From a virus, in IMG/VR virus record IMGVR_UViG_3300028091_000005, positions 19,532-83,531 of that record: a stretch of 64,000 nt of DNA, one strand, 5' to 3'. The notes beneath the pieces were generated by a model. That model was not told the DNA's origin, ran no database searches, and saw nothing but the letters and a program-made list of their open reading frames with translations. Shown piece by piece: positions 1-64,000 of this stretch; position 1 is the stretch's first letter, and each line of letters opens with the position of its first letter. Made by a program: the position numbers and the translations under genes.

Positions 1-1
1 A

Positions 2-49
2 GTACAAAGAGCTGCTAGTGTTGGTCTCTATATAGACAGATACATATAA
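2..49 (+). CDS. C-terminal end of an upstream gene (partial)
   Basis: The second reading frame is open from the window edge to TAA at 47-49 and encodes 15 residues ending in GLYIDRYI. This looks like the tail of a gene that begins before the window, since the next gene on this strand is far away. It is too short to identify. It could be chance reading through non-coding sequence. Confidence 0.3.
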   Translation, partial: VQRAASVGLYIDRYI

Positions 50-221
50 TATTATCGCGTGTGAGGAAGTCGCCTTTACTGACGGCGTACAGTAGGATAA
101 ATTGTCAGTAGTCTACAGACCCCGTCTTAGCAGTCTCGGACGATAAACGAGACTGCATATTGAAGCACATTGCGATGCCGTTCCGCGGCGGCGACCACAA
201 CGAGAGTAGTGTGTTTCAATA
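50..221. ncRNA. Non-coding, highly structured stretch; candidate structured RNA
   Basis: No gene is visible in these 170 bases, but several strong inverted repeats are. Bases 131-138 pair with 148-155 (8 bp perfect). Bases 159-169 pair with 210-220 (11 bp, one G-U) and enclose a GCCG/CGGC hairpin at 177-189. Bases 78-83 pair with 104-109, and CGCC/GGCG pairs at 71-74/84-87. The stretch is more GC-rich than its surroundings and sits between an upstream gene end and a convergent gene. It does not match a tRNA or the parts of tmRNA I can recognise. It could be a phage ncRNA or a bidirectional terminator region; the strand is not determined. Confidence 0.4.
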
Positions 222-758
222 TTAATACCAAAGATGGTAAGGTTCAGGTTTAAATCTCATTGAGAATATAGCTCTAAGTTTATCCTGGTTATTTTCCACA
301 CTGTGTGGTATATCTACTCTAACTAGATGTGGTGTGGTAAGAGCAAGGCCAGCTAATTTAATTTTATTCTCACCGTCCATTTTGGCAATATTGTTACCGT
401 AGGATTGATGACTACGATATTCCACAATATCTACATTATCCCACCAGATCATTTCCGACTGATCGCAGTTTAGTAGTGGTAAGTTAAGACTAAAAATTCT
501 GGAAACTTCCGAATTTCCGTCTACGTGGATGTATAACCCATCTCTAGGTGGAGTTACAAAAAATCTTCCTACATCTAGTACAAGATTGTTTGCGTTAAAA
601 AACTTTACTAGTTCTGGGCAATATTGTTCTATAAGATCGTGACTGGTAGCCTTGGTGTTTGTAGAATCGAAGTCTGTGATAGTCTTGTACATAAGATCTA
701 TCAGCTTAGGTTTAATAATTTGAAAGTCAGGAAGGTCTATGGCTTTGTAGGGAAGCAT
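222..758 (-). CDS. Putative 2-oxoglutarate/Fe(II)-dependent oxygenase-like protein
   Basis: The 178-residue protein has the layout of a compact double-stranded beta-helix oxygenase. An HxD pair (H78, D80, in YIHVDG) is followed by strand-like segments, a distal histidine (H152, in DIPHSVEN) and arginines R162 and R168 in RAIFSMRF that could bind the 2-oxoglutarate carboxylate. In this superfamily the HxD...H triad holds Fe(II) and the enzyme hydroxylates proteins or small molecules. The substrate is unknown. It reads opposite to most genes here, and a TATAAATA late-promoter box lies 5 nt before its ATG. The gene at 2005-2637 has a similar motif layout. The family call rests on motifs only. 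Confidence 0.5.
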   Translation of the reverse strand: MLPYKAIDLPDFQIIKPKLIDLMYKTITDFDSTNTKATSHDLIEQYCPELVKFFNANNLVLDVGRFFVTPPRDGLYIHVDGNSEVSRIFSLNLPLLNCDQSEMIWWDNVDIVEYRSHQSYGNNIAKMDGENKIKLAGLALTTPHLVRVDIPHSVENNQDKLRAIFSMRFKPEPYHLWY

Positions 759-763
759 AAAAA

Positions 764-771
764 TATTTATA
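764..771 (-). promoter_or_regulatory. T4-type late promoter box TATAAATA, minus strand
   Basis: The exact T4 late -10 consensus TATAAATA reads on the minus strand and ends 5 nt before the ATG at 758. Transcription starting the usual 6-7 nt downstream would begin at or inside the start codon, which predicts a leaderless or nearly leaderless mRNA. Confidence 0.6.
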
Positions 772-796
772 GTGAGTTGTTATAGTAAAAGAAAAT

Positions 797-872
797 GGGG
801 GTGTAGCTCAGCTGGGAGAGCAGGACCTTTGCAAGGTCAAGGTAGCGGGTTCGAGTCCTGTCACCTCCACCA
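797..872 (+). tRNA. tRNA-Ala (UGC)
   Basis: The full cloverleaf is present: acceptor stem 797-803 with 862-868 (one G-U), D arm 806-821, anticodon arm 823-839 with loop TTTGCAA and anticodon TGC, T arm containing GGTTCGAGTCC, discriminator A869 and an encoded CCA at 870-872. One pair at the top of the anticodon stem (G823/A839) is mismatched. It precedes the phosphatase gene at 889. Confidence 0.95.
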
Positions 873-888
873 TTTTAAGGAGTGTATT

Positions 889-1284
889 ATGTGGATAGAA
901 AATGTAGCCGCCATTGATGTCAAAAACGGGCATCATTTCGATGCTGGCCCCAATAGTATGTTGATACAAATAGCCGATCCTGCAGGCTGGTTTCCTACCC
1001 CCAAACACTCTTTTAAAGAAGTCCATAGGTTTGAATTTCTAGATGCCGACGATCAAGATGGCTTCCCTGAAGAAACCAAGATATCTAGAACACAGGCACA
1101 GGATATCACTTTGTTACTTAAACGTGCAGTGTCTGACAGAATGAATGTAGTAGTACATTGCACAGCAGGTCTCTGTCGTAGTGGTGCAGTTTGTGAAGTA
1201 GGTATTGTTCTAGGACTAGCTGATACTGGAAAGTTTAGACTACCCAATGTGCGTGTCAAAAAGTTTTTGTTGGATGCCATTTAA
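889..1284 (+). CDS. Cys-based protein tyrosine/dual-specificity phosphatase-like protein
   Basis: The 131-residue protein carries the phosphatase loop signature HCx5R: H90, C91 and R97 within VVVHCTAGLCRSG. Cysteine would be the nucleophile and the arginine the phosphate-binding residue. The length fits a minimal DSP/PTP domain. Longer upstream reading runs through the tRNA-Ala, so the start is set at ATG 889, which has an AAGGAG ribosome site 5-10 nt upstream. The 3' end overlaps the convergent gene at 1240 by 45 bp. Substrate and role are unknown. It could act on host phosphoproteins or on RNA or nucleotide phosphates. Confidence 0.65.
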   Translation: MWIENVAAIDVKNGHHFDAGPNSMLIQIADPAGWFPTPKHSFKEVHRFEFLDADDQDGFPEETKISRTQAQDITLLLKRAVSDRMNVVVHCTAGLCRSGAVCEVGIVLGLADTGKFRLPNVRVKKFLLDAI

Positions 1285-1959
1285 CCGTAGCCAATCCTCA
1301 TAAAACTTTATACTAGTATTGGTAAAGGGAAATCCTAAAGTTTCTAGCCAGTTGTTAAATTTTTGCGGGTTAATAAGGTCTAAATAATCTATAGTATAGT
1401 CTGAATCTAAATTAAAACAAGCAGGCAATAATTCTTGTTCATCAAAACTTTTAAGATAGTATTGTTTAAGTTCTTCTAGAGTTAGATTTTCTAGATTAAA
1501 TTTATCCTGTGGTGTTATTTCTATACCTGAAGTCTTTAAAAGATGTATGTGATGATCCACAAGGTGTTCTAATAAAGCGGGATAACTTCCTTGTGTGTAG
1601 GTTACTGCCAGAGTACAACATCTATCCTGGTACTTTGCTACTATAAAGTTATACTGTTCTAGAGAATTAGTTCCAAACATAAGATGTTTACCCTGCTTAA
1701 ATGCAGTATTAATTATACTATCTAGATAATCTTGACTAGATTGCCAGTCAACATTACGGAAGTTTCTGTAATTGCCTTCAATTCTTGGTAAAAAGTTTGT
1801 AACGATTTCTCCCAGGGCACGTATTTTTAAAAATTTGTCCTCTAGAATATAATCACATATATTATAAAATTGATCCGGTGCATTTTTAATAATTTGAGCT
1901 CCAGCTATTTCAAACATATTAAGTCTTTGTGTTTTGAATAGATAGATAAAATTTGACAT
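1240..1959 (-). CDS. Conserved-looking hypothetical protein, 239 aa
   Basis: I do not recognise this protein. It is rich in aromatic, Asn and Leu residues with no membrane segment, signal peptide or obvious catalytic motif. Its style (acidic helices, many Phe/Tyr) resembles the other minus-strand genes at 222 and 20231, which may be one late-expressed group. It ends in TAG and overlaps the convergent phosphatase gene by 45 bp. A TATAAATA box on the minus strand at 1981-1988 lies 21 nt before its ATG. Confidence 0.75.
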   Translation of the reverse strand: MSNFIYLFKTQRLNMFEIAGAQIIKNAPDQFYNICDYILEDKFLKIRALGEIVTNFLPRIEGNYRNFRNVDWQSSQDYLDSIINTAFKQGKHLMFGTNSLEQYNFIVAKYQDRCCTLAVTYTQGSYPALLEHLVDHHIHLLKTSGIEITPQDKFNLENLTLEELKQYYLKSFDEQELLPACFNLDSDYTIDYLDLINPQKFNNWLETLGFPFTNTSIKFYEDWLRLNGIQQKLFDTHIG

Positions 1960-1980
1960 CTTGATAGTTTAATAGTAAAA

Positions 1981-1988
1981 TATTTATA
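1981..1988 (-). promoter_or_regulatory. T4-type late promoter box TATAAATA, minus strand
   Basis: This is an exact late -10 box on the minus strand, 21 nt upstream of the ATG at 1959, leaving a leader of about 14 nt. It lies in the divergent gap shared with the + strand gene at 2005. Confidence 0.55.
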
Positions 1989-2004
1989 ATAAGAGACTTG
2001 TATA

Positions 2005-2637
2005 ATGAACAAAATACCAATCTGGCTGCATCAGCCCGCGAATATAGATCCTAATGCGTTAGCTGATATAAAACTAGAAATTTTAAATCTGTTCAATGAA
2101 ACTAAGACAAGTAGGTTATTCAGCGAAAAAACAATGGGATACAGTACTAAAGATCTCTACAGTAAAGTAGAGCTACTGAAAAAATTGCCAAGTTTGACGA
2201 GAGAATTGAATAGGTTAAAAATTTTAAAATACTTTGACGTGCTGTGTTTATTCTGGCTGAGACCAGAATATTCCGAATTACCAATACATATAGACGATCC
2301 TGAATTTAATGTTAATGTAGCTCTTAATATACCCGTGCAAGGTTGCACAGGCAGTTACACAGTGTGGTACGATGCTGAAATAGATTTTAATGCTAAAATA
2401 CCCGACTATGCCACTGATGGTATCTATGATCCTGGCGGCAGAACAATCACAGGTACTGCAAAAGAAATAGCTAGAATTGACAGCGGAGTGCCCAGCTGGG
2501 TAAATATTGCTGTACCACACAGAGGTATGTATATAAGTGGTCAGGAAAGAATAAACGCTAGTTTAAGATTTACTTCTGAAATATATGATATTTTAGACAG
2601 TGAGTTTTTTAACCAGCAATTAGTTATGCGGGCGTAG
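2005..2637 (+). CDS. Putative 2-oxoglutarate/Fe(II) oxygenase-like protein
   Basis: The 210-residue protein shows HxD at H95/D97 (LPIHIDD), a distal histidine H172 (AVPHRG) and R188 (NASLRF), the arrangement expected for the Fe(II)-binding triad plus the co-substrate arginine of the double-stranded beta-helix oxygenases. The N-terminal 80 residues are helical and unassigned. Its overall plan parallels the gene at 222-758, so the two may be distant paralogues. The amber stop codon at 2635-2637 lies inside the following tRNA-Gly gene, so mRNA and tRNA overlap by 10 bases. Confidence 0.45.
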   Translation: MNKIPIWLHQPANIDPNALADIKLEILNLFNETKTSRLFSEKTMGYSTKDLYSKVELLKKLPSLTRELNRLKILKYFDVLCLFWLRPEYSELPIHIDDPEFNVNVALNIPVQGCTGSYTVWYDAEIDFNAKIPDYATDGIYDPGGRTITGTAKEIARIDSGVPSWVNIAVPHRGMYISGQERINASLRFTSEIYDILDSEFFNQQLVMRA

Positions 2638-2703
2638 CTCAGTTGGTAGAGCACTTGCCTTCCAAGCAAGACGTCGAGAGTTCGAACCTCTTCGCCCGCT
2701 CCA
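2628..2703 (+). tRNA. tRNA-Gly (UCC)
   Basis: The acceptor stem GCGGGCG (2628-2634) pairs with CGCCCGC (2693-2699). The anticodon stem CTTGC/GCAAG holds loop CTTCCAA with anticodon TCC. The T arm contains GTTCGAA, the discriminator is T2700 and CCA is encoded. The first 10 bases are also the end of the upstream coding gene. Confidence 0.95.
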
Positions 2704-2722
2704 AGTTTCAAGGAGATAGTAA

Positions 2723-2905
2723 ATGAAACCTATTACATTTATTGTAGAACGTAGTAAAGAACGTGTGATATGTGAGAACACTCGCGATGTTCGTGTGATA
2801 GATGGCGTAGAATATCTCACTGTTCACAAAGAAAACAATCCTAGACCTTTCCTAATGCGGCGTGACAGTCTTAAAAAACTTGAACGCAAGTCAATCAATT
2901 TTTAA
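2723..2905 (+). CDS. Small hypothetical protein, 60 aa
   Basis: The predicted product is a 60-residue basic protein with alternating beta-like segments (ITFIVERSKERV) and no recognisable motif. An AAGGAG site lies 7 nt before the ATG. It sits directly after the tRNA-Gly and is probably cotranscribed with it. I cannot assign a function. Confidence 0.65.
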   Translation: MKPITFIVERSKERVICENTRDVRVIDGVEYLTVHKENNPRPFLMRRDSLKKLERKSINF

Positions 2906-2961
2906 TCAATGTTGCTAATATTGTAACTTTTTTATTGTTAAAAAAGCAACAAAAATTCTGG

Positions 2962-2990
2962 TTGACATTATCCCCCAAATAGGTTATAAT
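2962..2990 (+). promoter_or_regulatory. Strong sigma-70 promoter (TTGACA-17-TATAAT)
   Basis: Perfect -35 TTGACA (2962-2967) and -10 TATAAT (2985-2990) are separated by 17 bp. The bases just upstream (AGCAACAAAAA...TGG) recur at the promoter at 45086, so this looks like a phage-specific early promoter module. It drives the small-gene operon starting at 3021. Confidence 0.85.
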
Positions 2991-3020
2991 AGCGGTATAG
3001 TAATTAACAAGGAGCGGGCG

Positions 3021-3302
3021 ATGGAAATCTTCGCATATATCGGAATGGTAGCAGTGGGTATGGGAATATTTGGTATTGCCTGCGTGTTATATAGTTTGAT
3101 CCGCGCCCTGTTTCTAGCACACGATTTTATTATGTGGCAGTATGCTATGAGCAAAGAGAGCAATCCTGACCTTAAGTTTGAATTTAAACTGTACTTCCGT
3201 GGCATTGCCAAGAACTGGATTGATATGATAGGATACACATCTGACAGCTTTACCTGCCGCATTGGGTCTAGCGAGTGGTCAGGTTGGAGATCCTGGCGAT
3301 AA
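3021..3302 (+). CDS. Small membrane-anchored hypothetical protein, 93 aa
   Basis: Residues about 5-32 form a hydrophobic segment rich in Gly, Ile and Val, followed by a charged C-terminal half containing a short amphipathic region and a Trp-rich end. It probably sits in the inner membrane with one crossing. An AAGGAG site precedes the ATG and the gene is first after a strong early promoter. Its TAA overlaps the next ATG. The function is unknown; a host-takeover role is only inferred from promoter and position. Confidence 0.75.
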   Translation: MEIFAYIGMVAVGMGIFGIACVLYSLIRALFLAHDFIMWQYAMSKESNPDLKFEFKLYFRGIAKNWIDMIGYTSDSFTCRIGSSEWSGWRSWR

Positions 3303-3469
3303 TGTGGATCTTACTTAATATTTTACTAATTGCTGGACAGCCCGACATCACAGTAGTTGCCAAAACTACCACAATGACGGAATGCATTAACCTACTGAAA
3401 CAGCAGCCCAGAAACTCTGGCCATTATTGTGTCTATGCAAAGACAGGTGACAAAACAAATGAGAAGTAA
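3302..3469 (+). CDS. Small hypothetical protein with N-terminal hydrophobic segment, 55 aa
   Basis: The start is chosen at the ATG that overlaps the TAA of the preceding gene. The first 12 residues (MWILLNILLIAG) are hydrophobic, like a signal or anchor sequence. The remainder has two cysteines about 20 residues apart that could form a disulphide if exported. It is translationally coupled to its neighbours and its 3' end overlaps the next gene by 11 bases. Function unknown. Confidence 0.6.
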   Translation: MWILLNILLIAGQPDITVVAKTTTMTECINLLKQQPRNSGHYCVYAKTGDKTNEK

Positions 3470-3737
3470 ATTTTCAATATACGACATTGATAGAGACCGT
3501 AAAATTATTTTTATTGAAGATGACAACGGCCCTGTCTCAGTTACAAATGATGCAGAAAATGTTCTTCGATCTGTGCGCAATGCAACAGGAGATAGCTATC
3601 GTGTAGTGTATAAAGACAGCACGGGTGAGTGGTGGGAAATTGTTGAGAATCGCACCACTTGGATGGGCACAGGCATTGGATTCGAACCTTGGAATGGGTT
3701 AGCCTGGGACATACTAAACACCGAGGAGCCGCAATGA
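3459..3737 (+). CDS. Small hypothetical protein, 92 aa
   Basis: The start is ATG 3459, inside the end of the preceding gene, and the stop overlaps the next start as ATGA. The protein is acidic with strand-like segments and a Trp/Gly-rich C-terminal half (TTWMGTGIGFEPWNG). No family is recognised. It belongs to the early operon started at 2962. Confidence 0.7.
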   Translation: MRSKFSIYDIDRDRKIIFIEDDNGPVSVTNDAENVLRSVRNATGDSYRVVYKDSTGEWWEIVENRTTWMGTGIGFEPWNGLAWDILNTEEPQ

Positions 3738-3931
3738 ACAAATTTGAACAATGGATGCTAAAGCGTATTATCAGACAAGAAGTGCGCCAGGGAGGCCATC
3801 CCGAACGAATAGTTAAACTCTACGCAATGATACGTGAAGCCTGTGAGCAAGAGTTTTATGAAGACAATATACCAACATTAAATTATTCCCTCTGTGGATG
3901 GTTTGAAGATAGTTTAAGAAAATTAAAATAA
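3734..3931 (+). CDS. Small hypothetical helical protein, 65 aa
   Basis: This is a basic, mostly helical protein coupled by ATGA overlap to the preceding gene and followed 10 bases later by the metallophosphoesterase gene. No motif is recognised. Confidence 0.7.
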   Translation: MNKFEQWMLKRIIRQEVRQGGHPERIVKLYAMIREACEQEFYEDNIPTLNYSLCGWFEDSLRKLK

Positions 3932-3941
3932 GGAGAGCAAA

Positions 3942-4505
3942 ATGCCAGCAGTGTTTTTAGTAAGTGACACGCATTTTGGTCACGCTGGCGTTTGCCGCTT
4001 TATGCGGAACGATGGAGTAACCAAACTGCGTCCGTGGGACAACCCCGAGGAAATGGATGAGTTTATGGTCAAAGCCTGGAACGAACGAGTTAGGCCCAAC
4101 GACAAAGTCTATCATCTTGGTGACGTTGTTATTAACCGTCGAGCACTTGCTACACTTGCACGCCTAAACGGTGACAAAGTCTTGATACGTGGTAACCACG
4201 ATATCTTCCGTGATGACGAATATAGAAAGTACTTCCGTGAACTACGTGCGTACCACGTTATGAACGGAATGATACTGAGCCATATTCCCATCCACGAGGA
4301 AAGCCTGGGTCGTTTTGGTACCAACATACACGGTCATCTTCACGCAAACCGCGTAATGAAAGATGGTGTAGTTGATACTCGCTATCACTGTGTGTGCGTA
4401 GAACAAACAGACTTTCGTCCCATACTGTTTGAAGATGTCATCAAGCGTATCGAGGCTGAGGGTGGTTCAGTGGGTTTTAAAAATGGGAACGGTCCTATTA
4501 TGTAA
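3942..4505 (+). CDS. Calcineurin-like metallophosphoesterase
   Basis: All five signature blocks of the two-metal calcineurin-like phosphoesterases are present in order: DxH (D9, H11), GD (D61), GNHD (85-87), H114 and GHLH (131-134). The 187-residue size matches the small YfcE-like or phage subfamily. Members hydrolyse phosphomono- or diesters using Mn/Fe/Zn; here the substrate is unknown. An AAGGAG site precedes the ATG. It is the last gene of the 3-kb early operon before a late-type box at 4503. Confidence 0.9.
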   Translation: MPAVFLVSDTHFGHAGVCRFMRNDGVTKLRPWDNPEEMDEFMVKAWNERVRPNDKVYHLGDVVINRRALATLARLNGDKVLIRGNHDIFRDDEYRKYFRELRAYHVMNGMILSHIPIHEESLGRFGTNIHGHLHANRVMKDGVVDTRYHCVCVEQTDFRPILFEDVIKRIEAEGGSVGFKNGNGPIM

Positions 4506-4509
4506 ATAC
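4503..4509 (+). promoter_or_regulatory. Late-type box TAAATAC upstream of clpP-like gene
   Basis: TAAATAC overlaps the stop codon of the phosphoesterase gene and is followed by ACTAGG, 23 nt before the ClpP start. It matches the shortened late box seen at 28408, 33805 and 46918. Confidence 0.4.
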
Positions 4510-4532
4510 TAGGACTGTTTTCCAGGATTTTT

Positions 4533-5093
4533 ATGAAAAAAGACGAAAATTTTGATGCTAGGCAACGTATTGAATTAAAGTTACTGGAAAATTCCACACA
4601 TTATATCTACGGTGAAATTAACTCAGAAAACATAGCTGAAGCAATAAAATGGATTCTTTATGAAAATTTGCAAGCCAAAGAACAAAAAACACTGACGTTA
4701 TATATTAACAGTATAGGGGGAGATCTTTATGATGCCTTCGCTCTAATAGATGTTATGAAGAACAGCCCACATACTATCAGGACCGTGGGCATTGGGTCAG
4801 TGATGTCATCAGCATTTCTAATTTTTTCTGCAGGAACAAAGGGGGAACGCTGGGCCAGTGCCAATGCAAGTTTTATGAGTCATCAGTATTCTGACAATCT
4901 CAGTGGCAAGCATCACGATCTCAAGGCCACGATGAAAGACGGAGAACTTATGAATCAGCGTATGATTGATCTGCTTAAAACAGTCACCGGGCTACCCGCA
5001 AGCAAGGTTAAATCTAAATTATTACCACCCACGGATGTTTATCTGACTGCACAGGAGATCATTGACCTTGGTGTAGCGGATCATTTAATATAA
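4533..5093 (+). CDS. clpP: ClpP-like serine protease
   Basis: The 186-residue protein aligns by motif with ClpP. LYINSIGGD (57-64) is the substrate-binding strand. GIGSVMSSAF carries the nucleophile S92, FMSHQ carries H117, and LPPTDVYLTAQE carries the expected aspartate, so the catalytic triad looks intact. ClpP forms a tetradecameric chamber fed by ClpA/ClpX. No phage ClpA/X is visible here, so it would use host unfoldases or act alone, as in phage prohead proteases related to ClpP. A ClpS adaptor gene lies at 63749. It could alternatively be a head-maturation protease, although the setting next to tRNAs argues for a cytosolic role. Confidence 0.85.
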   Translation: MKKDENFDARQRIELKLLENSTHYIYGEINSENIAEAIKWILYENLQAKEQKTLTLYINSIGGDLYDAFALIDVMKNSPHTIRTVGIGSVMSSAFLIFSAGTKGERWASANASFMSHQYSDNLSGKHHDLKATMKDGELMNQRMIDLLKTVTGLPASKVKSKLLPPTDVYLTAQEIIDLGVADHLI

Positions 5094-5094
5094 T

Positions 5095-5170
5095 GCTGCT
5101 ATAGCTCTAGTGGTAGAGCGCCGCCTTGGTAAGGCGGAGGTCACTGGTTCGAATCCAGTTAGCAGCACCA
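5095..5170 (+). tRNA. tRNA-Thr (GGU)
   Basis: The acceptor stem GCTGCTA pairs with TAGCAGC. The anticodon stem CCGCC/GGCGG holds loop TTGGTAA with anticodon GGT. The T arm has GGTTCGAATCC, the discriminator is A5167 and CCA is encoded at 5168-5170. It begins one base after the ClpP stop codon. Confidence 0.95.
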
Positions 5171-5189
5171 AATAATTCAAGAGGCGTAA

Positions 5190-5663
5190 ATGGAAAGAAA
5201 ACTTGATATCGATGCAGTAAAAAAATTTATAGACCAACAAAGTGATAGTACCAAAATTTATATCGGTGCAGACAGTGCCAGATATAAAGTTGGTAATAAG
5301 TGGTATGCTGATTATACACTGGCTGTGGTAGTGCATATTGATGGTTGTCACGGTTGTAAGATTTTTGGTGAAGTACAGACAGAAGTTGATTATGATCACA
5401 AAGCCAGCCGTCCCAGTATGCGTCTTATGAACGAAGTCTACAAGGTGGCAGAACTCTATCAGAAGTTGGTAGACGTAATTGGTGATCGTGAGGTACAAAT
5501 ACATCTTGACATTAATCCTGATGAGCGCCATAATAGCAGCATTGTGATACAACAGGCTGTGGGTTATATTCGTGGTGTGTGCAATGTGATACCAATGGTG
5601 AAGCCTCGTGCCTTCGCTGCTAGTTATGCAGCAGATAGGTTAAAAGAAGTCCTAGCAGCCTAG
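5190..5663 (+). CDS. YkuK/DUF458-like RNase H-fold protein
   Basis: The 157-residue protein shows the DUF458 (YkuK) pattern: IYIGADSARYK near residues 23-33 with an acidic residue in the first strand, MRLMNEVYKVAELYQ in the central helix, IHLDINPDE in the fourth strand, and VKPRAFAASYAAD at the C-terminus. The family is predicted to adopt an RNase H fold, with unproven nuclease function. It lies between tRNA-Thr and the CUA tRNA, so processing of phage tRNA transcripts is possible but only inferred. It ends in TAG followed by AAA TAA. Confidence 0.7.
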   Translation: MERKLDIDAVKKFIDQQSDSTKIYIGADSARYKVGNKWYADYTLAVVVHIDGCHGCKIFGEVQTEVDYDHKASRPSMRLMNEVYKVAELYQKLVDVIGDREVQIHLDINPDERHNSSIVIQQAVGYIRGVCNVIPMVKPRAFAASYAADRLKEVLAA

Positions 5664-5669
5664 AAATAA

Positions 5670-5744
5670 ACTTCGGTGGCAGAATGGTTGATGCTCCCAT
5701 CTCTAAAATGGGCTAAATGGGTTCGAATCCCATCCGAAGTACCA
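5670..5744 (+). tRNA. Amber suppressor tRNA (anticodon CUA)
   Basis: The cloverleaf is near-perfect. Acceptor ACTTCGG (5670-5676) pairs with CCGAAGT (5734-5740). D stem GCA/TGC encloses a loop with GG. Anticodon stem CCCAT/ATGGG (5696-5700/5708-5712) is fully paired around the 7-base loop CTCTAAA, giving U33, anticodon CTA (5703-5705) and A37. The T arm ATGGG-TTCGAAT-CCCAT is perfect, the discriminator is A5741 and CCA is encoded. The variable loop is short (4 nt), so it is not a Leu, Ser or bacterial Tyr-type class II tRNA. The charged amino acid cannot be read from sequence alone. Confidence 0.93.
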
Positions 5745-5751
5745 TAATTTA

Positions 5752-5773
5752 ACCGCCCCTAGGGGCGGTTTTT
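5752..5773 (+). terminator. Strong Rho-independent terminator
   Basis: ACCGCCCC (5752-5759) pairs perfectly with GGGGCGGT (5762-5769) and is followed by a T run to 5773. It ends the tRNA-containing transcript. Confidence 0.9.
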
Positions 5774-5775
5774 CT

Positions 5776-5817
5776 TTGACTATTTTTTTAATAACCTGTA
5801 AACTAAACGTTAAATAC
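5776..5817 (+). promoter_or_regulatory. Promoter region of the nadE/sugar operon
   Basis: TTGACT (5776-5781) and TAAACT (5799-5804) are separated by 17 bp, a plausible sigma-70 site. A late-type TAAATAC box follows at 5811-5817. Together they lie just after the terminator and 21-60 bp before the NadE start, so the operon could be read both early and late. Confidence 0.55.
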
Positions 5818-5837
5818 ACTATATTTTCAACTACCCT

Positions 5838-6815
5838 ATGTTAAAAAATCAAATATTAAAATATAGTAGGCAAACTACTATGGCTCCACTGGGAGCTTGG
5901 TTTGATCAAACTCTTGACAAACTTATCTATAAAAATACCTACGTCTACGAAGATACTTTAAAAGTGTTTCAGGAACGCCTTGTACAAGGGCTTCGTGATT
6001 ACCGTGACAAATATAAAATAGAAAATGTTGCATTGGGAATGAGTGGTGGTGTAGATAGTGCTCTTACTGCTGCATTATTTAAACAAGCAGGATGGAATGT
6101 ATTGGGCGTTACAATGCCTATACATCAAAATCCTGAAGAAACTGCCCGCGGTATTGAAACAATACAGGCATTAGGTATAGAACATAAACATATAGATCTA
6201 ACTGAAGATTTTGATAGGTTATATAATAGTTTCCTAGCCCGAGACTTTAGTCTAGGCAATAGTCCACTGCGCAGTGGTAATCTAAGAGTTCGTCTGCGTA
6301 TGATGACAGTTTATAATGAAGCTTCACGCATTGGGGGACTAGTAGGCAGTACTGACAACTTTAGCGAACTAGCAGCAGGTTTTTGGACACTACACGGTGA
6401 CGTTGGTGATCTAGCACCCATACAAAGTTTAAACAAAAGTTGGGAAGTTCCTAAACTTGCTGAAATGGCCGGTGTGCCTGATTCCACAGTGTTTGCAAGA
6501 CCCACCGACGGACTAGGCATTAGCAATGGTGATGAAGAACAGTTTGGCTTTAGCTATCTTGAATTTGATATTGTTTTATTGTCTCTAGTCACGGCAGTTG
6601 CAAGGCATAATCTAAAAACTGCTGATCAGATTTTACTAATGTTAGAGGTAGATCCCTCTGATCAAGATACAGTAACTCGTGTTAAAAAAATTCTGGATAG
6701 AATTAAATCAAGTACTTTTAAACGAGCTAACCCCTATAATCTTGCTCATCCTATTGATAGTTATAGGTATCAAGGACTAGCCAATCTTGACCAAGCTCTT
6801 AGATCTAATCTATGA
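5838..6815 (+). CDS. nadE: NAD+ synthetase (ammonia-dependent NadE type)
   Basis: The PP-loop SGGVDS (69-74) of the adenylating amidotransferase/NAD synthetase superfamily is followed by NadE-specific blocks. LVGSTDNFSELAAGFWTLHG matches the GTxNxSE...G region, GDLAPIQSLNK matches the GDxxPI.xLxK region, and RPTDGLGISNGDEEQFGFSY matches the C-terminal P.AxL...DE.ELG.SY element. The enzyme converts nicotinic acid adenine dinucleotide, ATP and ammonia to NAD+. No glutaminase domain is seen. At 325 residues it is slightly longer than bacterial NadE. Its stop overlaps the next ATG, so it belongs to the sugar operon, whose dehydratases use NAD(H). Confidence 0.85.
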   Translation: MLKNQILKYSRQTTMAPLGAWFDQTLDKLIYKNTYVYEDTLKVFQERLVQGLRDYRDKYKIENVALGMSGGVDSALTAALFKQAGWNVLGVTMPIHQNPEETARGIETIQALGIEHKHIDLTEDFDRLYNSFLARDFSLGNSPLRSGNLRVRLRMMTVYNEASRIGGLVGSTDNFSELAAGFWTLHGDVGDLAPIQSLNKSWEVPKLAEMAGVPDSTVFARPTDGLGISNGDEEQFGFSYLEFDIVLLSLVTAVARHNLKTADQILLMLEVDPSDQDTVTRVKKILDRIKSSTFKRANPYNLAHPIDSYRYQGLANLDQALRSNL

Positions 6816-7624
6816 AAAAAATAGCCATACTTGGTGCCAATGGCACTCTGGGAAATTTACTCGGCGTTCTACTTAAAGATGTTGGCACTATATTACCAGT
6901 AACTAGAAAAGATCTCGACTTATTAAACTACACTGCTGTTTATGACTGGCTACAACGAGAACACCCAGATGTAATTATTAACTGTGCTTTCAGTGGCGGT
7001 AGTGTTAATACCACCGATGTTAATTTAAGTGATTTGCAGAGAAATATGCAGATGTTCCTTAATTTTTATCATCAGCCATCTAAATTTAGATATATTAACT
7101 TTGGTAGTGGGGCTGAATTCGATAGAGCTAGGGATATCAATAATGTCCAAGAACTGGAAATTACAGAACGTAATCCCATAGACACCTATGGGCTCGCTAA
7201 AAACTATATTGCCCGCACTATTTGGAAAAGAGACAATTTTTATACATTAAGACTATTTGGTTGTTTTGGTTACAATGAGCCTAGTTCCAGATTATTTAAG
7301 AGACTTCTAAACACAGGCAAACTTAGCGTAATTGATCGTAAATTTGATTTTTTTAGTCATAGAGATATGGCCACTGTCGTTAAACACTACATAAATGCAG
7401 ATCAAAAAGACTTAATCAAAGACATTAATTTAGTCTATAAAGAAAAATACAGTCTATACTATCAGGCATTATTGTTTGCTGACACACATTGCCCAACAGG
7501 GGAAGTTTTACTACAGGGATCTAGTGATCTAAATTATACTGGTAACAGTGACTTATTATATAGTCTTAATCTAGATTTACACGGTTTGAAACAGGGAATA
7601 GAGGATTATAAACCCAATGAATAA
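6812..7624 (+). CDS. NAD(P)-dependent extended SDR, sugar reductase/epimerase (RmlD-like)
   Basis: The Rossmann motif GANGTLG is at residues 8-14 and the active-site Tyr/Lys pair lies in DTYGLAKN, with an upstream serine in NFGSGAEF. The 270-residue size and layout match RmlD-like or GDP-fucose-synthase-like reductases that reduce or epimerise 4-keto sugars. In yersiniose-type pathways an SDR (YerF) performs the last reduction of the branched chain, and this gene could fill that slot. The ATG overlaps the NadE stop and its end overlaps the next gene. Exact reaction inferred. Confidence 0.75.
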   Translation: MKKIAILGANGTLGNLLGVLLKDVGTILPVTRKDLDLLNYTAVYDWLQREHPDVIINCAFSGGSVNTTDVNLSDLQRNMQMFLNFYHQPSKFRYINFGSGAEFDRARDINNVQELEITERNPIDTYGLAKNYIARTIWKRDNFYTLRLFGCFGYNEPSSRLFKRLLNTGKLSVIDRKFDFFSHRDMATVVKHYINADQKDLIKDINLVYKEKYSLYYQALLFADTHCPTGEVLLQGSSDLNYTGNSDLLYSLNLDLHGLKQGIEDYKPNE

Positions 7625-8561
7625 TAAAAAAATAGTATACATAACTGGATGTCTAGGCTTTATAGGAAGCCACCTAACCAGGCAATGTCTTAACCTAGGG
7701 TGGTACGTTTGTGGTGTAGATAAACTTACCTATGCAGCCAATCAACAATTTCTACCCGAATTTAAAAATTATCCTAATTTCAAATTTATAGAAAGCGACA
7801 TTAATGATCTTGATATGCTCTATGAATGTGATTATGTAATCAACACTGCGGCAGAAAGTCACGTGGATAACAGTATTGAAGATAGTGACAGTTTTGTACA
7901 TTCCAACATTAATGGTGTTCATAATCTACTAAAACTTATAGCCAAAAAGAAACAACGTCGTCCTATATTTTTACACTACAGCACAGACGAAGTTTATGGA
8001 GATATTGTAGAAGGCAGTCATAGTGAAAAAGATTTACTCAAACCTAGTAATCCCTATAGCGCAACCAAGGCTGCTGCTGATCAACTAGTGCTAGCCTGGA
8101 GTAGAACACACGGTATTAACTACATCATTGTTAGGCCTACCAATAATTATGGTATTGGACAATACGTGGAAAAACTTATACCCAAGAGTGTTAAATTTCT
8201 GGAAATAGGTAGAAAGATAGACCTACATAATAACGGGACACCTATTAGGACCTGGTTACACGCTGCCGATACAGCTAGGGCCACCATACACATTATTAAT
8301 TCTGGTGTAGTAAACGAAATCTATAACATAAGCGGCAATCTAGAATTACCAAACATAGAAGTGGTTAAAAAGATTCTTGGTCTTTTTGGTATAGAAGAAA
8401 ACATACAGGATTATATTGAGCCCAGTATGAGGCAGGGGCAGGATGTAAGGTACAGCATTGATGATAGTAAATTGAAGAATCTGGGCTGGCAACCTCAGGC
8501 AATATTTGACACAGAGCTAGAAAAAATAGTAGAATACTATAGAAATAATTTTGTGTGGTAA
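7617..8561 (+). CDS. NDP-glucose 4,6-dehydratase (RmlB family)
   Basis: TGCLGFIGSH (10-19) is the NAD-binding glycine motif. AAESHVDNSI and STDEVYG (122-128) are RmlB hallmarks, carrying the Thr/Asp/Glu catalytic set, and Y147-SAT-K151 is the SDR pair. The enzyme makes the 4-keto-6-deoxy sugar nucleotide that starts deoxysugar pathways. The TDE motif fits dTDP-glucose dehydratases better than CDP-glucose dehydratases, although RfbH enzymes downstream normally use CDP sugars. At 314 residues it is shorter than bacterial RmlB (about 350). No nucleotidyltransferase is visible nearby. Confidence 0.85.
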   Translation: MNNKKIVYITGCLGFIGSHLTRQCLNLGWYVCGVDKLTYAANQQFLPEFKNYPNFKFIESDINDLDMLYECDYVINTAAESHVDNSIEDSDSFVHSNINGVHNLLKLIAKKKQRRPIFLHYSTDEVYGDIVEGSHSEKDLLKPSNPYSATKAAADQLVLAWSRTHGINYIIVRPTNNYGIGQYVEKLIPKSVKFLEIGRKIDLHNNGTPIRTWLHAADTARATIHIINSGVVNEIYNISGNLELPNIEVVKKILGLFGIEENIQDYIEPSMRQGQDVRYSIDDSKLKNLGWQPQAIFDTELEKIVEYYRNNFVW

Positions 8562-8563
8562 CA

Positions 8564-9307
8564 ATGACAGTAAAAAACTATATAGTAAATTCAGTAAGGC
8601 CCATACGTAACGGCTGGATGCTGGAAAAAAATCGTGATCTCTACCTAGCCTACCAAAAAATGTCACAATACAGTCGAGCTAGCTATGAGCATTATGTGGA
8701 AGAGCCTTTTGAATACATACAGCTTACAGAAGAAGTAGACGATAATGATACTTACACTCTAGCTGTCTGGGAGGATATTAAACGTATCTGGAATCAGGAG
8801 CCCTGTAATATATTCTTTGCAGGTGCTGATACAATTATGATAAGACCCACCTCACTGTTTGGGGATAGATTTAAAGAGTATAGGATGTTTAACTATACAG
8901 ATCCTAAAAGCGAAGGTGAATTCCAGCATTATTTTAATGATGATATACAGTATTATCCTCATACAATGAGTCGGACAGTCTGGGACCTAGGCGAACAACT
9001 ATGGTCACAGAGAGTGGGTCATCCTTATCAACACTGGGGATTTGATCAGGTTAGGCATAATTATATGTTCTGGAGTCAGGATATACCAATGGAGGATAGA
9101 TTCCATCCTGAGTTGGCTTACCAAGCTATGAACCTAAGGGCACTAACAGAACAGGCCATTGCCTGGCATAATTCCTGGAACGGTATTGATATTAATGCAG
9201 CACACATACTACACTTCCACGCTAGTCGTGGCAGTCAACAAGTAATAGATCTTATGAAATATTTTTGCGACTATTTAGAAATTCCCTATGACAACTCCAA
9301 CACTTGA
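8564..9307 (+). CDS. Putative glycosyltransferase-like protein
   Basis: The 247-residue protein contains a hydrophobic strand ending NIFFAGADTIMIRP, like the DxD-bearing strand of nucleotide-sugar transferases in which an acidic residue binds metal and donor. Many Trp and His residues (QHWGFDQVRHNYMFW) are typical of acceptor regions. The ATG at 8564 is preferred over an upstream GTG at 8555. Its end overlaps the aminotransferase-fold gene by 20 bp, placing it inside the sugar operon, where a transferase for the finished sugar would be expected. The motif evidence is weak, so the function is inferred. Confidence 0.5.
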   Translation: MTVKNYIVNSVRPIRNGWMLEKNRDLYLAYQKMSQYSRASYEHYVEEPFEYIQLTEEVDDNDTYTLAVWEDIKRIWNQEPCNIFFAGADTIMIRPTSLFGDRFKEYRMFNYTDPKSEGEFQHYFNDDIQYYPHTMSRTVWDLGEQLWSQRVGHPYQHWGFDQVRHNYMFWSQDIPMEDRFHPELAYQAMNLRALTEQAIAWHNSWNGIDINAAHILHFHASRGSQQVIDLMKYFCDYLEIPYDNSNT

Positions 9308-10622
9308 TAAAATATTAGAATTAGTAGAACAACATTATAAAGAACGTCAGGAATCCCGTACCTGGACTGCGGGTCGAGATTTTGTAAACTATGCTGGCGC
9401 CTACTACGATCAGGAGGAATATCTAGCAGGTGTCAAAAGCCTACTTAGTGGCTGGTTGGCAATGGGTAATGAAAGTTTAAAATTTGAACGACAGTTCCCC
9501 AAACAGTTTGGAAAAAAACTTGGTATAGTTACTAATTCAGGTAGCAGCAGTAACCTATTAATGATGGCAAGTCTTACCAGCAAACGTGGATACAATTTAC
9601 CTAAAGGCACCAAGGTTCTTATGCCTATTGCAGGTTTTCCTACTACACTAAACCCTACATTGCAAATGGGTTTTACGCCAGTGTTTGTGGACATAGAGCT
9701 TGATACTCTCAACCTAGATCTTGATCAGGTGGAGGCTGCACTTAAACAAAATCCTGATATTAGAGTCATTACCTTTGCGCACGTACTGGGAAATCCTCCC
9801 AATATGGATAGAGTAATGGAAATAGTTAAAAAATATGATCTTATTCTATTAGAAGATTGCTGCGATGCTCTAGGAAGTACCTATAGAGAGAAACCACTGG
9901 GTAGTTATGGTCTTATGGCTAGTTGTAGTTTTTATCCTGCTCACCATATGACTATGGGCGAAGGTGGTTATGTAGCCACTGATGATCCCGAACAAGATAT
10001 TATTTTAAGAAGTTTTAGAGAATGGGGTCGCGGCTGTTATTGTGTGGGACCTGAAGCTAATAAACTAAAATGTGGCACTTGTGGAACTAGATTTAAAAAT
10101 TGGATACCCACTATGCCGGATGAAATTTTTGATCACAAATATGTATATGATGAGATTGGATACAATCTTAAGCCAATCGAACTACAGTGTGCAATGGGCA
10201 TCAAACAACTGGATAAGTTGCCGGAAATACACGCACTACGTAGACGAAACTACCAACTATTATTTTCCATATACGAGAAATATGAAGAATATTTTCATCT
10301 TCCTAGAGCTCAGGAACACAGCGACCCCAGCTGGTTTGCTTTTCCACTAACAGTAAGATCAAACGCTCCGTTTACTCGTGCGGATATAGTTGACTACCTG
10401 GAAGAAAAATTGATTCAGACTAGACCCTACTTCGCTGGTAACATTATGTTGCAACCAGCTTACAGTCATTTAATGGATCAAAATTTAGCAAAAAATAATT
10501 TCCCCAATGCAACACTAGCAATGACCAACACCTACTTCCACGGCACTAGCCCGGTAATCACTCCCGAGCAGATTGCCTATATTGGAGAAGTAGTAGACGG
10601 ATTTATGAGTCTGTTCAATTAA
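9288..10622 (+). CDS. rfbH: RfbH-type NDP-4-keto-6-deoxyglucose 3-dehydrase (PMP/Fe-S enzyme)
   Basis: This is a DegT/DnrJ/EryC1-fold protein of 444 residues in which the usual PLP lysine is replaced by histidine: SFYPAHHMTMGEGG places H220 at the position of the known catalytic His of E1/RfbH. Four cysteines follow (C250, C252, C262, C265), in the region where E1 binds a [2Fe-2S] cluster, though the spacing differs from the classic C-x-C-x2-C-x7-C. The enzyme removes the C3 hydroxyl of a 4-keto-6-deoxy sugar nucleotide to give a 3,6-dideoxy sugar and needs a reductase partner (E3), which is not visible here. It lies between a glycosyltransferase-like gene and the YerE-like gene. Confidence 0.88.
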   Translation: MTTPTLDKILELVEQHYKERQESRTWTAGRDFVNYAGAYYDQEEYLAGVKSLLSGWLAMGNESLKFERQFPKQFGKKLGIVTNSGSSSNLLMMASLTSKRGYNLPKGTKVLMPIAGFPTTLNPTLQMGFTPVFVDIELDTLNLDLDQVEAALKQNPDIRVITFAHVLGNPPNMDRVMEIVKKYDLILLEDCCDALGSTYREKPLGSYGLMASCSFYPAHHMTMGEGGYVATDDPEQDIILRSFREWGRGCYCVGPEANKLKCGTCGTRFKNWIPTMPDEIFDHKYVYDEIGYNLKPIELQCAMGIKQLDKLPEIHALRRRNYQLLFSIYEKYEEYFHLPRAQEHSDPSWFAFPLTVRSNAPFTRADIVDYLEEKLIQTRPYFAGNIMLQPAYSHLMDQNLAKNNFPNATLAMTNTYFHGTSPVITPEQIAYIGEVVDGFMSLFN

Positions 10623-10637
10623 TTACAGAGGAACACT

Positions 10638-12398
10638 ATGAGAGGCGATCAATACGTAGCACAATTTTTAAAAGCAATTAATAGCAACAAGGTATTTTTA
10701 GTACAGGGCGGAGCTTGTGCCTTTATGCTAGATGCAGTGGGCGAAACACCTGGAATGAGTTATGTGGCCTTCCAGCACGAACAGGCAGCGGCTATGGCGG
10801 CTGATGCACTCTGGCGAACCAGCGGCCAGCTGGGGGTGACATTCTGCACCAGCGGACCAGGCGCAAGTAATCTATTAACAGGCATCGCCTGCGGCTACTA
10901 CGATAGCATACCCAGCCTACATATCTGTGGTCAGGTGAACGGTAAAGAGGTAGCACAGTATAAAGGTGCCAAAGTAAGACAGGCTGGATTCCAGCAGATG
11001 GACATTGTAAGTATGGCCAAGCCTGTATGTAACTATGCCGTGGCAGTGACCAAGGCCAGTGAGCTACCACTTGCTCTTAAAACTGCTGTGGAACAGGCGT
11101 TTACTGGCAGAATGGGACCAGTGTTAGTGGACATTCCTATGGACATACAGACGGAAGACATAGGCACAGATGAAATATTGTTACCAGAAATTAAAGTTCC
11201 CAGTATTGCAGATGATCAAACACAAATTATTGCTAATAGCGTAAATGAATTTTTCCAGTCAGGTCAAAGGCCCTTGGTTGTATTAGGAGCTGGTGTTGAA
11301 CTAGCAGGCAGACAACAAGAGATGGTAGACTGGTTACAGAAAACTCGAACACCGTTCGTGGCCAGCTGGAGTGCTCTAAATATTTTTGATCATAGTATGC
11401 CTAACTATCTAGGTCATTTTGGTGTCTACGGTAACCGTGGTGGTAACTATGTAATACAAAACGCAGATCGCATTCTGGTATTAGGCAGCAGACTGGATAA
11501 TCGTCAGACTTCAGGCAACGTGGATAATTTTGCGCCCAGTGCTAAACTAATGGCCCTGGATATTGACGGCGAAGAATTAATAAAGTATCCTGATAGATTT
11601 ACAGGTATACAAGTTAACCTTACACACCTTGATAAAATTTTACCTAATGTTGCTGCGCCAGAAGCTAGTTCAGACTGGCTGGAATATACTAATAGAATTA
11701 GAGAAAAATATCTAAACACCGATATTAGTCAGGAAAGTGAAAAATATAACAGTCTTAATCCCTACAGTGTAGTTAGAAAGATAACTAGTCTGCTTGATGA
11801 TGATGCGCACATCTTTGCTGATGCTGGTGCCAACCACGTTTGGCTCTATCAGATGTGGAATCGTAAAGGTAGACAAAAATTATTTACTAGTAGCGGTCAC
11901 TATGCAATGGGTTACAGTCTACCTGCTGCTATTGGTAGCCTAATAGGAAATCCTGAAGTTCAGGCAGTCAGTTTTAATGGTGATGGTGGTGTACAGATGA
12001 ACATACAGGAACTACAGACTGCAAGAGAATATGGTCTAGACATCAAAGTGGTGGTATTTAATAACCAGGGTCTGGGTATGATACGTCAATTCCAGAATAG
12101 TTATATGGGTGGACGCCATCACGCCACCACACAGGGTCAGGGACCAGGTGTTCCTGATTTTGAAAAACTAGCTGCCGCCTACGGTATGAAATATACCAAG
12201 GTTGTGGACCTTAAGCAATTAGACAGTGACTTATTCCAGCAAGGTTCAAGATTAATAGAATGTGTGATTGACCAACGAGTGCTTATTGAACCCAAATTGG
12301 AAATGGGAAGACCAATTAATGATCAGTTCCCCTACGTCACTGACGAAGAATTTTTAGAAAACAACCAATTTGTGGAATACACCCACAGAAAAAAATAA
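10638..12398 (+). CDS. TPP-dependent acetolactate synthase-family enzyme, YerE-like
   Basis: The 586-residue protein has the three-domain IlvB layout. The N-terminal Pyr domain has the TPP-activating Glu (E48 in AFQHEQAAAMAAD), the central domain has a Rossmann-like region, and the C-terminal PP domain has the GDG...NN thiamine signature (NGDGGVQMN to VVFNNQGLG). In an operon with RfbH the best parallel is YerE of Yersinia, which transfers a two-carbon acetyl unit from pyruvate to C4 of a 3,6-dideoxy-4-keto sugar to make a branched-chain sugar. A plain acetolactate synthase or other decarboxylase is possible, but no branched-chain amino-acid genes are nearby. It closes the sugar operon. Confidence 0.75.
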   Translation: MRGDQYVAQFLKAINSNKVFLVQGGACAFMLDAVGETPGMSYVAFQHEQAAAMAADALWRTSGQLGVTFCTSGPGASNLLTGIACGYYDSIPSLHICGQVNGKEVAQYKGAKVRQAGFQQMDIVSMAKPVCNYAVAVTKASELPLALKTAVEQAFTGRMGPVLVDIPMDIQTEDIGTDEILLPEIKVPSIADDQTQIIANSVNEFFQSGQRPLVVLGAGVELAGRQQEMVDWLQKTRTPFVASWSALNIFDHSMPNYLGHFGVYGNRGGNYVIQNADRILVLGSRLDNRQTSGNVDNFAPSAKLMALDIDGEELIKYPDRFTGIQVNLTHLDKILPNVAAPEASSDWLEYTNRIREKYLNTDISQESEKYNSLNPYSVVRKITSLLDDDAHIFADAGANHVWLYQMWNRKGRQKLFTSSGHYAMGYSLPAAIGSLIGNPEVQAVSFNGDGGVQMNIQELQTAREYGLDIKVVVFNNQGLGMIRQFQNSYMGGRHHATTQGQGPGVPDFEKLAAAYGMKYTKVVDLKQLDSDLFQQGSRLIECVIDQRVLIEPKLEMGRPINDQFPYVTDEEFLENNQFVEYTHRKK

Positions 12399-12415
12399 AC
12401 TGAAGAAATTTCCAC

Positions 12416-12444
12416 TTGCAGTATTGATACTTCTATGTTAATAT
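12416..12444 (+). promoter_or_regulatory. Sigma-70-like promoter
   Basis: TTGCAG (12416-12421) and TAATAT (12439-12444) are separated by 17 bp in the gap after the sugar operon, about 30 nt before the small gene at 12475. Confidence 0.5.
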
Positions 12445-12474
12445 AGGGGTATCAATCACTTATGGGATTTTTCT

Positions 12475-12633
12475 ATGTTTGAATCTATCGAAATTCGCAA
12501 AGCAGCCAACGGTTTTATTCTAGTAGTGCATACAGAAGATGAAGATCTTGAATACGTTTATGATAGCAGCCGCAAGGCAATGCGAGTAATTAAACAGTAT
12601 ATTGAAGCTGATACTACTAAAAATTCAGATTAA
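12475..12633 (+). CDS. Small hypothetical protein, 52 aa
   Basis: The ATG at 12475 opens a 52-codon frame to TAA at 12631-12633. The product begins with a beta-hairpin-like stretch (IEIRKAANGFILVV), then an acidic patch and a C-terminal amphipathic helix. This resembles the small beta-beta-alpha proteins encoded at 46044-46469. It sits between two promoter-like sequences. Function unknown. Confidence 0.6.
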   Translation: MFESIEIRKAANGFILVVHTEDEDLEYVYDSSRKAMRVIKQYIEADTTKNSD

Positions 12634-12684
12634 TAATTTATTAACGTTGCAAATTAAGCAACTTAGTTAATAAAATGTTAACAG

Positions 12685-12713
12685 TTGACTTTAACCCCGG
12701 GTTCCTGTATTAT
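12685..12713 (+). promoter_or_regulatory. Sigma-70-like promoter of the AAA+ gene
   Basis: TTGACT (12685-12690) and TATTAT (12708-12713) are spaced 17 bp and precede the ATPase start at 12750, with an AAGGAG ribosome site in the leader. Confidence 0.7.
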
Positions 12714-12749
12714 TACGAAATAAACTAATAACTACCAAGGAGCCTAACT

Positions 12750-13772
12750 ATGAAACCCATTGTGGAAATTATTGCTGGCAGCTATCGCGATCAAGACTGT
12801 ACTGGTATGCAGTTTGAACTAAAACAGCCCTTTACCAACACAGGCAAAAACGCATTTATTGCTGTCAAAAATGATGGACAGATTCCCGGCGGTCCAAAAG
12901 TGATCCGCATTAATGTTAAAGGTCCTATGGACTATCAATTTACAAATGGTAATTTTGTTGTAGAAGACAACACCAAGCCCACACAGGCTGCACCAGCTGA
13001 GACAGACCAAGAAGCAATAGCTCGTATTCGCGAACGTTTTGAAATCCTGCACGAAATGACCAAGGCTGCTACTAACGGCGACATTCGTGCTATGATTGTA
13101 AGTGGTCCTCCTGGTGTTGGTAAGAGCTTTGGTGTTGAGCAAGAAATTGAAAAAGCCCAACTTATAGATCAACTTGCTGGACGTCGCCTACGTGCAGAGG
13201 TAGTAAAAGGCAGTGCCAGCCCAATTGGTCTGTATCAAACTCTCTACAAGTATTCAGATTCGAACTGTGTTATCGTGTTTGATGATTGCGACAGTATCCT
13301 ACTAGACGACGTCGCACTTAACTTGCTTAAAGGTGCTCTGGATTCCGGTAAGAAGCGCAAGATCAGCTGGTTGAGCGAGAGCCGTGTACTCAAGGACGAG
13401 GGTATCCCCTCAACCTTTGATTTTAAAGGCAGTGTTATCTTTATCACTAACCTTAAGTTTGACAAGATGAAATCGCAAAAACTGCGTGATCACTTGGATG
13501 CACTGCAATCACGTTGCCACTATCTGGATCTTACCCTGGATACTCAGCGTGACAAAATCCTGCGTATTAAGCAGATTGCAGGTGACGGTGTATTGTTTGA
13601 TGGTTATGATTTCAGCAAAGATGAACAGGAAGAAATCATTGAGTATATGGATGAAACCAAGGACAATCTGCGCGAACTAAGTCTGCGTATGGCTCTCAAG
13701 ATTGCTGACCTCCGCAAGAGCTTCCCTAATAAATGGAAGGCAATGGCTAATACTACCTGTGTCAAGGTATAA
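12750..13772 (+). CDS. AAA+ ATPase
   Basis: The 340-residue protein has Walker A GPPGVGKS (119-126) and Walker B VIVFDDCD (174-181), followed by a sensor-1-like VIFITNL segment and an arginine-rich C-terminal helical lid (NLRELSLRMALKIADL). Residues 1-85 form a separate beta-rich N-domain. This arrangement is typical of AAA+ remodelling or loading ATPases found in T4-like phages of aquatic bacteria. The partner and target are unknown. It is transcribed from its own promoter at 12685. Confidence 0.85.
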   Translation: MKPIVEIIAGSYRDQDCTGMQFELKQPFTNTGKNAFIAVKNDGQIPGGPKVIRINVKGPMDYQFTNGNFVVEDNTKPTQAAPAETDQEAIARIRERFEILHEMTKAATNGDIRAMIVSGPPGVGKSFGVEQEIEKAQLIDQLAGRRLRAEVVKGSASPIGLYQTLYKYSDSNCVIVFDDCDSILLDDVALNLLKGALDSGKKRKISWLSESRVLKDEGIPSTFDFKGSVIFITNLKFDKMKSQKLRDHLDALQSRCHYLDLTLDTQRDKILRIKQIAGDGVLFDGYDFSKDEQEEIIEYMDETKDNLRELSLRMALKIADLRKSFPNKWKAMANTTCVKV

Positions 13773-13773
13773 T

Positions 13774-13971
13774 ATGGCAACAGATTCTCTTTTGTTAACA
13801 AAAGAACAAATAAAAAAGATGGCCCAGCTTGTGGAACGATTTCCTGAGATAGATGATTATACTCTGGAAATAGATAACAGCTCGGGTATTGGGCCAAGCT
13901 ACACAATTAAGTTTTCTTTATATCTGGACGATGATTTTAGGGTAGATATTACAGATGTCACAACCTGGTAA
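13774..13971 (+). CDS. Small hypothetical protein, 65 aa
   Basis: ATG 13774 lies one base after the ATPase stop. The product has an N-terminal helix (LTKEQIKKMAQLVERF) and a C-terminal stretch of strand-like segments. It overlaps the next gene by 17 bases. No family is recognised. It may be an accessory subunit of the ATPase, judged only from coupling. Confidence 0.65.
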   Translation: MATDSLLLTKEQIKKMAQLVERFPEIDDYTLEIDNSSGIGPSYTIKFSLYLDDDFRVDITDVTTW

Positions 13972-14146
13972 AATATCGAGAGACAGATTGGATCAAATCC
14001 TAATGTCTATGCTAGGCAGCAAGGATCTAGTAGAACGTTGGTGGACCACGCCCAATAGGGCTTTTGAAATGCAACCGCCTGAACTAGCTGATCCTGCATT
14101 AGTAAAAGATTATATCATCTGGCACGCCTACTGTGCGGGTGGTTAG
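13955..14146 (+). CDS. Small hypothetical protein, 63 aa
   Basis: This is a mostly helical 63-residue protein that starts inside the preceding gene and ends in TAG before a terminator region. Composition is ordinary and no motif is recognised. Confidence 0.65.
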   Translation: MSQPGKISRDRLDQILMSMLGSKDLVERWWTTPNRAFEMQPPELADPALVKDYIIWHAYCAGG

Positions 14147-14150
14147 GTTT

Positions 14151-14238
14151 CAGACCTAAAGGTCTGGGTCTGCTGATTTTCAGTTAGCTCCTGCGGCGGA
14201 CCTTACAAACCCTGTCTAAATTAGACAGGGTTTTTTTT
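14151..14238 (+). terminator. Hairpin region with Rho-independent terminator
   Basis: CAGACC/GGTCTG (14151-14156/14161-14166) forms a first hairpin. Then AACCCTGTCT (14208-14217) pairs with AGACAGGGTT (14223-14232), followed by eight Ts, a strong terminator. The 40 bases between the hairpins hold no gene. The T run overlaps the -35 of the next promoter. Confidence 0.88.
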
Positions 14239-14265
14239 GACTTGTAAATCTAGATGTTGTATAAT
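14237..14265 (+). promoter_or_regulatory. Sigma-70 promoter placed 5 nt before a start codon
   Basis: TTGACT (14237-14242) and perfect TATAAT (14260-14265) are spaced 17 bp. Only 5 nt separate the -10 from ATG 14271, so transcription would begin at about the first codon, predicting a leaderless mRNA. Confidence 0.7.
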
Positions 14266-14270
14266 GAATT

Positions 14271-15353
14271 ATGAAAAATACATTTCCCTACGTTGAGCAT
14301 TATATCGAATTTTTGGGCGGGTATCGTGATGCCAGCGGCGCACTCTACGGTCTGTTCAATCAACAGCAACCTCCCATAAATCTGGCCCGGTACGACGTTA
14401 ATATTGTTGAGAGCCTAGCTTGTCAGACTTCGGAAACAAAACTAGGTTACACTGACCGTCAGGCTGATCTAGCTAGGAAACTGGTCAGCAAGTACAAAAA
14501 ACAATTAAGTAACCTACCTACTCCTATAATTGCCCCAGGACTGGAAGAAACTCTAGATTACAGAATGCCCATACGTCAGATTGATCGTAGACGTAGAGTT
14601 TTCATAGAACAAGATAAATTTATTTTAAAGTTTCCCTTTGACAGCGAACTAATCAACGCTCTTAAGAAACAACTCAAAGAAGGTCAAGGCACAGGTAAAT
14701 GGAACGACGAGGAAAAGACCTGGGCCCTTGGTATGACTGAAAGTACTCTTAACTGGATCTTGGCTGTCAAAGACATATATAACTTTGAGACTAGTGATGA
14801 CATAGATAAACTAGCACAGGCTATGCTAGAACGCGAACGCACACCCTACAAACTAGAACTTAGACTAGTAAATGATAAACTAGTGATTACTAATGCTGCC
14901 ACTAGTCTAATAGAATATATAAACGAAAACCTAGGAGGGCTAGACTTGAATAATCTAGTTAGGTTGGTGGATTATAGCAGTGTGCTAGGCTACTCTGTGG
15001 ATACTAGCCTAGTAGAAAGATTAAATATTGACAAGGAGTTTATACCCTGGTTAGTCAATAAAACAATCAAGCTTGATAAAGACCTAGAAGAAGCACAGGC
15101 ACTTGACAAAGTTATAGAATATGCTAGACTGACTAATAGATTGCCAGTGTATCTTTACCAAGGACAGACCAAGATTAAAAAGAACACAGATGGTAAAGAC
15201 TTGGTCTACCTGGACAGAGATAGCGAAGCCACTATAGAGCCTAGATTGCTAGTTACTACCACTACCTTTATGATAGGCCACAAACGTGCTCGTTGGTTAC
15301 AGAGCGCAGAAAAGATTGCCATAATAAACAATGCAAGCCACACTACAGATTAA
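14271..15353 (+). CDS. UvsW-associated protein with possible HARP-like domain
   Basis: The 360-residue protein has a middle segment, about residues 108-165 (RRRVFIEQDKFILKFPFD, then KWNDEEKTWALGM), that recalls the HARP domain of SMARCAL1-type annealing helicases, where a basic and aromatic strand motif precedes a helicase motor. Here the motor could be supplied in trans by UvsW, whose gene overlaps this one by 23 bp. The rest is helical. No methionine that could serve as an alternative start occurs in the first 90 residues, so the leaderless start at 14271 is the only good one. The HARP resemblance is by eye. Confidence 0.6.
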   Translation: MKNTFPYVEHYIEFLGGYRDASGALYGLFNQQQPPINLARYDVNIVESLACQTSETKLGYTDRQADLARKLVSKYKKQLSNLPTPIIAPGLEETLDYRMPIRQIDRRRRVFIEQDKFILKFPFDSELINALKKQLKEGQGTGKWNDEEKTWALGMTESTLNWILAVKDIYNFETSDDIDKLAQAMLERERTPYKLELRLVNDKLVITNAATSLIEYINENLGGLDLNNLVRLVDYSSVLGYSVDTSLVERLNIDKEFIPWLVNKTIKLDKDLEEAQALDKVIEYARLTNRLPVYLYQGQTKIKKNTDGKDLVYLDRDSEATIEPRLLVTTTTFMIGHKRARWLQSAEKIAIINNASHTTD

Positions 15354-16842
15354 CGACGAAGTAAATGTAAAAATACAGGGACTAGATCTTAAACATAGAA
15401 AATATCTTTCGGACAAGTACAAGTTCGAAATTCCCGGTGCCAGGTATCTCCCTGTGGTACGTCTAGGACGCTGGGATGGCAAGGTAAGTTATTTTCAGTT
15501 AGGTGGCACTACCTACATTAACTTACTGCCCGAGATACTGCCCTATCTAGATGATCAGGGCTATGATATTGAAATCAATGACACTAGAGAATACAATACT
15601 AAGTTCAACTTTCCCAGATTTGATAGTGATACCTTTGCCAACAAAACCTGGCCTCAGGGTCATCCACAGGCCGGACAGCCCATAACCTTCCGCGACTATC
15701 AAGTAGAAATAATCAATAACTTTTTAGAAAATCCACAGAGTGTTCAGGAGATAGCTACGGGTGCTGGCAAGACCTTGATCACTGCTGCTCTCAGTAAGAC
15801 GGTGGAATCGCAGGGGCGCAGCATTGTCATTGTGCCCAATAAAAGTCTAGTAGCACAGACCGAGGCAGATTACATTAATCTAGGTCTTGATGTAGGAGTC
15901 TATTACGGAGAAAGAAAAGAACTAGCACACAGGCACGTTATCTGTACCTGGCAGAGTATCAATGTTCTAATTAAAAATAGTCAGGGTAGAAATGCTGAAG
16001 ACGAACCAGCGAGCCTTAGGTTACTTAAAGATCCCAAAGACTATCTAATAGATGATCTAGCACAAGATGTTGTTTTAGTTATGGTTGATGAAGTACATCA
16101 AGCTAAAGCAGAAGTCCTCAAACAACTTCTTTCTGGTGTTTTTAGTCGTGTGCCTCTACGCTGGGGACTGACTGGTACTATACCCAAAGAAGATTTCGCT
16201 CGTGTAAGTATTCTATGTACACTGGGGCCAGTGGTGGGTCGTCTTAGTGCAAGTGAGCTACAGGAAGCAGGGCATCTAGCTGACTGCCACGTGAATATAT
16301 TACAATTACAGGATTACGCAGAGTATTCGGATTATAAATCCGAACTAAATTATCTTACTACTGATACAGCTCGTATTAAATTTTTGTCTGAATTAATCAA
16401 TAACATAAAAGACACTGGCAATAGTCTTGTATTAGTGGACAGAATAGAATCCGGCCGGGGAATAGTGGAAGCACTAAATATGCTGACCCCTGATTCAGCA
16501 GTGTTTGTTTCAGGATCCACTAAATCTAAAACTCGACAAGCTGAATATGATGAAATTGCGACTGCTACTAACAAGATTATTGTGGCGACTTATGGTGTGG
16601 CCGCTGTGGGTATTAATATCCCTCGTATTTTTAATCTGGTTCTTCTGGAACCCGGAAAGAGCTTTGTACGTGTTATACAGAGTATTGGGCGAGGCATTAG
16701 ACGAGCTGAGGACAAAGACTTCGTCCAAATCTGGGACTTGACCAGCAGTTGTAGATTTGCCAAACGCCATCTAACACAACGTAAAAAGTTTTACACTGAA
16801 GCTAACTACCCCTATACCTTTGAAAGAGTGGAATGGAAATAG
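15331..16842 (+). CDS. uvsW: UvsW-like superfamily 2 helicase
   Basis: The 503-residue protein has an N-terminal domain ending with GRWDGKVS, the Q-like segment TFRDYQVEII (119-128), Walker A ATGAGKT (142-148), DEVH box (253-256), motif III LTGT, and C-terminal motifs ATYGVAAVGINIP and QSIGRGIRR. This is the organisation of T4 UvsW, which unwinds R-loops and branched recombination intermediates and moves replication from origins to recombination forks. It overlaps the HARP-like gene. It ends in TAG, followed two codons later by TAA. Confidence 0.93.
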   Translation: MQATLQINDEVNVKIQGLDLKHRKYLSDKYKFEIPGARYLPVVRLGRWDGKVSYFQLGGTTYINLLPEILPYLDDQGYDIEINDTREYNTKFNFPRFDSDTFANKTWPQGHPQAGQPITFRDYQVEIINNFLENPQSVQEIATGAGKTLITAALSKTVESQGRSIVIVPNKSLVAQTEADYINLGLDVGVYYGERKELAHRHVICTWQSINVLIKNSQGRNAEDEPASLRLLKDPKDYLIDDLAQDVVLVMVDEVHQAKAEVLKQLLSGVFSRVPLRWGLTGTIPKEDFARVSILCTLGPVVGRLSASELQEAGHLADCHVNILQLQDYAEYSDYKSELNYLTTDTARIKFLSELINNIKDTGNSLVLVDRIESGRGIVEALNMLTPDSAVFVSGSTKSKTRQAEYDEIATATNKIIVATYGVAAVGINIPRIFNLVLLEPGKSFVRVIQSIGRGIRRAEDKDFVQIWDLTSSCRFAKRHLTQRKKFYTEANYPYTFERVEWK

Positions 16843-16876
16843 CTCTTTTAAATTTAAGCAATACACGGAGAATAAT

Positions 16877-17383
16877 TTGAGAATATTACAACTAGACACT
16901 AATGCAGCCTACAGCCTTAATGAAATACCTGAAGAAATTGATGATGTAAGATTCTGTGTTCTAGATAATTCTGATCCTCGTAATCCCGATTATTATTATA
17001 TTCCGCTAATTTTTCTAGAAAGTTTTAATGCACCAGCTCTGGTGCTTCGTATAGGCGAGAATGAAATAAAAATGCCAGTTGACTGGCAGATATTAATTGG
17101 CGAACCTGATCTGGGAGATCTAGAAGTTGTGCCTCTAACTAGTATAAACGATCGAGGATTTAGCGTGTTCACCTTCAATCCCATCAAGAGTTTTAGGCCG
17201 GAATTTAAACCAGTAGAAGTAATGGATATCTATCAGGATGTAAAATGGTATTTTCCTAAACTTAAACCTGGACAGATGTTGGCAGTGCCCTTGGAAACTG
17301 GTGTGGAAAGTCCACTCTGTGCTTTCTTTGTCAAGGATATAAGTAGGCAGAGTGAGATCGTTAATTATAGTAAGGTATGGTGA
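16877..17383 (+). CDS. Conserved-looking hypothetical protein, 168 aa
   Basis: The TTG at 16877 is chosen as start because a GGAG site lies 7 nt upstream; a longer frame would run back into UvsW. The protein is beta-rich and Pro/aromatic-rich with no cysteine motif or membrane segment. It is coupled to the genes that follow, one base before the next ATG. Position after UvsW suggests a replication or recombination accessory, without motif support. Confidence 0.7.
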   Translation: MRILQLDTNAAYSLNEIPEEIDDVRFCVLDNSDPRNPDYYYIPLIFLESFNAPALVLRIGENEIKMPVDWQILIGEPDLGDLEVVPLTSINDRGFSVFTFNPIKSFRPEFKPVEVMDIYQDVKWYFPKLKPGQMLAVPLETGVESPLCAFFVKDISRQSEIVNYSKVW

Positions 17384-17384
17384 T

Positions 17385-17540
17385 ATGAGTAAACTAAGCG
17401 AACAGGAATGGCTAGAACGTGTACGTAAAGCTTCTGAACAATATACTTTATCTTTAACTGACGAGGAAGCAAAATATAATTCAGCTAGAGATTTTGTTAG
17501 ATGGTTATACGAGCAATGGGGCTATGAATACCGTGGGTAG
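17385..17540 (+). CDS. Small hypothetical protein, 51 aa
   Basis: This acidic helical peptide starts one base after the previous stop and ends in TAG followed by TCT TAA. It overlaps the next gene by 17 bases. No motif is recognised. Confidence 0.6.
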   Translation: MSKLSEQEWLERVRKASEQYTLSLTDEEAKYNSARDFVRWLYEQWGYEYRG

Positions 17541-17784
17541 TCTTAAACCGGGTGTCACTTACATTTATGAACGAGTGGGTGGGAGAACCTATGCTCGTGA
17601 GATGGGTTCCAAGGAGCGTGTACTAATAGGTGAAGAATACGCACTAAAAATTAATCGCCGAAGAATGGAACTTACTGACGAATGGATGCCTATATTAGAA
17701 CAAGCAGACACCAATCCTGCTTTACAAGAAGCATTGGATCGTGTTAAAGTAATATATGAACTTACAAGGCAACACAACACCTGA
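17524..17784 (+). CDS. Small hypothetical protein, 86 aa
   Basis: The start at ATG 17524 lies within the previous gene. The N-terminal half is beta-like (GVTYIYERVGGRTYAREMGS) and the C-terminal half is an acidic helix. Overlaps on both sides show tight translational coupling. Function unknown. Confidence 0.7.
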   Translation: MNTVGSLKPGVTYIYERVGGRTYAREMGSKERVLIGEEYALKINRRRMELTDEWMPILEQADTNPALQEALDRVKVIYELTRQHNT

Positions 17785-18031
17785 TAGTCTGGTCACTGAC
17801 TTTTGGGATTATCGTCTAGAACGTGACAAATTTTGGACTAGGCTACGTATTTTTCGAGAGGATGCAGTCAAACAAGATCCTGATCTAGAAAATTTAACCA
17901 AACTGCAAGTCTTGTTAGAACAAAATTATGGTGTCAGGATACATTTAAATGATGCAGGATATATTCTACCTAGTTATGACATCGTGGACGAAGCAAGCTT
18001 TACTATGTTTCTATTAAAATATGACCGATAA
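17756..18031 (+). CDS. Small hypothetical protein, 91 aa
   Basis: The product is a mixed charged protein of about 91 residues, start ATG 17756 inside the preceding gene and end overlapping the next start by 11 bases. Similar size and a C-terminal ...FTMFLLKYDR suggest relation to the 77- and 89-residue proteins at 19179 and 19413, which also end with a short hydrophobic FAL/VFILKW element. Function unknown. Confidence 0.7.
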   Translation: MNLQGNTTPDSLVTDFWDYRLERDKFWTRLRIFREDAVKQDPDLENLTKLQVLLEQNYGVRIHLNDAGYILPSYDIVDEASFTMFLLKYDR

Positions 18032-18491
18032 ATTAAGTATACAAAATGAAATGCGTCAGTTCGATTCCAAGAACAGAGATTTCTGGGACGAACTCACAGA
18101 TGAGGAGCGGAAAAAGTTTAGCCCTTTTCTAATGATACGCTGGGGTGCTGGAGTAGAAGGCGGCGCAGATATGCAGGAATGGTATATACGTGCTGTCAAT
18201 GAAAGACTTAATCATAACTTCTTTGAGTTAAGTAAACATCCTAAATTACAATGGCTACTAGCAACCACAGTTAGCCCGGGACTGGGCTCACAACGGCACT
18301 ACTGGCAGTCCACAAAAAAACGTGAAGGCACCACCAACAGTAAACTAGTAAAATTCTTGGCTAATCTTCGTCCTGATTTAAAACAAGATGATGTTGAATT
18401 GTTGGCGTCGCTCAATGACATTAAAACTGTAAAAGAATGGGCTAGAAATGCAGGCTACTCAGAACAGGACATTAAACGCGAACTTGGCTGA
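18021..18491 (+). CDS. Hypothetical protein; possible clamp-loader small subunit (gp62-like)
   Basis: The 156-residue protein is helical, with the segment KFSPFLMIRWGAGVEGGADM followed by helices rich in Trp, Asn and His. T4-type clamp-loader A subunits (gp62) are similar in size and have a comparable Y/F-S-x-F-M-V...R opening, and they are encoded among replication genes. The resemblance is faint and no gp44 partner lies next to it, so this is only a suggestion. Confidence 0.55.
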   Translation: MTDKLSIQNEMRQFDSKNRDFWDELTDEERKKFSPFLMIRWGAGVEGGADMQEWYIRAVNERLNHNFFELSKHPKLQWLLATTVSPGLGSQRHYWQSTKKREGTTNSKLVKFLANLRPDLKQDDVELLASLNDIKTVKEWARNAGYSEQDIKRELG

Positions 18492-19182
18492 TTTTAAATG
18501 TAAGTATTGTGATAAAGTATTTCGCCGCGAAAGCTCTTTAGCGGCACATCTGTGTGAGAAAAAACGTCGCTGGCAGCAACAAAATGAACAGGGAGTACAA
18601 ATTGGATATAATGCCTACTTACAATTTTATGAAACGACTCAGGGATCAGCTCGTCTTAAAACCTATCAGGACTTTGTGGACAGTCCTTTCTATCTGGCTT
18701 TTGTACGTTACGGCAGATATCTGGTTGGCGTTCGTGCTGTTAATGCTAATAGCTTTACAACTTGGTTATTAAAAAATAATAAAAAACTAGATCATTGGTG
18801 TAAAGATAGTTTTTATGAAGAATGGTTGCGGGAATATTTAAGAAAAGAAAACCCCAGAGATGCTCTGGAGCGAGCTATCAAGGAGATGCAGGATTATGCA
18901 GAAAAACTTAGACTGGATGGAACGGACTCTCTTGGCGATTATAGTAATTATTTCCGTCACGCTAACACTAATCGTGTCTGCTACCATATTACTACCGGTC
19001 GTATTAGCCCTTGGGTTCTTTACAATTGTGATAGTGGTCTGGGCTTTCTTGACACTCTTAGCCCAGAGCAAGTACTTTTGGTTATGCCTTATATTGACCC
19101 TGATTACTGGAATCGTCGTTTCAAGGAATACCTGGCTGACACTGAGTGGGCTAGGTTAATATTGACTCAAGCTGGCCTATGA
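18484..19182 (+). CDS. Zinc-finger protein, conserved hypothetical, about 232 aa
   Basis: The start is placed at TTG 18484, 8 bp inside the preceding gene; an ATG at 18448 in the same frame is an alternative adding 12 residues. A C2HC-type finger occupies the N-terminus: C6, C9, H22, C24 in FKCKYCDKVF...AAHLCEKK. The rest is helical with repeated Trp/Tyr and basic residues, compatible with nucleic-acid binding. It sits in the coupled chain between UvsW and the DnaE-like protein. Partner and target unknown. Confidence 0.75.
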   Translation: MADFKCKYCDKVFRRESSLAAHLCEKKRRWQQQNEQGVQIGYNAYLQFYETTQGSARLKTYQDFVDSPFYLAFVRYGRYLVGVRAVNANSFTTWLLKNNKKLDHWCKDSFYEEWLREYLRKENPRDALERAIKEMQDYAEKLRLDGTDSLGDYSNYFRHANTNRVCYHITTGRISPWVLYNCDSGLGFLDTLSPEQVLLVMPYIDPDYWNRRFKEYLADTEWARLILTQAGL

Positions 19183-19412
19183 TATTATTTGTACTAGATT
19201 TAACTAGGGAATCTAGTACTAGACAGGAACTAGGTTGGCGTGCCACCCTAGGTATAGAAATTAGTCGTTGGTGCCGTGATCTAGGATTAGAACGCGACGT
19301 TGACTATGACTGGGCCTTGATGTCTGCTAAAAATGAATTGCATTTTAGGTTCTGGGGTGAAGATCCAGCCTTCGCCACTATGTTTGCACTACGCTGGGCG
19401 GAATATCTCTAA
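19179..19412 (+). CDS. Small hypothetical protein, 77 aa
   Basis: The ATG overlaps the previous stop (ATGA). The product is a compact alpha/beta protein with Trp- and Arg-rich segments and a C-terminal FATMFALRWAEYL. It is adjacent to a similar-sized gene at 19413 whose C-terminus (LAVFILKWIK) has the same character, so the two may be diverged duplicates. Confidence 0.7.
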   Translation: MILFVLDLTRESSTRQELGWRATLGIEISRWCRDLGLERDVDYDWALMSAKNELHFRFWGEDPAFATMFALRWAEYL

Positions 19413-19682
19413 ATGTTTTATACTACAGATGTTATAACAAACTTTGTGAAAAATCCTAAAAGACTTTATAAAATTGACTGGGTAAGAGACCTAGAGTTGT
19501 GTCTACATAATCCCTACGACAGCACTGACCTAGCCTATTATTATTATCATACGGAACAGGAACTAGATGAAATTAATTCCTGGGTTGAAGAAAATAACCT
19601 AGGCCAACGAACGTTTATTAATCGATGGCGTCTACGAGACGACCTAGCACTTGCAGTGTTTATACTTAAATGGATCAAATGA
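19413..19682 (+). CDS. Small hypothetical protein, 89 aa
   Basis: Starts immediately after the preceding TAA and overlaps the DnaE-like gene by 13 bases. It has a Tyr-rich centre (LAYYYYHTEQEL) and a C-terminal hydrophobic ALAVFILKW element like its neighbour. No family is recognised. Confidence 0.7.
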   Translation: MFYTTDVITNFVKNPKRLYKIDWVRDLELCLHNPYDSTDLAYYYYHTEQELDEINSWVEENNLGQRTFINRWRLRDDLALAVFILKWIK

Positions 19683-20248
19683 AATTTACATCTGATATTG
19701 ATATTGATTTTGCAGATAGGTCCAAGATACTAGAGCTTATTAAACACACACCTGCAAAACTCGAGGATGGGCAACGTCACGCCAGTGGTGTCTATGTTAC
19801 TGAAATCCCTGTTGATCCCTATACAGGGTTGGCCAGTCTTGATTACAAAACGGCAGAAGAACTAGGATATCTTAAATTAGATTTTTTGAATGTCAGTGTT
19901 TATAATCTTGTTCGAGACCCTGAGCATCTAAAACAGTTAATGGCACAAGAACCTGCCTGGCATCGCCTCTATGAACAAGATTTTTGCGCAAAACTAATAC
20001 ATCTAGGTAATCATTACAAAACACTTATAGAAATGCCCGAAGCAGTAAACAGTATACCCAGACTGGCAATGTTTTTGAGTGTGATAAGGCCAGCTAAACG
20101 TCATTTAATTGGCAAGCCCTGGGCTGAAGTAGCACAGACTATCTGGAATCGCCCCGAGGACGGTGGTTATTATTTTAAGAAAAGCCACGCCGTTGCCTAT
20201 GCACATCTAGTGGCAGTTCATATGAATCTACTAGACTCTACGAACTAG
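19670..20248 (+). CDS. Miniature DnaE-like protein (DNA polymerase III alpha motifs)
   Basis: The 192-residue protein carries, in order, motifs of the bacterial C-family polymerase alpha subunit: SDIDIDFADR (8-17), matching PDIDIDF with the first two catalytic aspartates (D11, D13); RHASGVYVT (36-44); KLDFLNV (69-75), matching KFDFLGL with the third catalytic Asp (D72); FLSVIRPAKR (135-144), matching A.YRPGP; and YYFKKSHAVAYA (167-178), matching the FNKSHAAAYA fingers motif. Real DnaE exceeds 1,000 residues, so PHP, thumb and clamp-binding parts are absent. It may be a degenerate regulator, a nucleotide- or template-binding protein, or a minimal transferase. ATG 19679 is an alternative start. 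Confidence 0.75.
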   Translation: MDQMKFTSDIDIDFADRSKILELIKHTPAKLEDGQRHASGVYVTEIPVDPYTGLASLDYKTAEELGYLKLDFLNVSVYNLVRDPEHLKQLMAQEPAWHRLYEQDFCAKLIHLGNHYKTLIEMPEAVNSIPRLAMFLSVIRPAKRHLIGKPWAEVAQTIWNRPEDGGYYFKKSHAVAYAHLVAVHMNLLDSTN

Positions 20249-20623
20249 TATTATACTTCTACGTTTACTTTTCCTAAGGATTGTTTCTTTTAGGCTAATA
20301 GCGGGGCCGTATTTGAGAGCTACGTCCTTGCTGTTGAATGTTTTTAATGTGTATCTAAACTGGTACCAGTCAGATTTTAAAAATATGTTTATGGGCACAA
20401 GTCTATTACTTTCCCACCACCAGGTCTCTCCCATCTCTAGAAAAGCCATTTTTTCCTGATCAGTTTTTAAAGCGCCAAAATCGTAGATGCTAGTAATAAC
20501 ATCGTCCAGATTCTGGACTATGCCAATGTACTCGTTGCCCCCGTAAGTTAAAAAGCTTAAAAAAGGATGATCTTTTAATATATTTTGGTGATCTGGTAGT
20601 GTCATCGTATTAAAAATGCTCAT
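20231..20623 (-). CDS. Hypothetical protein, 130 aa
   Basis: This minus-strand gene overlaps the convergent DnaE-like gene by 18 bp. The protein has aromatic-rich segments (GETWWWESNRLVPINIF) and a basic C-terminus (RKSKRRSIILVRRV). I do not recognise the family. Two amber codons in tandem end it. A CTAAATA box on the minus strand lies one base before its ATG, so expression is probably late; if transcription begins downstream of that ATG, Met7 would be the real start. Confidence 0.65.
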   Translation of the reverse strand: MSIFNTMTLPDHQNILKDHPFLSFLTYGGNEYIGIVQNLDDVITSIYDFGALKTDQEKMAFLEMGETWWWESNRLVPINIFLKSDWYQFRYTLKTFNSKDVALKYGPAISLKETILRKSKRRSIILVRRV

Positions 20624-20631
20624 TTATTTAG
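20624..20631 (-). promoter_or_regulatory. Late-type box CTAAATA abutting a start codon, minus strand
   Basis: Reading on the minus strand, CTAAATA is followed by a single A and then the ATG at 20623. The spacing is too short for a normal leader. Confidence 0.45.
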
Positions 20632-20675
20632 TGTTCTGGTAGTGTGCTGACGCCAAATGTCCAAATAACTAAATA

Positions 20676-20684
20676 TATAAATAC
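20676..20684 (+). promoter_or_regulatory. Late promoter TATAAATAC, 4 nt before a start codon
   Basis: This exact T4 late consensus is followed by CAAG or AAG and ATG 20688. It starts the virion-gene block 20688-22977 and predicts a leaderless mRNA. Confidence 0.65.
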
Positions 20685-20687
20685 AAG

Positions 20688-21128
20688 ATGCAACAAATAA
20701 CCAGTTACATCTATAATAATAGAATCACGGTGGTCTACGACACCGATCTTTCTACAACTGTAAGGAACAGACAAGTGTACACTAGAACAGTGGATATATA
20801 CCCCGAGGTGGATAATCCCATACAGATACGTTTTTTGAATCAGGATCAGAAACCCACAGTTTTATCCAACGTCACTGTTCGTCTAGATGTAATTGATGAT
20901 TATGTGGGCGCAAACAGTAATGTAGTTCTAAGTCGCACTGCCACTGCTATAAACGCAGCAGCGGGGTTATGGACATTAACTATAACTAGTGCCAATGTAG
21001 CAGGGCTAGACAGAAGTACCTACAATTATATGATTAAAATTGATAACGGTTCAGCTAATACCGCAGCCTACACTGATGATAATTTTGGCGCCTACGGACA
21101 GATAAGAGTCCATAACAATACAAAATAA
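20688..21128 (+). CDS. Virion structural protein (predicted), 146 aa
   Basis: The beta-rich 146-residue protein has an immunoglobulin-like pattern of strands (VTVRLDVIDDY, WTLTITSANV, YNYMIKIDNG) and is rich in Asn, Thr and Val, like fibre or baseplate accessory proteins. It follows a late promoter and is grouped with two further structural genes. The specific virion position is unknown. Confidence 0.65.
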   Translation: MQQITSYIYNNRITVVYDTDLSTTVRNRQVYTRTVDIYPEVDNPIQIRFLNQDQKPTVLSNVTVRLDVIDDYVGANSNVVLSRTATAINAAAGLWTLTITSANVAGLDRSTYNYMIKIDNGSANTAAYTDDNFGAYGQIRVHNNTK

Positions 21129-21130
21129 TT

Positions 21131-21355
21131 ATGGCTGCTAACGGGATCAGTACTTTATCTAGCAAGGAAGATAGACAAGTTGCAAAACTTGACCTAGCTC
21201 AGATCGACCGCCAGGCTGGAGGGAATGTACTTGCTCCTGCTTATAGAGCTAGAAACAATTATGATATAACACAGTTACCCACTCAGTACAGTGGTAATAC
21301 GGTTGTAAATAACCCCAACACTGGAGGTTTAATTAATGGAAGACCCTGGGTATGA
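21131..21355 (+). CDS. Small virion-associated protein (predicted), 74 aa
   Basis: A 74-residue protein with a short charged N-terminal helix and an Asn/Gly/Thr-rich C-terminal half. Its stop overlaps the next ATG (ATGA). It is placed between two structural genes under the same late promoter. It may be a connector or chaperone for the large neighbour. Confidence 0.55.
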   Translation: MAANGISTLSSKEDRQVAKLDLAQIDRQAGGNVLAPAYRARNNYDITQLPTQYSGNTVVNNPNTGGLINGRPWV

Positions 21356-22977
21356 GTGATAGTAATAAATTAGCAAACGTTGATTATAGATTAAAAAATC
21401 TTACTAATGCTCTTTATCTAACTAATGACGATGACGTTGCGCTTCGCACTGGTATAGAGGGCAACATAGTGATTAGCGGTAATGTAAATGTTCCGGGAAA
21501 TGTTAACGTAGACTCCGCACATATAACAGAAGTGGGAACTAGTGGTATACTTACTACACCATATCTTCCTGTAGGCGGTAACGTAGCTATAACCAATAAT
21601 GTAACAGTGGTAGATGGTGGCGGGAGTATCACTGTGGATGGTAATGTAACTGCCACAGTCTCAGGCAATGTTAATATTGGAACTTTACCTGAAGTAGAAA
21701 TTAAAAACGATACAGGCAACCCTATAGCTATTAGTAAAAACACTACCACTAATAGTGAATCTAACCCCATCTGGGTTAAAGGTACTAGTGACACAAGTTT
21801 CTTTAGTCCTGTACAGAGTGATGCCTTTGGTAGACTGCGTATTAGCAATCCTTTTACATTGTTTGATGGGGCAATGCGCTACAATGATAATGAGTTTAAA
21901 TGGAATCAGAAAGATACTGCGGGAGGTACGAGTTCTTTCCTAGCTAACGAAAGTAGTGTACTTATGTCAGTGTCCTCCAATGGCGATGAAAGTATAAGAC
22001 AAAGTAAACAAGTATTTGCCTACCAACCTGGTAAAAGCTTACTAACCCTTGTAACTTTTGCAGCTACCACACCCACAGTGGGATTAAGACAGCGTGTGGG
22101 ATATTTTGGAGCACAAAATGGCGTCTATCTAGAACTTGATGGCACCACGGTCAATATGGTTATAAGAAAGTTTACCTCAGGTACCGTAGACGATACATCA
22201 GAAAAGATAGCTAGATCCAGCTGGAATGGAGACAAACTAGATGGCACTGGGCCCAGCGGAATAACTTTAAACTTCAGTAAATCCCAAATATGGTGGTGTG
22301 ATGTAGAATGGCTAGGTGTGGGGTCAGTAAGAACAGGATTTGTTGTAAATGGTCAGTTTATAATCTGTCACACTTTCCATCACGCTAATGTACTAGATAA
22401 AGTTTATATGACCACTGCCTGTTTACCCGTGCGATATGAAATAACAAGTACAGGTGCAGCAGGTAATCTAAGAGCTATTTGTAGTACAGTTATATCAGAA
22501 GGTGGATATAGTAATAGAAGCCTTCCAAGAGCAAAAAGTACAGCACTTACCGGACGTAATTTATCAGATACAGAGTTTAGGCCTTTGATTTGTATTAGGT
22601 TAAAAAGTGGTAATATAGATTCAATTGTGACCCCTAGTAAATTTGATCTTTATGGGTTACAGCAGGCAGCCTTTATATATAGAGTTATTTTAAATCCCAC
22701 ACTCACAGGGGCATCCTGGGTAAGTGCTGATACCAATAGTCGTGTTGAATATGACATTAGTAGCAATGCTCTTTCAGGTGGCACTGTAATTAACGAGGGC
22801 ATTTTTGTAGGATCAAATAAAGGTGGTGCAGCCTCTGTAAGTTCTAACGAAATAGATTTTTCACAACAACTAGGTAGAACTATTGATGGGGTCAGTGATA
22901 TCTATTGTATTGCTGCTATTGCAACCACAAATAACGATGACGCAGTGGCTAGTCTGAGCTGGCAGGAACATATTTAA
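21352..22977 (+). CDS. Virion structural protein, fibre/baseplate-associated, 541 aa
   Basis: Residues about 30-130 are low-complexity Val/Asn/Gly repeats of the NVNVPGNVNVD type, typical of trimeric beta-helical fibre shafts. Then comes the motif QSDAFGRLRISNPFTLFD, seen in many aquatic T4-like virion proteins, and a long beta-rich C-terminal half with aromatic strands (VGLRQRVGYFGAQNGVYLEL). No transmembrane segment or enzyme motif is seen. It ends the late block before the primase promoter. Confidence 0.7.
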   Translation: MSDSNKLANVDYRLKNLTNALYLTNDDDVALRTGIEGNIVISGNVNVPGNVNVDSAHITEVGTSGILTTPYLPVGGNVAITNNVTVVDGGGSITVDGNVTATVSGNVNIGTLPEVEIKNDTGNPIAISKNTTTNSESNPIWVKGTSDTSFFSPVQSDAFGRLRISNPFTLFDGAMRYNDNEFKWNQKDTAGGTSSFLANESSVLMSVSSNGDESIRQSKQVFAYQPGKSLLTLVTFAATTPTVGLRQRVGYFGAQNGVYLELDGTTVNMVIRKFTSGTVDDTSEKIARSSWNGDKLDGTGPSGITLNFSKSQIWWCDVEWLGVGSVRTGFVVNGQFIICHTFHHANVLDKVYMTTACLPVRYEITSTGAAGNLRAICSTVISEGGYSNRSLPRAKSTALTGRNLSDTEFRPLICIRLKSGNIDSIVTPSKFDLYGLQQAAFIYRVILNPTLTGASWVSADTNSRVEYDISSNALSGGTVINEGIFVGSNKGGAASVSSNEIDFSQQLGRTIDGVSDIYCIAAIATTNNDDAVASLSWQEHI

Positions 22978-22999
22978 CCATATTCCTTACTCTAAAGTC

Positions 23000-23028
23000 T
23001 TGCTAAATCAACCTAACTAGTGTAGAAT
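23000..23028 (+). promoter_or_regulatory. Sigma-70-like promoter 7 nt before the primase start
   Basis: TTGCTA (23000-23005) and TAGAAT (23023-23028) are spaced 17 bp. The start codon follows 7 nt after the -10, so the mRNA should begin at or next to the ATG. No Shine-Dalgarno sequence is present before the ATG. Confidence 0.55.
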
Positions 23029-23035
23029 ATACACT

Positions 23036-24103
23036 ATGTATTCTGCCATTCAGGACTATGTCCTACAACATCTTCCTTTTAGAAAAAAAACCAGCCAGAG
23101 TGGCTGGATAAGCTTTGATGCTCCTTGCTGTGTGTATCGTGGAGAAAGTGCAGATACACGCAGTCGCGGTGGTATAAAAACCACTCCGGAAGGTGGCGTC
23201 AGTTATCATTGTTTTAACTGTTCTTACACAGCCAGCTACCAGCCTGGCAGATCTCTTAGTTATAAATTTAGAAGATTACTTAAATGGTTGGGCACAGATG
23301 ATCTAGAAATACAACGTCTTGCAATAGAAGCAACTAGATATCGTAGCTTAATTGATCCCAGCGCACTCGCAGTGCAAGAAGAAAATACTGCCATAACTTT
23401 TGAGTCAAGAGAACTTCCCGAGCAGTCCAGGGACATTGTAGAACTAGCCACACATTATACTCTCGCAGACTATAAACATATACCCGAAGAGTACCACAGT
23501 GTGGTAAAGTATATAATGGATGACCGCAAGATAGATACAAGTAAATATAACTTCCGGTGGACTCCTGAAGTAGCTTATAATCTACATAAACGTGTGATTA
23601 TTCCTTTTTACTATCAGGGAAATATAGTGGGCTACACAGCTCGCGCTGTAATAGATGATGTAAAGCCCAAGTATAGAAGTAGCCATCCAGCAGATTTTGT
23701 TTTTAACCTGGATAGACAGACAGCGGATAAAAAATTTGTCATAGTCTGTGAAGGACCTTTTGATGCTATGAGTATAGATGGTGTGGCAATATTGACCAAT
23801 GAAGTAAGTAAACAGCAGGCTGAACTTATAGAAAATCTAGAAAGAGAAATCATCGTAGTTCCTGATTTTGATGTCAAGCCTCATCCCAAGTCCGGCAAAA
23901 AAATCTGGGCTGGACAACGATTAGTGGACCAAGCCCTTGAACTAGGTTGGTCAGTAAGTTTCCCAGTCTGGCGGGAAACCTGCAAGGATATAAATGAAGC
24001 GGTTGTAAAATATGGTCAGCTATTTGTACTCAAGTCCATACTGGATGCTTGTGAAACAAGTAGAATTAAAATAGAATTACTAAAACGTGGAGTAGTGCAT
24101 TAA
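23036..24103 (+). CDS. 61: DNA primase (T4 gp61-like)
   Basis: The 355-residue size is close to T4 gp61. An N-terminal zinc-binding region has C31, C32, C59 and C62 in the APCCVYRG...YHCFNCSY context. The Toprim catalytic core follows, with the conserved Glu in KFVIVCEGPFDAMSID and the Asp pair in VVPDFDV. The protein makes RNA primers for lagging-strand synthesis and works with the gp41 helicase, whose ATG overlaps its last base. The probable promoter is unusually close to the start codon. Confidence 0.93.
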   Translation: MYSAIQDYVLQHLPFRKKTSQSGWISFDAPCCVYRGESADTRSRGGIKTTPEGGVSYHCFNCSYTASYQPGRSLSYKFRRLLKWLGTDDLEIQRLAIEATRYRSLIDPSALAVQEENTAITFESRELPEQSRDIVELATHYTLADYKHIPEEYHSVVKYIMDDRKIDTSKYNFRWTPEVAYNLHKRVIIPFYYQGNIVGYTARAVIDDVKPKYRSSHPADFVFNLDRQTADKKFVIVCEGPFDAMSIDGVAILTNEVSKQQAELIENLEREIIVVPDFDVKPHPKSGKKIWAGQRLVDQALELGWSVSFPVWRETCKDINEAVVKYGQLFVLKSILDACETSRIKIELLKRGVVH

Positions 24104-25518
24104 TGGCAAAAGATTATAATACAGAAACACAGAAGTTATTTTTAGAAATAATGATCACTGATCCTGAAATGTATGTCAGGATTCAGAATATCTACAATAA
24201 TGAAAACTTTGATCGAGCTCTTAAGGATGCGGCTAAATTTATCAGCCAGCATAGTAACGATTATAAAAGTTTACCTAGTAGAGAACAAGTACAGGCAGTG
24301 ACCGGCGTTGAGCTAAGAGTCATTGACAATCTTGATGATGGTACTAGAGAATGGTTCCTAAAGGAGTTTGAAGGCTTTAGTCGTCGACGTGAACTGGAAC
24401 GTGCTATCTTGAAATCTGCAGATATGATAGAAAAGGGCGAGTATGATCCCGTGGAAAACATTATCAAAAATGCAGTGCAGATTGGACTTACCCGAGATAT
24501 GGGCACAGACTACTTTGCCAATCCCAGTGAACGTATTAATAGATACTTTAACAGTGGCGGACAGGTCAGCACAGGATGGCCACAACTAGATAAAGTACTC
24601 TATGGTGGATTTAGTCGAGGAGAGCTTAACATATTTGCCGGTGGGTCAGGATCAGGTAAATCACTGGTTATGATGAACATAGCTCTAAGCTGGCTACAGA
24701 TGGGACTGAGTGGTGTCTATATCAGTCTAGAACTTAGTGAAGAGCTTTGTGGCTTGAGAACAGATGCTATGTTAACTGGTACAAGTACCAAGGACATACG
24801 TCGAGACGTAGAAAACACAGAACTTAAAATTAGGCTGGTGAGTAAAAAGTCTGGTAAGTATCGCATCAAGGCACTGCCCGCACAAAGCAACATCAACGAT
24901 ATAAGAAGTTTCCTCAAGGAATATCAGATACAGACTGGCAACGCAGTGGACTTTGTGATGATCGACTATTTAGATTTGTTGATGCCAGTAAGTGCTAAGG
25001 TCAGTCCCAATGACTTGTTTATTAAAGACAAGTATGTATCTGAAGAATTGCGCAACCTAGCCAAGGAACTTAATGTACTAATGGTCACAGCAAGTCAGCT
25101 AAACCGTAGTGCTGTGGAAGAAGTAGAATTTGACCACAGTCATATTTCGGGTGGTATCAGTAAAATTAACACAGCAGATAATGTATTTGGTATTTTTACT
25201 AGTCGTCAGATGCGCGAGCGAGGCCGTTACCAGATACAGTGTATGAAGAGTCGTAGTAGTACAGGGGTGGGTATGAAGATAGATCTTGATTATAATATTG
25301 AAACAATGCGTATCACTGATCCCGGGGAAGACGCTGGACCAGGTACATTGAAACCACAGGTTGGCAGTATTATGGATCAGATCAAGGCCAAGACCAACGT
25401 GGAATCTCGAGATAGTTCCAGTGCAGACGACGATAGTGGTAGCAAGGATCTTGGAGAAGCACAGAGTACCAAGCTTAAACAAATGCTGGCCAGTCTTAAA
25501 ACTTCCAAAACCCTATAA
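24103..25518 (+). CDS. 41: Replicative DNA helicase (T4 gp41/DnaB-like)
   Basis: The 471 residues match T4 gp41 in length. Residues 1-130 are a helical N-terminal domain. The RecA-like motor follows, with STGWPQLDKVLYGGFSRGE, Walker A GGSGSGKS (180-187), the ISLELSEE motif, FVMIDYLDLL as Walker B and the HISGG...ADNVFGIF region of motifs H3/H4. The C-terminal 60 residues are acidic and disordered, a likely partner-binding tail. It forms the hexameric 5'-3' helicase of the primosome. One-base overlap (TAATG) with the primase gene couples the two. Confidence 0.95.
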   Translation: MAKDYNTETQKLFLEIMITDPEMYVRIQNIYNNENFDRALKDAAKFISQHSNDYKSLPSREQVQAVTGVELRVIDNLDDGTREWFLKEFEGFSRRRELERAILKSADMIEKGEYDPVENIIKNAVQIGLTRDMGTDYFANPSERINRYFNSGGQVSTGWPQLDKVLYGGFSRGELNIFAGGSGSGKSLVMMNIALSWLQMGLSGVYISLELSEELCGLRTDAMLTGTSTKDIRRDVENTELKIRLVSKKSGKYRIKALPAQSNINDIRSFLKEYQIQTGNAVDFVMIDYLDLLMPVSAKVSPNDLFIKDKYVSEELRNLAKELNVLMVTASQLNRSAVEEVEFDHSHISGGISKINTADNVFGIFTSRQMRERGRYQIQCMKSRSSTGVGMKIDLDYNIETMRITDPGEDAGPGTLKPQVGSIMDQIKAKTNVESRDSSSADDDSGSKDLGEAQSTKLKQMLASLKTSKTL

Positions 25519-25521
25519 AAC

Positions 25522-25530
25522 ATAAATATT
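25522..25530 (+). promoter_or_regulatory. Late-type box ATAAATATT
   Basis: ATAAATATT lies between the helicase stop and the TTG start at 25549 and resembles the other late boxes. It probably starts the virion/internal-protein block 25549-27876. Confidence 0.4.
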
Positions 25531-25548
25531 ACTAATCCGGAGCTGATC

Positions 25549-25839
25549 TTGCAAAAACGCACACGTAGTATACTAGAGGAACTAGATAGCATTCGTCGAG
25601 AGCGAGATAGGGAAAGTCTAGTAGAAAGCCGCGCCAATCACGTAATACAGGGCGCAATTAATCTTATAGGTTTTATAAGAGAGAACTACGATGCTGAACA
25701 AGCGGATGAGTTAGAGCGTAGACTTTTAAACAGTATTAGATCCCAGGATCTAAGTAAGTTCAGCCGTGGTGTTAAACGAATACAAAATGAAAATAAAAGA
25801 AATAATCCTAGAGAAGACCACAGCAACACCACTGGGTAG
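25549..25839 (+). CDS. Small helical protein, 96 aa
   Basis: The start is TTG 25549, the only start before the conserved-looking N-terminus. The protein is highly charged and helical (ILEELDSIRRERDRESL...), likely coiled coil. It ends in TAG and overlaps the next gene by 53 bases. A scaffold or internal-protein role is possible from the position. Confidence 0.6.
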   Translation: MQKRTRSILEELDSIRRERDRESLVESRANHVIQGAINLIGFIRENYDAEQADELERRLLNSIRSQDLSKFSRGVKRIQNENKRNNPREDHSNTTG

Positions 25840-26506
25840 TTTAAAAAATCAACCCGGATTCGCTCAGGGTTTTATATCTGGTCTAGTGCCTGGCGCAGAT
25901 CAGGCCTTTCAGACCTCCCGTAGGAACAGAATAGCTACAGCGTCGCCCTACACTGACGCTCCCACCACCACCTCTGCTAATGCTAGTAGTAGTACAAGCA
26001 ACATAAGTCCTGAATATCAAAAAGCACAACAGCAGGCGCAGCAGTTGGCACAACGTGCAGCAGCCTATAAGCCAGCTAAACTAGGTCAGGTAAATCCTCG
26101 CCAGGATCAAGATAATACCTATGATGTTAGTTTTGCTGATGGTACAAGAGGTATTGTACGAGTGGGTTACAAAGACGAGCAGGGACGAGATGTTCCAAGT
26201 AGAATAAGCACAATAGATCCTAACACTAAAAAACCCTATAGTTATAGTTACGATAATACAACTAGAGAGTGGCGCTATGTGGGTGGTGGACCACTTACTG
26301 ATCCTGAAGAAATTAATAATTTAAACTCTATAATTCAAACTGTTGGTCAGCAGGCACAACAGATAAACACTCAGGCAGCAGCACAACAAAAACGTGCTGC
26401 TAACCTTCAAAGAGCTAGACAAAATAGAAAACAAAAAATAGCTGGTAAACAAGGCACATCTACCACAGCAGCACCAGCAACTGCTCCAGAACAAGGAACA
26501 CCATAA
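25787..26506 (+). CDS. Predicted internal/virion protein with capsid-targeting-like N-terminus, 239 aa
   Basis: The start is ATG 25787, giving MKIKEIILE. This resembles the T4 capsid-targeting peptide (basic residue at 2, hydrophobic/acidic 10-mer) and ends in an I-x-E site of the type cut by T4 gp21 prohead protease. The remainder is Gln/Ala/Thr-rich and probably disordered, with a central beta-rich domain (RQDQDNTYDVSFADGTRGIV). Neighbours with similar N-termini are at 26509 and 30066. Confidence 0.6.
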   Translation: MKIKEIILEKTTATPLGSLKNQPGFAQGFISGLVPGADQAFQTSRRNRIATASPYTDAPTTTSANASSSTSNISPEYQKAQQQAQQLAQRAAAYKPAKLGQVNPRQDQDNTYDVSFADGTRGIVRVGYKDEQGRDVPSRISTIDPNTKKPYSYSYDNTTREWRYVGGGPLTDPEEINNLNSIIQTVGQQAQQINTQAAAQQKRAANLQRARQNRKQKIAGKQGTSTTAAPATAPEQGTP

Positions 26507-26508
26507 CA

Positions 26509-27876
26509 ATGCGACTTTTTGAAATTAAAAATACACAACCTACTTGGAGACGCCTCAACGAGTCTGACGAGAAAGCAACACACTTAGAACATCTTGAAGA
26601 TGAAATTTTTAACAAGGGTTATGTGGGTGCTCTAGAAGCTTTCAACTACATAGAAGGTCTAAAACAGATGTTGACCAAGGAAGGCACAGGAGAAAATACT
26701 CGTGTTACTGTTAAGTGGGACGGTAGTCCAGCCATACACTGTGGTATAGATCCAGAAGACAATACATTTTTTATAGGTACAAAAAGTGTTTTTAGTAAGG
26801 CTGCTAAACTTTGTAAAAGCAACAAAGATATAGATAACTGGTATGGGGATGTTCCTGAACTTGCAGCTACACTCAAAGCTTGTTTGCAGTATCTTCCCAA
26901 GCTAGGTATCAAGGATGTTATTAAAGGCGATCTATTGTTTGTGCGTGGTACTAATAGAGATCTAGTAGAACAAGAAATTAATGGAAGACGTTATCTAACC
27001 TTTACACCTAACACTATTACCTATGCAGTGGATATGGAAAATCAGGCCGCCCTGGCAAAACAGATGCAGGCAGCTAAACTGGGTATTGTGTTCCATACAG
27101 TCTACCAGTGGACTCCACCTACTCCAGAAGATCAACAGGAAAGACAGGAGCAAGGGAAAGAACCCCTAAGTGATACTCCCAATCTACCTGATATGAAGGC
27201 GCATTTTAGATTTAATCCAAGCAGCCTAGAACACATACGTGATGTCTGGTGGGACGATGCCTATTACGAAGATATGACAGGTATTGCCACACTAACACCG
27301 CAGGAAGCTCGCCGTGTGGAATCACAGCTTAATCGTGTTGCTGTAATTTTTAGCAAGGTTGACCCTGCAGTATTTGATAGATTCCTTGGTGCAGGAAATA
27401 ATAAAACCAGCGATTTTGTTACCTATATTAAACCTTTTATCAACACCAAGGTACAGCAGGGCGAAACACAGGTGGGAAGTGCTATAGAGTTCTTAAAGGA
27501 ATTCCAGGACTATGTAGAACAAAAAATGCAAGCAGAAATAGCCAAACTTAAAGGCGGGCCTGAAAGTCAAGCAGCACAGGATAGACTGGAACGTGTGGAA
27601 GCTATCAAAAAGTTTATAGCAGATAATAGTAACACATTATTAAGCATACTAGCACTGTATAAAAAAGCAGTGGAGTTGAAGTTGTTTTTTGTAAAGAAAC
27701 TACAGATGATAGAAAGCACTGTGGGGACATTTATCAAAACGGAAAGCGGCTATAAAGTAACCAAGCCCGAGGGATTTGTGGCTGTAGGCGGCGATGGCCA
27801 GGTAGTTAAACTTATTGATCGTCTGGAATTTAGCAGAGAGAATTTCCAGAAAAGTCGCAATAGAAATCCTGCCTAA
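26509..27876 (+). CDS. DUF6267-like protein with nucleotidyltransferase/ligase-like motifs
   Basis: The 455-residue protein begins MRLFEIKNTQPTWRRLNE, a capsid-targeting-like leader with an L-x-E site. It then shows motifs reminiscent of ATP-dependent DNA/RNA ligases: VTVKWDGSPAIHCG has K69 in a KxDG motif, FIGTKSVF resembles motif III, and KGDLLFVRG resembles motif IV. The C-terminal 150 residues are helical with coiled-coil potential. If active it would adenylylate itself at K69. It may be an internal protein delivered with the DNA. The functional call is by motif only. Confidence 0.55.
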   Translation: MRLFEIKNTQPTWRRLNESDEKATHLEHLEDEIFNKGYVGALEAFNYIEGLKQMLTKEGTGENTRVTVKWDGSPAIHCGIDPEDNTFFIGTKSVFSKAAKLCKSNKDIDNWYGDVPELAATLKACLQYLPKLGIKDVIKGDLLFVRGTNRDLVEQEINGRRYLTFTPNTITYAVDMENQAALAKQMQAAKLGIVFHTVYQWTPPTPEDQQERQEQGKEPLSDTPNLPDMKAHFRFNPSSLEHIRDVWWDDAYYEDMTGIATLTPQEARRVESQLNRVAVIFSKVDPAVFDRFLGAGNNKTSDFVTYIKPFINTKVQQGETQVGSAIEFLKEFQDYVEQKMQAEIAKLKGGPESQAAQDRLERVEAIKKFIADNSNTLLSILALYKKAVELKLFFVKKLQMIESTVGTFIKTESGYKVTKPEGFVAVGGDGQVVKLIDRLEFSRENFQKSRNRNPA

Positions 27877-27900
27877 TTCCAAGATAATTAATACATTTGG

Positions 27901-27909
27901 TATAAATAA
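27901..27909 (+). promoter_or_regulatory. Late promoter TATAAATAA
   Basis: A consensus late box lies 42 nt before ATG 27950. The intervening leader contains the palindrome TGCGCAGTGCGCA and an AAAGGA ribosome site. Confidence 0.6.
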
Positions 27910-27949
27910 TGATATGCGCAGTGCGCAGAATTTTTAAAGGAACAAGAAA

Positions 27950-28333
27950 ATGCCAGTATTTACAAGAACCAATGGTGGTGCTAGTCCAGTAACTAACACA
28001 GCTAATGCAGCCATTAGCAATCAAGACTCACAAGCAGTTATTATCTCTACCGGTATCGGTAAGCCAGTTCAGGCTTTTGGTGTTAATGCTAATGCAAGTA
28101 TTGCTACAGCATTTGGCGCAGGCGAAGCAATTGAAGTTGCACTAAGAGCTATCTCTAGTCGCGCTACTATCCTAGCCTATCAGGTAGACAGCCCTCTACT
28201 AAGTGTATTAGTAGAAGAAAGTGATTGGACAACCAGCACTCTACAGTCCAACATTAATGCAGCACTAACAGGTGCAAGTATTAATATTTCTACTACTGTA
28301 ACCAACGTAGGTATGAAACTACAACTTTCCTAA
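27950..28333 (+). CDS. Virion structural protein (predicted), 127 aa
   Basis: The small protein is rich in Ala, Ser, Asn, Thr and Val with long beta-prone or small-residue stretches, like the decoration or fibre-associated proteins of aquatic T4-like phages. It stands alone between a consensus late promoter and a strong terminator, so it is probably made in high amounts. A head decoration protein is one candidate, but nothing proves it. Confidence 0.6.
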   Translation: MPVFTRTNGGASPVTNTANAAISNQDSQAVIISTGIGKPVQAFGVNANASIATAFGAGEAIEVALRAISSRATILAYQVDSPLLSVLVEESDWTTSTLQSNINAALTGASINISTTVTNVGMKLQLS

Positions 28334-28359
28334 TATCTAGGTAAGTATAAAAGAAGTCA

Positions 28360-28390
28360 AATAAGGCAACCTAGGTTGCCTTATTTTTTA
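28360..28390 (+). terminator. Strong Rho-independent terminator
   Basis: AATAAGGCAACC (28360-28371) pairs perfectly with GGTTGCCTTATT (28374-28385) around a TA turn and continues into a T run. The symmetric A and T tracts could make it work in both directions. Confidence 0.92.
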
Positions 28391-28407
28391 CTAAAATTTT
28401 GCAGTTA

Positions 28408-28416
28408 CTAAATACA
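28408..28416 (+). promoter_or_regulatory. Late-type box CTAAATACA
   Basis: CTAAATAC follows the terminator and precedes the gene at 28439 by 23 nt. The same 8-mer occurs at 33805 and 46918, each just upstream of a virion gene. Confidence 0.5.
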
Positions 28417-28438
28417 GGGTCAGTAAAATATTAATAAA

Positions 28439-28699
28439 ATGAGCTCTACAGACATAGAAAAAGAAAACCTAGAAGCGCACGTTGAACTCTGCGCTGAACG
28501 TTATAAGCAACTGGAAAGCAGAATTGCGGGAATAGACAAACGTTTGGAAAACGTAGAAGAACATCTGGTGGCTATACGTGATACTATTTCACACAAATCC
28601 AGTAATACTGATAAACAGTTCATAACGATTGGCACAAGTGTACTGGGCATCTTACTAACAGCAGTAATAGGACTTTTAGTACATCTAGCCACCAAATGA
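28439..28699 (+). CDS. Coiled-coil single-TM protein, XhlA-like
   Basis: Residues about 5-50 form a heptad-rich coiled coil, and residues 62-84 are one transmembrane segment (FITIGTSVLGILLTAVIGLLV) ending with a lysine. This is the layout of haemolysin XhlA-like proteins, which sit in the inner membrane and assist holins. It is far from the SleB endolysin gene, so a structural membrane role is also possible. Its stop overlaps the next ATG. Confidence 0.6.
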   Translation: MSSTDIEKENLEAHVELCAERYKQLESRIAGIDKRLENVEEHLVAIRDTISHKSSNTDKQFITIGTSVLGILLTAVIGLLVHLATK

Positions 28700-28941
28700 A
28701 AATAACTGAAATCCTTAAAGCCAATACAAAATTGCACGTAGCTCTCAACAACGAAGAAGCAGAGCTACTCAAGGAACTTAGAACCAAGGAATCAATTTTA
28801 AAGTCAGATCTGTCGGAGAGACAACAGTTGATAGCCAATCAACTTGTAAATAAAGATCTACTATTGAGAATCAATGACAACAACCAAATCATTTACAAAC
28901 AACCAACTAGGGCAGATCATAATAGATCTAGCACTAGATAA
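28696..28941 (+). CDS. Small hypothetical protein, 81 aa
   Basis: A charged helical protein starting MKITEILKANTKLH, reminiscent of the targeting-like N-termini at 25787 and 26509. It overlaps the preceding stop and the next gene by 68 bases. No family is recognised. Confidence 0.6.
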   Translation: MKITEILKANTKLHVALNNEEAELLKELRTKESILKSDLSERQQLIANQLVNKDLLLRINDNNQIIYKQPTRADHNRSSTR

Positions 28942-29398
28942 AATAAAAAACTGGACCAAGCAAGAGTATAGACGTATAAGATCACGGTCCCGTGTACCAC
29001 TTTGCATAGAAATAAACAAAAATACCTGGACTATAGGCAATTTTGTAATAAGACATCAAGGCACTCATATCTACCGTGTGGATACAACAGGGGTTAAAGT
29101 GCATATTTTTTACAGTAGGGCCGCTGCAATTTTCTACTGTGCTCTGACTACACTAAATCAGTTTAGACTAGCTGATAAGATACTTTATGCAGATCAGGAA
29201 ACTGCTAGACGCTACGAAGATACAGAATTTTATAGAGAAAAGCTAAACAATAGAACAACAAATCTAGATGATTTTAAAAAGCTGCTTTATACTACTAGAT
29301 ATCACGAATCCAAGCTTTCACTAGCTAATGCTAAACGAGAACTGGAAGAAAGTTTGGAAAGTGCTAAATACATTAAAATCTGGGAAGACCTATTATGA
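28874..29398 (+). CDS. Hypothetical protein, 174 aa
   Basis: A basic, Tyr/Arg-rich alpha/beta protein with a central beta segment (LCIEINKNTWTIGNFVIRH) and a long C-terminal helix. The start at 28874 lies deep inside the preceding gene, but no later methionine leaves a sensible N-terminus. It is coupled to the next gene by an ATGA overlap. It may be a head or neck protein by position, with no motif support. Confidence 0.6.
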   Translation: MTTTKSFTNNQLGQIIIDLALDKIKNWTKQEYRRIRSRSRVPLCIEINKNTWTIGNFVIRHQGTHIYRVDTTGVKVHIFYSRAAAIFYCALTTLNQFRLADKILYADQETARRYEDTEFYREKLNNRTTNLDDFKKLLYTTRYHESKLSLANAKRELEESLESAKYIKIWEDLL

Positions 29399-30066
29399 AC
29401 TTAAAAGAACTAACACCACAAAAAACCAAGAAATTAAACCGCGTGATGGAAAGCCGTTTCGGGTTTAAAATTGACTACGATAAACTAGACTACGCCAAGG
29501 CCCAGCGTCTCAAGCTAGCCCTGGACGAGGGCCTAGACCGCATACGTCGCAGTGCTGCTATACACAGCGCCGAACGTGATCCTCAGTATATGGAAATGCT
29601 TATGGTTCGTGAAGGACTTACAGAGTGGATCAAACAACAGGATGTGCTACTAGAAGGTGAACTAGAAAGTGCAGAAGCAGTATTAGCAGCCAAGGATATG
29701 GTTGATAGTATTCAGGATATGATCACAGATGCTAGCAAGATGTTAAATGAGCAATTACCTCCCTTACTAGATACTATTAAGGATCAAATCGGTACAGCTC
29801 AGGCTGACGGCTTTAAGAACAAGGCACAGGAAGCATTAAACAATTTACTTACAGTTTTAAACTCTACAAGAGAGTCATTAGACAGTGGCGCTAGACAATT
29901 AGCTGGTGAGGAAGCTCCTATGAATGAACCACTGGGACCAAGTCCTGAGTCCAGCCCGGAGCCTGAAGTAAGTGACCTAGATCAAGAAGAAGAACCACAA
30001 GATGATTTCGCAGCCAGCGCAGCAGCAGTGGGCGGTAACGAGCCTCTAGGTCGTGAGCGTAGATAA
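29395..30066 (+). CDS. Predicted prohead core/scaffold-like protein, 223 aa
   Basis: The first 160 residues are almost entirely helical and charged. The last 60 form an acidic, Pro/Glu/Ser-rich disordered tail (PSPESSPEPEVSDLDQEEEPQ). A helical body with an acidic tail is typical of T4-like prohead core scaffolds, but the identity cannot be proved from sequence. It begins MNLKELTPQ and overlaps the next gene by one base (TAATG). Confidence 0.55.
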   Translation: MNLKELTPQKTKKLNRVMESRFGFKIDYDKLDYAKAQRLKLALDEGLDRIRRSAAIHSAERDPQYMEMLMVREGLTEWIKQQDVLLEGELESAEAVLAAKDMVDSIQDMITDASKMLNEQLPPLLDTIKDQIGTAQADGFKNKAQEALNNLLTVLNSTRESLDSGARQLAGEEAPMNEPLGPSPESSPEPEVSDLDQEEEPQDDFAASAAAVGGNEPLGRERR

Positions 30067-30554
30067 TGCGTCTTAAAGAGTTTGTCAGCGAGCAGGCGCC
30101 CTTGGCGCCTCCTGCACCCCCTCTTGATATGCAACCAATGGGTTTGGAACAGCCGGGTCAGGCCTCTCCAACGAGTCCAATGAGCAAAGCAGAACTCAAA
30201 CATAAACAACTTCACAAACAAGAGCTCGCTAAAAAAGATATGCCTGCTGTGGCAGCTCTAGCACAGATTCAGCAAAGAATTATAAAAAATAAAATGGAAC
30301 CCAGAATGGACATTGATGCCGTTCTGGATCAACTGGGCAATGCCCTACGCACTGATAGTTTTACTGCTGATGCGTTAAGGGATCTAAATGACAGAAATCC
30401 CGCTGTAAAAAATGTAGTCAAAAATATTGAACCAGACACGGTTACATTCAAAACCAATGATACTGACAATCTATCTAGTGCTAATATGCCAGATAATTCT
30501 CAGCAAACTGTCAGTGCAATGGCCAACAAAGCAGTAAAACGTAGACAAAAATAA
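30066..30554 (+). CDS. Predicted internal/core protein with capsid-targeting-like N-terminus, 162 aa
   Basis: The N-terminus MRLKEFVSEQAP closely parallels the T4 capsid-targeting peptide (MKTYQEFIAE type) with a hydrophobic-x-E site at residue 9. It is followed by a Pro/Ala linker and a charged helical domain. In T4 such peptides direct internal proteins into the prohead and are removed by gp21. It follows the scaffold-like gene directly. Confidence 0.55.
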   Translation: MRLKEFVSEQAPLAPPAPPLDMQPMGLEQPGQASPTSPMSKAELKHKQLHKQELAKKDMPAVAALAQIQQRIIKNKMEPRMDIDAVLDQLGNALRTDSFTADALRDLNDRNPAVKNVVKNIEPDTVTFKTNDTDNLSSANMPDNSQQTVSAMANKAVKRRQK

Positions 30555-30569
30555 AAACACTCTTTTTAC

Positions 30570-30635
30570 TTTACAATAGGCCCAAAATAGTATAGACTAG
30601 GCCAAAGTTTCAGCGACTCATTTTTACATTAAATA
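30570..30635 (+). promoter_or_regulatory. Promoter region of the iscU operon
   Basis: TTTACA (30570-30575) and TAGACT (30593-30598) are spaced 17 bp. A late-type TTAAATA box follows at 30629-30635, and AGGAG precedes ATG 30654. The iscU-rSAM-iscA operon may be read both early and late. Confidence 0.45.
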
Positions 30636-30653
30636 TAGATATAGGAGACAAGA

Positions 30654-31040
30654 ATGGCATATTCGGATCAGGTAGTAGATCATTACGAAAATCCAAGAAA
30701 TGTAGGTAAATTAGATAAAAATGACCCAGCAGTGGGAACTGGTCTAGTAGGCGCACCTGCCTGTGGAGATGTTTTACAATTGCAAATTAAGGTAGAAGAT
30801 GACATTATTACAGATGCCAAATTTAAGACTTATGGTTGCGGTTCAGCGATCGCATCTTCGTCGCTTGTCACTACGTGGCTTAAAGGAAAGAGTATTAACG
30901 AGGCGGCAGCGATTAAGAATACCGATATTGCGGAAGAACTCGCGTTACCTCCAGTCAAAATCCACTGTTCCATATTGGCGGAAGATGCAATTAAAGCGGC
31001 CCTAGCAGACTATAAAAGTAAACATTTAGCAGATCAATGA
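30654..31040 (+). CDS. iscU: IscU Fe-S cluster scaffold
   Basis: The 128 residues match bacterial IscU in length. All key residues are present: C37 in GAPACGDV with D39, C62 in TYGCGSAIASSS, and C105 in KIHCSILAEDAI. The LPPVK peptide (residues 98-102) that HscA-type chaperones recognise is also intact. IscU receives sulphur from a cysteine desulphurase and builds [2Fe-2S] clusters. No phage IscS is visible, so host IscS would be needed. Its stop overlaps the radical SAM start. Confidence 0.95.
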   Translation: MAYSDQVVDHYENPRNVGKLDKNDPAVGTGLVGAPACGDVLQLQIKVEDDIITDAKFKTYGCGSAIASSSLVTTWLKGKSINEAAAIKNTDIAEELALPPVKIHCSILAEDAIKAALADYKSKHLADQ

Positions 31041-32764
31041 TAAAAGTTTTATTTTATCATAAAGTAGCAGTATTTGCAGCTTCTTTTGATTTTGATTATT
31101 TCAGAGACGGTATACAGACTGTTTATCCATCTCTAGCCAGTGTATATCTTAAAACGCACTTGGAACTTAACAATCCAGATTTAGCTAATAAGGTAGAATG
31201 GTTATTGCCTATACAGTTTGAAAAAAACAATCAAGAACTAATAGACATAATAAACAAAGAAAAACCTGATCTATTTTGCACAGGCCATTATATTTGGAAT
31301 CACGATAGTATTATGGAACAATTAGAGGCTATTAAGCCTCATATTCCTTCACAAACTAAAATAGTTGTGGGGGGACCGCATATAGATGTTGCACAAAATC
31401 CAGATTTTTTTACAAAATATCCTTTTGTTGACTATGCTATCTATGCTTCCGGCGAAAATGCTTTTGCTGACTTAGTTAATAGTATTGTAAACGATAAAAA
31501 ATTAATAGCATTTAATGTTTCTAATCTTGCGTGGTTTGATAAGGAAAAAAATAAACAGATAGTCGCAGAATGGAAATATGTTCCACAGAATAAAACAAGT
31601 CCCTATTTGTATAATCGAGATTATTTTTCTAGAATAATAAAAGATATTTTCCAACAGGGTTACGAAGTAAGTATGCCCTACGAACTCACACGAGGCTGCC
31701 CCTACGCTTGTACTTTTTGTGACTGGAACTCAGGGTTTACTAACAAAACTACTAGACGCAAAGGCAGCTATCAGGATGAAATAGATTTATTCCAGGAACT
31801 AGGAATCAAAAATATATTATTATCAGATGCCAACGTGGGACAATACGAGGAAGATATAGATCTAGTAAAATATATTCTTGAAAAAAATACCAAGGAAAAT
31901 GCAGGTTTCAAAGTAGACGGCAATTTTGCTAAACTTAAAAAAGACAATGTGTTAAAGATGTTTCATATTATTGCTAGAATTAACACAAACAATTTTACTG
32001 AATCTACTGGACTTGGTTTTATGTTAGCAGTTCAGGATATCAATAAAGAGGTGCTTAAAAACATCGATAGACCTGATGTAGGCTGGGACGATCATTTAAA
32101 GATGGCCTACGAACTGCGAGAGTCATATCCCCAAATACAAACCAAGGTACAAGTAATTCAAGGCCTACCGGGACAAACTAAAGAAAGCTGGAGAGCTACA
32201 CTTGCAGAAATAGCTAGACATAATATTGTACTTCAGCCCTTTTTACATTCTTTGTTACCTAGCAGTCCAGCCTATATGAATCCTGAATATGCTGCTAAAT
32301 GGAAACCTACCTATAGCGATAGTATAAGATACAGTGCAGACCATAAGTACTTCCGTGGCACATTTATGTCCTCTTGTGTATCTTTTTCTGAATCAGATAT
32401 GGTAGAAATGTCGGTTATTACACAATTTTATGTTACACTTACTACCTTCAAGTTTTTATATCAATATTTAAATTTTGATTTTGAAAAAATTGTTACAGCT
32501 TTTACTAAAACCAAATATTATCACGGGTTAAGAGAAAACCTATATACTAATTGGAAAGAAAAAGACAGTTATTACTACACTGTAGATTTAGATTTAAATA
32601 ATAAAATATATTCGGCTTGTGAATATGGTTATGCTGCCAGTCACTGGGCGTTTGCAGATAGCATTACTAAACTAGTTTTGGAAAATGTTGACAAAACACA
32701 AAGAACAAACTTTTTTAAAAACGGTAGAAAAAGTAGAATTATTAAAATTCCGGAGTATGCATAA
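31037..32764 (+). CDS. B12-binding-domain radical SAM enzyme
   Basis: The 575-residue protein begins with a Rossmann-like region to about residue 160 matching cobalamin-binding-domain radical SAM proteins (KIVVGGPHIDV, YAIYASGENAF). Next comes the [4Fe-4S] motif CPYACTFC (C221, C225, C228) after ELTRG, and a TIM-barrel segment with ILLSDANVG. The C-terminal 200 residues are aromatic-rich and unassigned. Such enzymes methylate or rearrange unreactive carbons in lipids, antibiotics or peptides. The substrate here is unknown. It lies between iscU and iscA with overlaps at both ends. Confidence 0.88.
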   Translation: MIKVLFYHKVAVFAASFDFDYFRDGIQTVYPSLASVYLKTHLELNNPDLANKVEWLLPIQFEKNNQELIDIINKEKPDLFCTGHYIWNHDSIMEQLEAIKPHIPSQTKIVVGGPHIDVAQNPDFFTKYPFVDYAIYASGENAFADLVNSIVNDKKLIAFNVSNLAWFDKEKNKQIVAEWKYVPQNKTSPYLYNRDYFSRIIKDIFQQGYEVSMPYELTRGCPYACTFCDWNSGFTNKTTRRKGSYQDEIDLFQELGIKNILLSDANVGQYEEDIDLVKYILEKNTKENAGFKVDGNFAKLKKDNVLKMFHIIARINTNNFTESTGLGFMLAVQDINKEVLKNIDRPDVGWDDHLKMAYELRESYPQIQTKVQVIQGLPGQTKESWRATLAEIARHNIVLQPFLHSLLPSSPAYMNPEYAAKWKPTYSDSIRYSADHKYFRGTFMSSCVSFSESDMVEMSVITQFYVTLTTFKFLYQYLNFDFEKIVTAFTKTKYYHGLRENLYTNWKEKDSYYYTVDLDLNNKIYSACEYGYAASHWAFADSITKLVLENVDKTQRTNFFKNGRKSRIIKIPEYA

Positions 32765-33090
32765 TGGTTACACTTACAGATACAGCAGCAAAAAAAGTAA
32801 AACAGCAAATAGAAAAACGTGGTCGCGGTCAGGGAATTATGATTGGTGTAAGGACCACGGGCTGTTCCGGACTAGCCTATAAACTTGAATATGTTGATAA
32901 TGTTCCTGATTCAAATGAATGGACAACCTACGATTCTAATGGTGTAAAAGTCTGGATTAGCGGCAAAGATTTGCCTTACATCAATGGACTTACAATGGAT
33001 TACCGACGCCAAGGCCTTAATGAAGGTTTTGAGTTTGTTAATCCCAACGAACGTGATCGCTGCGGTTGCGGAGAAAGTTTCAGAGTTTAA
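32764..33090 (+). CDS. iscA: A-type Fe-S carrier (IscA/ErpA family)
   Basis: The 108 residues match IscA. Cluster-binding cysteines are C34 (TTGCSGLAYKLE) and the C-terminal C100-G-C102 (RCGCGESF). A-type carriers pass clusters from IscU to apo-enzymes. It overlaps the radical SAM gene by one base and abuts the exonuclease gene. Confidence 0.95.
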   Translation: MVTLTDTAAKKVKQQIEKRGRGQGIMIGVRTTGCSGLAYKLEYVDNVPDSNEWTTYDSNGVKVWISGKDLPYINGLTMDYRRQGLNEGFEFVNPNERDRCGCGESFRV

Positions 33091-33801
33091 ATGATTACTC
33101 AACGATACGACTATAAAACTCTTACTAGACGATTTGAGGACGGCAAGCGACACTATTGCTTGCCTGACGGCAAGGCTGTCCCCAGTGTCACTACTATTCT
33201 CGCTGCTACTACACCAGCAGAAAAAAAGCAAGTCCTGGCTGACTGGAAAGCGCGAGTAGGTGAGAAACAAGCACAGGCTATTACCACCGAAGCAGCCAGC
33301 CGTGGCACTCGTATGCACACCTATCTAGAACGTTATATACGTGATGACGATCTCGGAGAATTACCTACTAATCCCTTTGCCCAGCCCAGCTGGTTTATGG
33401 CTGCTGAAGTAATTCTTCAAGGACTAGGTAATGTTACTGAATACTGGGGTAGCGAAGTGCCAGTGTATTACAGTGGACTCTATGCCGGCACCACAGACTG
33501 TATTGGACTGTGGAAAGGTAAGCCTGCTATTATGGACTTTAAACAAACTAATAAACCCAAGAAGCGAGAATGGATAGATGATTATTTTATTCAGCTAGTC
33601 GCCTACGCAGAGGCACACAATAATACTCACGGCACTGATATAAAGTCTGGGGTTATATTGATGTGTGCTCGCCCTGAGCAATTACCTGATGGCAGTTATG
33701 CTACTCCACAGTATCAGGAGTTTGAACTGACCCCGGCTGATTATGCTTACTGGCAAGATCAGTGGCTACGTAGAGTAGAACTTTACTACCTAACTGCCTA
33801 A
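33091..33801 (+). CDS. PD-(D/E)XK exonuclease (Cas4/MGME1/RecB-like)
   Basis: The 236-residue nuclease shows the RecB-type order: GTRMHTYLERY with a metal-ligand His, YAGTTDCIGLW with the active-site Asp, IMDFKQTN with the D-x-K core, and a QLVAYAEAHN helix giving the QxxxY signature. Related phage proteins are exonucleases that act in DNA processing or recombination. No cysteine cluster is seen, so it lacks the Fe-S form of Cas4. It starts immediately after iscA. Confidence 0.85.
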   Translation: MITQRYDYKTLTRRFEDGKRHYCLPDGKAVPSVTTILAATTPAEKKQVLADWKARVGEKQAQAITTEAASRGTRMHTYLERYIRDDDLGELPTNPFAQPSWFMAAEVILQGLGNVTEYWGSEVPVYYSGLYAGTTDCIGLWKGKPAIMDFKQTNKPKKREWIDDYFIQLVAYAEAHNNTHGTDIKSGVILMCARPEQLPDGSYATPQYQEFELTPADYAYWQDQWLRRVELYYLTA

Positions 33802-33804
33802 CTG

Positions 33805-33812
33805 CTAAATAC
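33805..33812 (+). promoter_or_regulatory. Late-type box CTAAATAC
   Basis: The box overlaps the end of the exonuclease gene's trailer and lies 25 nt before the structural gene at 33830, with AGGAG between. Confidence 0.5.
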
Positions 33813-33829
33813 GAAATAGGAGCAGGTAT

Positions 33830-34534
33830 ATGGCAATTGTACAAATTTCTCAAATAAAACATCGTAGAGGCACAGGAAGCCCACCACAACTAGCCAGTGC
33901 TGAGCTAGGTTTCAGTGTAGATACACAAAGATTATATATAGGTAATGGCACCCTTGCAGAAGGTGCTCCAGTAATTGGAGTTACAGAAATTGTCACAGAG
34001 GCAAGTTTTGCCACTTTCATTGCAGAAAGTCTTTCTGGTGTTTATGAAGTTATAAAATTAACTATTCCTCCAAATAAGTACAAAAATCTTCCTTCTAGCA
34101 ACACTGATCCTGCTACTCTAGAAACTATACCTTTCGTTTTATATCCTTTGACTGAAGCTGAGCCCACTACCTACATAAGATATCAATTAAGAACAACAGG
34201 TGGTTACAGCAGGTCAGGAGTGGCTACCATAAGTTATAAAGAAAATGCTAGATCAGGTACAAATGATGCTAATCTAGATGATTATGATAGTAGTATCAAT
34301 GATGACTACATTTCCAATGGTGAACCGTCTCCATCAAGTAGCCTTTTGAACTTTAATGTTGATGTTAGAACGTTTGATGATGGTATAGAATATGCTACTA
34401 TTAGATTTGAAAATAGAAGCAGTGAAGATGTTGAATTGTACTATTATATGAATAGTATGTTTTACACGCCAGATAATTTACTTAAAACACCTGGTAATGA
34501 ATCTGGCACAGGCTACGAAGCTCAATCTTTATAA
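33830..34534 (+). CDS. Virion protein with Mtd-N-like N-terminal domain, 234 aa
   Basis: Residues 5-45 (QISQIKHRRGTGSPPQLASAELGFSVDTQ..., with RLYIGNG) match the N-terminal fold found in major tropism determinant and many tail-fibre proteins, used to plug adhesins onto the tail. The C-terminal part is beta-rich and acidic. It is preceded by a late-type promoter box. The probable role is a tail or fibre attachment protein. Confidence 0.75.
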   Translation: MAIVQISQIKHRRGTGSPPQLASAELGFSVDTQRLYIGNGTLAEGAPVIGVTEIVTEASFATFIAESLSGVYEVIKLTIPPNKYKNLPSSNTDPATLETIPFVLYPLTEAEPTTYIRYQLRTTGGYSRSGVATISYKENARSGTNDANLDDYDSSINDDYISNGEPSPSSSLLNFNVDVRTFDDGIEYATIRFENRSSEDVELYYYMNSMFYTPDNLLKTPGNESGTGYEAQSL

Positions 34535-34556
34535 TTATTAAAAAACTCCTTACTCG

Positions 34557-35009
34557 ATGTGGAATTTGAAGCCCGACGAGAGACTTCGCTTTTGGCAAAG
34601 TTTCAGATCTAGAATATCAAGTTTAGACAAGGAACAGGCCATCAAGGAAATCTCTCACCTTTGGAGTTATTGTCCTTTTGTTAAGTACTACCTTACCACA
34701 GATAATGTCAAAAATTGGCCTGATCCCTGGGAATTAATTTATGATAATGAGTACTGTAATCTTGCAATAGCTCTAGGAATAGTGTATACTTATTACCTAA
34801 GCGACCACGGCCAGAACAGTATGATAGATATCAGAATTTTTAAAAATAGATCTAGCGGAGAGCAATTTAACACCGTGTTCATTGATGATGGAAAATATGT
34901 GCTTAATTTAGTTCACGACACTGTAGTAAATAAAAAACACATCGAATCAGACCTACAGCTTGTCAGAACTATCGACTCTGCCGAGCTAGAGCTTAAACAT
35001 ATAATATAA
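34557..35009 (+). CDS. Hypothetical protein, 150 aa
   Basis: A 150-residue protein rich in Trp, Tyr and acidic residues, with WPDPWELIYDNEYCNLAIALG in the centre (a Cys after a Trp-rich loop, loosely recalling transglutaminase-like cores) and a beta-rich C-terminal half. No family can be assigned. It precedes NrdA by 19 bases. Confidence 0.65.
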   Translation: MWNLKPDERLRFWQSFRSRISSLDKEQAIKEISHLWSYCPFVKYYLTTDNVKNWPDPWELIYDNEYCNLAIALGIVYTYYLSDHGQNSMIDIRIFKNRSSGEQFNTVFIDDGKYVLNLVHDTVVNKKHIESDLQLVRTIDSAELELKHII

Positions 35010-35028
35010 TAAAAACTGGACTCAAATT

Positions 35029-37347
35029 ATGCAAATTCAAGTAACAAAAAGAGATGGAACTAAAGAACCCCTAATGTTAGAAAAATGGCAGACACAGATT
35101 GCCAAGGTCTGTAGTGGCACTGCTGATGTCAGCCAATCAATGATCGAAATTACAGCACAGCCTCATTTTTACGACGGCATCACTACACGTGAGATAGATG
35201 AAATTACTCTACGTGCCATAGTAAATCTTATTGATGTAGAAAATAATCCTGACCTAGGTCACGTAAACTATCAATACGTGGCGGGTAAACAGCGCCTTAG
35301 TATGTTGCGCAAGGATGTCTATGGCCAATATACTGTGCCCAGGCTATACGAAATTATAAAAAAGAATGTAGCAGTGGGACTTTATACTCCTGAACTTCTT
35401 GAGTGGTACACTGAAGAAGAATGGAACAAGATGGACGAGTTTATCGACCATAACAAAGACGAGCAATACAGTTATGCTGCCATTGAACAGCTAATAGAAA
35501 AATATCTGGTGCGTAATCGCAGCACCAAGGAAATTTACGAAACGCCACAGGTTAGATATATGGTGGCAGCCGCCACGGTCTTTCATAAAGAAGAACCGCA
35601 GACTGCTCGTATGCGTTACATTAAGGAATATTATAATGCTGCTAGTGATGGTCTTTTTACTCTTGCTACTCCTGTCCTTGCTGGTCTTGGCACTCCGACT
35701 AAACAATTTTCTAGTTGCGTTCTTATTAGGTCTGATGATGATTTGGACAGTATATTCGCTAGCGGCGAGATGATGGCCAAGTATGCCAGCAAACGTGCAG
35801 GCATCGGCTTGGAGATAGGACGTCTACGTCCACTAGGTAGTCCCATACGTGGTGGCGAAATTATGCATACAGGAATGATTCCATTCCTTAAAAAGTGGTT
35901 CGGTGATCTACGTAGTTGCTCACAGGGAGGTATTCGTAATGCTAGTGCTACTGTTTTCTATCCTATTTGGCATCATCAGTTTGATGATCTTATTGTGCTT
36001 AAAAATAATCAGGGTACAGATGAGACAAGGGTCCGTCATATGGACTATGGAGTGGTTCTCAGTGCGTTCTTCTGGCGCAGATTTAAAAACAGAGAAAACA
36101 TTACCTTCTTTGACCCCAACGAAGTTCCCGATCTCTACGAAGCCTTCTACCGGAATACACCACTGTTTGAAGAACTATATGTAAAATATGAACAAAGAAA
36201 AGATCTACGTAAAAAAGTAATGAGTGCGGAGGAAGTTTTCCGTGGTGGTATTTTAAAAGAACGCACTGACACAGGACGTATCTATCTAGTGTTCATTGAC
36301 AACGTAATGAACCAAGGACCTTTTGATCCTGAATATCATACAATTTATCAGAGTAACCTTTGCTGTGAAATTCTATTGCCAACCAAACCCTTTAAACGTC
36401 TGGATGACGTAGAGGGAAGAATTGCACTTTGTACTCTTGGTAGTATTAACTGGGGAGCCTTCCGTCATCCCGAGGATATGCGTCGTGCTTGCCGTATTCT
36501 ACAACGCAGCCTGTGTAATATATTAGATTACCAAGACTTTTTAAGCATACAAAGTAAACTAAGCAATGACGAAATACAACCACTGGGAATCGGGGTAACT
36601 AATCTTGGTTTTTGGCACGCCAAACGTGGACACAAGTATGGCGAGAAAGATGCTCTAGCTGAAGTCAAGAGTTGGATGGAGCATCAGGCTTACTATCTAA
36701 CAGAAGCTACAGTGGAACTGGCCAAGGAACGAGGTAAGTGTCTAGACAGTGACCGCACAAGATATGGGCAAGGAAATTTTCCCTGGGAATTTCGTGCAGC
36801 TGGAGTCAACGAGTTAGCTGACTTTACGCCTGAACTAGATTGGGAACCTTTACGCGAGGAGATGAAACAGTATGGTGTACGAAATGCTACTCTTATGGCT
36901 ATCGCTCCAGTTGAGTCTAGTAGTGTTGTTATTAATAGTACAAATGGCATTGAAATGCCTATGAGTTTAATCAGCACGAAAGAGTCCAAGGCAGGTAGTT
37001 TTACACAGGTTGTTCCTGATTATCATAAGTTAAAATCAAAATATCAACTTATGTGGGAACAGCAAGATTGTGTGGGTTATCTTAAAACTGCGGCAGTACT
37101 TCAGGCTTATGTGGATCAAAGTATTAGCACTAATACTTTTTATAATCCTGCAAATTACCCGGATAGAAAAGTACCTACTACGTTAATTGCAAAAAATCTA
37201 ATGTTAGCACATCACTGGGGTATCAAGACTTTCTACTACAGTTTGATTAACAAACAGGGAAGCAAAGTGGAAGAAACTCCACAACCTAGTTCCTTAGAAA
37301 ATGTTAATTTTGATGAACTAGAAGATTGCGAAGCCTGTAAACTTTAA
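35029..37347 (+). CDS. nrdA: Ribonucleoside-diphosphate reductase alpha subunit (class I NrdA)
   Basis: The 772-residue length is close to bacterial NrdA. The N-terminal ATP-cone begins VTKRDGTKEPLMLEKW. The catalytic domain has TPVLAGLGTPTKQFSSCVL (first active-site Cys), NLCCEILLPTKP (radical Cys region), and the IAPVESSSVVINSTNGIEMP segment. The C-terminus ENVNFDELEDCEACKL has the C-x2-C pair that relays reducing power from glutaredoxin. It makes dNDPs with NrdB (38045) and Grx (39156). An SGNH-like gene separates nrdA from nrdB. Confidence 0.97.
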   Translation: MQIQVTKRDGTKEPLMLEKWQTQIAKVCSGTADVSQSMIEITAQPHFYDGITTREIDEITLRAIVNLIDVENNPDLGHVNYQYVAGKQRLSMLRKDVYGQYTVPRLYEIIKKNVAVGLYTPELLEWYTEEEWNKMDEFIDHNKDEQYSYAAIEQLIEKYLVRNRSTKEIYETPQVRYMVAAATVFHKEEPQTARMRYIKEYYNAASDGLFTLATPVLAGLGTPTKQFSSCVLIRSDDDLDSIFASGEMMAKYASKRAGIGLEIGRLRPLGSPIRGGEIMHTGMIPFLKKWFGDLRSCSQGGIRNASATVFYPIWHHQFDDLIVLKNNQGTDETRVRHMDYGVVLSAFFWRRFKNRENITFFDPNEVPDLYEAFYRNTPLFEELYVKYEQRKDLRKKVMSAEEVFRGGILKERTDTGRIYLVFIDNVMNQGPFDPEYHTIYQSNLCCEILLPTKPFKRLDDVEGRIALCTLGSINWGAFRHPEDMRRACRILQRSLCNILDYQDFLSIQSKLSNDEIQPLGIGVTNLGFWHAKRGHKYGEKDALAEVKSWMEHQAYYLTEATVELAKERGKCLDSDRTRYGQGNFPWEFRAAGVNELADFTPELDWEPLREEMKQYGVRNATLMAIAPVESSSVVINSTNGIEMPMSLISTKESKAGSFTQVVPDYHKLKSKYQLMWEQQDCVGYLKTAAVLQAYVDQSISTNTFYNPANYPDRKVPTTLIAKNLMLAHHWGIKTFYYSLINKQGSKVEETPQPSSLENVNFDELEDCEACKL

Positions 37348-37348
37348 T

Positions 37349-38044
37349 ATGCCAACGTCAATCGGTTTTTTTGGTGACAGTTTTTGCTATAGTCACAGTC
37401 CCAATAGTTACCTGGGTATGATAGTGGATAGGCTGGGTTTAAATCTTGTACATACAGGAAAAGCTGGATCTTCTATAGAAGATGCCATATTAATGCAGTT
37501 TAACAAATTTGCCAAGGTCAACAAGATTCCTGATATTTGCGTGTTTGTCTGGACAGACTCGCATAGACTTTATAATTACAAAGTAAGAAATCTTACATTG
37601 GGTTCACTTGATAAAAATGATGATCCTGAAATAACACAGGCAGCAAAAACATATTATAGATGTTTATTTGATGATGAAGCTCATATACTAAGACATAATG
37701 CAACAGTTTATTATTTTAATCAGGTTTTGTTAAATAGATATCCTGACAAAAAAATAATAAATCTCTGGAGTTTTGGGGAAGTAAATGAAGCAAAAGATAC
37801 AGAAAAAGAAACATTTCGCATCGATAATGTTAGTTATCCCTTTAGGTTTACCCGGGGTGTTGAAATAAGACCTGCTCTAGCAACATTGTCCTTCAATGAA
37901 AGTGATGTGCCACAGGATATGAGCAAGGACTTTAGACCCAATCACCTGGGAGAACTTAAAACAAATATTATAATCGCAAACGCACTATATGACGCTATAA
38001 CAGAATATCAAGATGGAAAACTAATAGAAATTAAGGAGCAATAG
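37349..38044 (+). CDS. SGNH/GDSL-hydrolase-like protein, 231 aa
   Basis: The opening GFFGDSFCYS is a block I GDS motif with the nucleophilic serine. AGSSIEDA resembles the block II glycine region, and RPNHLGELKTN near the C-terminus supplies a histidine where the catalytic His is expected. Block III Asn is not clear. The family hydrolyses esters or acyl groups on sugars and lipids. It is inserted between nrdA and nrdB. It ends in TAG immediately before, and in frame with, the NrdB start, so amber readthrough would fuse the two. Confidence 0.6.
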   Translation: MPTSIGFFGDSFCYSHSPNSYLGMIVDRLGLNLVHTGKAGSSIEDAILMQFNKFAKVNKIPDICVFVWTDSHRLYNYKVRNLTLGSLDKNDDPEITQAAKTYYRCLFDDEAHILRHNATVYYFNQVLLNRYPDKKIINLWSFGEVNEAKDTEKETFRIDNVSYPFRFTRGVEIRPALATLSFNESDVPQDMSKDFRPNHLGELKTNIIIANALYDAITEYQDGKLIEIKEQ

Positions 38045-39145
38045 ATGAGTAAACAACAATACAATTTAAAATCTAAAACAGATTACCTAACAAGAAAAAT
38101 GTTTCTTGACCCCGAGGGACCAGTTACTATACAACGTTTCGAAGAAGTAAAGTATAAAAAAATAGCAGACTTTGAAACTACTGCACGTGGTTTTTTCTGG
38201 GTACCAGAGGAAATAAGTTTAACCAAGGATGCGAATGATTTTAAGGAAGCTTCTGATGCAGTTAAACATATCTTTACCAGCAACCTGTTGCGACAAACAG
38301 CACTGGACAGTCTGCAAGGTCGTGGCCCCAGCCAAATCTTTACTCCGGTCGTAAGCCTGCCAGAACTAGAAGCACTGGTCTACAACTGGACGTTCTTTGA
38401 GACTAACATCCACAGTCGCAGCTACAGTCATATTATTCGCAACATCTACAATGTGCCAAAAGAAGTGTTTAACACTATTCACGACACTGCAGAAATAGTT
38501 GATATGGCCAGCAGCATAGGAAAATATTATGACAAGCTACATCAAATGAACTGTGCTAAAGAAGCAGGCTTTGCTGTAGACGAATTTGATCATATACGTG
38601 CAATTTGGCTAGCCCTAAATGCTAGTTATGGCCTAGAAGCTTTTCGCTTTATGGTGTCATTTGCTACAAGTCTTGCAATGGTAGAGAACAAGATTTTTAT
38701 TGGCAACGGTAACATTATCAGTTTAATCCTACAGGACGAACTACTACACAAAGGTTGGACGGCTTGGTTAATCAACCAAGTAGTCAAAGAAGATCCACGT
38801 TTTGCAAGAGCCAAGGCAGAGTGCGAAGCAGAAGTCTATCAAATGTATCTGGAAGTAATACAGGAAGAAAAGGCCTGGGCCGACTACTTATTCAAGAAAG
38901 GTCCAGTAATTGGTTTGAACGCCAATATTCTCAAAGACTTTGTAGATTATACAGCTTTAATTTCTCTCAAGGAGATAGGCATTAAATATACTGAGTCCGC
39001 TCCTAAAAACACACCTATACCCTGGTTTAACAAGCACGTGAGCACTGATAAAAAACAAACTGCACTGCAAGAATCAGAATCAACAAACTATGTTATTGGT
39101 GTTATGAGTGACAAATTAGAATACGAAGAACTACCAGATATTTAA
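38045..39145 (+). CDS. nrdB: Ribonucleoside-diphosphate reductase beta subunit (class I NrdB)
   Basis: The 366-residue protein aligns along NrdB. LDSLQGRG carries the first metal Asp. FFETNIHSRSYSHII carries Glu, His and the radical Tyr, LEAFRFMVSF the next Glu, and LQDELLHKGW the last Glu and His. Compared with the usual E-T-I-H, there is one extra residue (E-T-N-I-H), so Glu-His spacing is four instead of three. The di-metal cofactor and tyrosyl radical start catalysis in NrdA. An AAGGAG site precedes the ATG. Confidence 0.95.
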   Translation: MSKQQYNLKSKTDYLTRKMFLDPEGPVTIQRFEEVKYKKIADFETTARGFFWVPEEISLTKDANDFKEASDAVKHIFTSNLLRQTALDSLQGRGPSQIFTPVVSLPELEALVYNWTFFETNIHSRSYSHIIRNIYNVPKEVFNTIHDTAEIVDMASSIGKYYDKLHQMNCAKEAGFAVDEFDHIRAIWLALNASYGLEAFRFMVSFATSLAMVENKIFIGNGNIISLILQDELLHKGWTAWLINQVVKEDPRFARAKAECEAEVYQMYLEVIQEEKAWADYLFKKGPVIGLNANILKDFVDYTALISLKEIGIKYTESAPKNTPIPWFNKHVSTDKKQTALQESESTNYVIGVMSDKLEYEELPDI

Positions 39146-39155
39146 AAGGAAAGAT

Positions 39156-39410
39156 ATGTTAACAGTATACAGCAAGGCAGCCTGCCCTTTTTGCGATCAG
39201 GCTAAACATCTACTTAAAAAATACGGAATAGCTTTTGAAGAAGTGCGTGTGGATCTAGATCCCGCTGCTAGGCAATTTATTATGGAGGCTGGGCATAGAA
39301 CTGTGCCACAAATCTATAAAGATGGCAAGTTATTTGTGGAAGGTGGCTATCAGGGCCTATCGAAATTAAATGAAGATCAAATCTGGGAGCGAGTAAATGC
39401 TGTTATCTAA
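39156..39410 (+). CDS. grx: Glutaredoxin
   Basis: The 84-residue protein has the redox motif C-P-F-C (C10, C13), the cis-Pro loop RTVPQIY and the GGY glutathione-binding element, all standard for class I glutaredoxins. It probably reduces the C-terminal cysteines of the phage NrdA. It may also serve cluster transfer or the Fe-S enzymes encoded nearby. It overlaps the next gene by 14 bases. Confidence 0.95.
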   Translation: MLTVYSKAACPFCDQAKHLLKKYGIAFEEVRVDLDPAARQFIMEAGHRTVPQIYKDGKLFVEGGYQGLSKLNEDQIWERVNAVI

Positions 39411-39708
39411 AGGGTATAGTGCTGGAGATATTGTAAGTTTTAAGTTAGTTAATGGTGACGAAATAGTAGCCAAGATTACAGAAGTAACTGGCGCTGGCTG
39501 GAAAATTAGTCGTCCCTGTACTGTAATTCCCAGCGCACAGGGTATGGCTCTGATGCAAAGCCTGTTTTCTACAGAACTAAATACTGACATAGAACTACGA
39601 GCAGATCACGTAATGATGCACTCGGAATCAGCAAAACAAGTTCAAGATTATTATTTAACTACCACTACTGGTATACAGACTGTGAGCAAGGGTAGTATAG
39701 TAGCCTAG
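39397..39708 (+). CDS. Small SH3/Sm-like beta-barrel protein, 103 aa
   Basis: Residues 8-45 (YSAGDIVSFKLVNGDEIVAK followed by a second strand pair) look like an Sm/SH3-like barrel, and the rest is helical and polar. Such small barrel proteins may bind RNA or stabilise tail parts; the following PAAR gene favours a tail role. It starts within the glutaredoxin gene and ends in TAG. Confidence 0.5.
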   Translation: MLLSKGYSAGDIVSFKLVNGDEIVAKITEVTGAGWKISRPCTVIPSAQGMALMQSLFSTELNTDIELRADHVMMHSESAKQVQDYYLTTTTGIQTVSKGSIVA

Positions 39709-39716
39709 GAAACTCA

Positions 39717-40013
39717 ATGCCAGGAATAGCAAGACAAGGTGATATTGTGGGACCTGGGGGCATTTTAACTGCCCCCCTTAGCCCTGATACAAATATAAAT
39801 GGTAGGCCTGCGGTACTGCATCGTGTGGTCTATAGCCCACACGCCTGTTGTGGTAATCCTGGTTGTGGTATACATTGCAATGGCACGGTGCCAGGTGCAA
39901 AAAGTGATGCGGCTAGGGTATACGTAAACGGAGTACCTTTTGTTTTATTAACAGATGTTGCAGATTGTGGTCACACTGTGGTTACAGCTAGCGATAATGT
40001 TATAATAGGTTAA
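39717..40013 (+). CDS. PAAR-domain tail spike tip protein
   Basis: The 98-residue protein has PAAR-type repeats: RQGDIVGPGGIL at the start, INGRPAVLHRV, VYVNGVPFVLLTD and SDNVIIG at the end. PAAR proteins cap the central spike of contractile tails with a metal-stabilised cone that pierces the cell envelope. Here the metal site appears cysteine-rich (H42, C44, C45, C50, H53, C54 and C84). Its neighbours are large structural genes, as expected for a baseplate hub region. Confidence 0.9.
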   Translation: MPGIARQGDIVGPGGILTAPLSPDTNINGRPAVLHRVVYSPHACCGNPGCGIHCNGTVPGAKSDAARVYVNGVPFVLLTDVADCGHTVVTASDNVIIG

Positions 40014-40015
40014 TT

Positions 40016-40423
40016 ATGGCGCTAGATATTAAACCCAATATTGAGACTGGCGGCCTAGACCCAATGACACTGAGTGTGTCCACAGAACTTTTAAAAAATG
40101 ATCCTGCGCCTTTTGGCGTCAATCCGGATTTTTTAAAATCTCTTCAAACTTACATAGATAGCAAAAAACTAAGTCCCTTGTTGGTCTATAATATAACAGG
40201 GGAAGCTAAATTACCAGATTTAAACACAGAAATATCCGGTTACGAATATACTGTAAAAGACGAAACAGTTTATGTTATACGCCGAGCAGCAGATTGTGGA
40301 GATGATGAATTTAGAAATGAAGAACTTGCCCTGGGTACAAGAAATGATCTCTATCCCAATAGTTTTTTATTTTACGGTAATCTTATCCCGTCAGGTACTA
40401 CAGCACAGGGAGGCGGTGGTTAA
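40016..40423 (+). CDS. Baseplate-region structural protein (predicted), 135 aa
   Basis: The 135-residue acidic protein starts two bases after the PAAR stop and ends overlapping the next ATG (TAATG). It has no enzyme motif and a Gly-rich end. A baseplate or spike accessory role is inferred from its position between PAAR and the 833-residue structural protein. Confidence 0.6.
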   Translation: MALDIKPNIETGGLDPMTLSVSTELLKNDPAPFGVNPDFLKSLQTYIDSKKLSPLLVYNITGEAKLPDLNTEISGYEYTVKDETVYVIRRAADCGDDEFRNEELALGTRNDLYPNSFLFYGNLIPSGTTAQGGGG

Positions 40424-42924
40424 TGGCTTGGGAAATTGATTTTTCGCAGGGCACCTATGACAATGGTGCCTGGACCAGTGACGAGAGTGTGGAAAATGTG
40501 CCTAGAAGAATCAAAACTGATGATGGCACAGTGGCTATACTAGCCTATATAACGGAGGCCGAGTTAGACTTACTCATAGCTAATGGCACAACTGTAGAGA
40601 ATTTTGGCAAACAAATTACTGAATGGGAAGTTGAGTACTACGGTCCACCGTCAGAAGTTTATCCTGACAGTGATATGGCAGTACAATACGCTCCCCTATA
40701 TTTTATAACAGAACAAGATGAGCCTGTCAGTAAACTAGTCTTTATAACCTACGACCAGGTTAGAATTCTTAAAGAATCAGATCTACACGATGCAGATCTT
40801 AAAAACACGGTGCATCAGGGGATAGATCAGATACCTGCATTTCACAGATCTAGACCAAGACTTAAAGAAGCTCCAGTGCCCATCACACCAGCCTGGGTTC
40901 CTTCTGATCAATATATCAAACGCACCACTGGCACTGGCATCTATGCCGGTAGTCTAAGTGCTCTTGGTAACCTAGTGGCAATGAGTTTAAATGATTTGGC
41001 ACCTATCTACAAAGTCACTGAATCTCCTATTAAAAACGAGCGTGGTAGTTATGGACTAGGTAGTTTATTTCCAACCAAGGCCCCCATCTACAAGGTAGGA
41101 CAAGTATTAAGCCAGAAACAACTTGATGCTCTTCCTGCATCAATGGCACCCAAGGTTAAACAAGTCCCCTATAATACAGGATTTTTTAGAGAGTACTGGT
41201 TCAACCAGAGACAGACTACTTTTGGAAATGATAGTGCTATACCTGCGCTAACTGGTGTTATACCTCGTGGCCTTAAAGATTATAACAATGAAGTTATACT
41301 GGGATTTACAGGTAATGTGTTTTACTATATGGATCTACAGATACAAAGGTTGCTTGGTGAAGGTAAATTTAATCTTGATAGATTTATAAGTGTGTTTAGG
41401 CAGGCGCATTCCTGGGCAGAAACTAGTAACAAATATCTAGCAAGTTTAAAGAACTGTGAAAAGCCACTGAGAGATTTTAAAGCAGATACTCTAGAAGAAT
41501 ATTCAACACAAAAATGGAGTAAGTATAAACAAGGTAAAGCTCTAACTCAGGCATTTAGAAATCTAGGAAAACTAGGATCTTTAATTGCTGATGGCGAAAT
41601 CTACAACGGTGTGTGGAAAGGTTTTGGCACAGCAGGCTGGGTAATGAAGGGCATAGTGGAAAATCAACTAGCTGATCAAAAAACAAATGACGGTGTCAGT
41701 ATATCCGATAGTCTAATTGCACAGAATATAAATGCAACTAATCTATACGATACTGATAACGAACAAAAAATTAAAAACATACTTCAAAATGTTACTAATA
41801 CTAGCACATTAAAATTAATTCAGGAAGTACTGGAAACCAATGTTGCTAATATGTCTAGTCTATTAGATTATACCAGTCTAGAAAAAGTAAGCGGTAAAAT
41901 CAATGACAGTGAATTTAAAACACTGGAACAAGTGGGGCAGGATATTTTCGAAAATAACAATACCTTGGTAATTGAGTCAGGTCCTGCTCTAGCTGATCTT
42001 ATACAGGGAATCAATTTAAGTCCTGATGCCGCCGGACTGGAAAATATACGAGGGGCCAACGGAGAGGCACTTGATCCCGATATAGCAAAACAACTTAGAA
42101 AATTCCTTCCTATGAGTCCCGATGGTGGGCCAGTTAGTATTTTGCAAATCATAGGTATGGGTTCAGGCTACCTCAAAGACACACTGGATGAAATAAACGC
42201 ACTAATAGATCAATTATACAAAGGCAAGTACGGCATAAGCATAAGAGATACACTTACAGAAATTTCTAGATTAAAAGCGGAATTTCCCCTTACCGCTGCC
42301 GAGGCACAGGCAGCTAAGTCCTGGATTCCCACACCTCTTGAAACTTCTATAACGGAAGAATTTGACAGCGTGGAAGAACAAGAATTAGAACTTAACATTG
42401 CTACAGCAGGTACTGTGATAATAAATGTAGATAGTCAAAATCTTGATGTTAATCAACCTTTAAAACTTAAAAGTCAGATTAAAAAGAAAAAAACTAAAAA
42501 AATAGTAACAAGAAAAGCAGGTCCAAATTATTGGCAATCGAGGCTGAATTCCAAGATACAGGAGTATTATGATTTACTGGGAACAGCAGCCGCTGACACG
42601 GACAAAAACACTGCCGACATCGTTAAAAAACTTAACGAAAAATGGAATTATCTCTGTCAAAGTGTCTACTATGAAATAGCAAATTATCAACGAGGTAATT
42701 TCAGTACTGCCACTGAAGGAAGTAATGCAACAACCAACAGACTAAATTTTGCAGCCGGTTTGGCCAATTACGGTGCCGACTCAGGAAACATTGGTACAGG
42801 AACTCTTTTGTCCAATTTAACACAAAATAATAATGTTGGTAATCAAATAAAAACCATTTTGGGTATGGGTAAAAATGATTCTAACCTTGGCCAGGTTGGT
42901 ATTACTCGAACATCTAAACCATAA
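40423..42924 (+). CDS. Large structural protein, probable baseplate component, 833 aa
   Basis: The 833-residue protein begins with a beta-rich region (residues 1-140). It continues with a Pro-rich linker, a segment with aromatic repeats (FFREYWFNQRQTTFGN), long helical stretches and a basic KKKKTKKIV patch near residue 690. No transmembrane segment, lysozyme motif or protease motif is seen. Direct coupling to PAAR places it in the baseplate or central hub. It is the last gene of the block before the lysis promoter. Confidence 0.65.
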   Translation: MAWEIDFSQGTYDNGAWTSDESVENVPRRIKTDDGTVAILAYITEAELDLLIANGTTVENFGKQITEWEVEYYGPPSEVYPDSDMAVQYAPLYFITEQDEPVSKLVFITYDQVRILKESDLHDADLKNTVHQGIDQIPAFHRSRPRLKEAPVPITPAWVPSDQYIKRTTGTGIYAGSLSALGNLVAMSLNDLAPIYKVTESPIKNERGSYGLGSLFPTKAPIYKVGQVLSQKQLDALPASMAPKVKQVPYNTGFFREYWFNQRQTTFGNDSAIPALTGVIPRGLKDYNNEVILGFTGNVFYYMDLQIQRLLGEGKFNLDRFISVFRQAHSWAETSNKYLASLKNCEKPLRDFKADTLEEYSTQKWSKYKQGKALTQAFRNLGKLGSLIADGEIYNGVWKGFGTAGWVMKGIVENQLADQKTNDGVSISDSLIAQNINATNLYDTDNEQKIKNILQNVTNTSTLKLIQEVLETNVANMSSLLDYTSLEKVSGKINDSEFKTLEQVGQDIFENNNTLVIESGPALADLIQGINLSPDAAGLENIRGANGEALDPDIAKQLRKFLPMSPDGGPVSILQIIGMGSGYLKDTLDEINALIDQLYKGKYGISIRDTLTEISRLKAEFPLTAAEAQAAKSWIPTPLETSITEEFDSVEEQELELNIATAGTVIINVDSQNLDVNQPLKLKSQIKKKKTKKIVTRKAGPNYWQSRLNSKIQEYYDLLGTAAADTDKNTADIVKKLNEKWNYLCQSVYYEIANYQRGNFSTATEGSNATTNRLNFAAGLANYGADSGNIGTGTLLSNLTQNNNVGNQIKTILGMGKNDSNLGQVGITRTSKP

Positions 42925-42962
42925 TTTTTTGCCTTAAAAGTGTACTATTACGGCATTTTTAT

Positions 42963-42998
42963 GCTATAATAACTATAGTTAACTAGTTATCTACGTAG
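42963..42998 (+). promoter_or_regulatory. Extended -10 promoter with downstream palindromes (lysis operon)
   Basis: TGCTATAAT (42962-42970) is a TGn-extended -10; the -35 is poor. Three short palindromes follow directly: AACTATAGTT (42971-42980), AACTAGTT (42981-42988) and CTACGTAG (42991-42998). They overlap the predicted transcription start and could be operator sites. The 130-base gap holds no gene. An AAAGGAG site precedes ATG 43058. Confidence 0.5.
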
Positions 42999-43057
42999 AT
43001 TTCTACCTTTGAATTGTTTTACATATATATGAACCATAAAGAAAGGAGTACTTACTT

Positions 43058-43642
43058 ATGGAGAAAAAAGAAATATTGCAACTAACCAAACGTTGTAATT
43101 TTATGATTAGGATTGCGCAGGTTTTATTTTTAGGTTTTGGTCTTGCTATGGTGGGATCAGCACTAACTGAAGTGACTAAAAATAAGTTCGCCAAATTAGA
43201 ATCCGAAAATAATCAAATGGTCGTGAGTCGTGCTGATATGGCCACTCGCACAAGACAACTTACCTGCCTGGCCAAAAATATCTACTGGGAAGCAGGTAGT
43301 GAAAGTTTTGAAGGTAAAGTTGCTGTGGCACAGGTCACACTGAACCGTGTACGCAGTACAAAATTTGGAAATGACGTCTGTGAAGTTGTCTACCAGAGAA
43401 ATACCATTATGGACAAAATTGTCTGCCAATTTAGCTGGGTTTGCCAGCCGGGTATGACCATCAAACCAATTCATCCCGAACGCTATGCTGAAAGTATGAA
43501 TGTGGCCAAAAAGGTCCTGCTCGAAAACTTTAGACTTGACAGCGTCCGTGAAGCACTGTATTATCACGCAGATTACGTGAACCCAGGCTGGGGCAAAAAA
43601 CCCGTGGCCAAAATTGGGCGTCACATATTCTACAAGGGATAA
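43058..43642 (+). CDS. SleB-like cell-wall hydrolase with N-terminal anchor (endolysin candidate)
   Basis: Residues 15-38 are a hydrophobic signal-anchor. From residue 68 the sequence matches the SleB/Hydrolase_2 catalytic domain: CLAKNIYWEAGSESFEGKVA with the catalytic Glu E78, AQVTLNRVRS, and the C-terminal ALYYHADYV...GRHIFYKG. The family cleaves peptidoglycan glycan strands. The N-terminal anchor without a clear cleavage site fits a SAR-type endolysin that is exported by the host Sec system and activated on release from the membrane. The holin candidate follows one base later. Confidence 0.88.
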   Translation: MEKKEILQLTKRCNFMIRIAQVLFLGFGLAMVGSALTEVTKNKFAKLESENNQMVVSRADMATRTRQLTCLAKNIYWEAGSESFEGKVAVAQVTLNRVRSTKFGNDVCEVVYQRNTIMDKIVCQFSWVCQPGMTIKPIHPERYAESMNVAKKVLLENFRLDSVREALYYHADYVNPGWGKKPVAKIGRHIFYKG

Positions 43643-43643
43643 T

Positions 43644-43961
43644 ATGTTTTTGGAAACTATCAAATTGTATTTTGAACCAGTTAGAGAGTATTTTTTAGGT
43701 CGCATTAAAAAAGTGACTGCAGATGCTCTCGCCTGGTTGGCTAGTATTACCTTGCATTGTTCTACAATACCCACATTGTTGGCTATTCTATCAGGACTAA
43801 CTGATAAACCTATGCCAACAGATATAATACTATTTGTCTATGCTGCTCTAGTTCTTTTATTTGGTACTGCAATAATAACACGTAATCTACTTAATATGAT
43901 TACCATAGCACTGGGTTTTGTGGTGCAGAGTGTGTTAATGAGCTTGATCCTATTTAAATAA
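43644..43961 (+). CDS. Small multi-TM protein, holin candidate
   Basis: The 105-residue protein starts at ATG 43644, one base after the endolysin stop. It has about three membrane segments (roughly residues 24-48, 58-78 and 84-103) with a charged amphipathic N-terminus. Size, topology and position next to the endolysin fit a class I holin; there is no family-specific motif. Confidence 0.6.
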   Translation: MFLETIKLYFEPVREYFLGRIKKVTADALAWLASITLHCSTIPTLLAILSGLTDKPMPTDIILFVYAALVLLFGTAIITRNLLNMITIALGFVVQSVLMSLILFK

Positions 43962-43964
43962 AAT

Positions 43965-44618
43965 ATGAATTTTTTCACACTTACTGCTAGGCTGTTTGGT
44001 TTATACCAAGGATTACAGGGCAAAAGTCTTAGTCCTAGCACTGTTGTGCGCAAACTAAATCAAGCTATTCCCTTTGTGGAATGTAGTATAGGAATACAAA
44101 AAACTAATAATCTAGGGGGCTTCAAGATAGAAGGAAGTTACAGTCCTGATTTAGATAGACAGAATCTAAAAAGTATCAAAATAGATATCTTGATGAATGC
44201 TCGTAGAAAAAAACTGCATTTTAACAAATCTGACGTGACTGAAGAAAGATGGTTCGATCTCGTGGCTGATCTAGTTAGCATTTTAGGACACGAGTATGTT
44301 CATCTAAATCAGCATCGTAGACGTGGCTGGCGCCGTTGCAAAGATTACATTTGTTATAATAATGACGAAATGTCTATAGTCAAACGTTATCTTGGTAAGC
44401 CAGATGAAGTTGATGCCTACGCTTTTACACTTGCTACAGAACGGGCAGTGGACATACCAGAATATGCCACTAAGCTGGAGGACACAACTACCTATGAACT
44501 TTATAAGACTGTGTTTGGTGAGCAAGACAAAACCACACAGAGACTAGTAAGACTATCCAATAAATACTTTAAACGTCTGGAGAAACAATATAATGAGACC
44601 ATCCGAACATACCTTTGA
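43965..44618 (+). CDS. Zincin-like metalloprotease domain protein, 217 aa
   Basis: The zinc-binding motif HEYVH (H109, E110, H113) lies in SILGHEYVHLNQHRR, and a possible third ligand, E148, lies in GKPDEVDAYAF, about 35 residues on, as in gluzincin-type peptidases. The rest is basic. It could process virion or host proteins, or be an accessory peptidoglycan enzyme, as it follows the lysis genes. The next gene overlaps its end by 26 bases. Confidence 0.65.
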   Translation: MNFFTLTARLFGLYQGLQGKSLSPSTVVRKLNQAIPFVECSIGIQKTNNLGGFKIEGSYSPDLDRQNLKSIKIDILMNARRKKLHFNKSDVTEERWFDLVADLVSILGHEYVHLNQHRRRGWRRCKDYICYNNDEMSIVKRYLGKPDEVDAYAFTLATERAVDIPEYATKLEDTTTYELYKTVFGEQDKTTQRLVRLSNKYFKRLEKQYNETIRTYL

Positions 44619-44805
44619 GCTAGAAGATGATGTTCTTGACGACGTAACCGAAGAAGACTATGTGTTTATAGTGGGGCCAGACGGCAACCTTAAAAGTATA
44701 GTGCTTCCTCAAAATTATAGTCATAACTCTATGACAGACTCCATCAAAACACTTATTAAAAGTTTTGGTGTGACGGACTTACATACTCAACAAACTCTAC
44801 ATTAA
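44593..44805 (+). CDS. Small acidic hypothetical protein, 70 aa
   Basis: The 70-residue protein has a very acidic N-terminal third (ELEDDVLDDVTEEDYVF), then a beta-like segment and a helix. It begins inside the zincin-like gene. Function unknown. Confidence 0.6.
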   Translation: MRPSEHTFELEDDVLDDVTEEDYVFIVGPDGNLKSIVLPQNYSHNSMTDSIKTLIKSFGVTDLHTQQTLH

Positions 44806-44823
44806 TTTCTATAAGGAGCTCCT

Positions 44824-45069
44824 ATGTTAAAAACCTGGACACTGCGCCGGCCCACTGTGGTCTTTGACGCTAACAACGAAGCACATCGCCAAGCATTTTA
44901 TGAATTTACTAAACGTGGTAGCAGCTGGGGTGATTGCAAATTCAATTTTATTCTAGAAGAACCCTACAACGATCTTATAACAAATATACACCATAAAATT
45001 GTTGCCTGGTATATGCAAAAAGAGTTTGAGACAAAAACTTCCAGCCGTACTGTAAAAGTTAAACAATAA
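44824..45069 (+). CDS. Small hypothetical protein, 81 aa
   Basis: An AAGGAGC site precedes the ATG. The 81-residue protein has a predicted strand-helix-strand-helix order and a basic C-terminus. No motif is recognised. Confidence 0.65.
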   Translation: MLKTWTLRRPTVVFDANNEAHRQAFYEFTKRGSSWGDCKFNFILEEPYNDLITNIHHKIVAWYMQKEFETKTSSRTVKVKQ

Positions 45070-45085
45070 GCAACAAAAACTTTGG

Positions 45086-45114
45086 TTGACATTAACCAGC
45101 TTGTCTAGTATTAT
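45086..45114 (+). promoter_or_regulatory. Strong sigma-70 promoter (TTGACA-17-TATTAT)
   Basis: TTGACA (45086-45091) and TATTAT (45109-45114) are spaced 17 bp. The preceding AAGCAACAAAAA...TTTGG and following ATTA match the promoter at 2962 closely, defining a repeated phage promoter module. Confidence 0.8.
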
Positions 45115-45141
45115 TGCTGAACATTAACTAGTGAGGTACTT

Positions 45142-45438
45142 ATGTCACAGCTAACTATCCAGGATGTTAATTCAGCAATTATGTTTGGCTCGTTTACAAA
45201 TGAGCAACTAGAAAGTATTGCCTCTGCTGTAAAATTTCGTCGCGGTGAAATCGCTAAGTCAGTCAAACGCAATGTTACTAAAGGTGCAACTGTTAAGTTT
45301 TACAATAACCGCCTTGGTCGTGAAATGATTTGTACTGTAGAAAAAGTTGCAATAAAGTTTATCACTGTACGCGAGCAGTCAGCTAAAATGGGCGGTTTGT
45401 GGCGTGTTCCTGCAAGTATGCTATCTGTTGTTGAGTAA
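45142..45438 (+). CDS. Small protein with KOW/SH3-like segment, 98 aa
   Basis: Residues 1-45 are helical (NSAIMFGSFTNEQLESIASAV), and residues 48-98 look like a small beta barrel with KGATVKFYNN and VEKVAIKFITVRE. Such proteins often bind RNA or the ribosome. It is expressed from a strong early promoter, so a host-interaction role is plausible but unproven. Confidence 0.7.
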   Translation: MSQLTIQDVNSAIMFGSFTNEQLESIASAVKFRRGEIAKSVKRNVTKGATVKFYNNRLGREMICTVEKVAIKFITVREQSAKMGGLWRVPASMLSVVE

Positions 45439-45444
45439 GCAACT

Positions 45445-45561
45445 ATGTTAGCAAAATTGCAAAATTATTTAAAAAACAATTGGATCCTAGCACTTGAAGT
45501 TGCTATAATTGCAATTGGTGCTCCCTATTACTTCTACGTACTTTTTATAACTTTTTTCTAA
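45445..45561 (+). CDS. Very small membrane protein, 38 aa
   Basis: ATG 45445 opens 38 codons to TAA 45559-45561. Residues 14-37 are a single hydrophobic segment (LALEVAIIAIGAPYYFYVLF) after a polar, basic N-terminus. It is only six bases after the preceding stop. Small single-TM proteins like this are common among early phage genes; function unknown. Confidence 0.5.
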   Translation: MLAKLQNYLKNNWILALEVAIIAIGAPYYFYVLFITFF

Positions 45562-45567
45562 TTCTGG

Positions 45568-45596
45568 TTGACAATAACAGACCAAATTGCTATAAT
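45568..45596 (+). promoter_or_regulatory. Strong sigma-70 promoter with extended -10
   Basis: Perfect TTGACA (45568-45573) and TATAAT (45591-45596) are spaced 17 bp, with TGC directly before the -10. ATTCTGG before the -35 is shared with the promoter at 2962. AAGGAG precedes ATG 45628. Confidence 0.88.
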
Positions 45597-45627
45597 AGCG
45601 GTACCGTAACTAAACAAGGAGCAGAAA

Positions 45628-46032
45628 ATGTCCAAGACTTTTACTATTGCAGGAATTGCAACAAAAGACGGCGTTACCCGCTTGCACGTGAGCAACGGTG
45701 ATCCTACCCAACGTGCTCGTATCCTAGCTCGCCAGGGCTGGACAGATATCACTTTTGTGTCTTTGCCTAAACAAATGGAGCGTCAGGCGGCAGTAGACTA
45801 TCTAGCTACTCGTGGTATGGCTGTAGCAGAAAAACCTGCTCGTGCTAGCAAGGCAGCAAAGCCTGCTACTACTAAGTCAGCTAAAAAAACAGATGTTGTT
45901 AAAGTTACTAAGTCTAAAAAACGTGTGGGTGATGCACCACGTGCAGGACAGAGTGTAGAAGAATTTGTCAAGCTCTGGTTCGCAGATCGCGAAGATCGTG
46001 CCCGTGCTAAGTTTCCAGAAATCTTTAACTAA
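45628..46032 (+). CDS. Basic protein with Lys/Ala-rich linker, 134 aa
   Basis: Residues 1-60 form a small alpha/beta domain. Residues 68-105 are a Lys/Ala/Thr-rich, histone-tail-like linker (RASKAAKPATTKSAKK), followed by a short charged helical C-terminus (EEFVKLWFADREDRAR). The linker suggests nucleic-acid contact. Expressed from a perfect early promoter, so it is likely abundant early after infection. Confidence 0.7.
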   Translation: MSKTFTIAGIATKDGVTRLHVSNGDPTQRARILARQGWTDITFVSLPKQMERQAAVDYLATRGMAVAEKPARASKAAKPATTKSAKKTDVVKVTKSKKRVGDAPRAGQSVEEFVKLWFADREDRARAKFPEIFN

Positions 46033-46043
46033 GCGAGGACTAG

Positions 46044-46193
46044 ATGGATATTCAACTTGAATGCCGTAGTGTTCTAGGTGGTTGGCAGACCTATATCCGT
46101 GGTACTGAGGTAGCCCTGGGTCCGGTGTTTAACGATACCCCGGCACTCTGGGCCTGGCAAAGTAAAAATATTTTTAATCTTTTAAAATCATAA
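46044..46193 (+). CDS. Small beta-beta-alpha-type protein, 49 aa
   Basis: The product has RSVLGGWQTYIRG in a predicted hairpin followed by a short C-terminal helix with ALWAWQ. The next gene carries the parallel LGGWYVVRG...AAAQNWL pattern, so the two look like a tandem duplication. The TAA overlaps the next ATG. Function unknown. Confidence 0.6.
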   Translation: MDIQLECRSVLGGWQTYIRGTEVALGPVFNDTPALWAWQSKNIFNLLKS

Positions 46194-46324
46194 TGGTTAA
46201 GATAGTATACAATAAGCTTCTAGGTGGATGGTATGTTGTTCGTGGAGCACATCAGACACCCCTAAGTACTCGATTTGAATCACGGGCCGCTGCCCAAAAC
46301 TGGCTAAGGAGTCGCTGTGGATAA
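46193..46324 (+). CDS. Small beta-beta-alpha-type protein, 43 aa
   Basis: A 43-residue paralogue-like partner of the preceding gene, with LLGGWYVVRG and RAAAQNWLRS in matching positions. It is coupled on both sides by overlaps (TAATG upstream, 8 bases downstream). Confidence 0.55.
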   Translation: MVKIVYNKLLGGWYVVRGAHQTPLSTRFESRAAAQNWLRSRCG

Positions 46325-46469
46325 TTTTTTAGTAGAAATAGAATATGATCCTGTGTATAATAGTTACTTGGCTTGCTACTCAAATGGACAGGTAATTCAG
46401 CTGGGAGCTACTACCTATCACGATGCAGTGCTAGAGGCAGACACAATTGAACCCTATGAATATGAGTAA
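46317..46469 (+). CDS. Small hypothetical protein, 50 aa (GTG start)
   Basis: The GTG at 46317 inside the preceding gene begins a 50-residue acidic protein with strands and a helix (VEIEYDP...NSYLACY...TYHDAVLEAD). It shares size and predicted fold with its two upstream neighbours and overlaps the next gene by 14 bases. The start choice is by frame and coupling only. Confidence 0.5.
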   Translation: MDNFLVEIEYDPVYNSYLACYSNGQVIQLGATTYHDAVLEADTIEPYEYE

Positions 46470-46641
46470 TTTTTCCTGGCCCCGCGCAATTGCAGTCTAC
46501 TATATAATCTGTGGTTGTTTTGGTGTAGTCTATATGCTCAAGGCACTGCACAAAGAACCCGCTGAACCTAGATGCTCTTTCTCAGAGTTATCTCGTCCGG
46601 AAATTCCTCGTTGCGAAATATATAGGACACGTAAAATATGA
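46456..46641 (+). CDS. Small single-TM protein, 61 aa
   Basis: ATG 46456 (or the second ATG at 46462) begins a protein with one hydrophobic segment (AIAVYYIICGCFGVVYML) and a polar C-terminus with two cysteines. It probably sits in the inner membrane. The stop overlaps the next start (ATGA). Confidence 0.55.
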   Translation: MNMSNFSWPRAIAVYYIICGCFGVVYMLKALHKEPAEPRCSFSELSRPEIPRCEIYRTRKI

Positions 46642-46856
46642 ACGCAAAGGTAGCTGCAACCAAGCCCAAAGCTTCACTGTCACGTAAACGCCAGATTGAA
46701 CAGAAAAAGGCTGAAGCTGAGGAACCAGAACTTACAAAATTTACTTGTACTAGCTGTCAGAAGACCTACTTCGACACTGGACTTTATTTTTACGGCGTAA
46801 AATCCACTCGCTGTCTCTGGTGTACTAAATTTCCTCCCTTTAAAAAACATAGCTAG
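46638..46856 (+). CDS. Small zinc-ribbon protein, 72 aa
   Basis: After a basic, Lys/Ala-rich N-terminus, two C-x2-C pairs (C37/C40 and C59/C62) form a zinc ribbon (FTCTSCQKTY...RCLWCTKFP). Such proteins can bind DNA, RNA or RNA polymerase. It ends in TAG, followed by ATC TAA. It is the last gene before the fibre cluster. Confidence 0.7.
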   Translation: MNAKVAATKPKASLSRKRQIEQKKAEAEEPELTKFTCTSCQKTYFDTGLYFYGVKSTRCLWCTKFPPFKKHS

Positions 46857-46881
46857 ATCTAAATAAACCCTAGCCATTGCA

Positions 46882-46906
46882 CGATGCCCGCCCCGAGCGG
46901 GCATCG
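46882..46906 (+). terminator. GC-rich hairpin, probable terminator
   Basis: CGATGCCCGC pairs perfectly over 10 bp with GCGGGCATCG around a CCCGA loop. No long T run follows (CCACATTTCAG), so it may be a weak terminator or a processing/stability hairpin separating the early genes from the fibre operon. Confidence 0.6.
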
Positions 46907-46917
46907 CCACATTTCAG

Positions 46918-46926
46918 CTAAATACT
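46918..46926 (+). promoter_or_regulatory. Late-type box CTAAATACT before the fibre gene
   Basis: CTAAATAC is placed 20 nt before ATG 46946 and matches the boxes at 28408 and 33805. Confidence 0.55.
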
Positions 46927-46945
46927 ACATTAGCGAGATCCAACA

Positions 46946-49900
46946 ATGGCAAAACAAACAATAAACCTTGGCTCAGGGCCAGACAGCTACACTGGCGATA
47001 GTTTAAACGTAGCCTTCACTAAAATTAATGAAAACTTTACCGAGCTCTATGCTGGTAATTCCGTGGGTAACATAAGATCCAGCGGCAACATTATTGCCAA
47101 CACCAGCCTCAGAACCGACGGGTTCATACGTGGTGACAGCCTGGAAATTATTTCCAATGCCTCAGTACTGGGTACTATTTCAGCCAATAACTTTACCTAC
47201 GCCAATGGTGTGGCACTGGGTAATTTCAGTAATGTCACTATTAATACTTCGGGAAATATCTCAGGTAACACAATTTCAGCTAATTCATTCTCGGGCTCAG
47301 GTACCTTCACTGATGTCGTAGTCACTGGCAACCTATCAGTCAACGGCACTACTACCTATATTGATGTCACTAGAACTAATATCTCGGACCCCATCGTGGA
47401 AATTGGTGGGAACACGGCTGGTGGCGCACTGACCAGTAACGACACCAAGGATCGAGGGTTCATATTACACTACTATAATGGTGCTGCCCGTGATGCCTTC
47501 CTGGGCTGGGACGTTAGTAGTAGCGAATTTAGAATCGCAAGTAACGCCATTGTGGTCAACAATGAAGTACTGTTATACAATACCTACGCCAACGTGCGAG
47601 CTGGATACTTTATAGGTAACGGAAGTCAGCTTACAGGAATAACAAGCTATGCTAATTCTAATGTTGTGGCCTACGCAGCGGCTGGCTGGTCTGGTAATAT
47701 CATACCAAATGCTAATAGTACCTACACACTAGGTAACTCAACAAATCAGTGGAAAAGCTTATATGTAAGCAATAATACAATTTTTATTGATAATATCCCT
47801 ATTAGTGTTTCTAATGGATCACTCAGCGTAAACAATCAACCAGTGGCAAGTACGGGTTGGTTCTCTTTTGATCAGGCCGTGATCAAGGGCAGTAGCGACT
47901 ACCAGTATACTTTTAACTACGACGGTTATTTTAGTAGTTCTCAGAATACAGAAAGTCCCAACTACTTTTTTGTACCCTATAACACCGTTAATTCTCAGAT
48001 TGAAGCTGGGTGGTTAGTACAAGGTTCTCTATGCGACACCACAGTGGCAAACACAGTGTATCCCGTGGGTGGTTATCCTGGTGTTATAAAAGTAAATCTA
48101 ACTACTCCAGCTTCGGGAACTGTTGGATTTTACCCAGTTACAGTTACAAGTCCGCAGCACCAACAGGTTAGATTGGAACCTGAGCCTGGTAGTGGTACAC
48201 AATTTATTTTTGACAACTCTGGTAACTTAACCTTGCCTGGTGGAGCCATTGTTGGTGGTTCTAGTTATGATATTAATCTAGTTGCTAGTGATGATGGCGT
48301 AGCCACCGCTGGTACCATAAACATAAAGACTAATAACCCCGCTATTGGAGAATCTTTTTCTTGGCAGTTTAATTCACTGGGTGAAATAGAACTTCCGCAG
48401 GGTGGTTTGATTAAAGAAGGTGGTGGTCCATTTGGTAGTAGTATTACACTAGAACCAGCAAACATTACTGACGGTGATCAGGTGCTAGTTGTATATCCCA
48501 CCTTTGCGGAAGGTAATCATTTACATCTTACCACAGGCAATCTCTACAACACTGAAATGTATCTGGGTAGCGACGACTATTATGTAAAGTTGACTAATAG
48601 CGGAACTATTGTAGTTAATGCTAACGACAACACTAGCTCTCAGGCTACGTGGGAATTTATGCCTCTTGGCGATTTAAGACTTCCCCAAGGAGGCGTAATT
48701 GGCGAGACGGCGAATCCCGGAAGTTTTCCAGGTTCGGCCATTGGCCTACAACCAGATGGGTTCATAAATCTTAATCAAAAGCTTCTAGTATATCCCACTG
48801 GCGGCACAGACTACAATCACCTGCATTTAACTTCTGGTGATCTGTATGATACTGAACTTTACTTGGGTAATGATAATCTCTATGTTAAATTAGCCAACAC
48901 AGGCAATGTGGAAATTCGTGCCGATGATAATTCAGGTAATAGTGCCCAGTGGACTTTGAGCAAAGACGGGAACATCACATTACCAACCAATATCTCTCGA
49001 ATAAACTATGCAAATGGTACAAGTATTCTAGAAGGGGTTAGCAGTAACTATGGTAATACCGAGGTCGCCGCTTATCTACCAACATATACAGGTAACTTGG
49101 CTGCCTCCCGGGCACAGGTGACCAACAGCCTAGATTTTATGTATGGTGGTTTTCCTCACTTTGGATGGCAGTTAGCTAACTCAGAAACTCTACAACTTCG
49201 AGTTAACTTAGCATCGGGAGATCTTAATACTAATGTAGTCACTGTTGATAGGCAGAGTGGTAATGTAACTTTTGCTCAAAGTATTATAACAACCGACGGT
49301 ATTTACTGGAGCAATGGCAATGCCTACAGCACAGGTACCAGTTACACTGACAGTAATGTTACTTCATTATTGAGCTCCCTGGGCTCTAATGTAATTTCCA
49401 CCACGGGTAACATTTCAGGTAACTTTGTTGCACCTGCTTCCACAGCCAACACACAAATACTGTTTAATAATTCCGGCAGAATAGGTGGTGTGCCACAGTT
49501 CACCTTTGATATAAATGGCAATACATTAACTCTGGCAGGTAGCTCAACACTTAAAGTGGCGGATATTCAAACACCTTCAGGTGCACTGAGACTGATACCT
49601 AGCTCGGGCATTACTTACAGCTACGGTAATTTCCATCCATTATTTGCCAATACTTACAGTCTAGGACAATCCTCAGGCCGCTGGCAGAGCTTCTTTGCAA
49701 ACACCGCCAATGTTGTCACATTGGAAACAGAGGGCAATATCAGTACAGGTAACCTTATTACTGCTAATACAGGAAACGTAATTCTGGGTGGCGCAAATAG
49801 TTATCTGAAACAAAACAGTAGTAACGCACGTATTAATTTATCAGGTAGTATCACACTAACTCCTGACACTAATGCAGATGCTACCAATGGTGTTATAATT

Positions 49901-52099
49901 GGCGGCAATGGGTATCTGTTATCCTCTAGCGGCAGCAGAAATGCAGTCTTAAACTACGGTGGCGGTTCAGGCACAATGGGAATTTACACACTCAATGTCT
50001 ATGGTAACACTGCCACTGCTATCCACAACGGCGGAGCCAACGGCGTGGGGAATATTGGTGGTAATACTTCCAATAGATTTAATACCTTGTTTGCTCTAGC
50101 TGCTGATTTGACTGGTAATTTAACTGCTGGTAATATCCTAACAAATAATTTTTACTATGCTAATGGAACACCATTTGTTCCCGGCAGCACCTATACCGAC
50201 AGCAATGTAACATCGTTATTGGCTGCACTGGGCTCTAACTCCATCAGTACCACGGGCAACATCACGGCAGGTAATATCAGTGGCAATATTTCCATTACTG
50301 GAAACGTAACTGGTACCAGCACTAACGTAACCTTGGTTGCAGGTAGTTACAGTTGGACATTTAACAATGCTGGTAATCTTGTACTACCTGGTAATACATT
50401 TAGCATTAACTATGCCAACGGCGCAGCGGTGAGCCTAGGCAGTGGTGGTGCTGGTAATTATGGTGATAGCAATGTAGTATCTCTGTTAGGCGCCTACGGT
50501 TCTAATACTATGACCACCACAGGAAACATCACAGGTGGTAATTTAATTGCTTACAGTACCATTTTTGGCAATCCGGATATTATATTAGGTAATACTGCCA
50601 ATACTTCAGCTACCAAGACACGCATTGTATCCGATGCCGCATTTAGCTATATCCAAACAGGTAACGGAACTGCTGGTACTACGGGTAACATTGTATTTGC
50701 CCCATATGCATCTGCTACACAAAAAGTTGTAGTAGATACTTCTAGCGGCAACATCAGCACCATAGGCAACACTGCGTTTACCACAAATAATGGCTCCCTA
50801 GTGTTTAACACCGGCGCTTATATCAGTGGTAATGGTGCACCAATCTCCAGAGAAGGCAGTATTGTTTTATCACCCTACACAGGTGCAGGATCCACATTCC
50901 CTGGAGTTGTGATCGGCGGTGCTGGTAGATTGATGGCCCCAAATGGTAGTGTACATCAAATATTCAATCCTAGTGATGTTACAACGCAGGTAGCTAGCAA
51001 AATAACAGTTGGCACATCTGCTACATCAACCACAACTGGTGCATTACAAGTCACAGGTGGTGTGGGCGTAAGTGGTAACATCTATGCAGGCGGCACTGCC
51101 ACCACAGGTGTTGGTGCATTGGTGGCTGGTGTTACAAACACATTGTTAGCTAATACCTCGGCTGGATTTACTGCCAATGTAAACAGCTATGCACAAGTCA
51201 CGTTCCAAAATAAAAATACCGGTGCTGATGCCACGGCTGATTTTATTCTTACAGCAGATAACGGTTCCGATTCAGTAAACTACGGTGACTTTGGTATAAT
51301 TAACTCGGGTTACGATAATGCTACACCCACCAACAGTCTGGGTAACATTGTCTATGCCGCCGACACCTACTTGTATGCACAGGGCAATGTTTCCAATTCA
51401 AGTCAGAGTGGTGGTAACCTTGTAATTGGTACCACCACTCCAGATAAAACAGTCAAGATATTTGCGGGTGGTGCTAATGTAAGTTCTCTAGTGGCCAATA
51501 TCTCCAACGTGGGCGTTAGCATCACTGGCTCACTGACCACCACGGGAAATATCACCACAGCGAACATAACTGGTACTTCAGCCAATGTAACTATTACAGC
51601 CAACAACTTTGTAAGTACTTTTGACACCACGGGCCTAGTCACACTGCCTGGTAACCTCACAGTGAACGGTAGTGGTGGTATCAAGATGCCCAACCTACCA
51701 GCGTTCCGTGTTTATGGTACTGTTAGTACTCAAATTACCGCGAACACTACAGTTAATTCAACACACGGTACCACAGTGGATTACAACCAAGGCAGTTATT
51801 ACAATAACACCACGGGCATATTCACTGCCCCCATAGCAGGTTTATATCATTGTTATGCCACATTGCGTGTTGGTACCAATAATGGTTTGAACCAGGCTAG
51901 CATACAGAAAAATTCCAGCAGTTCTGGCGCTAATGTTGTAGCATTCTGGGAAACAGATACCAATACTGGAGTAGCCACACACTTCTCAATGACTGGTTAC
52001 GCTAAATGCGCAGTGGGTGATACCTTGAGATTGCAAGTAATATCAGGTAATATTAATTTAGACAGCAATGATAACTGGGGCGTCACCTATATAGGTTAA
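46946..52099 (+). CDS. Long tail fibre protein with C-terminal C1q-like domain, 1717 aa
   Basis: The N-terminus (QTINLGSGPDSYTGDSLNVAFTK and on) is typical of tail-fibre or baseplate attachment modules. Most of the length is a repetitive, Gly/Asn/Thr/Ser-rich shaft with many GNISGN, TTGNI and NGSQLTG-like repeats that form trimeric beta structures. The last 140 residues (FRVYGTVSTQITANTT, YYNNTTGIFTAPIAGLYHCYATL) match the C1q/TNF jelly-roll head, a receptor-binding tip. It is the largest gene in the window and heads a fibre/adhesin operon with a late-type promoter. Confidence 0.88.
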   Translation: MAKQTINLGSGPDSYTGDSLNVAFTKINENFTELYAGNSVGNIRSSGNIIANTSLRTDGFIRGDSLEIISNASVLGTISANNFTYANGVALGNFSNVTINTSGNISGNTISANSFSGSGTFTDVVVTGNLSVNGTTTYIDVTRTNISDPIVEIGGNTAGGALTSNDTKDRGFILHYYNGAARDAFLGWDVSSSEFRIASNAIVVNNEVLLYNTYANVRAGYFIGNGSQLTGITSYANSNVVAYAAAGWSGNIIPNANSTYTLGNSTNQWKSLYVSNNTIFIDNIPISVSNGSLSVNNQPVASTGWFSFDQAVIKGSSDYQYTFNYDGYFSSSQNTESPNYFFVPYNTVNSQIEAGWLVQGSLCDTTVANTVYPVGGYPGVIKVNLTTPASGTVGFYPVTVTSPQHQQVRLEPEPGSGTQFIFDNSGNLTLPGGAIVGGSSYDINLVASDDGVATAGTINIKTNNPAIGESFSWQFNSLGEIELPQGGLIKEGGGPFGSSITLEPANITDGDQVLVVYPTFAEGNHLHLTTGNLYNTEMYLGSDDYYVKLTNSGTIVVNANDNTSSQATWEFMPLGDLRLPQGGVIGETANPGSFPGSAIGLQPDGFINLNQKLLVYPTGGTDYNHLHLTSGDLYDTELYLGNDNLYVKLANTGNVEIRADDNSGNSAQWTLSKDGNITLPTNISRINYANGTSILEGVSSNYGNTEVAAYLPTYTGNLAASRAQVTNSLDFMYGGFPHFGWQLANSETLQLRVNLASGDLNTNVVTVDRQSGNVTFAQSIITTDGIYWSNGNAYSTGTSYTDSNVTSLLSSLGSNVISTTGNISGNFVAPASTANTQILFNNSGRIGGVPQFTFDINGNTLTLAGSSTLKVADIQTPSGALRLIPSSGITYSYGNFHPLFANTYSLGQSSGRWQSFFANTANVVTLETEGNISTGNLITANTGNVILGGANSYLKQNSSNARINLSGSITLTPDTNADATNGVIIGGNGYLLSSSGSRNAVLNYGGGSGTMGIYTLNVYGNTATAIHNGGANGVGNIGGNTSNRFNTLFALAADLTGNLTAGNILTNNFYYANGTPFVPGSTYTDSNVTSLLAALGSNSISTTGNITAGNISGNISITGNVTGTSTNVTLVAGSYSWTFNNAGNLVLPGNTFSINYANGAAVSLGSGGAGNYGDSNVVSLLGAYGSNTMTTTGNITGGNLIAYSTIFGNPDIILGNTANTSATKTRIVSDAAFSYIQTGNGTAGTTGNIVFAPYASATQKVVVDTSSGNISTIGNTAFTTNNGSLVFNTGAYISGNGAPISREGSIVLSPYTGAGSTFPGVVIGGAGRLMAPNGSVHQIFNPSDVTTQVASKITVGTSATSTTTGALQVTGGVGVSGNIYAGGTATTGVGALVAGVTNTLLANTSAGFTANVNSYAQVTFQNKNTGADATADFILTADNGSDSVNYGDFGIINSGYDNATPTNSLGNIVYAADTYLYAQGNVSNSSQSGGNLVIGTTTPDKTVKIFAGGANVSSLVANISNVGVSITGSLTTTGNITTANITGTSANVTITANNFVSTFDTTGLVTLPGNLTVNGSGGIKMPNLPAFRVYGTVSTQITANTTVNSTHGTTVDYNQGSYYNNTTGIFTAPIAGLYHCYATLRVGTNNGLNQASIQKNSSSSGANVVAFWETDTNTGVATHFSMTGYAKCAVGDTLRLQVISGNINLDSNDNWGVTYIG

Positions 52100-52102
52100 A
52101 CA

Positions 52103-52636
52103 ATGACAATAAGAAAACTACATTCAAATAATATAACTGAAAATAGAGCAGATATCGCAACACAATATACCGAACTGTTTTTTGACGATGTGGCTAATTC
52201 TATATTATTGCCTGATCCCACGGGATTATTAGAGACAAAGATAGGTGCTACTAGTTCAGGAACTGGGCTTAAAGGCTTTGCATCGGGTTATGTAGACGCA
52301 GGCACGTTTATTACCCTAGACAATCTTAAGTTTAGTGTAACAACTGGCGGCAATAGAGGCCTGTGTTGTGCTACAGTAACAGGTTCAGTGAATCTTATGA
52401 TCTCTGGAACATTTGGCTACATTAACGGCGTCGGTGGTGGTTCAACTAACGGAGGAACAGCGTACACTTATACCACAACTCCAAGCGGATCGTGGTTTGG
52501 TTGGAGTTTTCCCAATGCAGGTGATGGTGCTGTATATCTAGTTAATGATACTACAAACCAGCGTTTCTATAGAGTCACTATGATGATTGGTCCTAGCTAT
52601 ACAAAGAACTTTATCAGTATAGAACGATTAGGTTAA
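52103..52636 (+). CDS. Fibre-associated/adhesin protein, 177 aa
   Basis: The protein begins MTIRKLHSNNITENR and has beta-rich Gly/Thr segments, including GGSTNGGTAYTYTTTPSG, and a C-terminal strand set ending FISIERLG. It follows the long fibre by three bases. It may be a fibre tip or an assembly protein. No domain is firmly recognised. Confidence 0.6.
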   Translation: MTIRKLHSNNITENRADIATQYTELFFDDVANSILLPDPTGLLETKIGATSSGTGLKGFASGYVDAGTFITLDNLKFSVTTGGNRGLCCATVTGSVNLMISGTFGYINGVGGGSTNGGTAYTYTTTPSGSWFGWSFPNAGDGAVYLVNDTTNQRFYRVTMMIGPSYTKNFISIERLG

Positions 52637-52654
52637 AATAAATCAGGTTAAACA

Positions 52655-53440
52655 ATGGATATTAGAGGAGTTAATTTATCAGGTGTTGCCATACGAGACA
52701 CCACTGTCAAGGGCACACTGGCTAACCCTGGTGTGTCTGCGCAGGACATCTACAATTCCGGACAGACTAGTTCAGGTTGGTACTATATAAAAACCAGCAC
52801 TATGGGTAGTGCACGTCAGGTCTACTGTAATATGACTGACGAGAGTGGCGGCTGGATGCTGATAGCCTACACTCCTGGATTCACTGGCACTGGTGTGGCA
52901 GGCGTAACTGCTGGCCTGGGTTATCCTAACACCTGGGAGAATGGCGAAGGTACTTTAAACAAACTTCGTGCCAGCACAATGGATCTCTGGTACCATAATA
53001 GCACGGCACAGTGTTCACAGGTATTAAAGATGGCCAGTACTACGGCGAGTCAAACTCCACTGCTGGCTAGTATGAGTATAGCCAATAAAGTTATATACAC
53101 CAATGCCAGTAATTTATCATTAAGTGCGGTGAGTAATTATCCAGCATTTGTAAATAATACCCCAATGACAGGTACCTGGTATCCAGTCAAAGGGCATACA
53201 CAAATGAACACTAGCCTGAGTGTAAATGCACCAGGTGATTGGATATATCAGGCTAACTCCTGGTGGACAGTTTGTGGACCTAGTACAGAATTGCAAGCTC
53301 AGGGTCGTTCGGGTAATGCACAGGGTACTGGTTCCTGGACTAGCCCATCAGCAAACAATCTCTACGGTATGTCTGATGTAACCGCTGTCACAAACAGTCT
53401 TCGTTCTGACATTAATAGCTACGCAGTCTACATAAAATAA
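52655..53440 (+). CDS. Fibrinogen-like adhesin, 261 aa
   Basis: After a short N-terminal motif (MDIRGVNLSGVAIRD) shared with the next two genes, residues about 27-75 read SAQDIYNSGQTSSGWYYIK followed by VYCNMTDESGGWMLI. This is the opening of fibrinogen-related domains (C..I...G..SG.Y.I...V.C.M...GGW). Fibrinogen-like folds bind acetylated sugars. Such domains appear in phage tail adhesins. The remainder is beta-rich. Likely an exchangeable receptor-binding tip. Confidence 0.75.
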   Translation: MDIRGVNLSGVAIRDTTVKGTLANPGVSAQDIYNSGQTSSGWYYIKTSTMGSARQVYCNMTDESGGWMLIAYTPGFTGTGVAGVTAGLGYPNTWENGEGTLNKLRASTMDLWYHNSTAQCSQVLKMASTTASQTPLLASMSIANKVIYTNASNLSLSAVSNYPAFVNNTPMTGTWYPVKGHTQMNTSLSVNAPGDWIYQANSWWTVCGPSTELQAQGRSGNAQGTGSWTSPSANNLYGMSDVTAVTNSLRSDINSYAVYIK

Positions 53441-53449
53441 TTCAGATAT

Positions 53450-54136
53450 ATGATAATTCAAGGTGTATCATTAACAGGAACAAGAGTTGTTGATGCTTCT
53501 ATTATAACATCTAATCTTGCGATTTGGCTGGACGCTGACAATTCAACCAGCTATCCCGGAACAGGTACCAGCGTCTTTGATTTATCTGGTAACGGATATA
53601 CACATACACTAAGTTCATCAGGAATCTATACCACACTCAGTGGTGTCAAATGTTTTGATTGTTCTAGCACGGGGGAGGTATCCGCCGCTGTGACTGGACC
53701 AATACTACCCACCACGGGTTTTACCTACATTTGTTGGGGTAGATTGCTAAACAGTACATCGGGCTGGCGAACATTATGGAGGACCACACCAGATGACCAT
53801 CCATTATTAATAGAACTAGGGAGTAATCGCCTGGGTATGTACGACAATAACGGTGGTTTGTTTCAGTATTCTGGTTACACTGCCACTGGATTAGCAAATA
53901 TTTGGGTGCAATATGCTGTGACGGGAACTAATACAGCACAAACATTTTACATTAATGGACAGCAGGTGGGAACCACTGCCTACGGTACTGGTGGAAATCG
54001 TCATAATGAATGGGGTAGCACTGGTGGCGGACAACCGTTTGGGTATGTTGCTAATATGTTTTTATATTCTAAGATTCTCACACAAGAACAAATACAGCAA
54101 AACTATTATGGTTTAAAAGGAAGGTTTGGTGTATAA
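53450..54136 (+). CDS. LamG/concanavalin-like lectin adhesin, 228 aa
   Basis: The N-terminal MIIQGVSLTGTRVVD motif is followed by a LamG-type jelly roll: AIWLDADNSTSYPGTG at the start, GFTYICWGRL in the middle, then YAVTGTNTAQTFYINGQQVG and the closing NMFLYSKILTQEQIQQNY. That last element (small helix after the final strand) is diagnostic of LamG-like proteins. It probably binds surface glycans. Confidence 0.8.
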   Translation: MIIQGVSLTGTRVVDASIITSNLAIWLDADNSTSYPGTGTSVFDLSGNGYTHTLSSSGIYTTLSGVKCFDCSSTGEVSAAVTGPILPTTGFTYICWGRLLNSTSGWRTLWRTTPDDHPLLIELGSNRLGMYDNNGGLFQYSGYTATGLANIWVQYAVTGTNTAQTFYINGQQVGTTAYGTGGNRHNEWGSTGGGQPFGYVANMFLYSKILTQEQIQQNYYGLKGRFGV

Positions 54137-54141
54137 CTAAT

Positions 54142-54894
54142 ATGATTATTCAAGGAGTAACACTTAACGGAGTAACAGTAACTGACACTAGGTATGTGAC
54201 TGCAAACTTGCAGTATTACCTGGATGCAGGTAAAACCACAAGCTACAGTGGTAGTGGCACTTCTATCAACAACATTGCTAACACTGCTATATCTACCAGT
54301 ACCTTGGCCAATGGCCCTGTGTTCACTTCAGCAGGTAGTAATAGTTATTTTACTTTTGATGGTAGCAATGACACACTTTATACACCCAGTATGATAAGCC
54401 TATTTAACAGCCCAGTTAATAATAATCTCACCCTGGAGGCCTGGGTTTACACTAGCTCTGATAACGGTGTAGTCGTAACCGAACAAGGCGCTAGTCCCAT
54501 TAATAGTGGTTGGCACGACAGCCAGATAGAGATAGTGTCAGGTAATCTAAGAGTTTCAGTATGGACTCCCAGTGGCATAAGTCCCCTTACCATTGGCGCG
54601 GTCACACGAAATCAATGGCAGCAATATGTTTTAACCTACGATTCCGCCACGTCTACTCTACGTGGTTATATAAATGGGTCAACAACCGCAAGCCTGACTG
54701 GAGTTTCAAGAGACAGTCCACAGGAAGGGTTTGCCTCAGAGTTGTACTACGCTTTGATGTGTGCAGACGGAACCAGTCTTGGTGATGGCAGCTCATTGGC
54801 AGGTCGTTGGAGTATATTCCGTGTATATAATCGAGCACTCTCCGCGGCTGAAGTTCTGCAGAACTACAATGCTGAGGTTGGTAGATATAGTTAG
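54142..54894 (+). CDS. LamG/concanavalin-like lectin adhesin, 250 aa
   Basis: Same architecture as its neighbour: MIIQGVTLNGVTVTD, YYLDAGKTTSYSGSG, NLTLEAWVYTS, YVLTYDSATSTLRGYINGS and the closing IFRVYNRALSAAEVLQNY. Sequence has diverged strongly outside the signature strands, so receptor specificity probably differs. It ends in TAG followed by TTT TGA. Confidence 0.82.
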   Translation: MIIQGVTLNGVTVTDTRYVTANLQYYLDAGKTTSYSGSGTSINNIANTAISTSTLANGPVFTSAGSNSYFTFDGSNDTLYTPSMISLFNSPVNNNLTLEAWVYTSSDNGVVVTEQGASPINSGWHDSQIEIVSGNLRVSVWTPSGISPLTIGAVTRNQWQQYVLTYDSATSTLRGYINGSTTASLTGVSRDSPQEGFASELYYALMCADGTSLGDGSSLAGRWSIFRVYNRALSAAEVLQNYNAEVGRYS

Positions 54895-54941
54895 TTTTGA
54901 GTTATAGCAGTACAGCTATATTACCACATATCAGTACCAAA

Positions 54942-54949
54942 TAAATACT
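54942..54949 (+). promoter_or_regulatory. Late-type box TAAATACT within AATAAATACTAG
   Basis: The box lies in the 76-base gap after the lectin genes, about 22 nt before the second fibre gene at 54971, with AAGAG as ribosome site. Confidence 0.5.
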
Positions 54950-54970
54950 AGATAACTAACAAGAGATATA

Positions 54971-57799
54971 ATGGCATTAACTCGCCCCACATTTGATCAG
55001 ACACTGAGCACTAAAATTGAGATCACCGATCCCGTGGTGATGATCAATAAAGGTGGAAACACGGCCCGAGATCTGGGATTTTTAATTGATCGTAGCTATC
55101 TAGCTCAATCCAATGTCGCCATAATTTTTAAACACAGTGATCAAACACTGCACTTTGTAACTACCGACGGAGGTGGGGACACTAACGGTAGTTTTACTAT
55201 TAATACTAAAGTGGACATCAGCACGGGAAATATTAGTGCAGGTAACCTTAACCTAACAGGAAATATAACCACAGGATCGGGCACCACTCAGTTTACAGGT
55301 AATCTTATTCCCAGTGCCAACATTACCTATGATCTAGGTTCAGCTACCAATCGCTGGCGCGATATCTTTTTAAGTGGCAACACTATTAATCTAGGTGGCG
55401 CTAGTATTAAAACAGATGCTAGCAGTGGAGCTATTGCCCTTATACCTCCTAGCACTGCGTCTAATCCTAATCCCACAGGTGTAGTAATTAGTCCAGTAGG
55501 TAGTATTACAACGGTGGCCACCACGGGCGGAGAAATATCAGGAAATAATCTAGCTAATGCTGCAAATACAGCAGCCACCAACCAGACAACAACGCTATCT
55601 AATTTAATCGTTGATGGTAATTTAACTTTTAACAAATACATTGTAGGAAATTTAATACCTAATGTCAATGTTAGTTATAGTCTAGGTAATAGCACTAATA
55701 GATTTAAAGACCTTTGGGTAGCTAATAGTTCAATATATCTAGGTAATATTGTTTTGAGTGCAACTGATACTGCTCTTAAAATTAATAATGTAGAAGTTCA
55801 AAGTTTATACACACTTAGTAGCATAAACGCTGCAAACATAAGCGGACAGGTGGCAAATGCACTAGTAGCTGGTACAGTTTACACCAATGCACAGCCTAAT
55901 ATTACTTCTTTGGGAACACTGGCAAGTCTATCAGTTACTGGTAATATTAGTGCAGGTAACATTAGTGCTACTGGTATAAGTGGTACACTATCTACTGCAA
56001 GTCAGACAAATATAACCGCAGTTGGCACACTGGACAGTTTATCAGTTACTGGTAATATTAGTGCAGGTAACATTAGTGCAACTGGCATTTCAGGAACATT
56101 ATCAACAGCAGCACAAACTAATATAACAAGTGTGGGTACACTCGGTAGTCTTGCTGTAACAGGAAATATTAGTGCAGGTAATATTAGTGCAACTGGTATT
56201 TCAGGTACACTATCTACTGCAAGTCAAACTAATATAACCGCAGTTGGCACACTGGACAGTTTAATAGTTACCGGAAATATAACAAGTAGCACAGGCAATT
56301 TTATTGGTAACGGCGCACTGCTTACTGGACTACCAGCTAGCTATGCAAATACCAATGTCGCAAGCTACCTTCCAACGTACACAGGAAATATATCCGCTGG
56401 TAATATTAGCGTAACCACAAACGTCAGTGTCACTGGAAATATTAGTGCTAGTTATCTACTAGGTAACGGAAGCCAGTTAACTGGTTTATCATCATCATAT
56501 TCTAACACCAATGTAGCTAGTTATCTACCTACATACTCAGGAAATCTAGGTGGTACATTGACCACGGCATCACAGCCCTATATCACTGGGCTGGGTACAC
56601 TCGGTAGTCTTGCTGTAACAGGAAATATTAGTGCAGGTAATATTAGTGCAACTGGTATTTCAGGTACTTTATCAACAGCAGCACAAACTAATATAACAAG
56701 TGTGGGTACACTAGGTAGTCTATCAGTTACTGGTAATATTAGTGCAGCTAATCTTACAACTACTGCCAATGTATTTGCAAGTACTTTATATACTACTGAC
56801 GGTATACGATGGTCTGGCAATGGTAATTTGTTCTCCTCGGGGACTAGTTTAACATTTACGTCATCTACAGCGCCACCGGCGAGTGGCAACGTCAAAGGTG
56901 ATAAATGGTATAATACCAGTGATGATACACTATACGAATACATAAACGATGGAACCACTAGTTACTGGGTGGATATACAGTCTGGACTAATAAATGGAAA
57001 CGCCAGCGGCACTATTGGCCCAACCACTGTTGATGGCAATCTAACAGTACTAGGAAACCTTATTAGCGTTAATACTGTGGGTGATATAGTCTCTGTTACA
57101 GGTAACGTTACACTAACTTCGACAGCTTTTGGTAAAATACACGTATGCACTGGAACTACAGCAGATTATACTATAATATTACCTGCTGCCTCAGGCAACA
57201 CAGGTAAAATTATTACTTTTCAGATGAGTAACGCTCTAACTAAATTAGTGACACTAGACGGAAACGCCAGTGAAACTATTGACGGATCGTTAACAAGAAT
57301 TATGTGGGCTAATGAAGCAGCTACATTATATTGTAATGGCACTAGCTGGACTAAGATTGCCGGGAAGTCTGTTCCTATGAATGTTTTATTATATAAAACC
57401 GGAGGAAACCAATCAGTGGGCAGTGGTGTAGCTACAAAATTAACTCTAGAAACTTTAGGAGCTAATACTGCACCAGCTGCAATGTATGATACTTCTTTAT
57501 CTAGGATAAAAATTGTAAGACCGGGGCTATATAACATAACACATTCAGGTAGAATTACAAACATAAGCACAAGTACTAATTCTGAAACACTAGGGTATAA
57601 AAATGGATCAGAATATGCAATTACAAGTAGATATATGACAACAGGGGATTGGGGATCTTGTCAATTTTCTATGTTAGTCTCTGCGGTAGTAAATGACTAT
57701 TTCGAAACATACGTAAGACAATACTCCGGTGGTAATCAAAATTTTCTAAGTGGGGACTTTATGAACTCTATCTATGCTTACGAGACATCTGTATGGTAA
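54971..57799 (+). CDS. Tail fibre protein with 37-residue repeats, 942 aa
   Basis: The N-terminal 60 residues (TRPTFDQTLSTKIEITDPVVM) differ from the first fibre. The shaft contains repeats of SVTGNISAGNISATGISGTL plus TNITAVGTLDSL with a 37-residue period. A module APPASGNVKGDKWYNTSDDT, found in other phage fibres, lies near residue 640. The C-terminal 130 residues resemble a C1q-like jelly roll (YDTSLSRIKIVRPGLYNIT). It is probably a second trimeric fibre or a side fibre. Confidence 0.85.
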   Translation: MALTRPTFDQTLSTKIEITDPVVMINKGGNTARDLGFLIDRSYLAQSNVAIIFKHSDQTLHFVTTDGGGDTNGSFTINTKVDISTGNISAGNLNLTGNITTGSGTTQFTGNLIPSANITYDLGSATNRWRDIFLSGNTINLGGASIKTDASSGAIALIPPSTASNPNPTGVVISPVGSITTVATTGGEISGNNLANAANTAATNQTTTLSNLIVDGNLTFNKYIVGNLIPNVNVSYSLGNSTNRFKDLWVANSSIYLGNIVLSATDTALKINNVEVQSLYTLSSINAANISGQVANALVAGTVYTNAQPNITSLGTLASLSVTGNISAGNISATGISGTLSTASQTNITAVGTLDSLSVTGNISAGNISATGISGTLSTAAQTNITSVGTLGSLAVTGNISAGNISATGISGTLSTASQTNITAVGTLDSLIVTGNITSSTGNFIGNGALLTGLPASYANTNVASYLPTYTGNISAGNISVTTNVSVTGNISASYLLGNGSQLTGLSSSYSNTNVASYLPTYSGNLGGTLTTASQPYITGLGTLGSLAVTGNISAGNISATGISGTLSTAAQTNITSVGTLGSLSVTGNISAANLTTTANVFASTLYTTDGIRWSGNGNLFSSGTSLTFTSSTAPPASGNVKGDKWYNTSDDTLYEYINDGTTSYWVDIQSGLINGNASGTIGPTTVDGNLTVLGNLISVNTVGDIVSVTGNVTLTSTAFGKIHVCTGTTADYTIILPAASGNTGKIITFQMSNALTKLVTLDGNASETIDGSLTRIMWANEAATLYCNGTSWTKIAGKSVPMNVLLYKTGGNQSVGSGVATKLTLETLGANTAPAAMYDTSLSRIKIVRPGLYNITHSGRITNISTSTNSETLGYKNGSEYAITSRYMTTGDWGSCQFSMLVSAVVNDYFETYVRQYSGGNQNFLSGDFMNSIYAYETSVW
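55931..56263 (+). repeat. Tandem 111-bp coding repeats in fibre gene
   Basis: Three successive copies of a 111-bp unit begin at 55931, 56042 and 56153, with mostly silent or conservative differences. Related copies recur at about 56614-56724. The period is a whole number of codons (37), so copy number could change by recombination without breaking the frame. Confidence 0.85.
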
Positions 57800-57827
57800 A
57801 CTACACTAAAATATTTTAGGATAAAAA

Positions 57828-58256
57828 ATGGCATTTCCAACAGCACCAACTAATGGGCAAACTGCTACAGTTAATGGTATACTCTATGCCTATAATTCTA
57901 CCACTAATTCCTGGAAGAGGCAGCTCTTATCTAATCTATCGGTAACTGGAATTTCGGGCACTAGTATAACAGTAACTGGCAATGCCACAGTGGCTAATTT
58001 AAATTTAACAGGAAATCTAGTTGACACTGGCGCACTATCAATAATTACAGGGGCCAGTGGCAACGTAACGCTAGCACCTAATGGTACCAGCGTGTTGGTT
58101 ACTACAACTACTGGTGCTAACGTAACAGGTACATTTAACGCAACTGGTAATATTACGGGAAACGTCTTTTTAGGTAATGGAAGTCAGTTAACAGGTATTG
58201 CAACAGGGGCTAGCAATGCTAGAGCTGTTGGTTTTAGTTTAGTCTTTGGAGGATAA
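57828..58256 (+). CDS. Short fibre/fibre-tip protein, 142 aa
   Basis: The N-terminal motif FPTAPTNGQTATVNGILYAY, with NSTTNSWKR, is a small beta module common in phage fibre proteins. It is followed by shaft-like Thr/Gly repeats (NLSVTGISGTSITVTGNATV). The C-terminus NGSQLTGIATG repeats motifs of the large fibres. Late, fibre-operon gene. Confidence 0.7.
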   Translation: MAFPTAPTNGQTATVNGILYAYNSTTNSWKRQLLSNLSVTGISGTSITVTGNATVANLNLTGNLVDTGALSIITGASGNVTLAPNGTSVLVTTTTGANVTGTFNATGNITGNVFLGNGSQLTGIATGASNARAVGFSLVFGG

Positions 58257-58259
58257 AAA

Positions 58260-58631
58260 ATGGCAGCACCAAATTTAATCGGCGCAGCAACTATAAATGG
58301 AAAAACAACCGGTGCTAATCTTAGTACAACCGCAGCAACTTCAATATTGAGTAATGCTGCTAACTCAGGTAAGTGTTTAAAAATAAACACATTAAACGCA
58401 GCAAACTTTACTGCTACAGCAGCTAACATATCTATCAATTTTAATACAGCAGCAGCACTAGCTGGTACTAATTTACCAATTGCTAACACACTTACAGTGC
58501 CAGCTTATAGTACTTTGTCCATCATTGATAAAAGTACCCAATATTACTTGGAGGAAAATCAAAGCATAGGGGCAACAGCAGGTACATCTAATGCTATCAC
58601 AATAACAATAAGCTATGAGGATATAAGCTAA
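58260..58631 (+). CDS. Fibre-associated protein, 123 aa
   Basis: A beta-rich protein with Ala/Asn/Thr-rich strands (NAANFTATAANISINFNTAA) starting MAAPNLIGAATINGKT. It sits between short-fibre and glycine-rich adhesin genes. It may be a tip subunit or assembly factor. Its stop overlaps the next ATG (TAATG). Confidence 0.6.
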   Translation: MAAPNLIGAATINGKTTGANLSTTAATSILSNAANSGKCLKINTLNAANFTATAANISINFNTAAALAGTNLPIANTLTVPAYSTLSIIDKSTQYYLEENQSIGATAGTSNAITITISYEDIS

Positions 58632-59578
58632 TGGGGAAAAGGTATCGCGGCGGATTGATGTCAGCAACAGTAGTTGCGCCTTCATCTACCTCGGCGCCAT
58701 ATAAATGGAATCTAGCCGAGGCTGCTCAGCAAAAAACTTCTGGCGCTTGGCCTGGTGGTAGTATCACTGTAGAGTGGTTGATAGTGGCTGGTGGTGGCGG
58801 TGGCGGGGTTTTTATTGGCGGTGGCGGTGGCGCAGGTGGTATGCGAACTGGTACTGATACCTTGGTAACTGGTACAGCCTACACAGTCACAGTGGGTGCA
58901 GGGGCTGGGTCACAGGGCACAGGTAGTAACTCAGTGTTTGGTGCATATACTGCCAATGGTGGTGGTAACGGTGGTAGAGCAGATGCTGCACCAGGTGCTG
59001 GTGCGGGTGGTTCAGGCGGTGGTGGTGCAGGACCCAACAACACAGGTGGCGCGGCTGGTAATACACCTGCAACATCTCCTAGCCAGGGTGCCAGTGGTGG
59101 TAGTGGTGGTGGATCAGGTGGCGGCGGTCGAGCTGCTGGTGGTGGTGGAGGTGGTGGCGGAGCATCTGGAACCACAGGATCAAATTGGGTAAATGGCACA
59201 ACTGGTGGTACTGGTGGCGCCGGCACATTATCTTCTATTACGGGCGTAAGTACAAGATACGCAGGTGGTGGTAGTGGTGGCGCTGACGGTGGTGGCGGTA
59301 CTGTGACTGGTGGTTCCGGTGGCGGCGGTGATGGTAAAGGCAGTGCGGCTGGTGGAAATGGAACTGCTAACCTAGGTGGCGGTGGTGGTGGTGCTGGCGC
59401 TCCAGCATCAAGTGGGGGAAGTGGGGGATCTGGTGTGGTAATCATAGCCTATCCTTCTTCAGGACCCAATCTATCCACGATCGGTGCTGGACTAACTTGG
59501 ACACTGGACAACGGTGTTACTAGATCAGGCTACAAAGTTTATAGATTTACAGCAGGAACAGGCACAATTACTTGGTGA
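58631..59578 (+). CDS. Glycine-rich adhesin, 315 aa
   Basis: After about 50 ordinary residues the protein has a long Gly-dominated region (about residues 54-275) of runs such as GGGGGGVFIGGGGGAGG and GGSGGGSGGGGR. The closing segment SGVVIIAYPSSGP plus the last strands resembles the ends of glycine-rich phage tail adhesins. Polyglycine-sandwich domains form the receptor-binding loops of T-even gp38-like adhesins. The opposite strand is open over this region only because of the GC-rich repeat. Confidence 0.75.
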   Translation: MGKRYRGGLMSATVVAPSSTSAPYKWNLAEAAQQKTSGAWPGGSITVEWLIVAGGGGGGVFIGGGGGAGGMRTGTDTLVTGTAYTVTVGAGAGSQGTGSNSVFGAYTANGGGNGGRADAAPGAGAGGSGGGGAGPNNTGGAAGNTPATSPSQGASGGSGGGSGGGGRAAGGGGGGGGASGTTGSNWVNGTTGGTGGAGTLSSITGVSTRYAGGGSGGADGGGGTVTGGSGGGGDGKGSAAGGNGTANLGGGGGGAGAPASSGGSGGSGVVIIAYPSSGPNLSTIGAGLTWTLDNGVTRSGYKVYRFTAGTGTITW

Positions 59579-59584
59579 TAATCA

Positions 59585-59956
59585 ATGGCACATTACGCAT
59601 TTCTAGATGAAAATTATGTTGTAACAGAAGTTATAACAGGAAAAGACGAAGATGAAGGTCTTTATGACTGGGAAAAGTTTTATGCAAGTGAACGTGGTCA
59701 GATGTGTAAACGTACCAGTTATAATACCTGGGGCGGGCAGCACAAAGAAGGAGGCACTCCTTTTCGTAAAAATTATGCAATTATAGGCGGTATCTATGAC
59801 CCAGATCGTGATGCATTTATACCTCCACGTGATTTTCCAAGCTGGATTTTAAATGAAACAACCTGCCTCTGGGAAGCACCAGTTCCTTATCCCAATGATG
59901 GCCAGACTTATTTTTGGAACGAGCAAGATCAGATCTGGTCTATTAGGTTAGGTTAA
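59585..59956 (+). CDS. Tail-associated protein, copy 1 of tandem pair, 123 aa
   Basis: The protein begins MAHYAFLDENYVVTEVI and ends with a conserved block (FPSWILNETTCLWEAPVPYP, NDGQ, WNEQDQIW). The next gene encodes a clear paralogue. Such proteins accompany fibre genes in aquatic T4-like phages. The small beta-rich, Trp-rich C-terminal block may be a docking module. Function not known. Confidence 0.65.
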   Translation: MAHYAFLDENYVVTEVITGKDEDEGLYDWEKFYASERGQMCKRTSYNTWGGQHKEGGTPFRKNYAIIGGIYDPDRDAFIPPRDFPSWILNETTCLWEAPVPYPNDGQTYFWNEQDQIWSIRLG

Positions 59957-59979
59957 CATATTAATAATAGGAAAATACA

Positions 59980-60345
59980 ATGGCACATTTTGCTAAAATT
60001 GGTATTGACAACATTGTGCTAGAAGTGCTGGTTGTCAATAATATAGATACAATGACTCCGCAGGGAGAAGAACGAGAAGAAATTGGTGTAGAGTTTTTAC
60101 GAAAATTAACTGGACACGAATCCTGGAAGCAAACTTCTTATAATGGAAATTTTAGAAAAAACTATGCTGGAGTTGGTTACACTTATGACTCGGCCCGCAA
60201 TGCATTTATTCCACCAAAAAATTTCCCAAGCTGGGTGTTAAATGAAGATACGTGTCGTTGGGAAGCACCAGTACCTTATCCTAATGATGGATCGCCCTAT
60301 TACTGGAACGAGCAAGATCAGATCTGGTCACCTAGACTGGATTAA
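59980..60345 (+). CDS. Tail-associated protein, copy 2 of tandem pair, 121 aa
   Basis: Paralogue of the preceding gene. FRKNYAGVGYTYDSARNAFIPP and FPSWVLNEDTCRWEAPVPYP are nearly the same, while the N-terminal half is diverged (IGIDNIVLEVLVVNNIDT). The duplication with a conserved C-terminal half suggests two proteins that use one docking block with different N-terminal partners. Confidence 0.65.
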   Translation: MAHFAKIGIDNIVLEVLVVNNIDTMTPQGEEREEIGVEFLRKLTGHESWKQTSYNGNFRKNYAGVGYTYDSARNAFIPPKNFPSWVLNEDTCRWEAPVPYPNDGSPYYWNEQDQIWSPRLD

Positions 60346-60361
60346 CCGTTTGTCTTGACAG

Positions 60362-60407
60362 AAACTGGCTGAATAGCATACTATATGCTTATTCTACCAG
60401 TTTTTTT
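60362..60407 (+). terminator. Rho-independent terminator of the fibre operon
   Basis: AAACTGG (60362-60368) pairs with CCAGTTT (60397-60403). The arm continues with GAATAGCATA against TATGCTTATTC (one bulge) around a CTA loop, and a T run follows. The TTGACA just upstream is embedded in this structure and is not counted as a promoter. Confidence 0.85.
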
Positions 60408-60410
60408 ACC

Positions 60411-60418
60411 TATAAATA
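60411..60418 (+). promoter_or_regulatory. Late promoter TATAAATA, 6 nt before a start codon
   Basis: The exact late consensus is followed by ATTTCT and ATG 60425. Transcription would start at or inside the first codon, and no ribosome site precedes the ATG. Confidence 0.65.
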
Positions 60419-60424
60419 ATTTCT

Positions 60425-62197
60425 ATGATATTTGCTGTTTTTACTTTAATAACGGCTTTAACCATTTCAGCCGTGGCTGCCTACTATAGTATAGTAGGCC
60501 TTACTGCTATTTTCTCTGCGGCAGTAATACCTATCATCATTATGGGTGCCAGTCTAGAAGTTGGTAAGGTTGTGGCAGCGGTCTGGTTAAAGTTAAACTG
60601 GCAACGTGCCAAATTGACCTATAAACTCTATCTGGTACCAGCTGTGGCTTTTTTGATGCTGTTAACCAGTATGGGTATTTTTGGTTTCCTAAGTAAAGCA
60701 CACAGCGACCAAAGTTTAGTATCTGGTGATGCTATCAGCAAGGTCGCCATCTACGATGAAAAAATTAACACCGAAAAGGAAAATATCAATCAGGCCAAAA
60801 AAGCACTGGAGCAGATGAACGCTCAAGTAGATCAGATGTTAAGTAGAACTGACAGTGAGCGTGGTACTGAACGTGCAGTTGCAGTAAGAAAACAACAGGC
60901 CAAGGAACGTGCAGAACTACAGACCAACATTAATCGTAGCCAGAAAGAAATACAACGATTACAAGCAGAAAGGGCTCCCCTGGCTGCTGAATCTCGAAAA
61001 GTCGAGGCTGAAGTTGGGCCCATCAAATACATTGCTGCTCTACTCTATGGGGATAATCCTGACCAGAATATTCTGGAACGAGCAGTGCGCTGGGTAATTA
61101 TAATTATTGTTCTAGTCTTTGATCCCTTGGCTCTAGTATTGATACTGGCAGCACAACAGAGCTTTAACTGGGCTAGAGAAGACAAGGCACGGCAGCAGGA
61201 AGAAGCTTTGAAAAAGTCCAATGAGGACGAAAAAACCGAACTGGGAGATAAATCGCAAGAGGAATCTCATACGGCGAAGGCAGGGGATGGAAACCTGACA
61301 CCTCAAGAAGACACTGTTGCCAGTGAACAAGAATTTTTTGATCGTAGTAAACTAGTAGCTAGGGCTCTAGATCTAGAAGATGAACAACAAAGAGCAGAAC
61401 AAGCTAATCAGGCCTTGAGTGAAATACCAGCCGAGGAAGTTCTAGTTGATCTAGCCCCAGAACCGTCATCCACTGCTTATCCGGCCGATGATGGTGTTCT
61501 TAGCGCAGCACAACTGGAACAGATCAAGCAGTCCGTGGATACAAATGAAGAAATGGCCAGTGATAAACTGGAACTTTCTAACTTAAACACTGTTTTGGAG
61601 AAACAACAAGAACAGGAAAAAGAAGTTATTACGCCCAGTCTTACTCAGCAAGTAGAAATGGAATTCGAGCAGGATCAAGCCAAGGAGGAAGAAAAGTCTG
61701 TTGAAGTGGCACAAGTTATAGAGGACAAGCCACCACCTCCCCAGCCTGACACCAGTCCGGCAGAATCAGTTAAAATTAAAAAAATGGAAGGCGGTTACTG
61801 GGACGTAAACAGCAAGATAATGAGCACCGAGGTACTCAGTGTAACCAATCCTGAATTATATAAAAAGTATGTGCTTGAGGCAGACAATGTAGACGCTGAG
61901 GACATAACTAGTGGTTTTGGTACTAGTTTTCCACATCAACCACGTCGTGGAGATATGTTTCTAAGAGTGGACTACCAACCAAACAAATTATTTAAATTTA
62001 ATGGCGTTAAATGGATAGAAATAAATAAAGACAGTACCAACGTTTACGCCTATGACGAACAGTATCTAAATTTCCTAATTGAAAAATTACGTTCGGGGGA
62101 ATATGATCTAGATCAGCTTTCGGAAACAGAACGTGAACTTGTAGAAAATAAACTCAATAATATTGTACATCAAGAAAGTAAAAATGACAACACCTAA
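60425..62197 (+). CDS. Membrane protein with coiled-coil and acidic domain, 590 aa
   Basis: Four membrane segments are visible (about residues 2-20, 24-45, 70-90 and 222-247). Between the third and fourth lies a long coiled coil (about 105-205), so the coiled coil would be on one side of the membrane. After residue 250 the protein is acidic and Glu/Gln-rich to about residue 460, and it ends in a compact domain (GDMFLRVDYQPNKLFKFNGVKWIEI) that resembles a short fibre-like beta module. It might mediate assembly at the membrane or change the host envelope. No family is recognised with certainty. Confidence 0.7.
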   Translation: MIFAVFTLITALTISAVAAYYSIVGLTAIFSAAVIPIIIMGASLEVGKVVAAVWLKLNWQRAKLTYKLYLVPAVAFLMLLTSMGIFGFLSKAHSDQSLVSGDAISKVAIYDEKINTEKENINQAKKALEQMNAQVDQMLSRTDSERGTERAVAVRKQQAKERAELQTNINRSQKEIQRLQAERAPLAAESRKVEAEVGPIKYIAALLYGDNPDQNILERAVRWVIIIIVLVFDPLALVLILAAQQSFNWAREDKARQQEEALKKSNEDEKTELGDKSQEESHTAKAGDGNLTPQEDTVASEQEFFDRSKLVARALDLEDEQQRAEQANQALSEIPAEEVLVDLAPEPSSTAYPADDGVLSAAQLEQIKQSVDTNEEMASDKLELSNLNTVLEKQQEQEKEVITPSLTQQVEMEFEQDQAKEEEKSVEVAQVIEDKPPPPQPDTSPAESVKIKKMEGGYWDVNSKIMSTEVLSVTNPELYKKYVLEADNVDAEDITSGFGTSFPHQPRRGDMFLRVDYQPNKLFKFNGVKWIEINKDSTNVYAYDEQYLNFLIEKLRSGEYDLDQLSETERELVENKLNNIVHQESKNDNT

Positions 62198-62906
62198 AAT
62201 ATCTATCTTATTACCCACACGCAAAAGAACGCAGGCACTAGTTCGTAGTCTTAATAGTCTACTTGCAAGTGCAGATGACACCAGTAGAATAGAAGTATTG
62301 ATAGCATATGATGAGGATGATGAAGAAAGTAAAAGTTTTTTTGCTAACATCTGGCCTGGCTATCTAGATCAATGCAAGGCAACCTCCAGAATTTTTGAAA
62401 CCGAAAGATTTGGTTATACTAGGTTAAACCGATACGTAAACTTGTTAGCAGAAAATGCTAGCGGCGAGTGGTTATTTTTCTGGAACGACGATGCACTTAT
62501 GGAAACTGATGGCTGGGACACAGAGGTTATCAAACACACTGGATATCCTGGTCTACTAAGAATGCCCTGTAGTACAATGAATCATCCCTTTGCTTTATTT
62601 CCCGTGGTTAACCGTCGCTGGCTAGACCTCTTTGGAGAGTTAAGTCCAGTGAGTCACAGTGATTGGTGGATTTATAATGTCACAGCACCATTGGGCCTAG
62701 TTAAAAATATACCCGTAACTGTCTACCACGATCGTGCAGATGTTACTGGTAATAATGCAGATGAAACCTATGCCGAACGTAGTTATAGTGCCGACGGCCA
62801 AAACCCCACAGATCCCTACGATTATTCGCATCCAGAACGTAGACAGGATTTAGTAAAATGGATAGAAAAGTTGCGTGAGCACTGTAATGAATTAGTGGAT
62901 GTCTAG
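62184..62906 (+). CDS. Family-2-type glycosyltransferase, 240 aa
   Basis: ATG 62184 starts MTTPKISILLPTRKRTQAL, the opening strand of GT-A family 2 enzymes. VLIAYDEDDEESK follows, and the metal/donor motif GEWLFFWNDDALMETDGW supplies the DxD-like acids. The C-terminal part is Tyr/Asp-rich. It would transfer a sugar from a nucleotide-sugar donor, possibly the sugar made by the operon at 6.8-12.4 kb, or modify host or virion glycans or DNA. It ends in TAG, 3 bases into the bS21 gene's coding frame overlap. Confidence 0.8.
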   Translation: MTTPKISILLPTRKRTQALVRSLNSLLASADDTSRIEVLIAYDEDDEESKSFFANIWPGYLDQCKATSRIFETERFGYTRLNRYVNLLAENASGEWLFFWNDDALMETDGWDTEVIKHTGYPGLLRMPCSTMNHPFALFPVVNRRWLDLFGELSPVSHSDWWIYNVTAPLGLVKNIPVTVYHDRADVTGNNADETYAERSYSADGQNPTDPYDYSHPERRQDLVKWIEKLREHCNELVDV

Positions 62907-63141
62907 GAACTTTATGGAAAAAATGATATCAGGACTTAACGTATTTGTTAAAAACGACAACGTGGAACAGGCGCTTAGACGTCTTAAAAAGAAAGTTGCT
63001 AATTCTGGTAAGTTACAGGAAATTAAAGATCGAGAACAGTACGAAAAACCCACCACCCGCCGCAAGCGGAAAAAAGCAGCAGCTAAAAATCGTTGGCAGA
63101 AAAAACTTGCCAGCGAGCGCCTACCACGTCAGCTCTATTAA
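62899..63141 (+). CDS. rpsU: Ribosomal protein bS21 homologue
   Basis: The 80-residue basic protein aligns with bS21. GLNVFVKNDNVEQALRRLKK is the N-terminal helix, then an EIKDREQYEKPTTRRKRKKA region, and RWQKKLASERLP at the end (bacterial bS21 is about 71 residues). bS21 sits near the anti-Shine-Dalgarno end of 16S rRNA and helps choose initiation sites. Phage copies may replace the host protein on ribosomes. The start overlaps the glycosyltransferase end by 8 bases. Confidence 0.92.
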   Translation: MSRNFMEKMISGLNVFVKNDNVEQALRRLKKKVANSGKLQEIKDREQYEKPTTRRKRKKAAAKNRWQKKLASERLPRQLY

Positions 63142-63158
63142 GCAGTTCACCAAAAATA

Positions 63159-63193
63159 TTGTATTTTCACCCTAGATAGTTTATAATAAATAC
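63159..63193 (+). promoter_or_regulatory. Sigma-70 promoter overlapping a late-type box
   Basis: TTGTAT (63159-63164) and perfect TATAAT (63182-63187) are spaced 17 bp. The -10 runs into AATAAATAC, so the site could be used by both the host enzyme and the late machinery. It drives the small heat-shock gene. Confidence 0.65.
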
Positions 63194-63194
63194 A

Positions 63195-63223
63195 GTTGTA
63201 GATGCCCGGTTGGGGTCTACAAC
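63195..63223 (+). promoter_or_regulatory. 5'-end hairpin of the hsp20 mRNA
   Basis: GTTGTAGA pairs perfectly with TCTACAAC, with CCC/GGG inside. The predicted transcription start is at about 63193-63195, so the hairpin would be at the extreme 5' end. It does not cover the AAGGAG site at 63240-63245, which argues for mRNA protection rather than a classic RNA thermometer. Confidence 0.55.
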
Positions 63224-63251
63224 AATCTTGCTTATTTTTAAGGAGAAAACA

Positions 63252-63695
63252 ATGAAGCAATATTCTATTCAAACTCTTGACCTTCCTAGTTTTGTACGCA
63301 ACAGCGTGGGCTTTGATCGCCTATTTGAAGATCTTGGTCGCACCTTTGCCAACAGTCGTAGCGGAGAAAACTATCCTCCCTACAACATTAGTAAACTAGA
63401 CGACACCCATTGGGTGATCGAGGTTGCAGTGGCTGGTTTCGCCGAAGATGAGATTGACGTCGAACTTAAAGAGTCAACACTCACTATCCGCGGCACTCGT
63501 GAAACCAATGACAAAGACATTGAGTACATTCACAAGGGTATCAGCTCACGCAGTTTTGAGCGCACCTACACTCTAGGTGCTCACGTAGAAGTTCGTGGTG
63601 CTACTGTAAAAAATGGTATTCTTAGCGTGGCTCTTGAACAGGTAATTCCTGAAGAAGAGCGTGCCAAGAAGATCCCCATTACTTTTACTAAGTAA
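63252..63695 (+). CDS. hsp20: Small heat-shock protein (Hsp20/IbpA family)
   Basis: The 147-residue protein has an alpha-crystallin domain: YNISKLDDTHWVIEVAVAGF, DVELKESTLTIRGTRE, GISSRSFERTYTLG and VKNGILSVAL. Short N- and C-terminal arms end in an I-x-I-like IPITF motif used for oligomer assembly. It binds unfolding proteins without ATP. Found in many aquatic T4-like phages. It has its own promoter and 5' hairpin. Confidence 0.93.
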   Translation: MKQYSIQTLDLPSFVRNSVGFDRLFEDLGRTFANSRSGENYPPYNISKLDDTHWVIEVAVAGFAEDEIDVELKESTLTIRGTRETNDKDIEYIHKGISSRSFERTYTLGAHVEVRGATVKNGILSVALEQVIPEEERAKKIPITFTK

Positions 63696-63697
63696 AC

Positions 63698-63724
63698 ACG
63701 CACAGGGGCCTGTCCCCTGTGTGT
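63698..63724 (+). terminator. Hairpin after hsp20
   Basis: ACGCACAGGGG (63698-63708) pairs with CCCCTGTGTGT (63714-63724; one G-T pair) around loop CCTGT. There is no T run, so it may be a weak terminator or an mRNA-protecting 3' hairpin. Confidence 0.6.
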
Positions 63725-63748
63725 CCATATACCTATCAAGATAACATT

Positions 63749-64000
63749 ATGTCAGATACAGAAACAGTAGTAAAGATCAAGACTCGCGAAGATATCAAGG
63801 AACCACTTAGATATCACGTTATCTATCTTAATGATGAAGTAACCACACAGGAATTTGTAGTTGAAAGTCTTGTGGCAGTGTTTAATTATGATAGAATTAC
63901 TGCTGAGGAACTTACAATGAAGATTCATCACGAAGGTAGTTCCATAGTGGCCACACTTCCTTATGAAATGGCCGAACAAAAAGGTGTGGAAGTAACTCTA
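63749..64000 (+). CDS. clpS: ClpS adaptor protein (cut by window end)
   Basis: The first 84 residues are present. EPLRYHVIYLNDEVTTQEFV matches the ClpS core (YxVxLLNDDxTPMEFV), followed by VAVFNYDRITAEELTMKIHHEG and VATLPYEMAEQKG, matching the MxxxHxxG and G.YxxExAE parts of ClpS. A His corresponds to the N-end-rule pocket position near HHEG. ClpS binds ClpA and delivers proteins with bulky N-terminal residues for degradation. The gene follows hsp20 and complements the ClpP gene at 4533. It may continue for about 15-25 codons after the window. Confidence 0.88.
   Translation, partial: MSDTETVVKIKTREDIKEPLRYHVIYLNDEVTTQEFVVESLVAVFNYDRITAEELTMKIHHEGSSIVATLPYEMAEQKGVEVTL

Follow-up and report, generated by a model that had tools for sequence, protein, structure and literature searches.

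A 15-residue N-terminal tag common to fibrinogen-like and LamG proteins behind a long tail-fibre gene in a lineage of large phages

Described receptor-binding systems and the present locus

Modular receptor-binding proteins with common N-termini are already known. In Klebsiella phage KP32 the conserved peptide (CP) of RBP2 (gp38) docks on the T4 gp10-like branching domain of RBP1 (PMC13082707), and the CP is the closest documented counterpart of the tag described here. In both cases a secondary receptor-binding protein, encoded by the next gene after the primary one, opens with a short conserved peptide, and we count on the same side the fact that the domain following the CP is active without it (PMC13082707), whereas the cargo is a depolymerase in KP32 and a LamG or fibrinogen-like domain here. 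Since neither Pfam nor sequence searches against solved structures revealed a T4 gp10-like branching domain in the long fibre of our window (the whole stretch of 64,000 nucleotides analysed), the tag may work like KP32 docking but was not classed as a member of that system. Pfam likewise showed no depolymerase domain here.

The gp38 proteins of T2-type phages and S16 resemble the present proteins in being separate tips, attached through the N-terminus to the long fibre and encoded right behind the fibre gene (PMC12892980). However, they consist of polyglycine-II helices with hypervariable loops, while a ConA-like jellyroll or a Fibrinogen_C domain occurs here, and their exchanged N-terminal part spans 113 residues as against 15 (PMC12892980). 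In the branched tailspikes of CBA120 and RaK2, several receptor-binding proteins per phage are similarly joined via conserved N-terminal parts, but these are folded head domains on depolymerases, whereas here the lectin domain begins at about residue 20-23 (PMC10253068). The cultured marine phages S-SKS1, S-CAM8 and S-CREM2 and Flavobacterium phage immuto carry LamG proteins at their fibre loci, as here, but with N-termini unrelated to the tag; in cyanophage S-SKS1 (L210:4218-7112) two tandem LamG genes share an N-terminus of their own, ...FTGTKSDDPNYS... (...GTKSDDPNYS...). What is new is that lectin folds unrelated to one another carry a common 15-residue tag in uncultured large phages, with parallel classes of tags existing alongside it. 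Our literature search returned no paper joining LamG, fibrinogen and phage tail fibres.

The tagged genes and the extent of the tag

The window belongs to a virus record of 83.5 kb from an uncultured relative of giant phages. Its DnaB-like helicase shares 51% identity with those of jumbo phage PA5oct and relatives, and 50% with the Atu_ph07 enzyme. The relevant features, all on the plus strand, are the following:

46946..52099, +, gene of a long tail fibre (1717 aa) whose C-terminal domain is C1q-like, adjoining the tip genes on their upstream side (ORF and Pfam)
52103..52636, +, stand-alone protein of 177 aa whose N-terminus differs from the tag
52655..52699, +, tag 1, MDIRGVNLSGVAIRD, opening the fibrinogen-like gene 52655-53440 (261 aa; ORF and start-pattern count)
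52712..53440, +, fibrinogen-like domain, residues 20-261 (Fibrinogen_C; conserved from residue 20 onward in relatives with other N-termini)
53450..53494, +, tag 2, MIIQGVSLTGTRVVD, opening LamG gene 1, 53450-54136 (228 aa; ORF and start-pattern count)
53513..54136, +, LamG domain 1 (Laminin_G_3; alignment)
54142..54186, +, tag 3, MIIQGVTLNGVTVTD, opening LamG gene 2, 54142-54894 (250 aa; ORF and start-pattern count)
54205..54894, +, LamG domain 2, ConA-like jellyroll (Laminin_G_3; AlphaFold; Foldseek)

The three tip genes are consecutive and lie on the same strand. Both LamG proteins matched Laminin_G_3 (PF13385) well above its curated cut-off of 27.6 bits (43.8 bits, E=4e-11 for LamG 1; 54.5 bits, E=2e-14 for LamG 2). 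The fibrinogen-like protein passed the 22-bit cut-off of Fibrinogen_C (PF00147) with 27.4 bits (E=3.7e-6) over residues 29-70 of 261 only, and a profile search against solved structures returned angiopoietin and fibrinogen chains over about residues 24-72 only. The C1q match of the long fibre (residues 1596-1675, E=6.4e-5) scored 23.6 bits, just under the cut-off of 23.7. Residues 49-176, approximately, of the 177-aa protein matched the C-terminal domain of relatives' long fibres in a phmmer search of the ORFs of the fetched loci; a fibre-end domain of relatives is thus a separate protein here.

The original prediction held that the three tip proteins share a 10-residue start and then diverge completely. 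The common start was confirmed: the 10-mer, loosened to allow any residue at positions 2, 4, 7 and 9, occurred at 3 of the 369 ATG starts of the window (ORFs of at least 60 aa) and at none of 5,973 in 79 control loci fetched via LamG homology alone. It proved longer than proposed, extending over 15 residues as M-x-I-x-G-V-x-L-x-G-x-x-[VI]-x-D and ending on aspartate 15. The divergence holds between the fibrinogen-like and LamG proteins but not between the two LamG proteins, which are distant relatives with 23% identity on alignment.

The tag can be read as pentads (e.g. IQGVT/LNGVT/VTD) in which hydrophobic residues and glycine alternate. An origin as a copy of a fibre shaft repeat was rejected, the window's fibres having neither tag-like pentads nor a lag-5 hydrophobic periodicity. 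Internal or fused copies that would tie the tag to a fibre were not found in longer fibres, the only matches being what appear to be the tag genes themselves, extended in frame on the upstream side. Pattern matches of the type 'MSIDGVALSG...', which look Toprim-like by eye only, were excluded as internal ATGs in far longer frames (start index mostly 200-258).

A usable structural model was obtained for LamG 2 alone among the tip proteins (AlphaFold, monomer, 46 homologues), the fibrinogen-like protein returning a pLDDT of 31.5 from only 7 sequences. The model showed a jellyroll (pTM 0.79) whose first strand starts at residue 23, while residues 1-20 had no regular secondary structure and pLDDT values of 64 and 74, compared with 94-95 at residues 21-40. 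The tag is therefore predicted to sit outside the lectin fold of LamG 2, rather than buried within it; burial would have spoken against the original prediction. Foldseek related the fold to ConA-like domains generally; its hits to neurotoxin receptor-binding domains and sialidases, at about 10-18% identity, reflect only the common ConA-like jellyroll and say nothing on toxicity.

Phage lineage and exchange of domains behind the tag

Relatives were gathered by two DNA-pattern scans for the tag, which in viral contigs was found to open at least 59 different proteins, some of them near-copies; long records hold one or two copies of it, at a single site. LamG is the cargo of most tagged proteins. 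A fibrinogen-like domain follows the tag in L085 and slightly changed tags in L084 and L086, and glycine-rich proteins follow it in L148 and in L146, the latter with a weak Ig-like match. Further glycine-rich proteins of 348-385 aa (L126, L145, L155 and L158) start with MIIQGATI, and the one of these that was searched gave no Pfam match. At the tag positions left free by the search pattern the residues were strongly restricted while synonymous codons differed, indicating that the constraint acts on the protein and not on the nucleotides; synonymous identity at shared tag codons was 0.40 against 0.29 expected from codon usage, a modest excess. A nucleotide element was ruled out by the same variation of codons.

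Of the 40 records with tag or tag-like starts, 20 held a helicase with 59-75% identity to the window's, and so did 9 of the 11 among them of at least 100 kb. As fragmentary records can hide genes, its absence from a short record means little. Such a helicase was missing from all 45 records whose LamG or fibrinogen proteins start differently (best 51%, others at most 28%). The tag tracks the phage lineage and the lectin domain does not. Absence of the motif from homologues, which was to count against the original prediction, was seen only in other phage lineages, where the same domains have different N-termini.

Identity of the fibrinogen-like protein is 80-81% in L084-L086, where its starts are tag-like, and 63-73% in L087-L089, where its N-termini are unrelated to the tag; conservation starts at residue 20, immediately after the tag. 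Similarly, the LamG proteins of L119 and L138 share 201 of 216 domain residues (93%) and 7 of 20 at the N-terminus, the two N-termini being unrelated. When presence of the tag was mapped on a FastTree tree of 210 LamG domains, 16 changes were required, and well-supported branches made at least seven of these unavoidable. In other phages, short LamG proteins open with different short sequences and often stand in tandem arrays; several of these N-terminal classes look like short glycine-separated beta repeats (e.g. GIxIGGGI, SLTLSNNGGNG). At L089:3909-8043 three nearby proteins, one with a fibrinogen domain, share the start MAT..F.YNP..NP.I..TEQVG, which may represent a parallel adaptor system distinct from the tag. 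A two-way exchange is well supported, domains being swapped behind the tag and the same domains occurring behind other N-termini. The tag is thus real, conserved at the protein level, separable from the domain that follows and exchanged against other N-termini.

Gene order and possible roles of the tag

Among 64 tag genes having an upstream neighbour, 42 lie directly behind a recognised fibre end and the others mostly behind another tip gene. The upstream gap has a median of 1 nt, and 28 genes overlap their neighbour by 1 or 4 nt. This position directly behind fibre genes ties the tagged proteins to the fibres; together with the homologues and the LamG tree, it bears out the proposal of interchangeable modules behind one tag, and the three tagged genes of the window suggest host-recognition tips that can be exchanged for one another. 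The initial proposal that all dock on the same fibre end was weakened by our data, since the recognised ends fall into at least five C-terminus types and a single fibre end is not the obvious dock, unless these ends share a fold hidden from sequence. Candidates for a common dock in the upstream fibres were not decisive, either the 'LGxxxxRW' module (9/37 vs 0/33) or TGNI repeats (32/37 vs 14/33). The fibre of one relative (L086:6525-9998) combines Mtd_N (the N-terminal domain of the major tropism determinant), collagen repeats and a weak C1q-like end.

We consider it probable that the 15 residues are a short N-terminal adaptor which, in one lineage of large phages, marks stand-alone recognition tips (LamG, fibrinogen-like, glycine-rich) encoded directly behind the long fibre gene. 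The tag would seat each tip on a virion structure common to the lineage, most likely the tail-fibre complex, and such seating would let recombination immediately after the tag bring in new lectin domains. The main rival to the adaptor reading is self-assembly, in which copies of the tag would come together as a short glycine-separated beta-stub, trimerising each tip or nucleating its folding without a common partner. The alternation of hydrophobic residues and glycine along the pentads suits such a beta pattern, as does the similar look of several other N-terminal classes of LamG tips; however, self-assembly alone leaves unexplained both why the tag follows the lineage and not the domain and why it is always placed at the extreme N-terminus, and we regard it as unlikely.

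The breakpoints immediately after the tag could also be read as a recombination seam or inherited leader, a 5' gene end kept by the joining of domains and encoding a peptide without a role. This seems decidedly improbable given that amino acids and not nucleotides are constrained (synonymous identity 0.40, 0.29 expected). A location of the tips on the capsid, or elsewhere on the virion away from the tail fibres, is brought up by the best match of LamG 2, PHROG 8510, classed as 'head and packaging, virion structural protein'. Tag genes, however, stand consistently right behind fibre genes, and so do LamG genes of cultured phages, following a 'long tail fiber protein' in S-CREM2 and a 'putative tail fiber-like protein' in immuto, so that we hold such a location to be very improbable.

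An extension of the adaptor reading, to which we give slightly less than an even chance, is that the tag is a portable plug of one large-phage lineage fitting at least three unrelated folds (LamG, fibrinogen-like and glycine-rich/Ig-like) to one common site on the virion, and that it stands among several such plug systems existing in parallel (M..GPxIVTDGL, GIxIGGGI, MAT..YNP..TEQVG), so that tip domains would move from lineage to lineage by a change of plug only. If the tag does dock, lineage-specific plugs would explain the spread of unrelated lectin folds among phages with no fibre in common, and recognition tips of uncultured large phages could be located simply by searching their sequences for the tag. 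The tag also offers a candidate minimal docking peptide that can be tested directly.

Elsewhere in the window, a B12-binding radical-SAM protein without a PHROG match is encoded at 31037-32764, and two adjoining similar genes, apparently paralogues, lie at 59585-60345, the second matching phrog_7759. A run of sugar-metabolism genes at 5838-12398 comprises NAD-synthase-type, DegT/DnrJ aminotransferase and thiamine-pyrophosphate enzyme genes and two NAD-dependent epimerase/dehydratase genes, one like GDP-mannose 4,6-dehydratase; the run possibly alters surface glycans.
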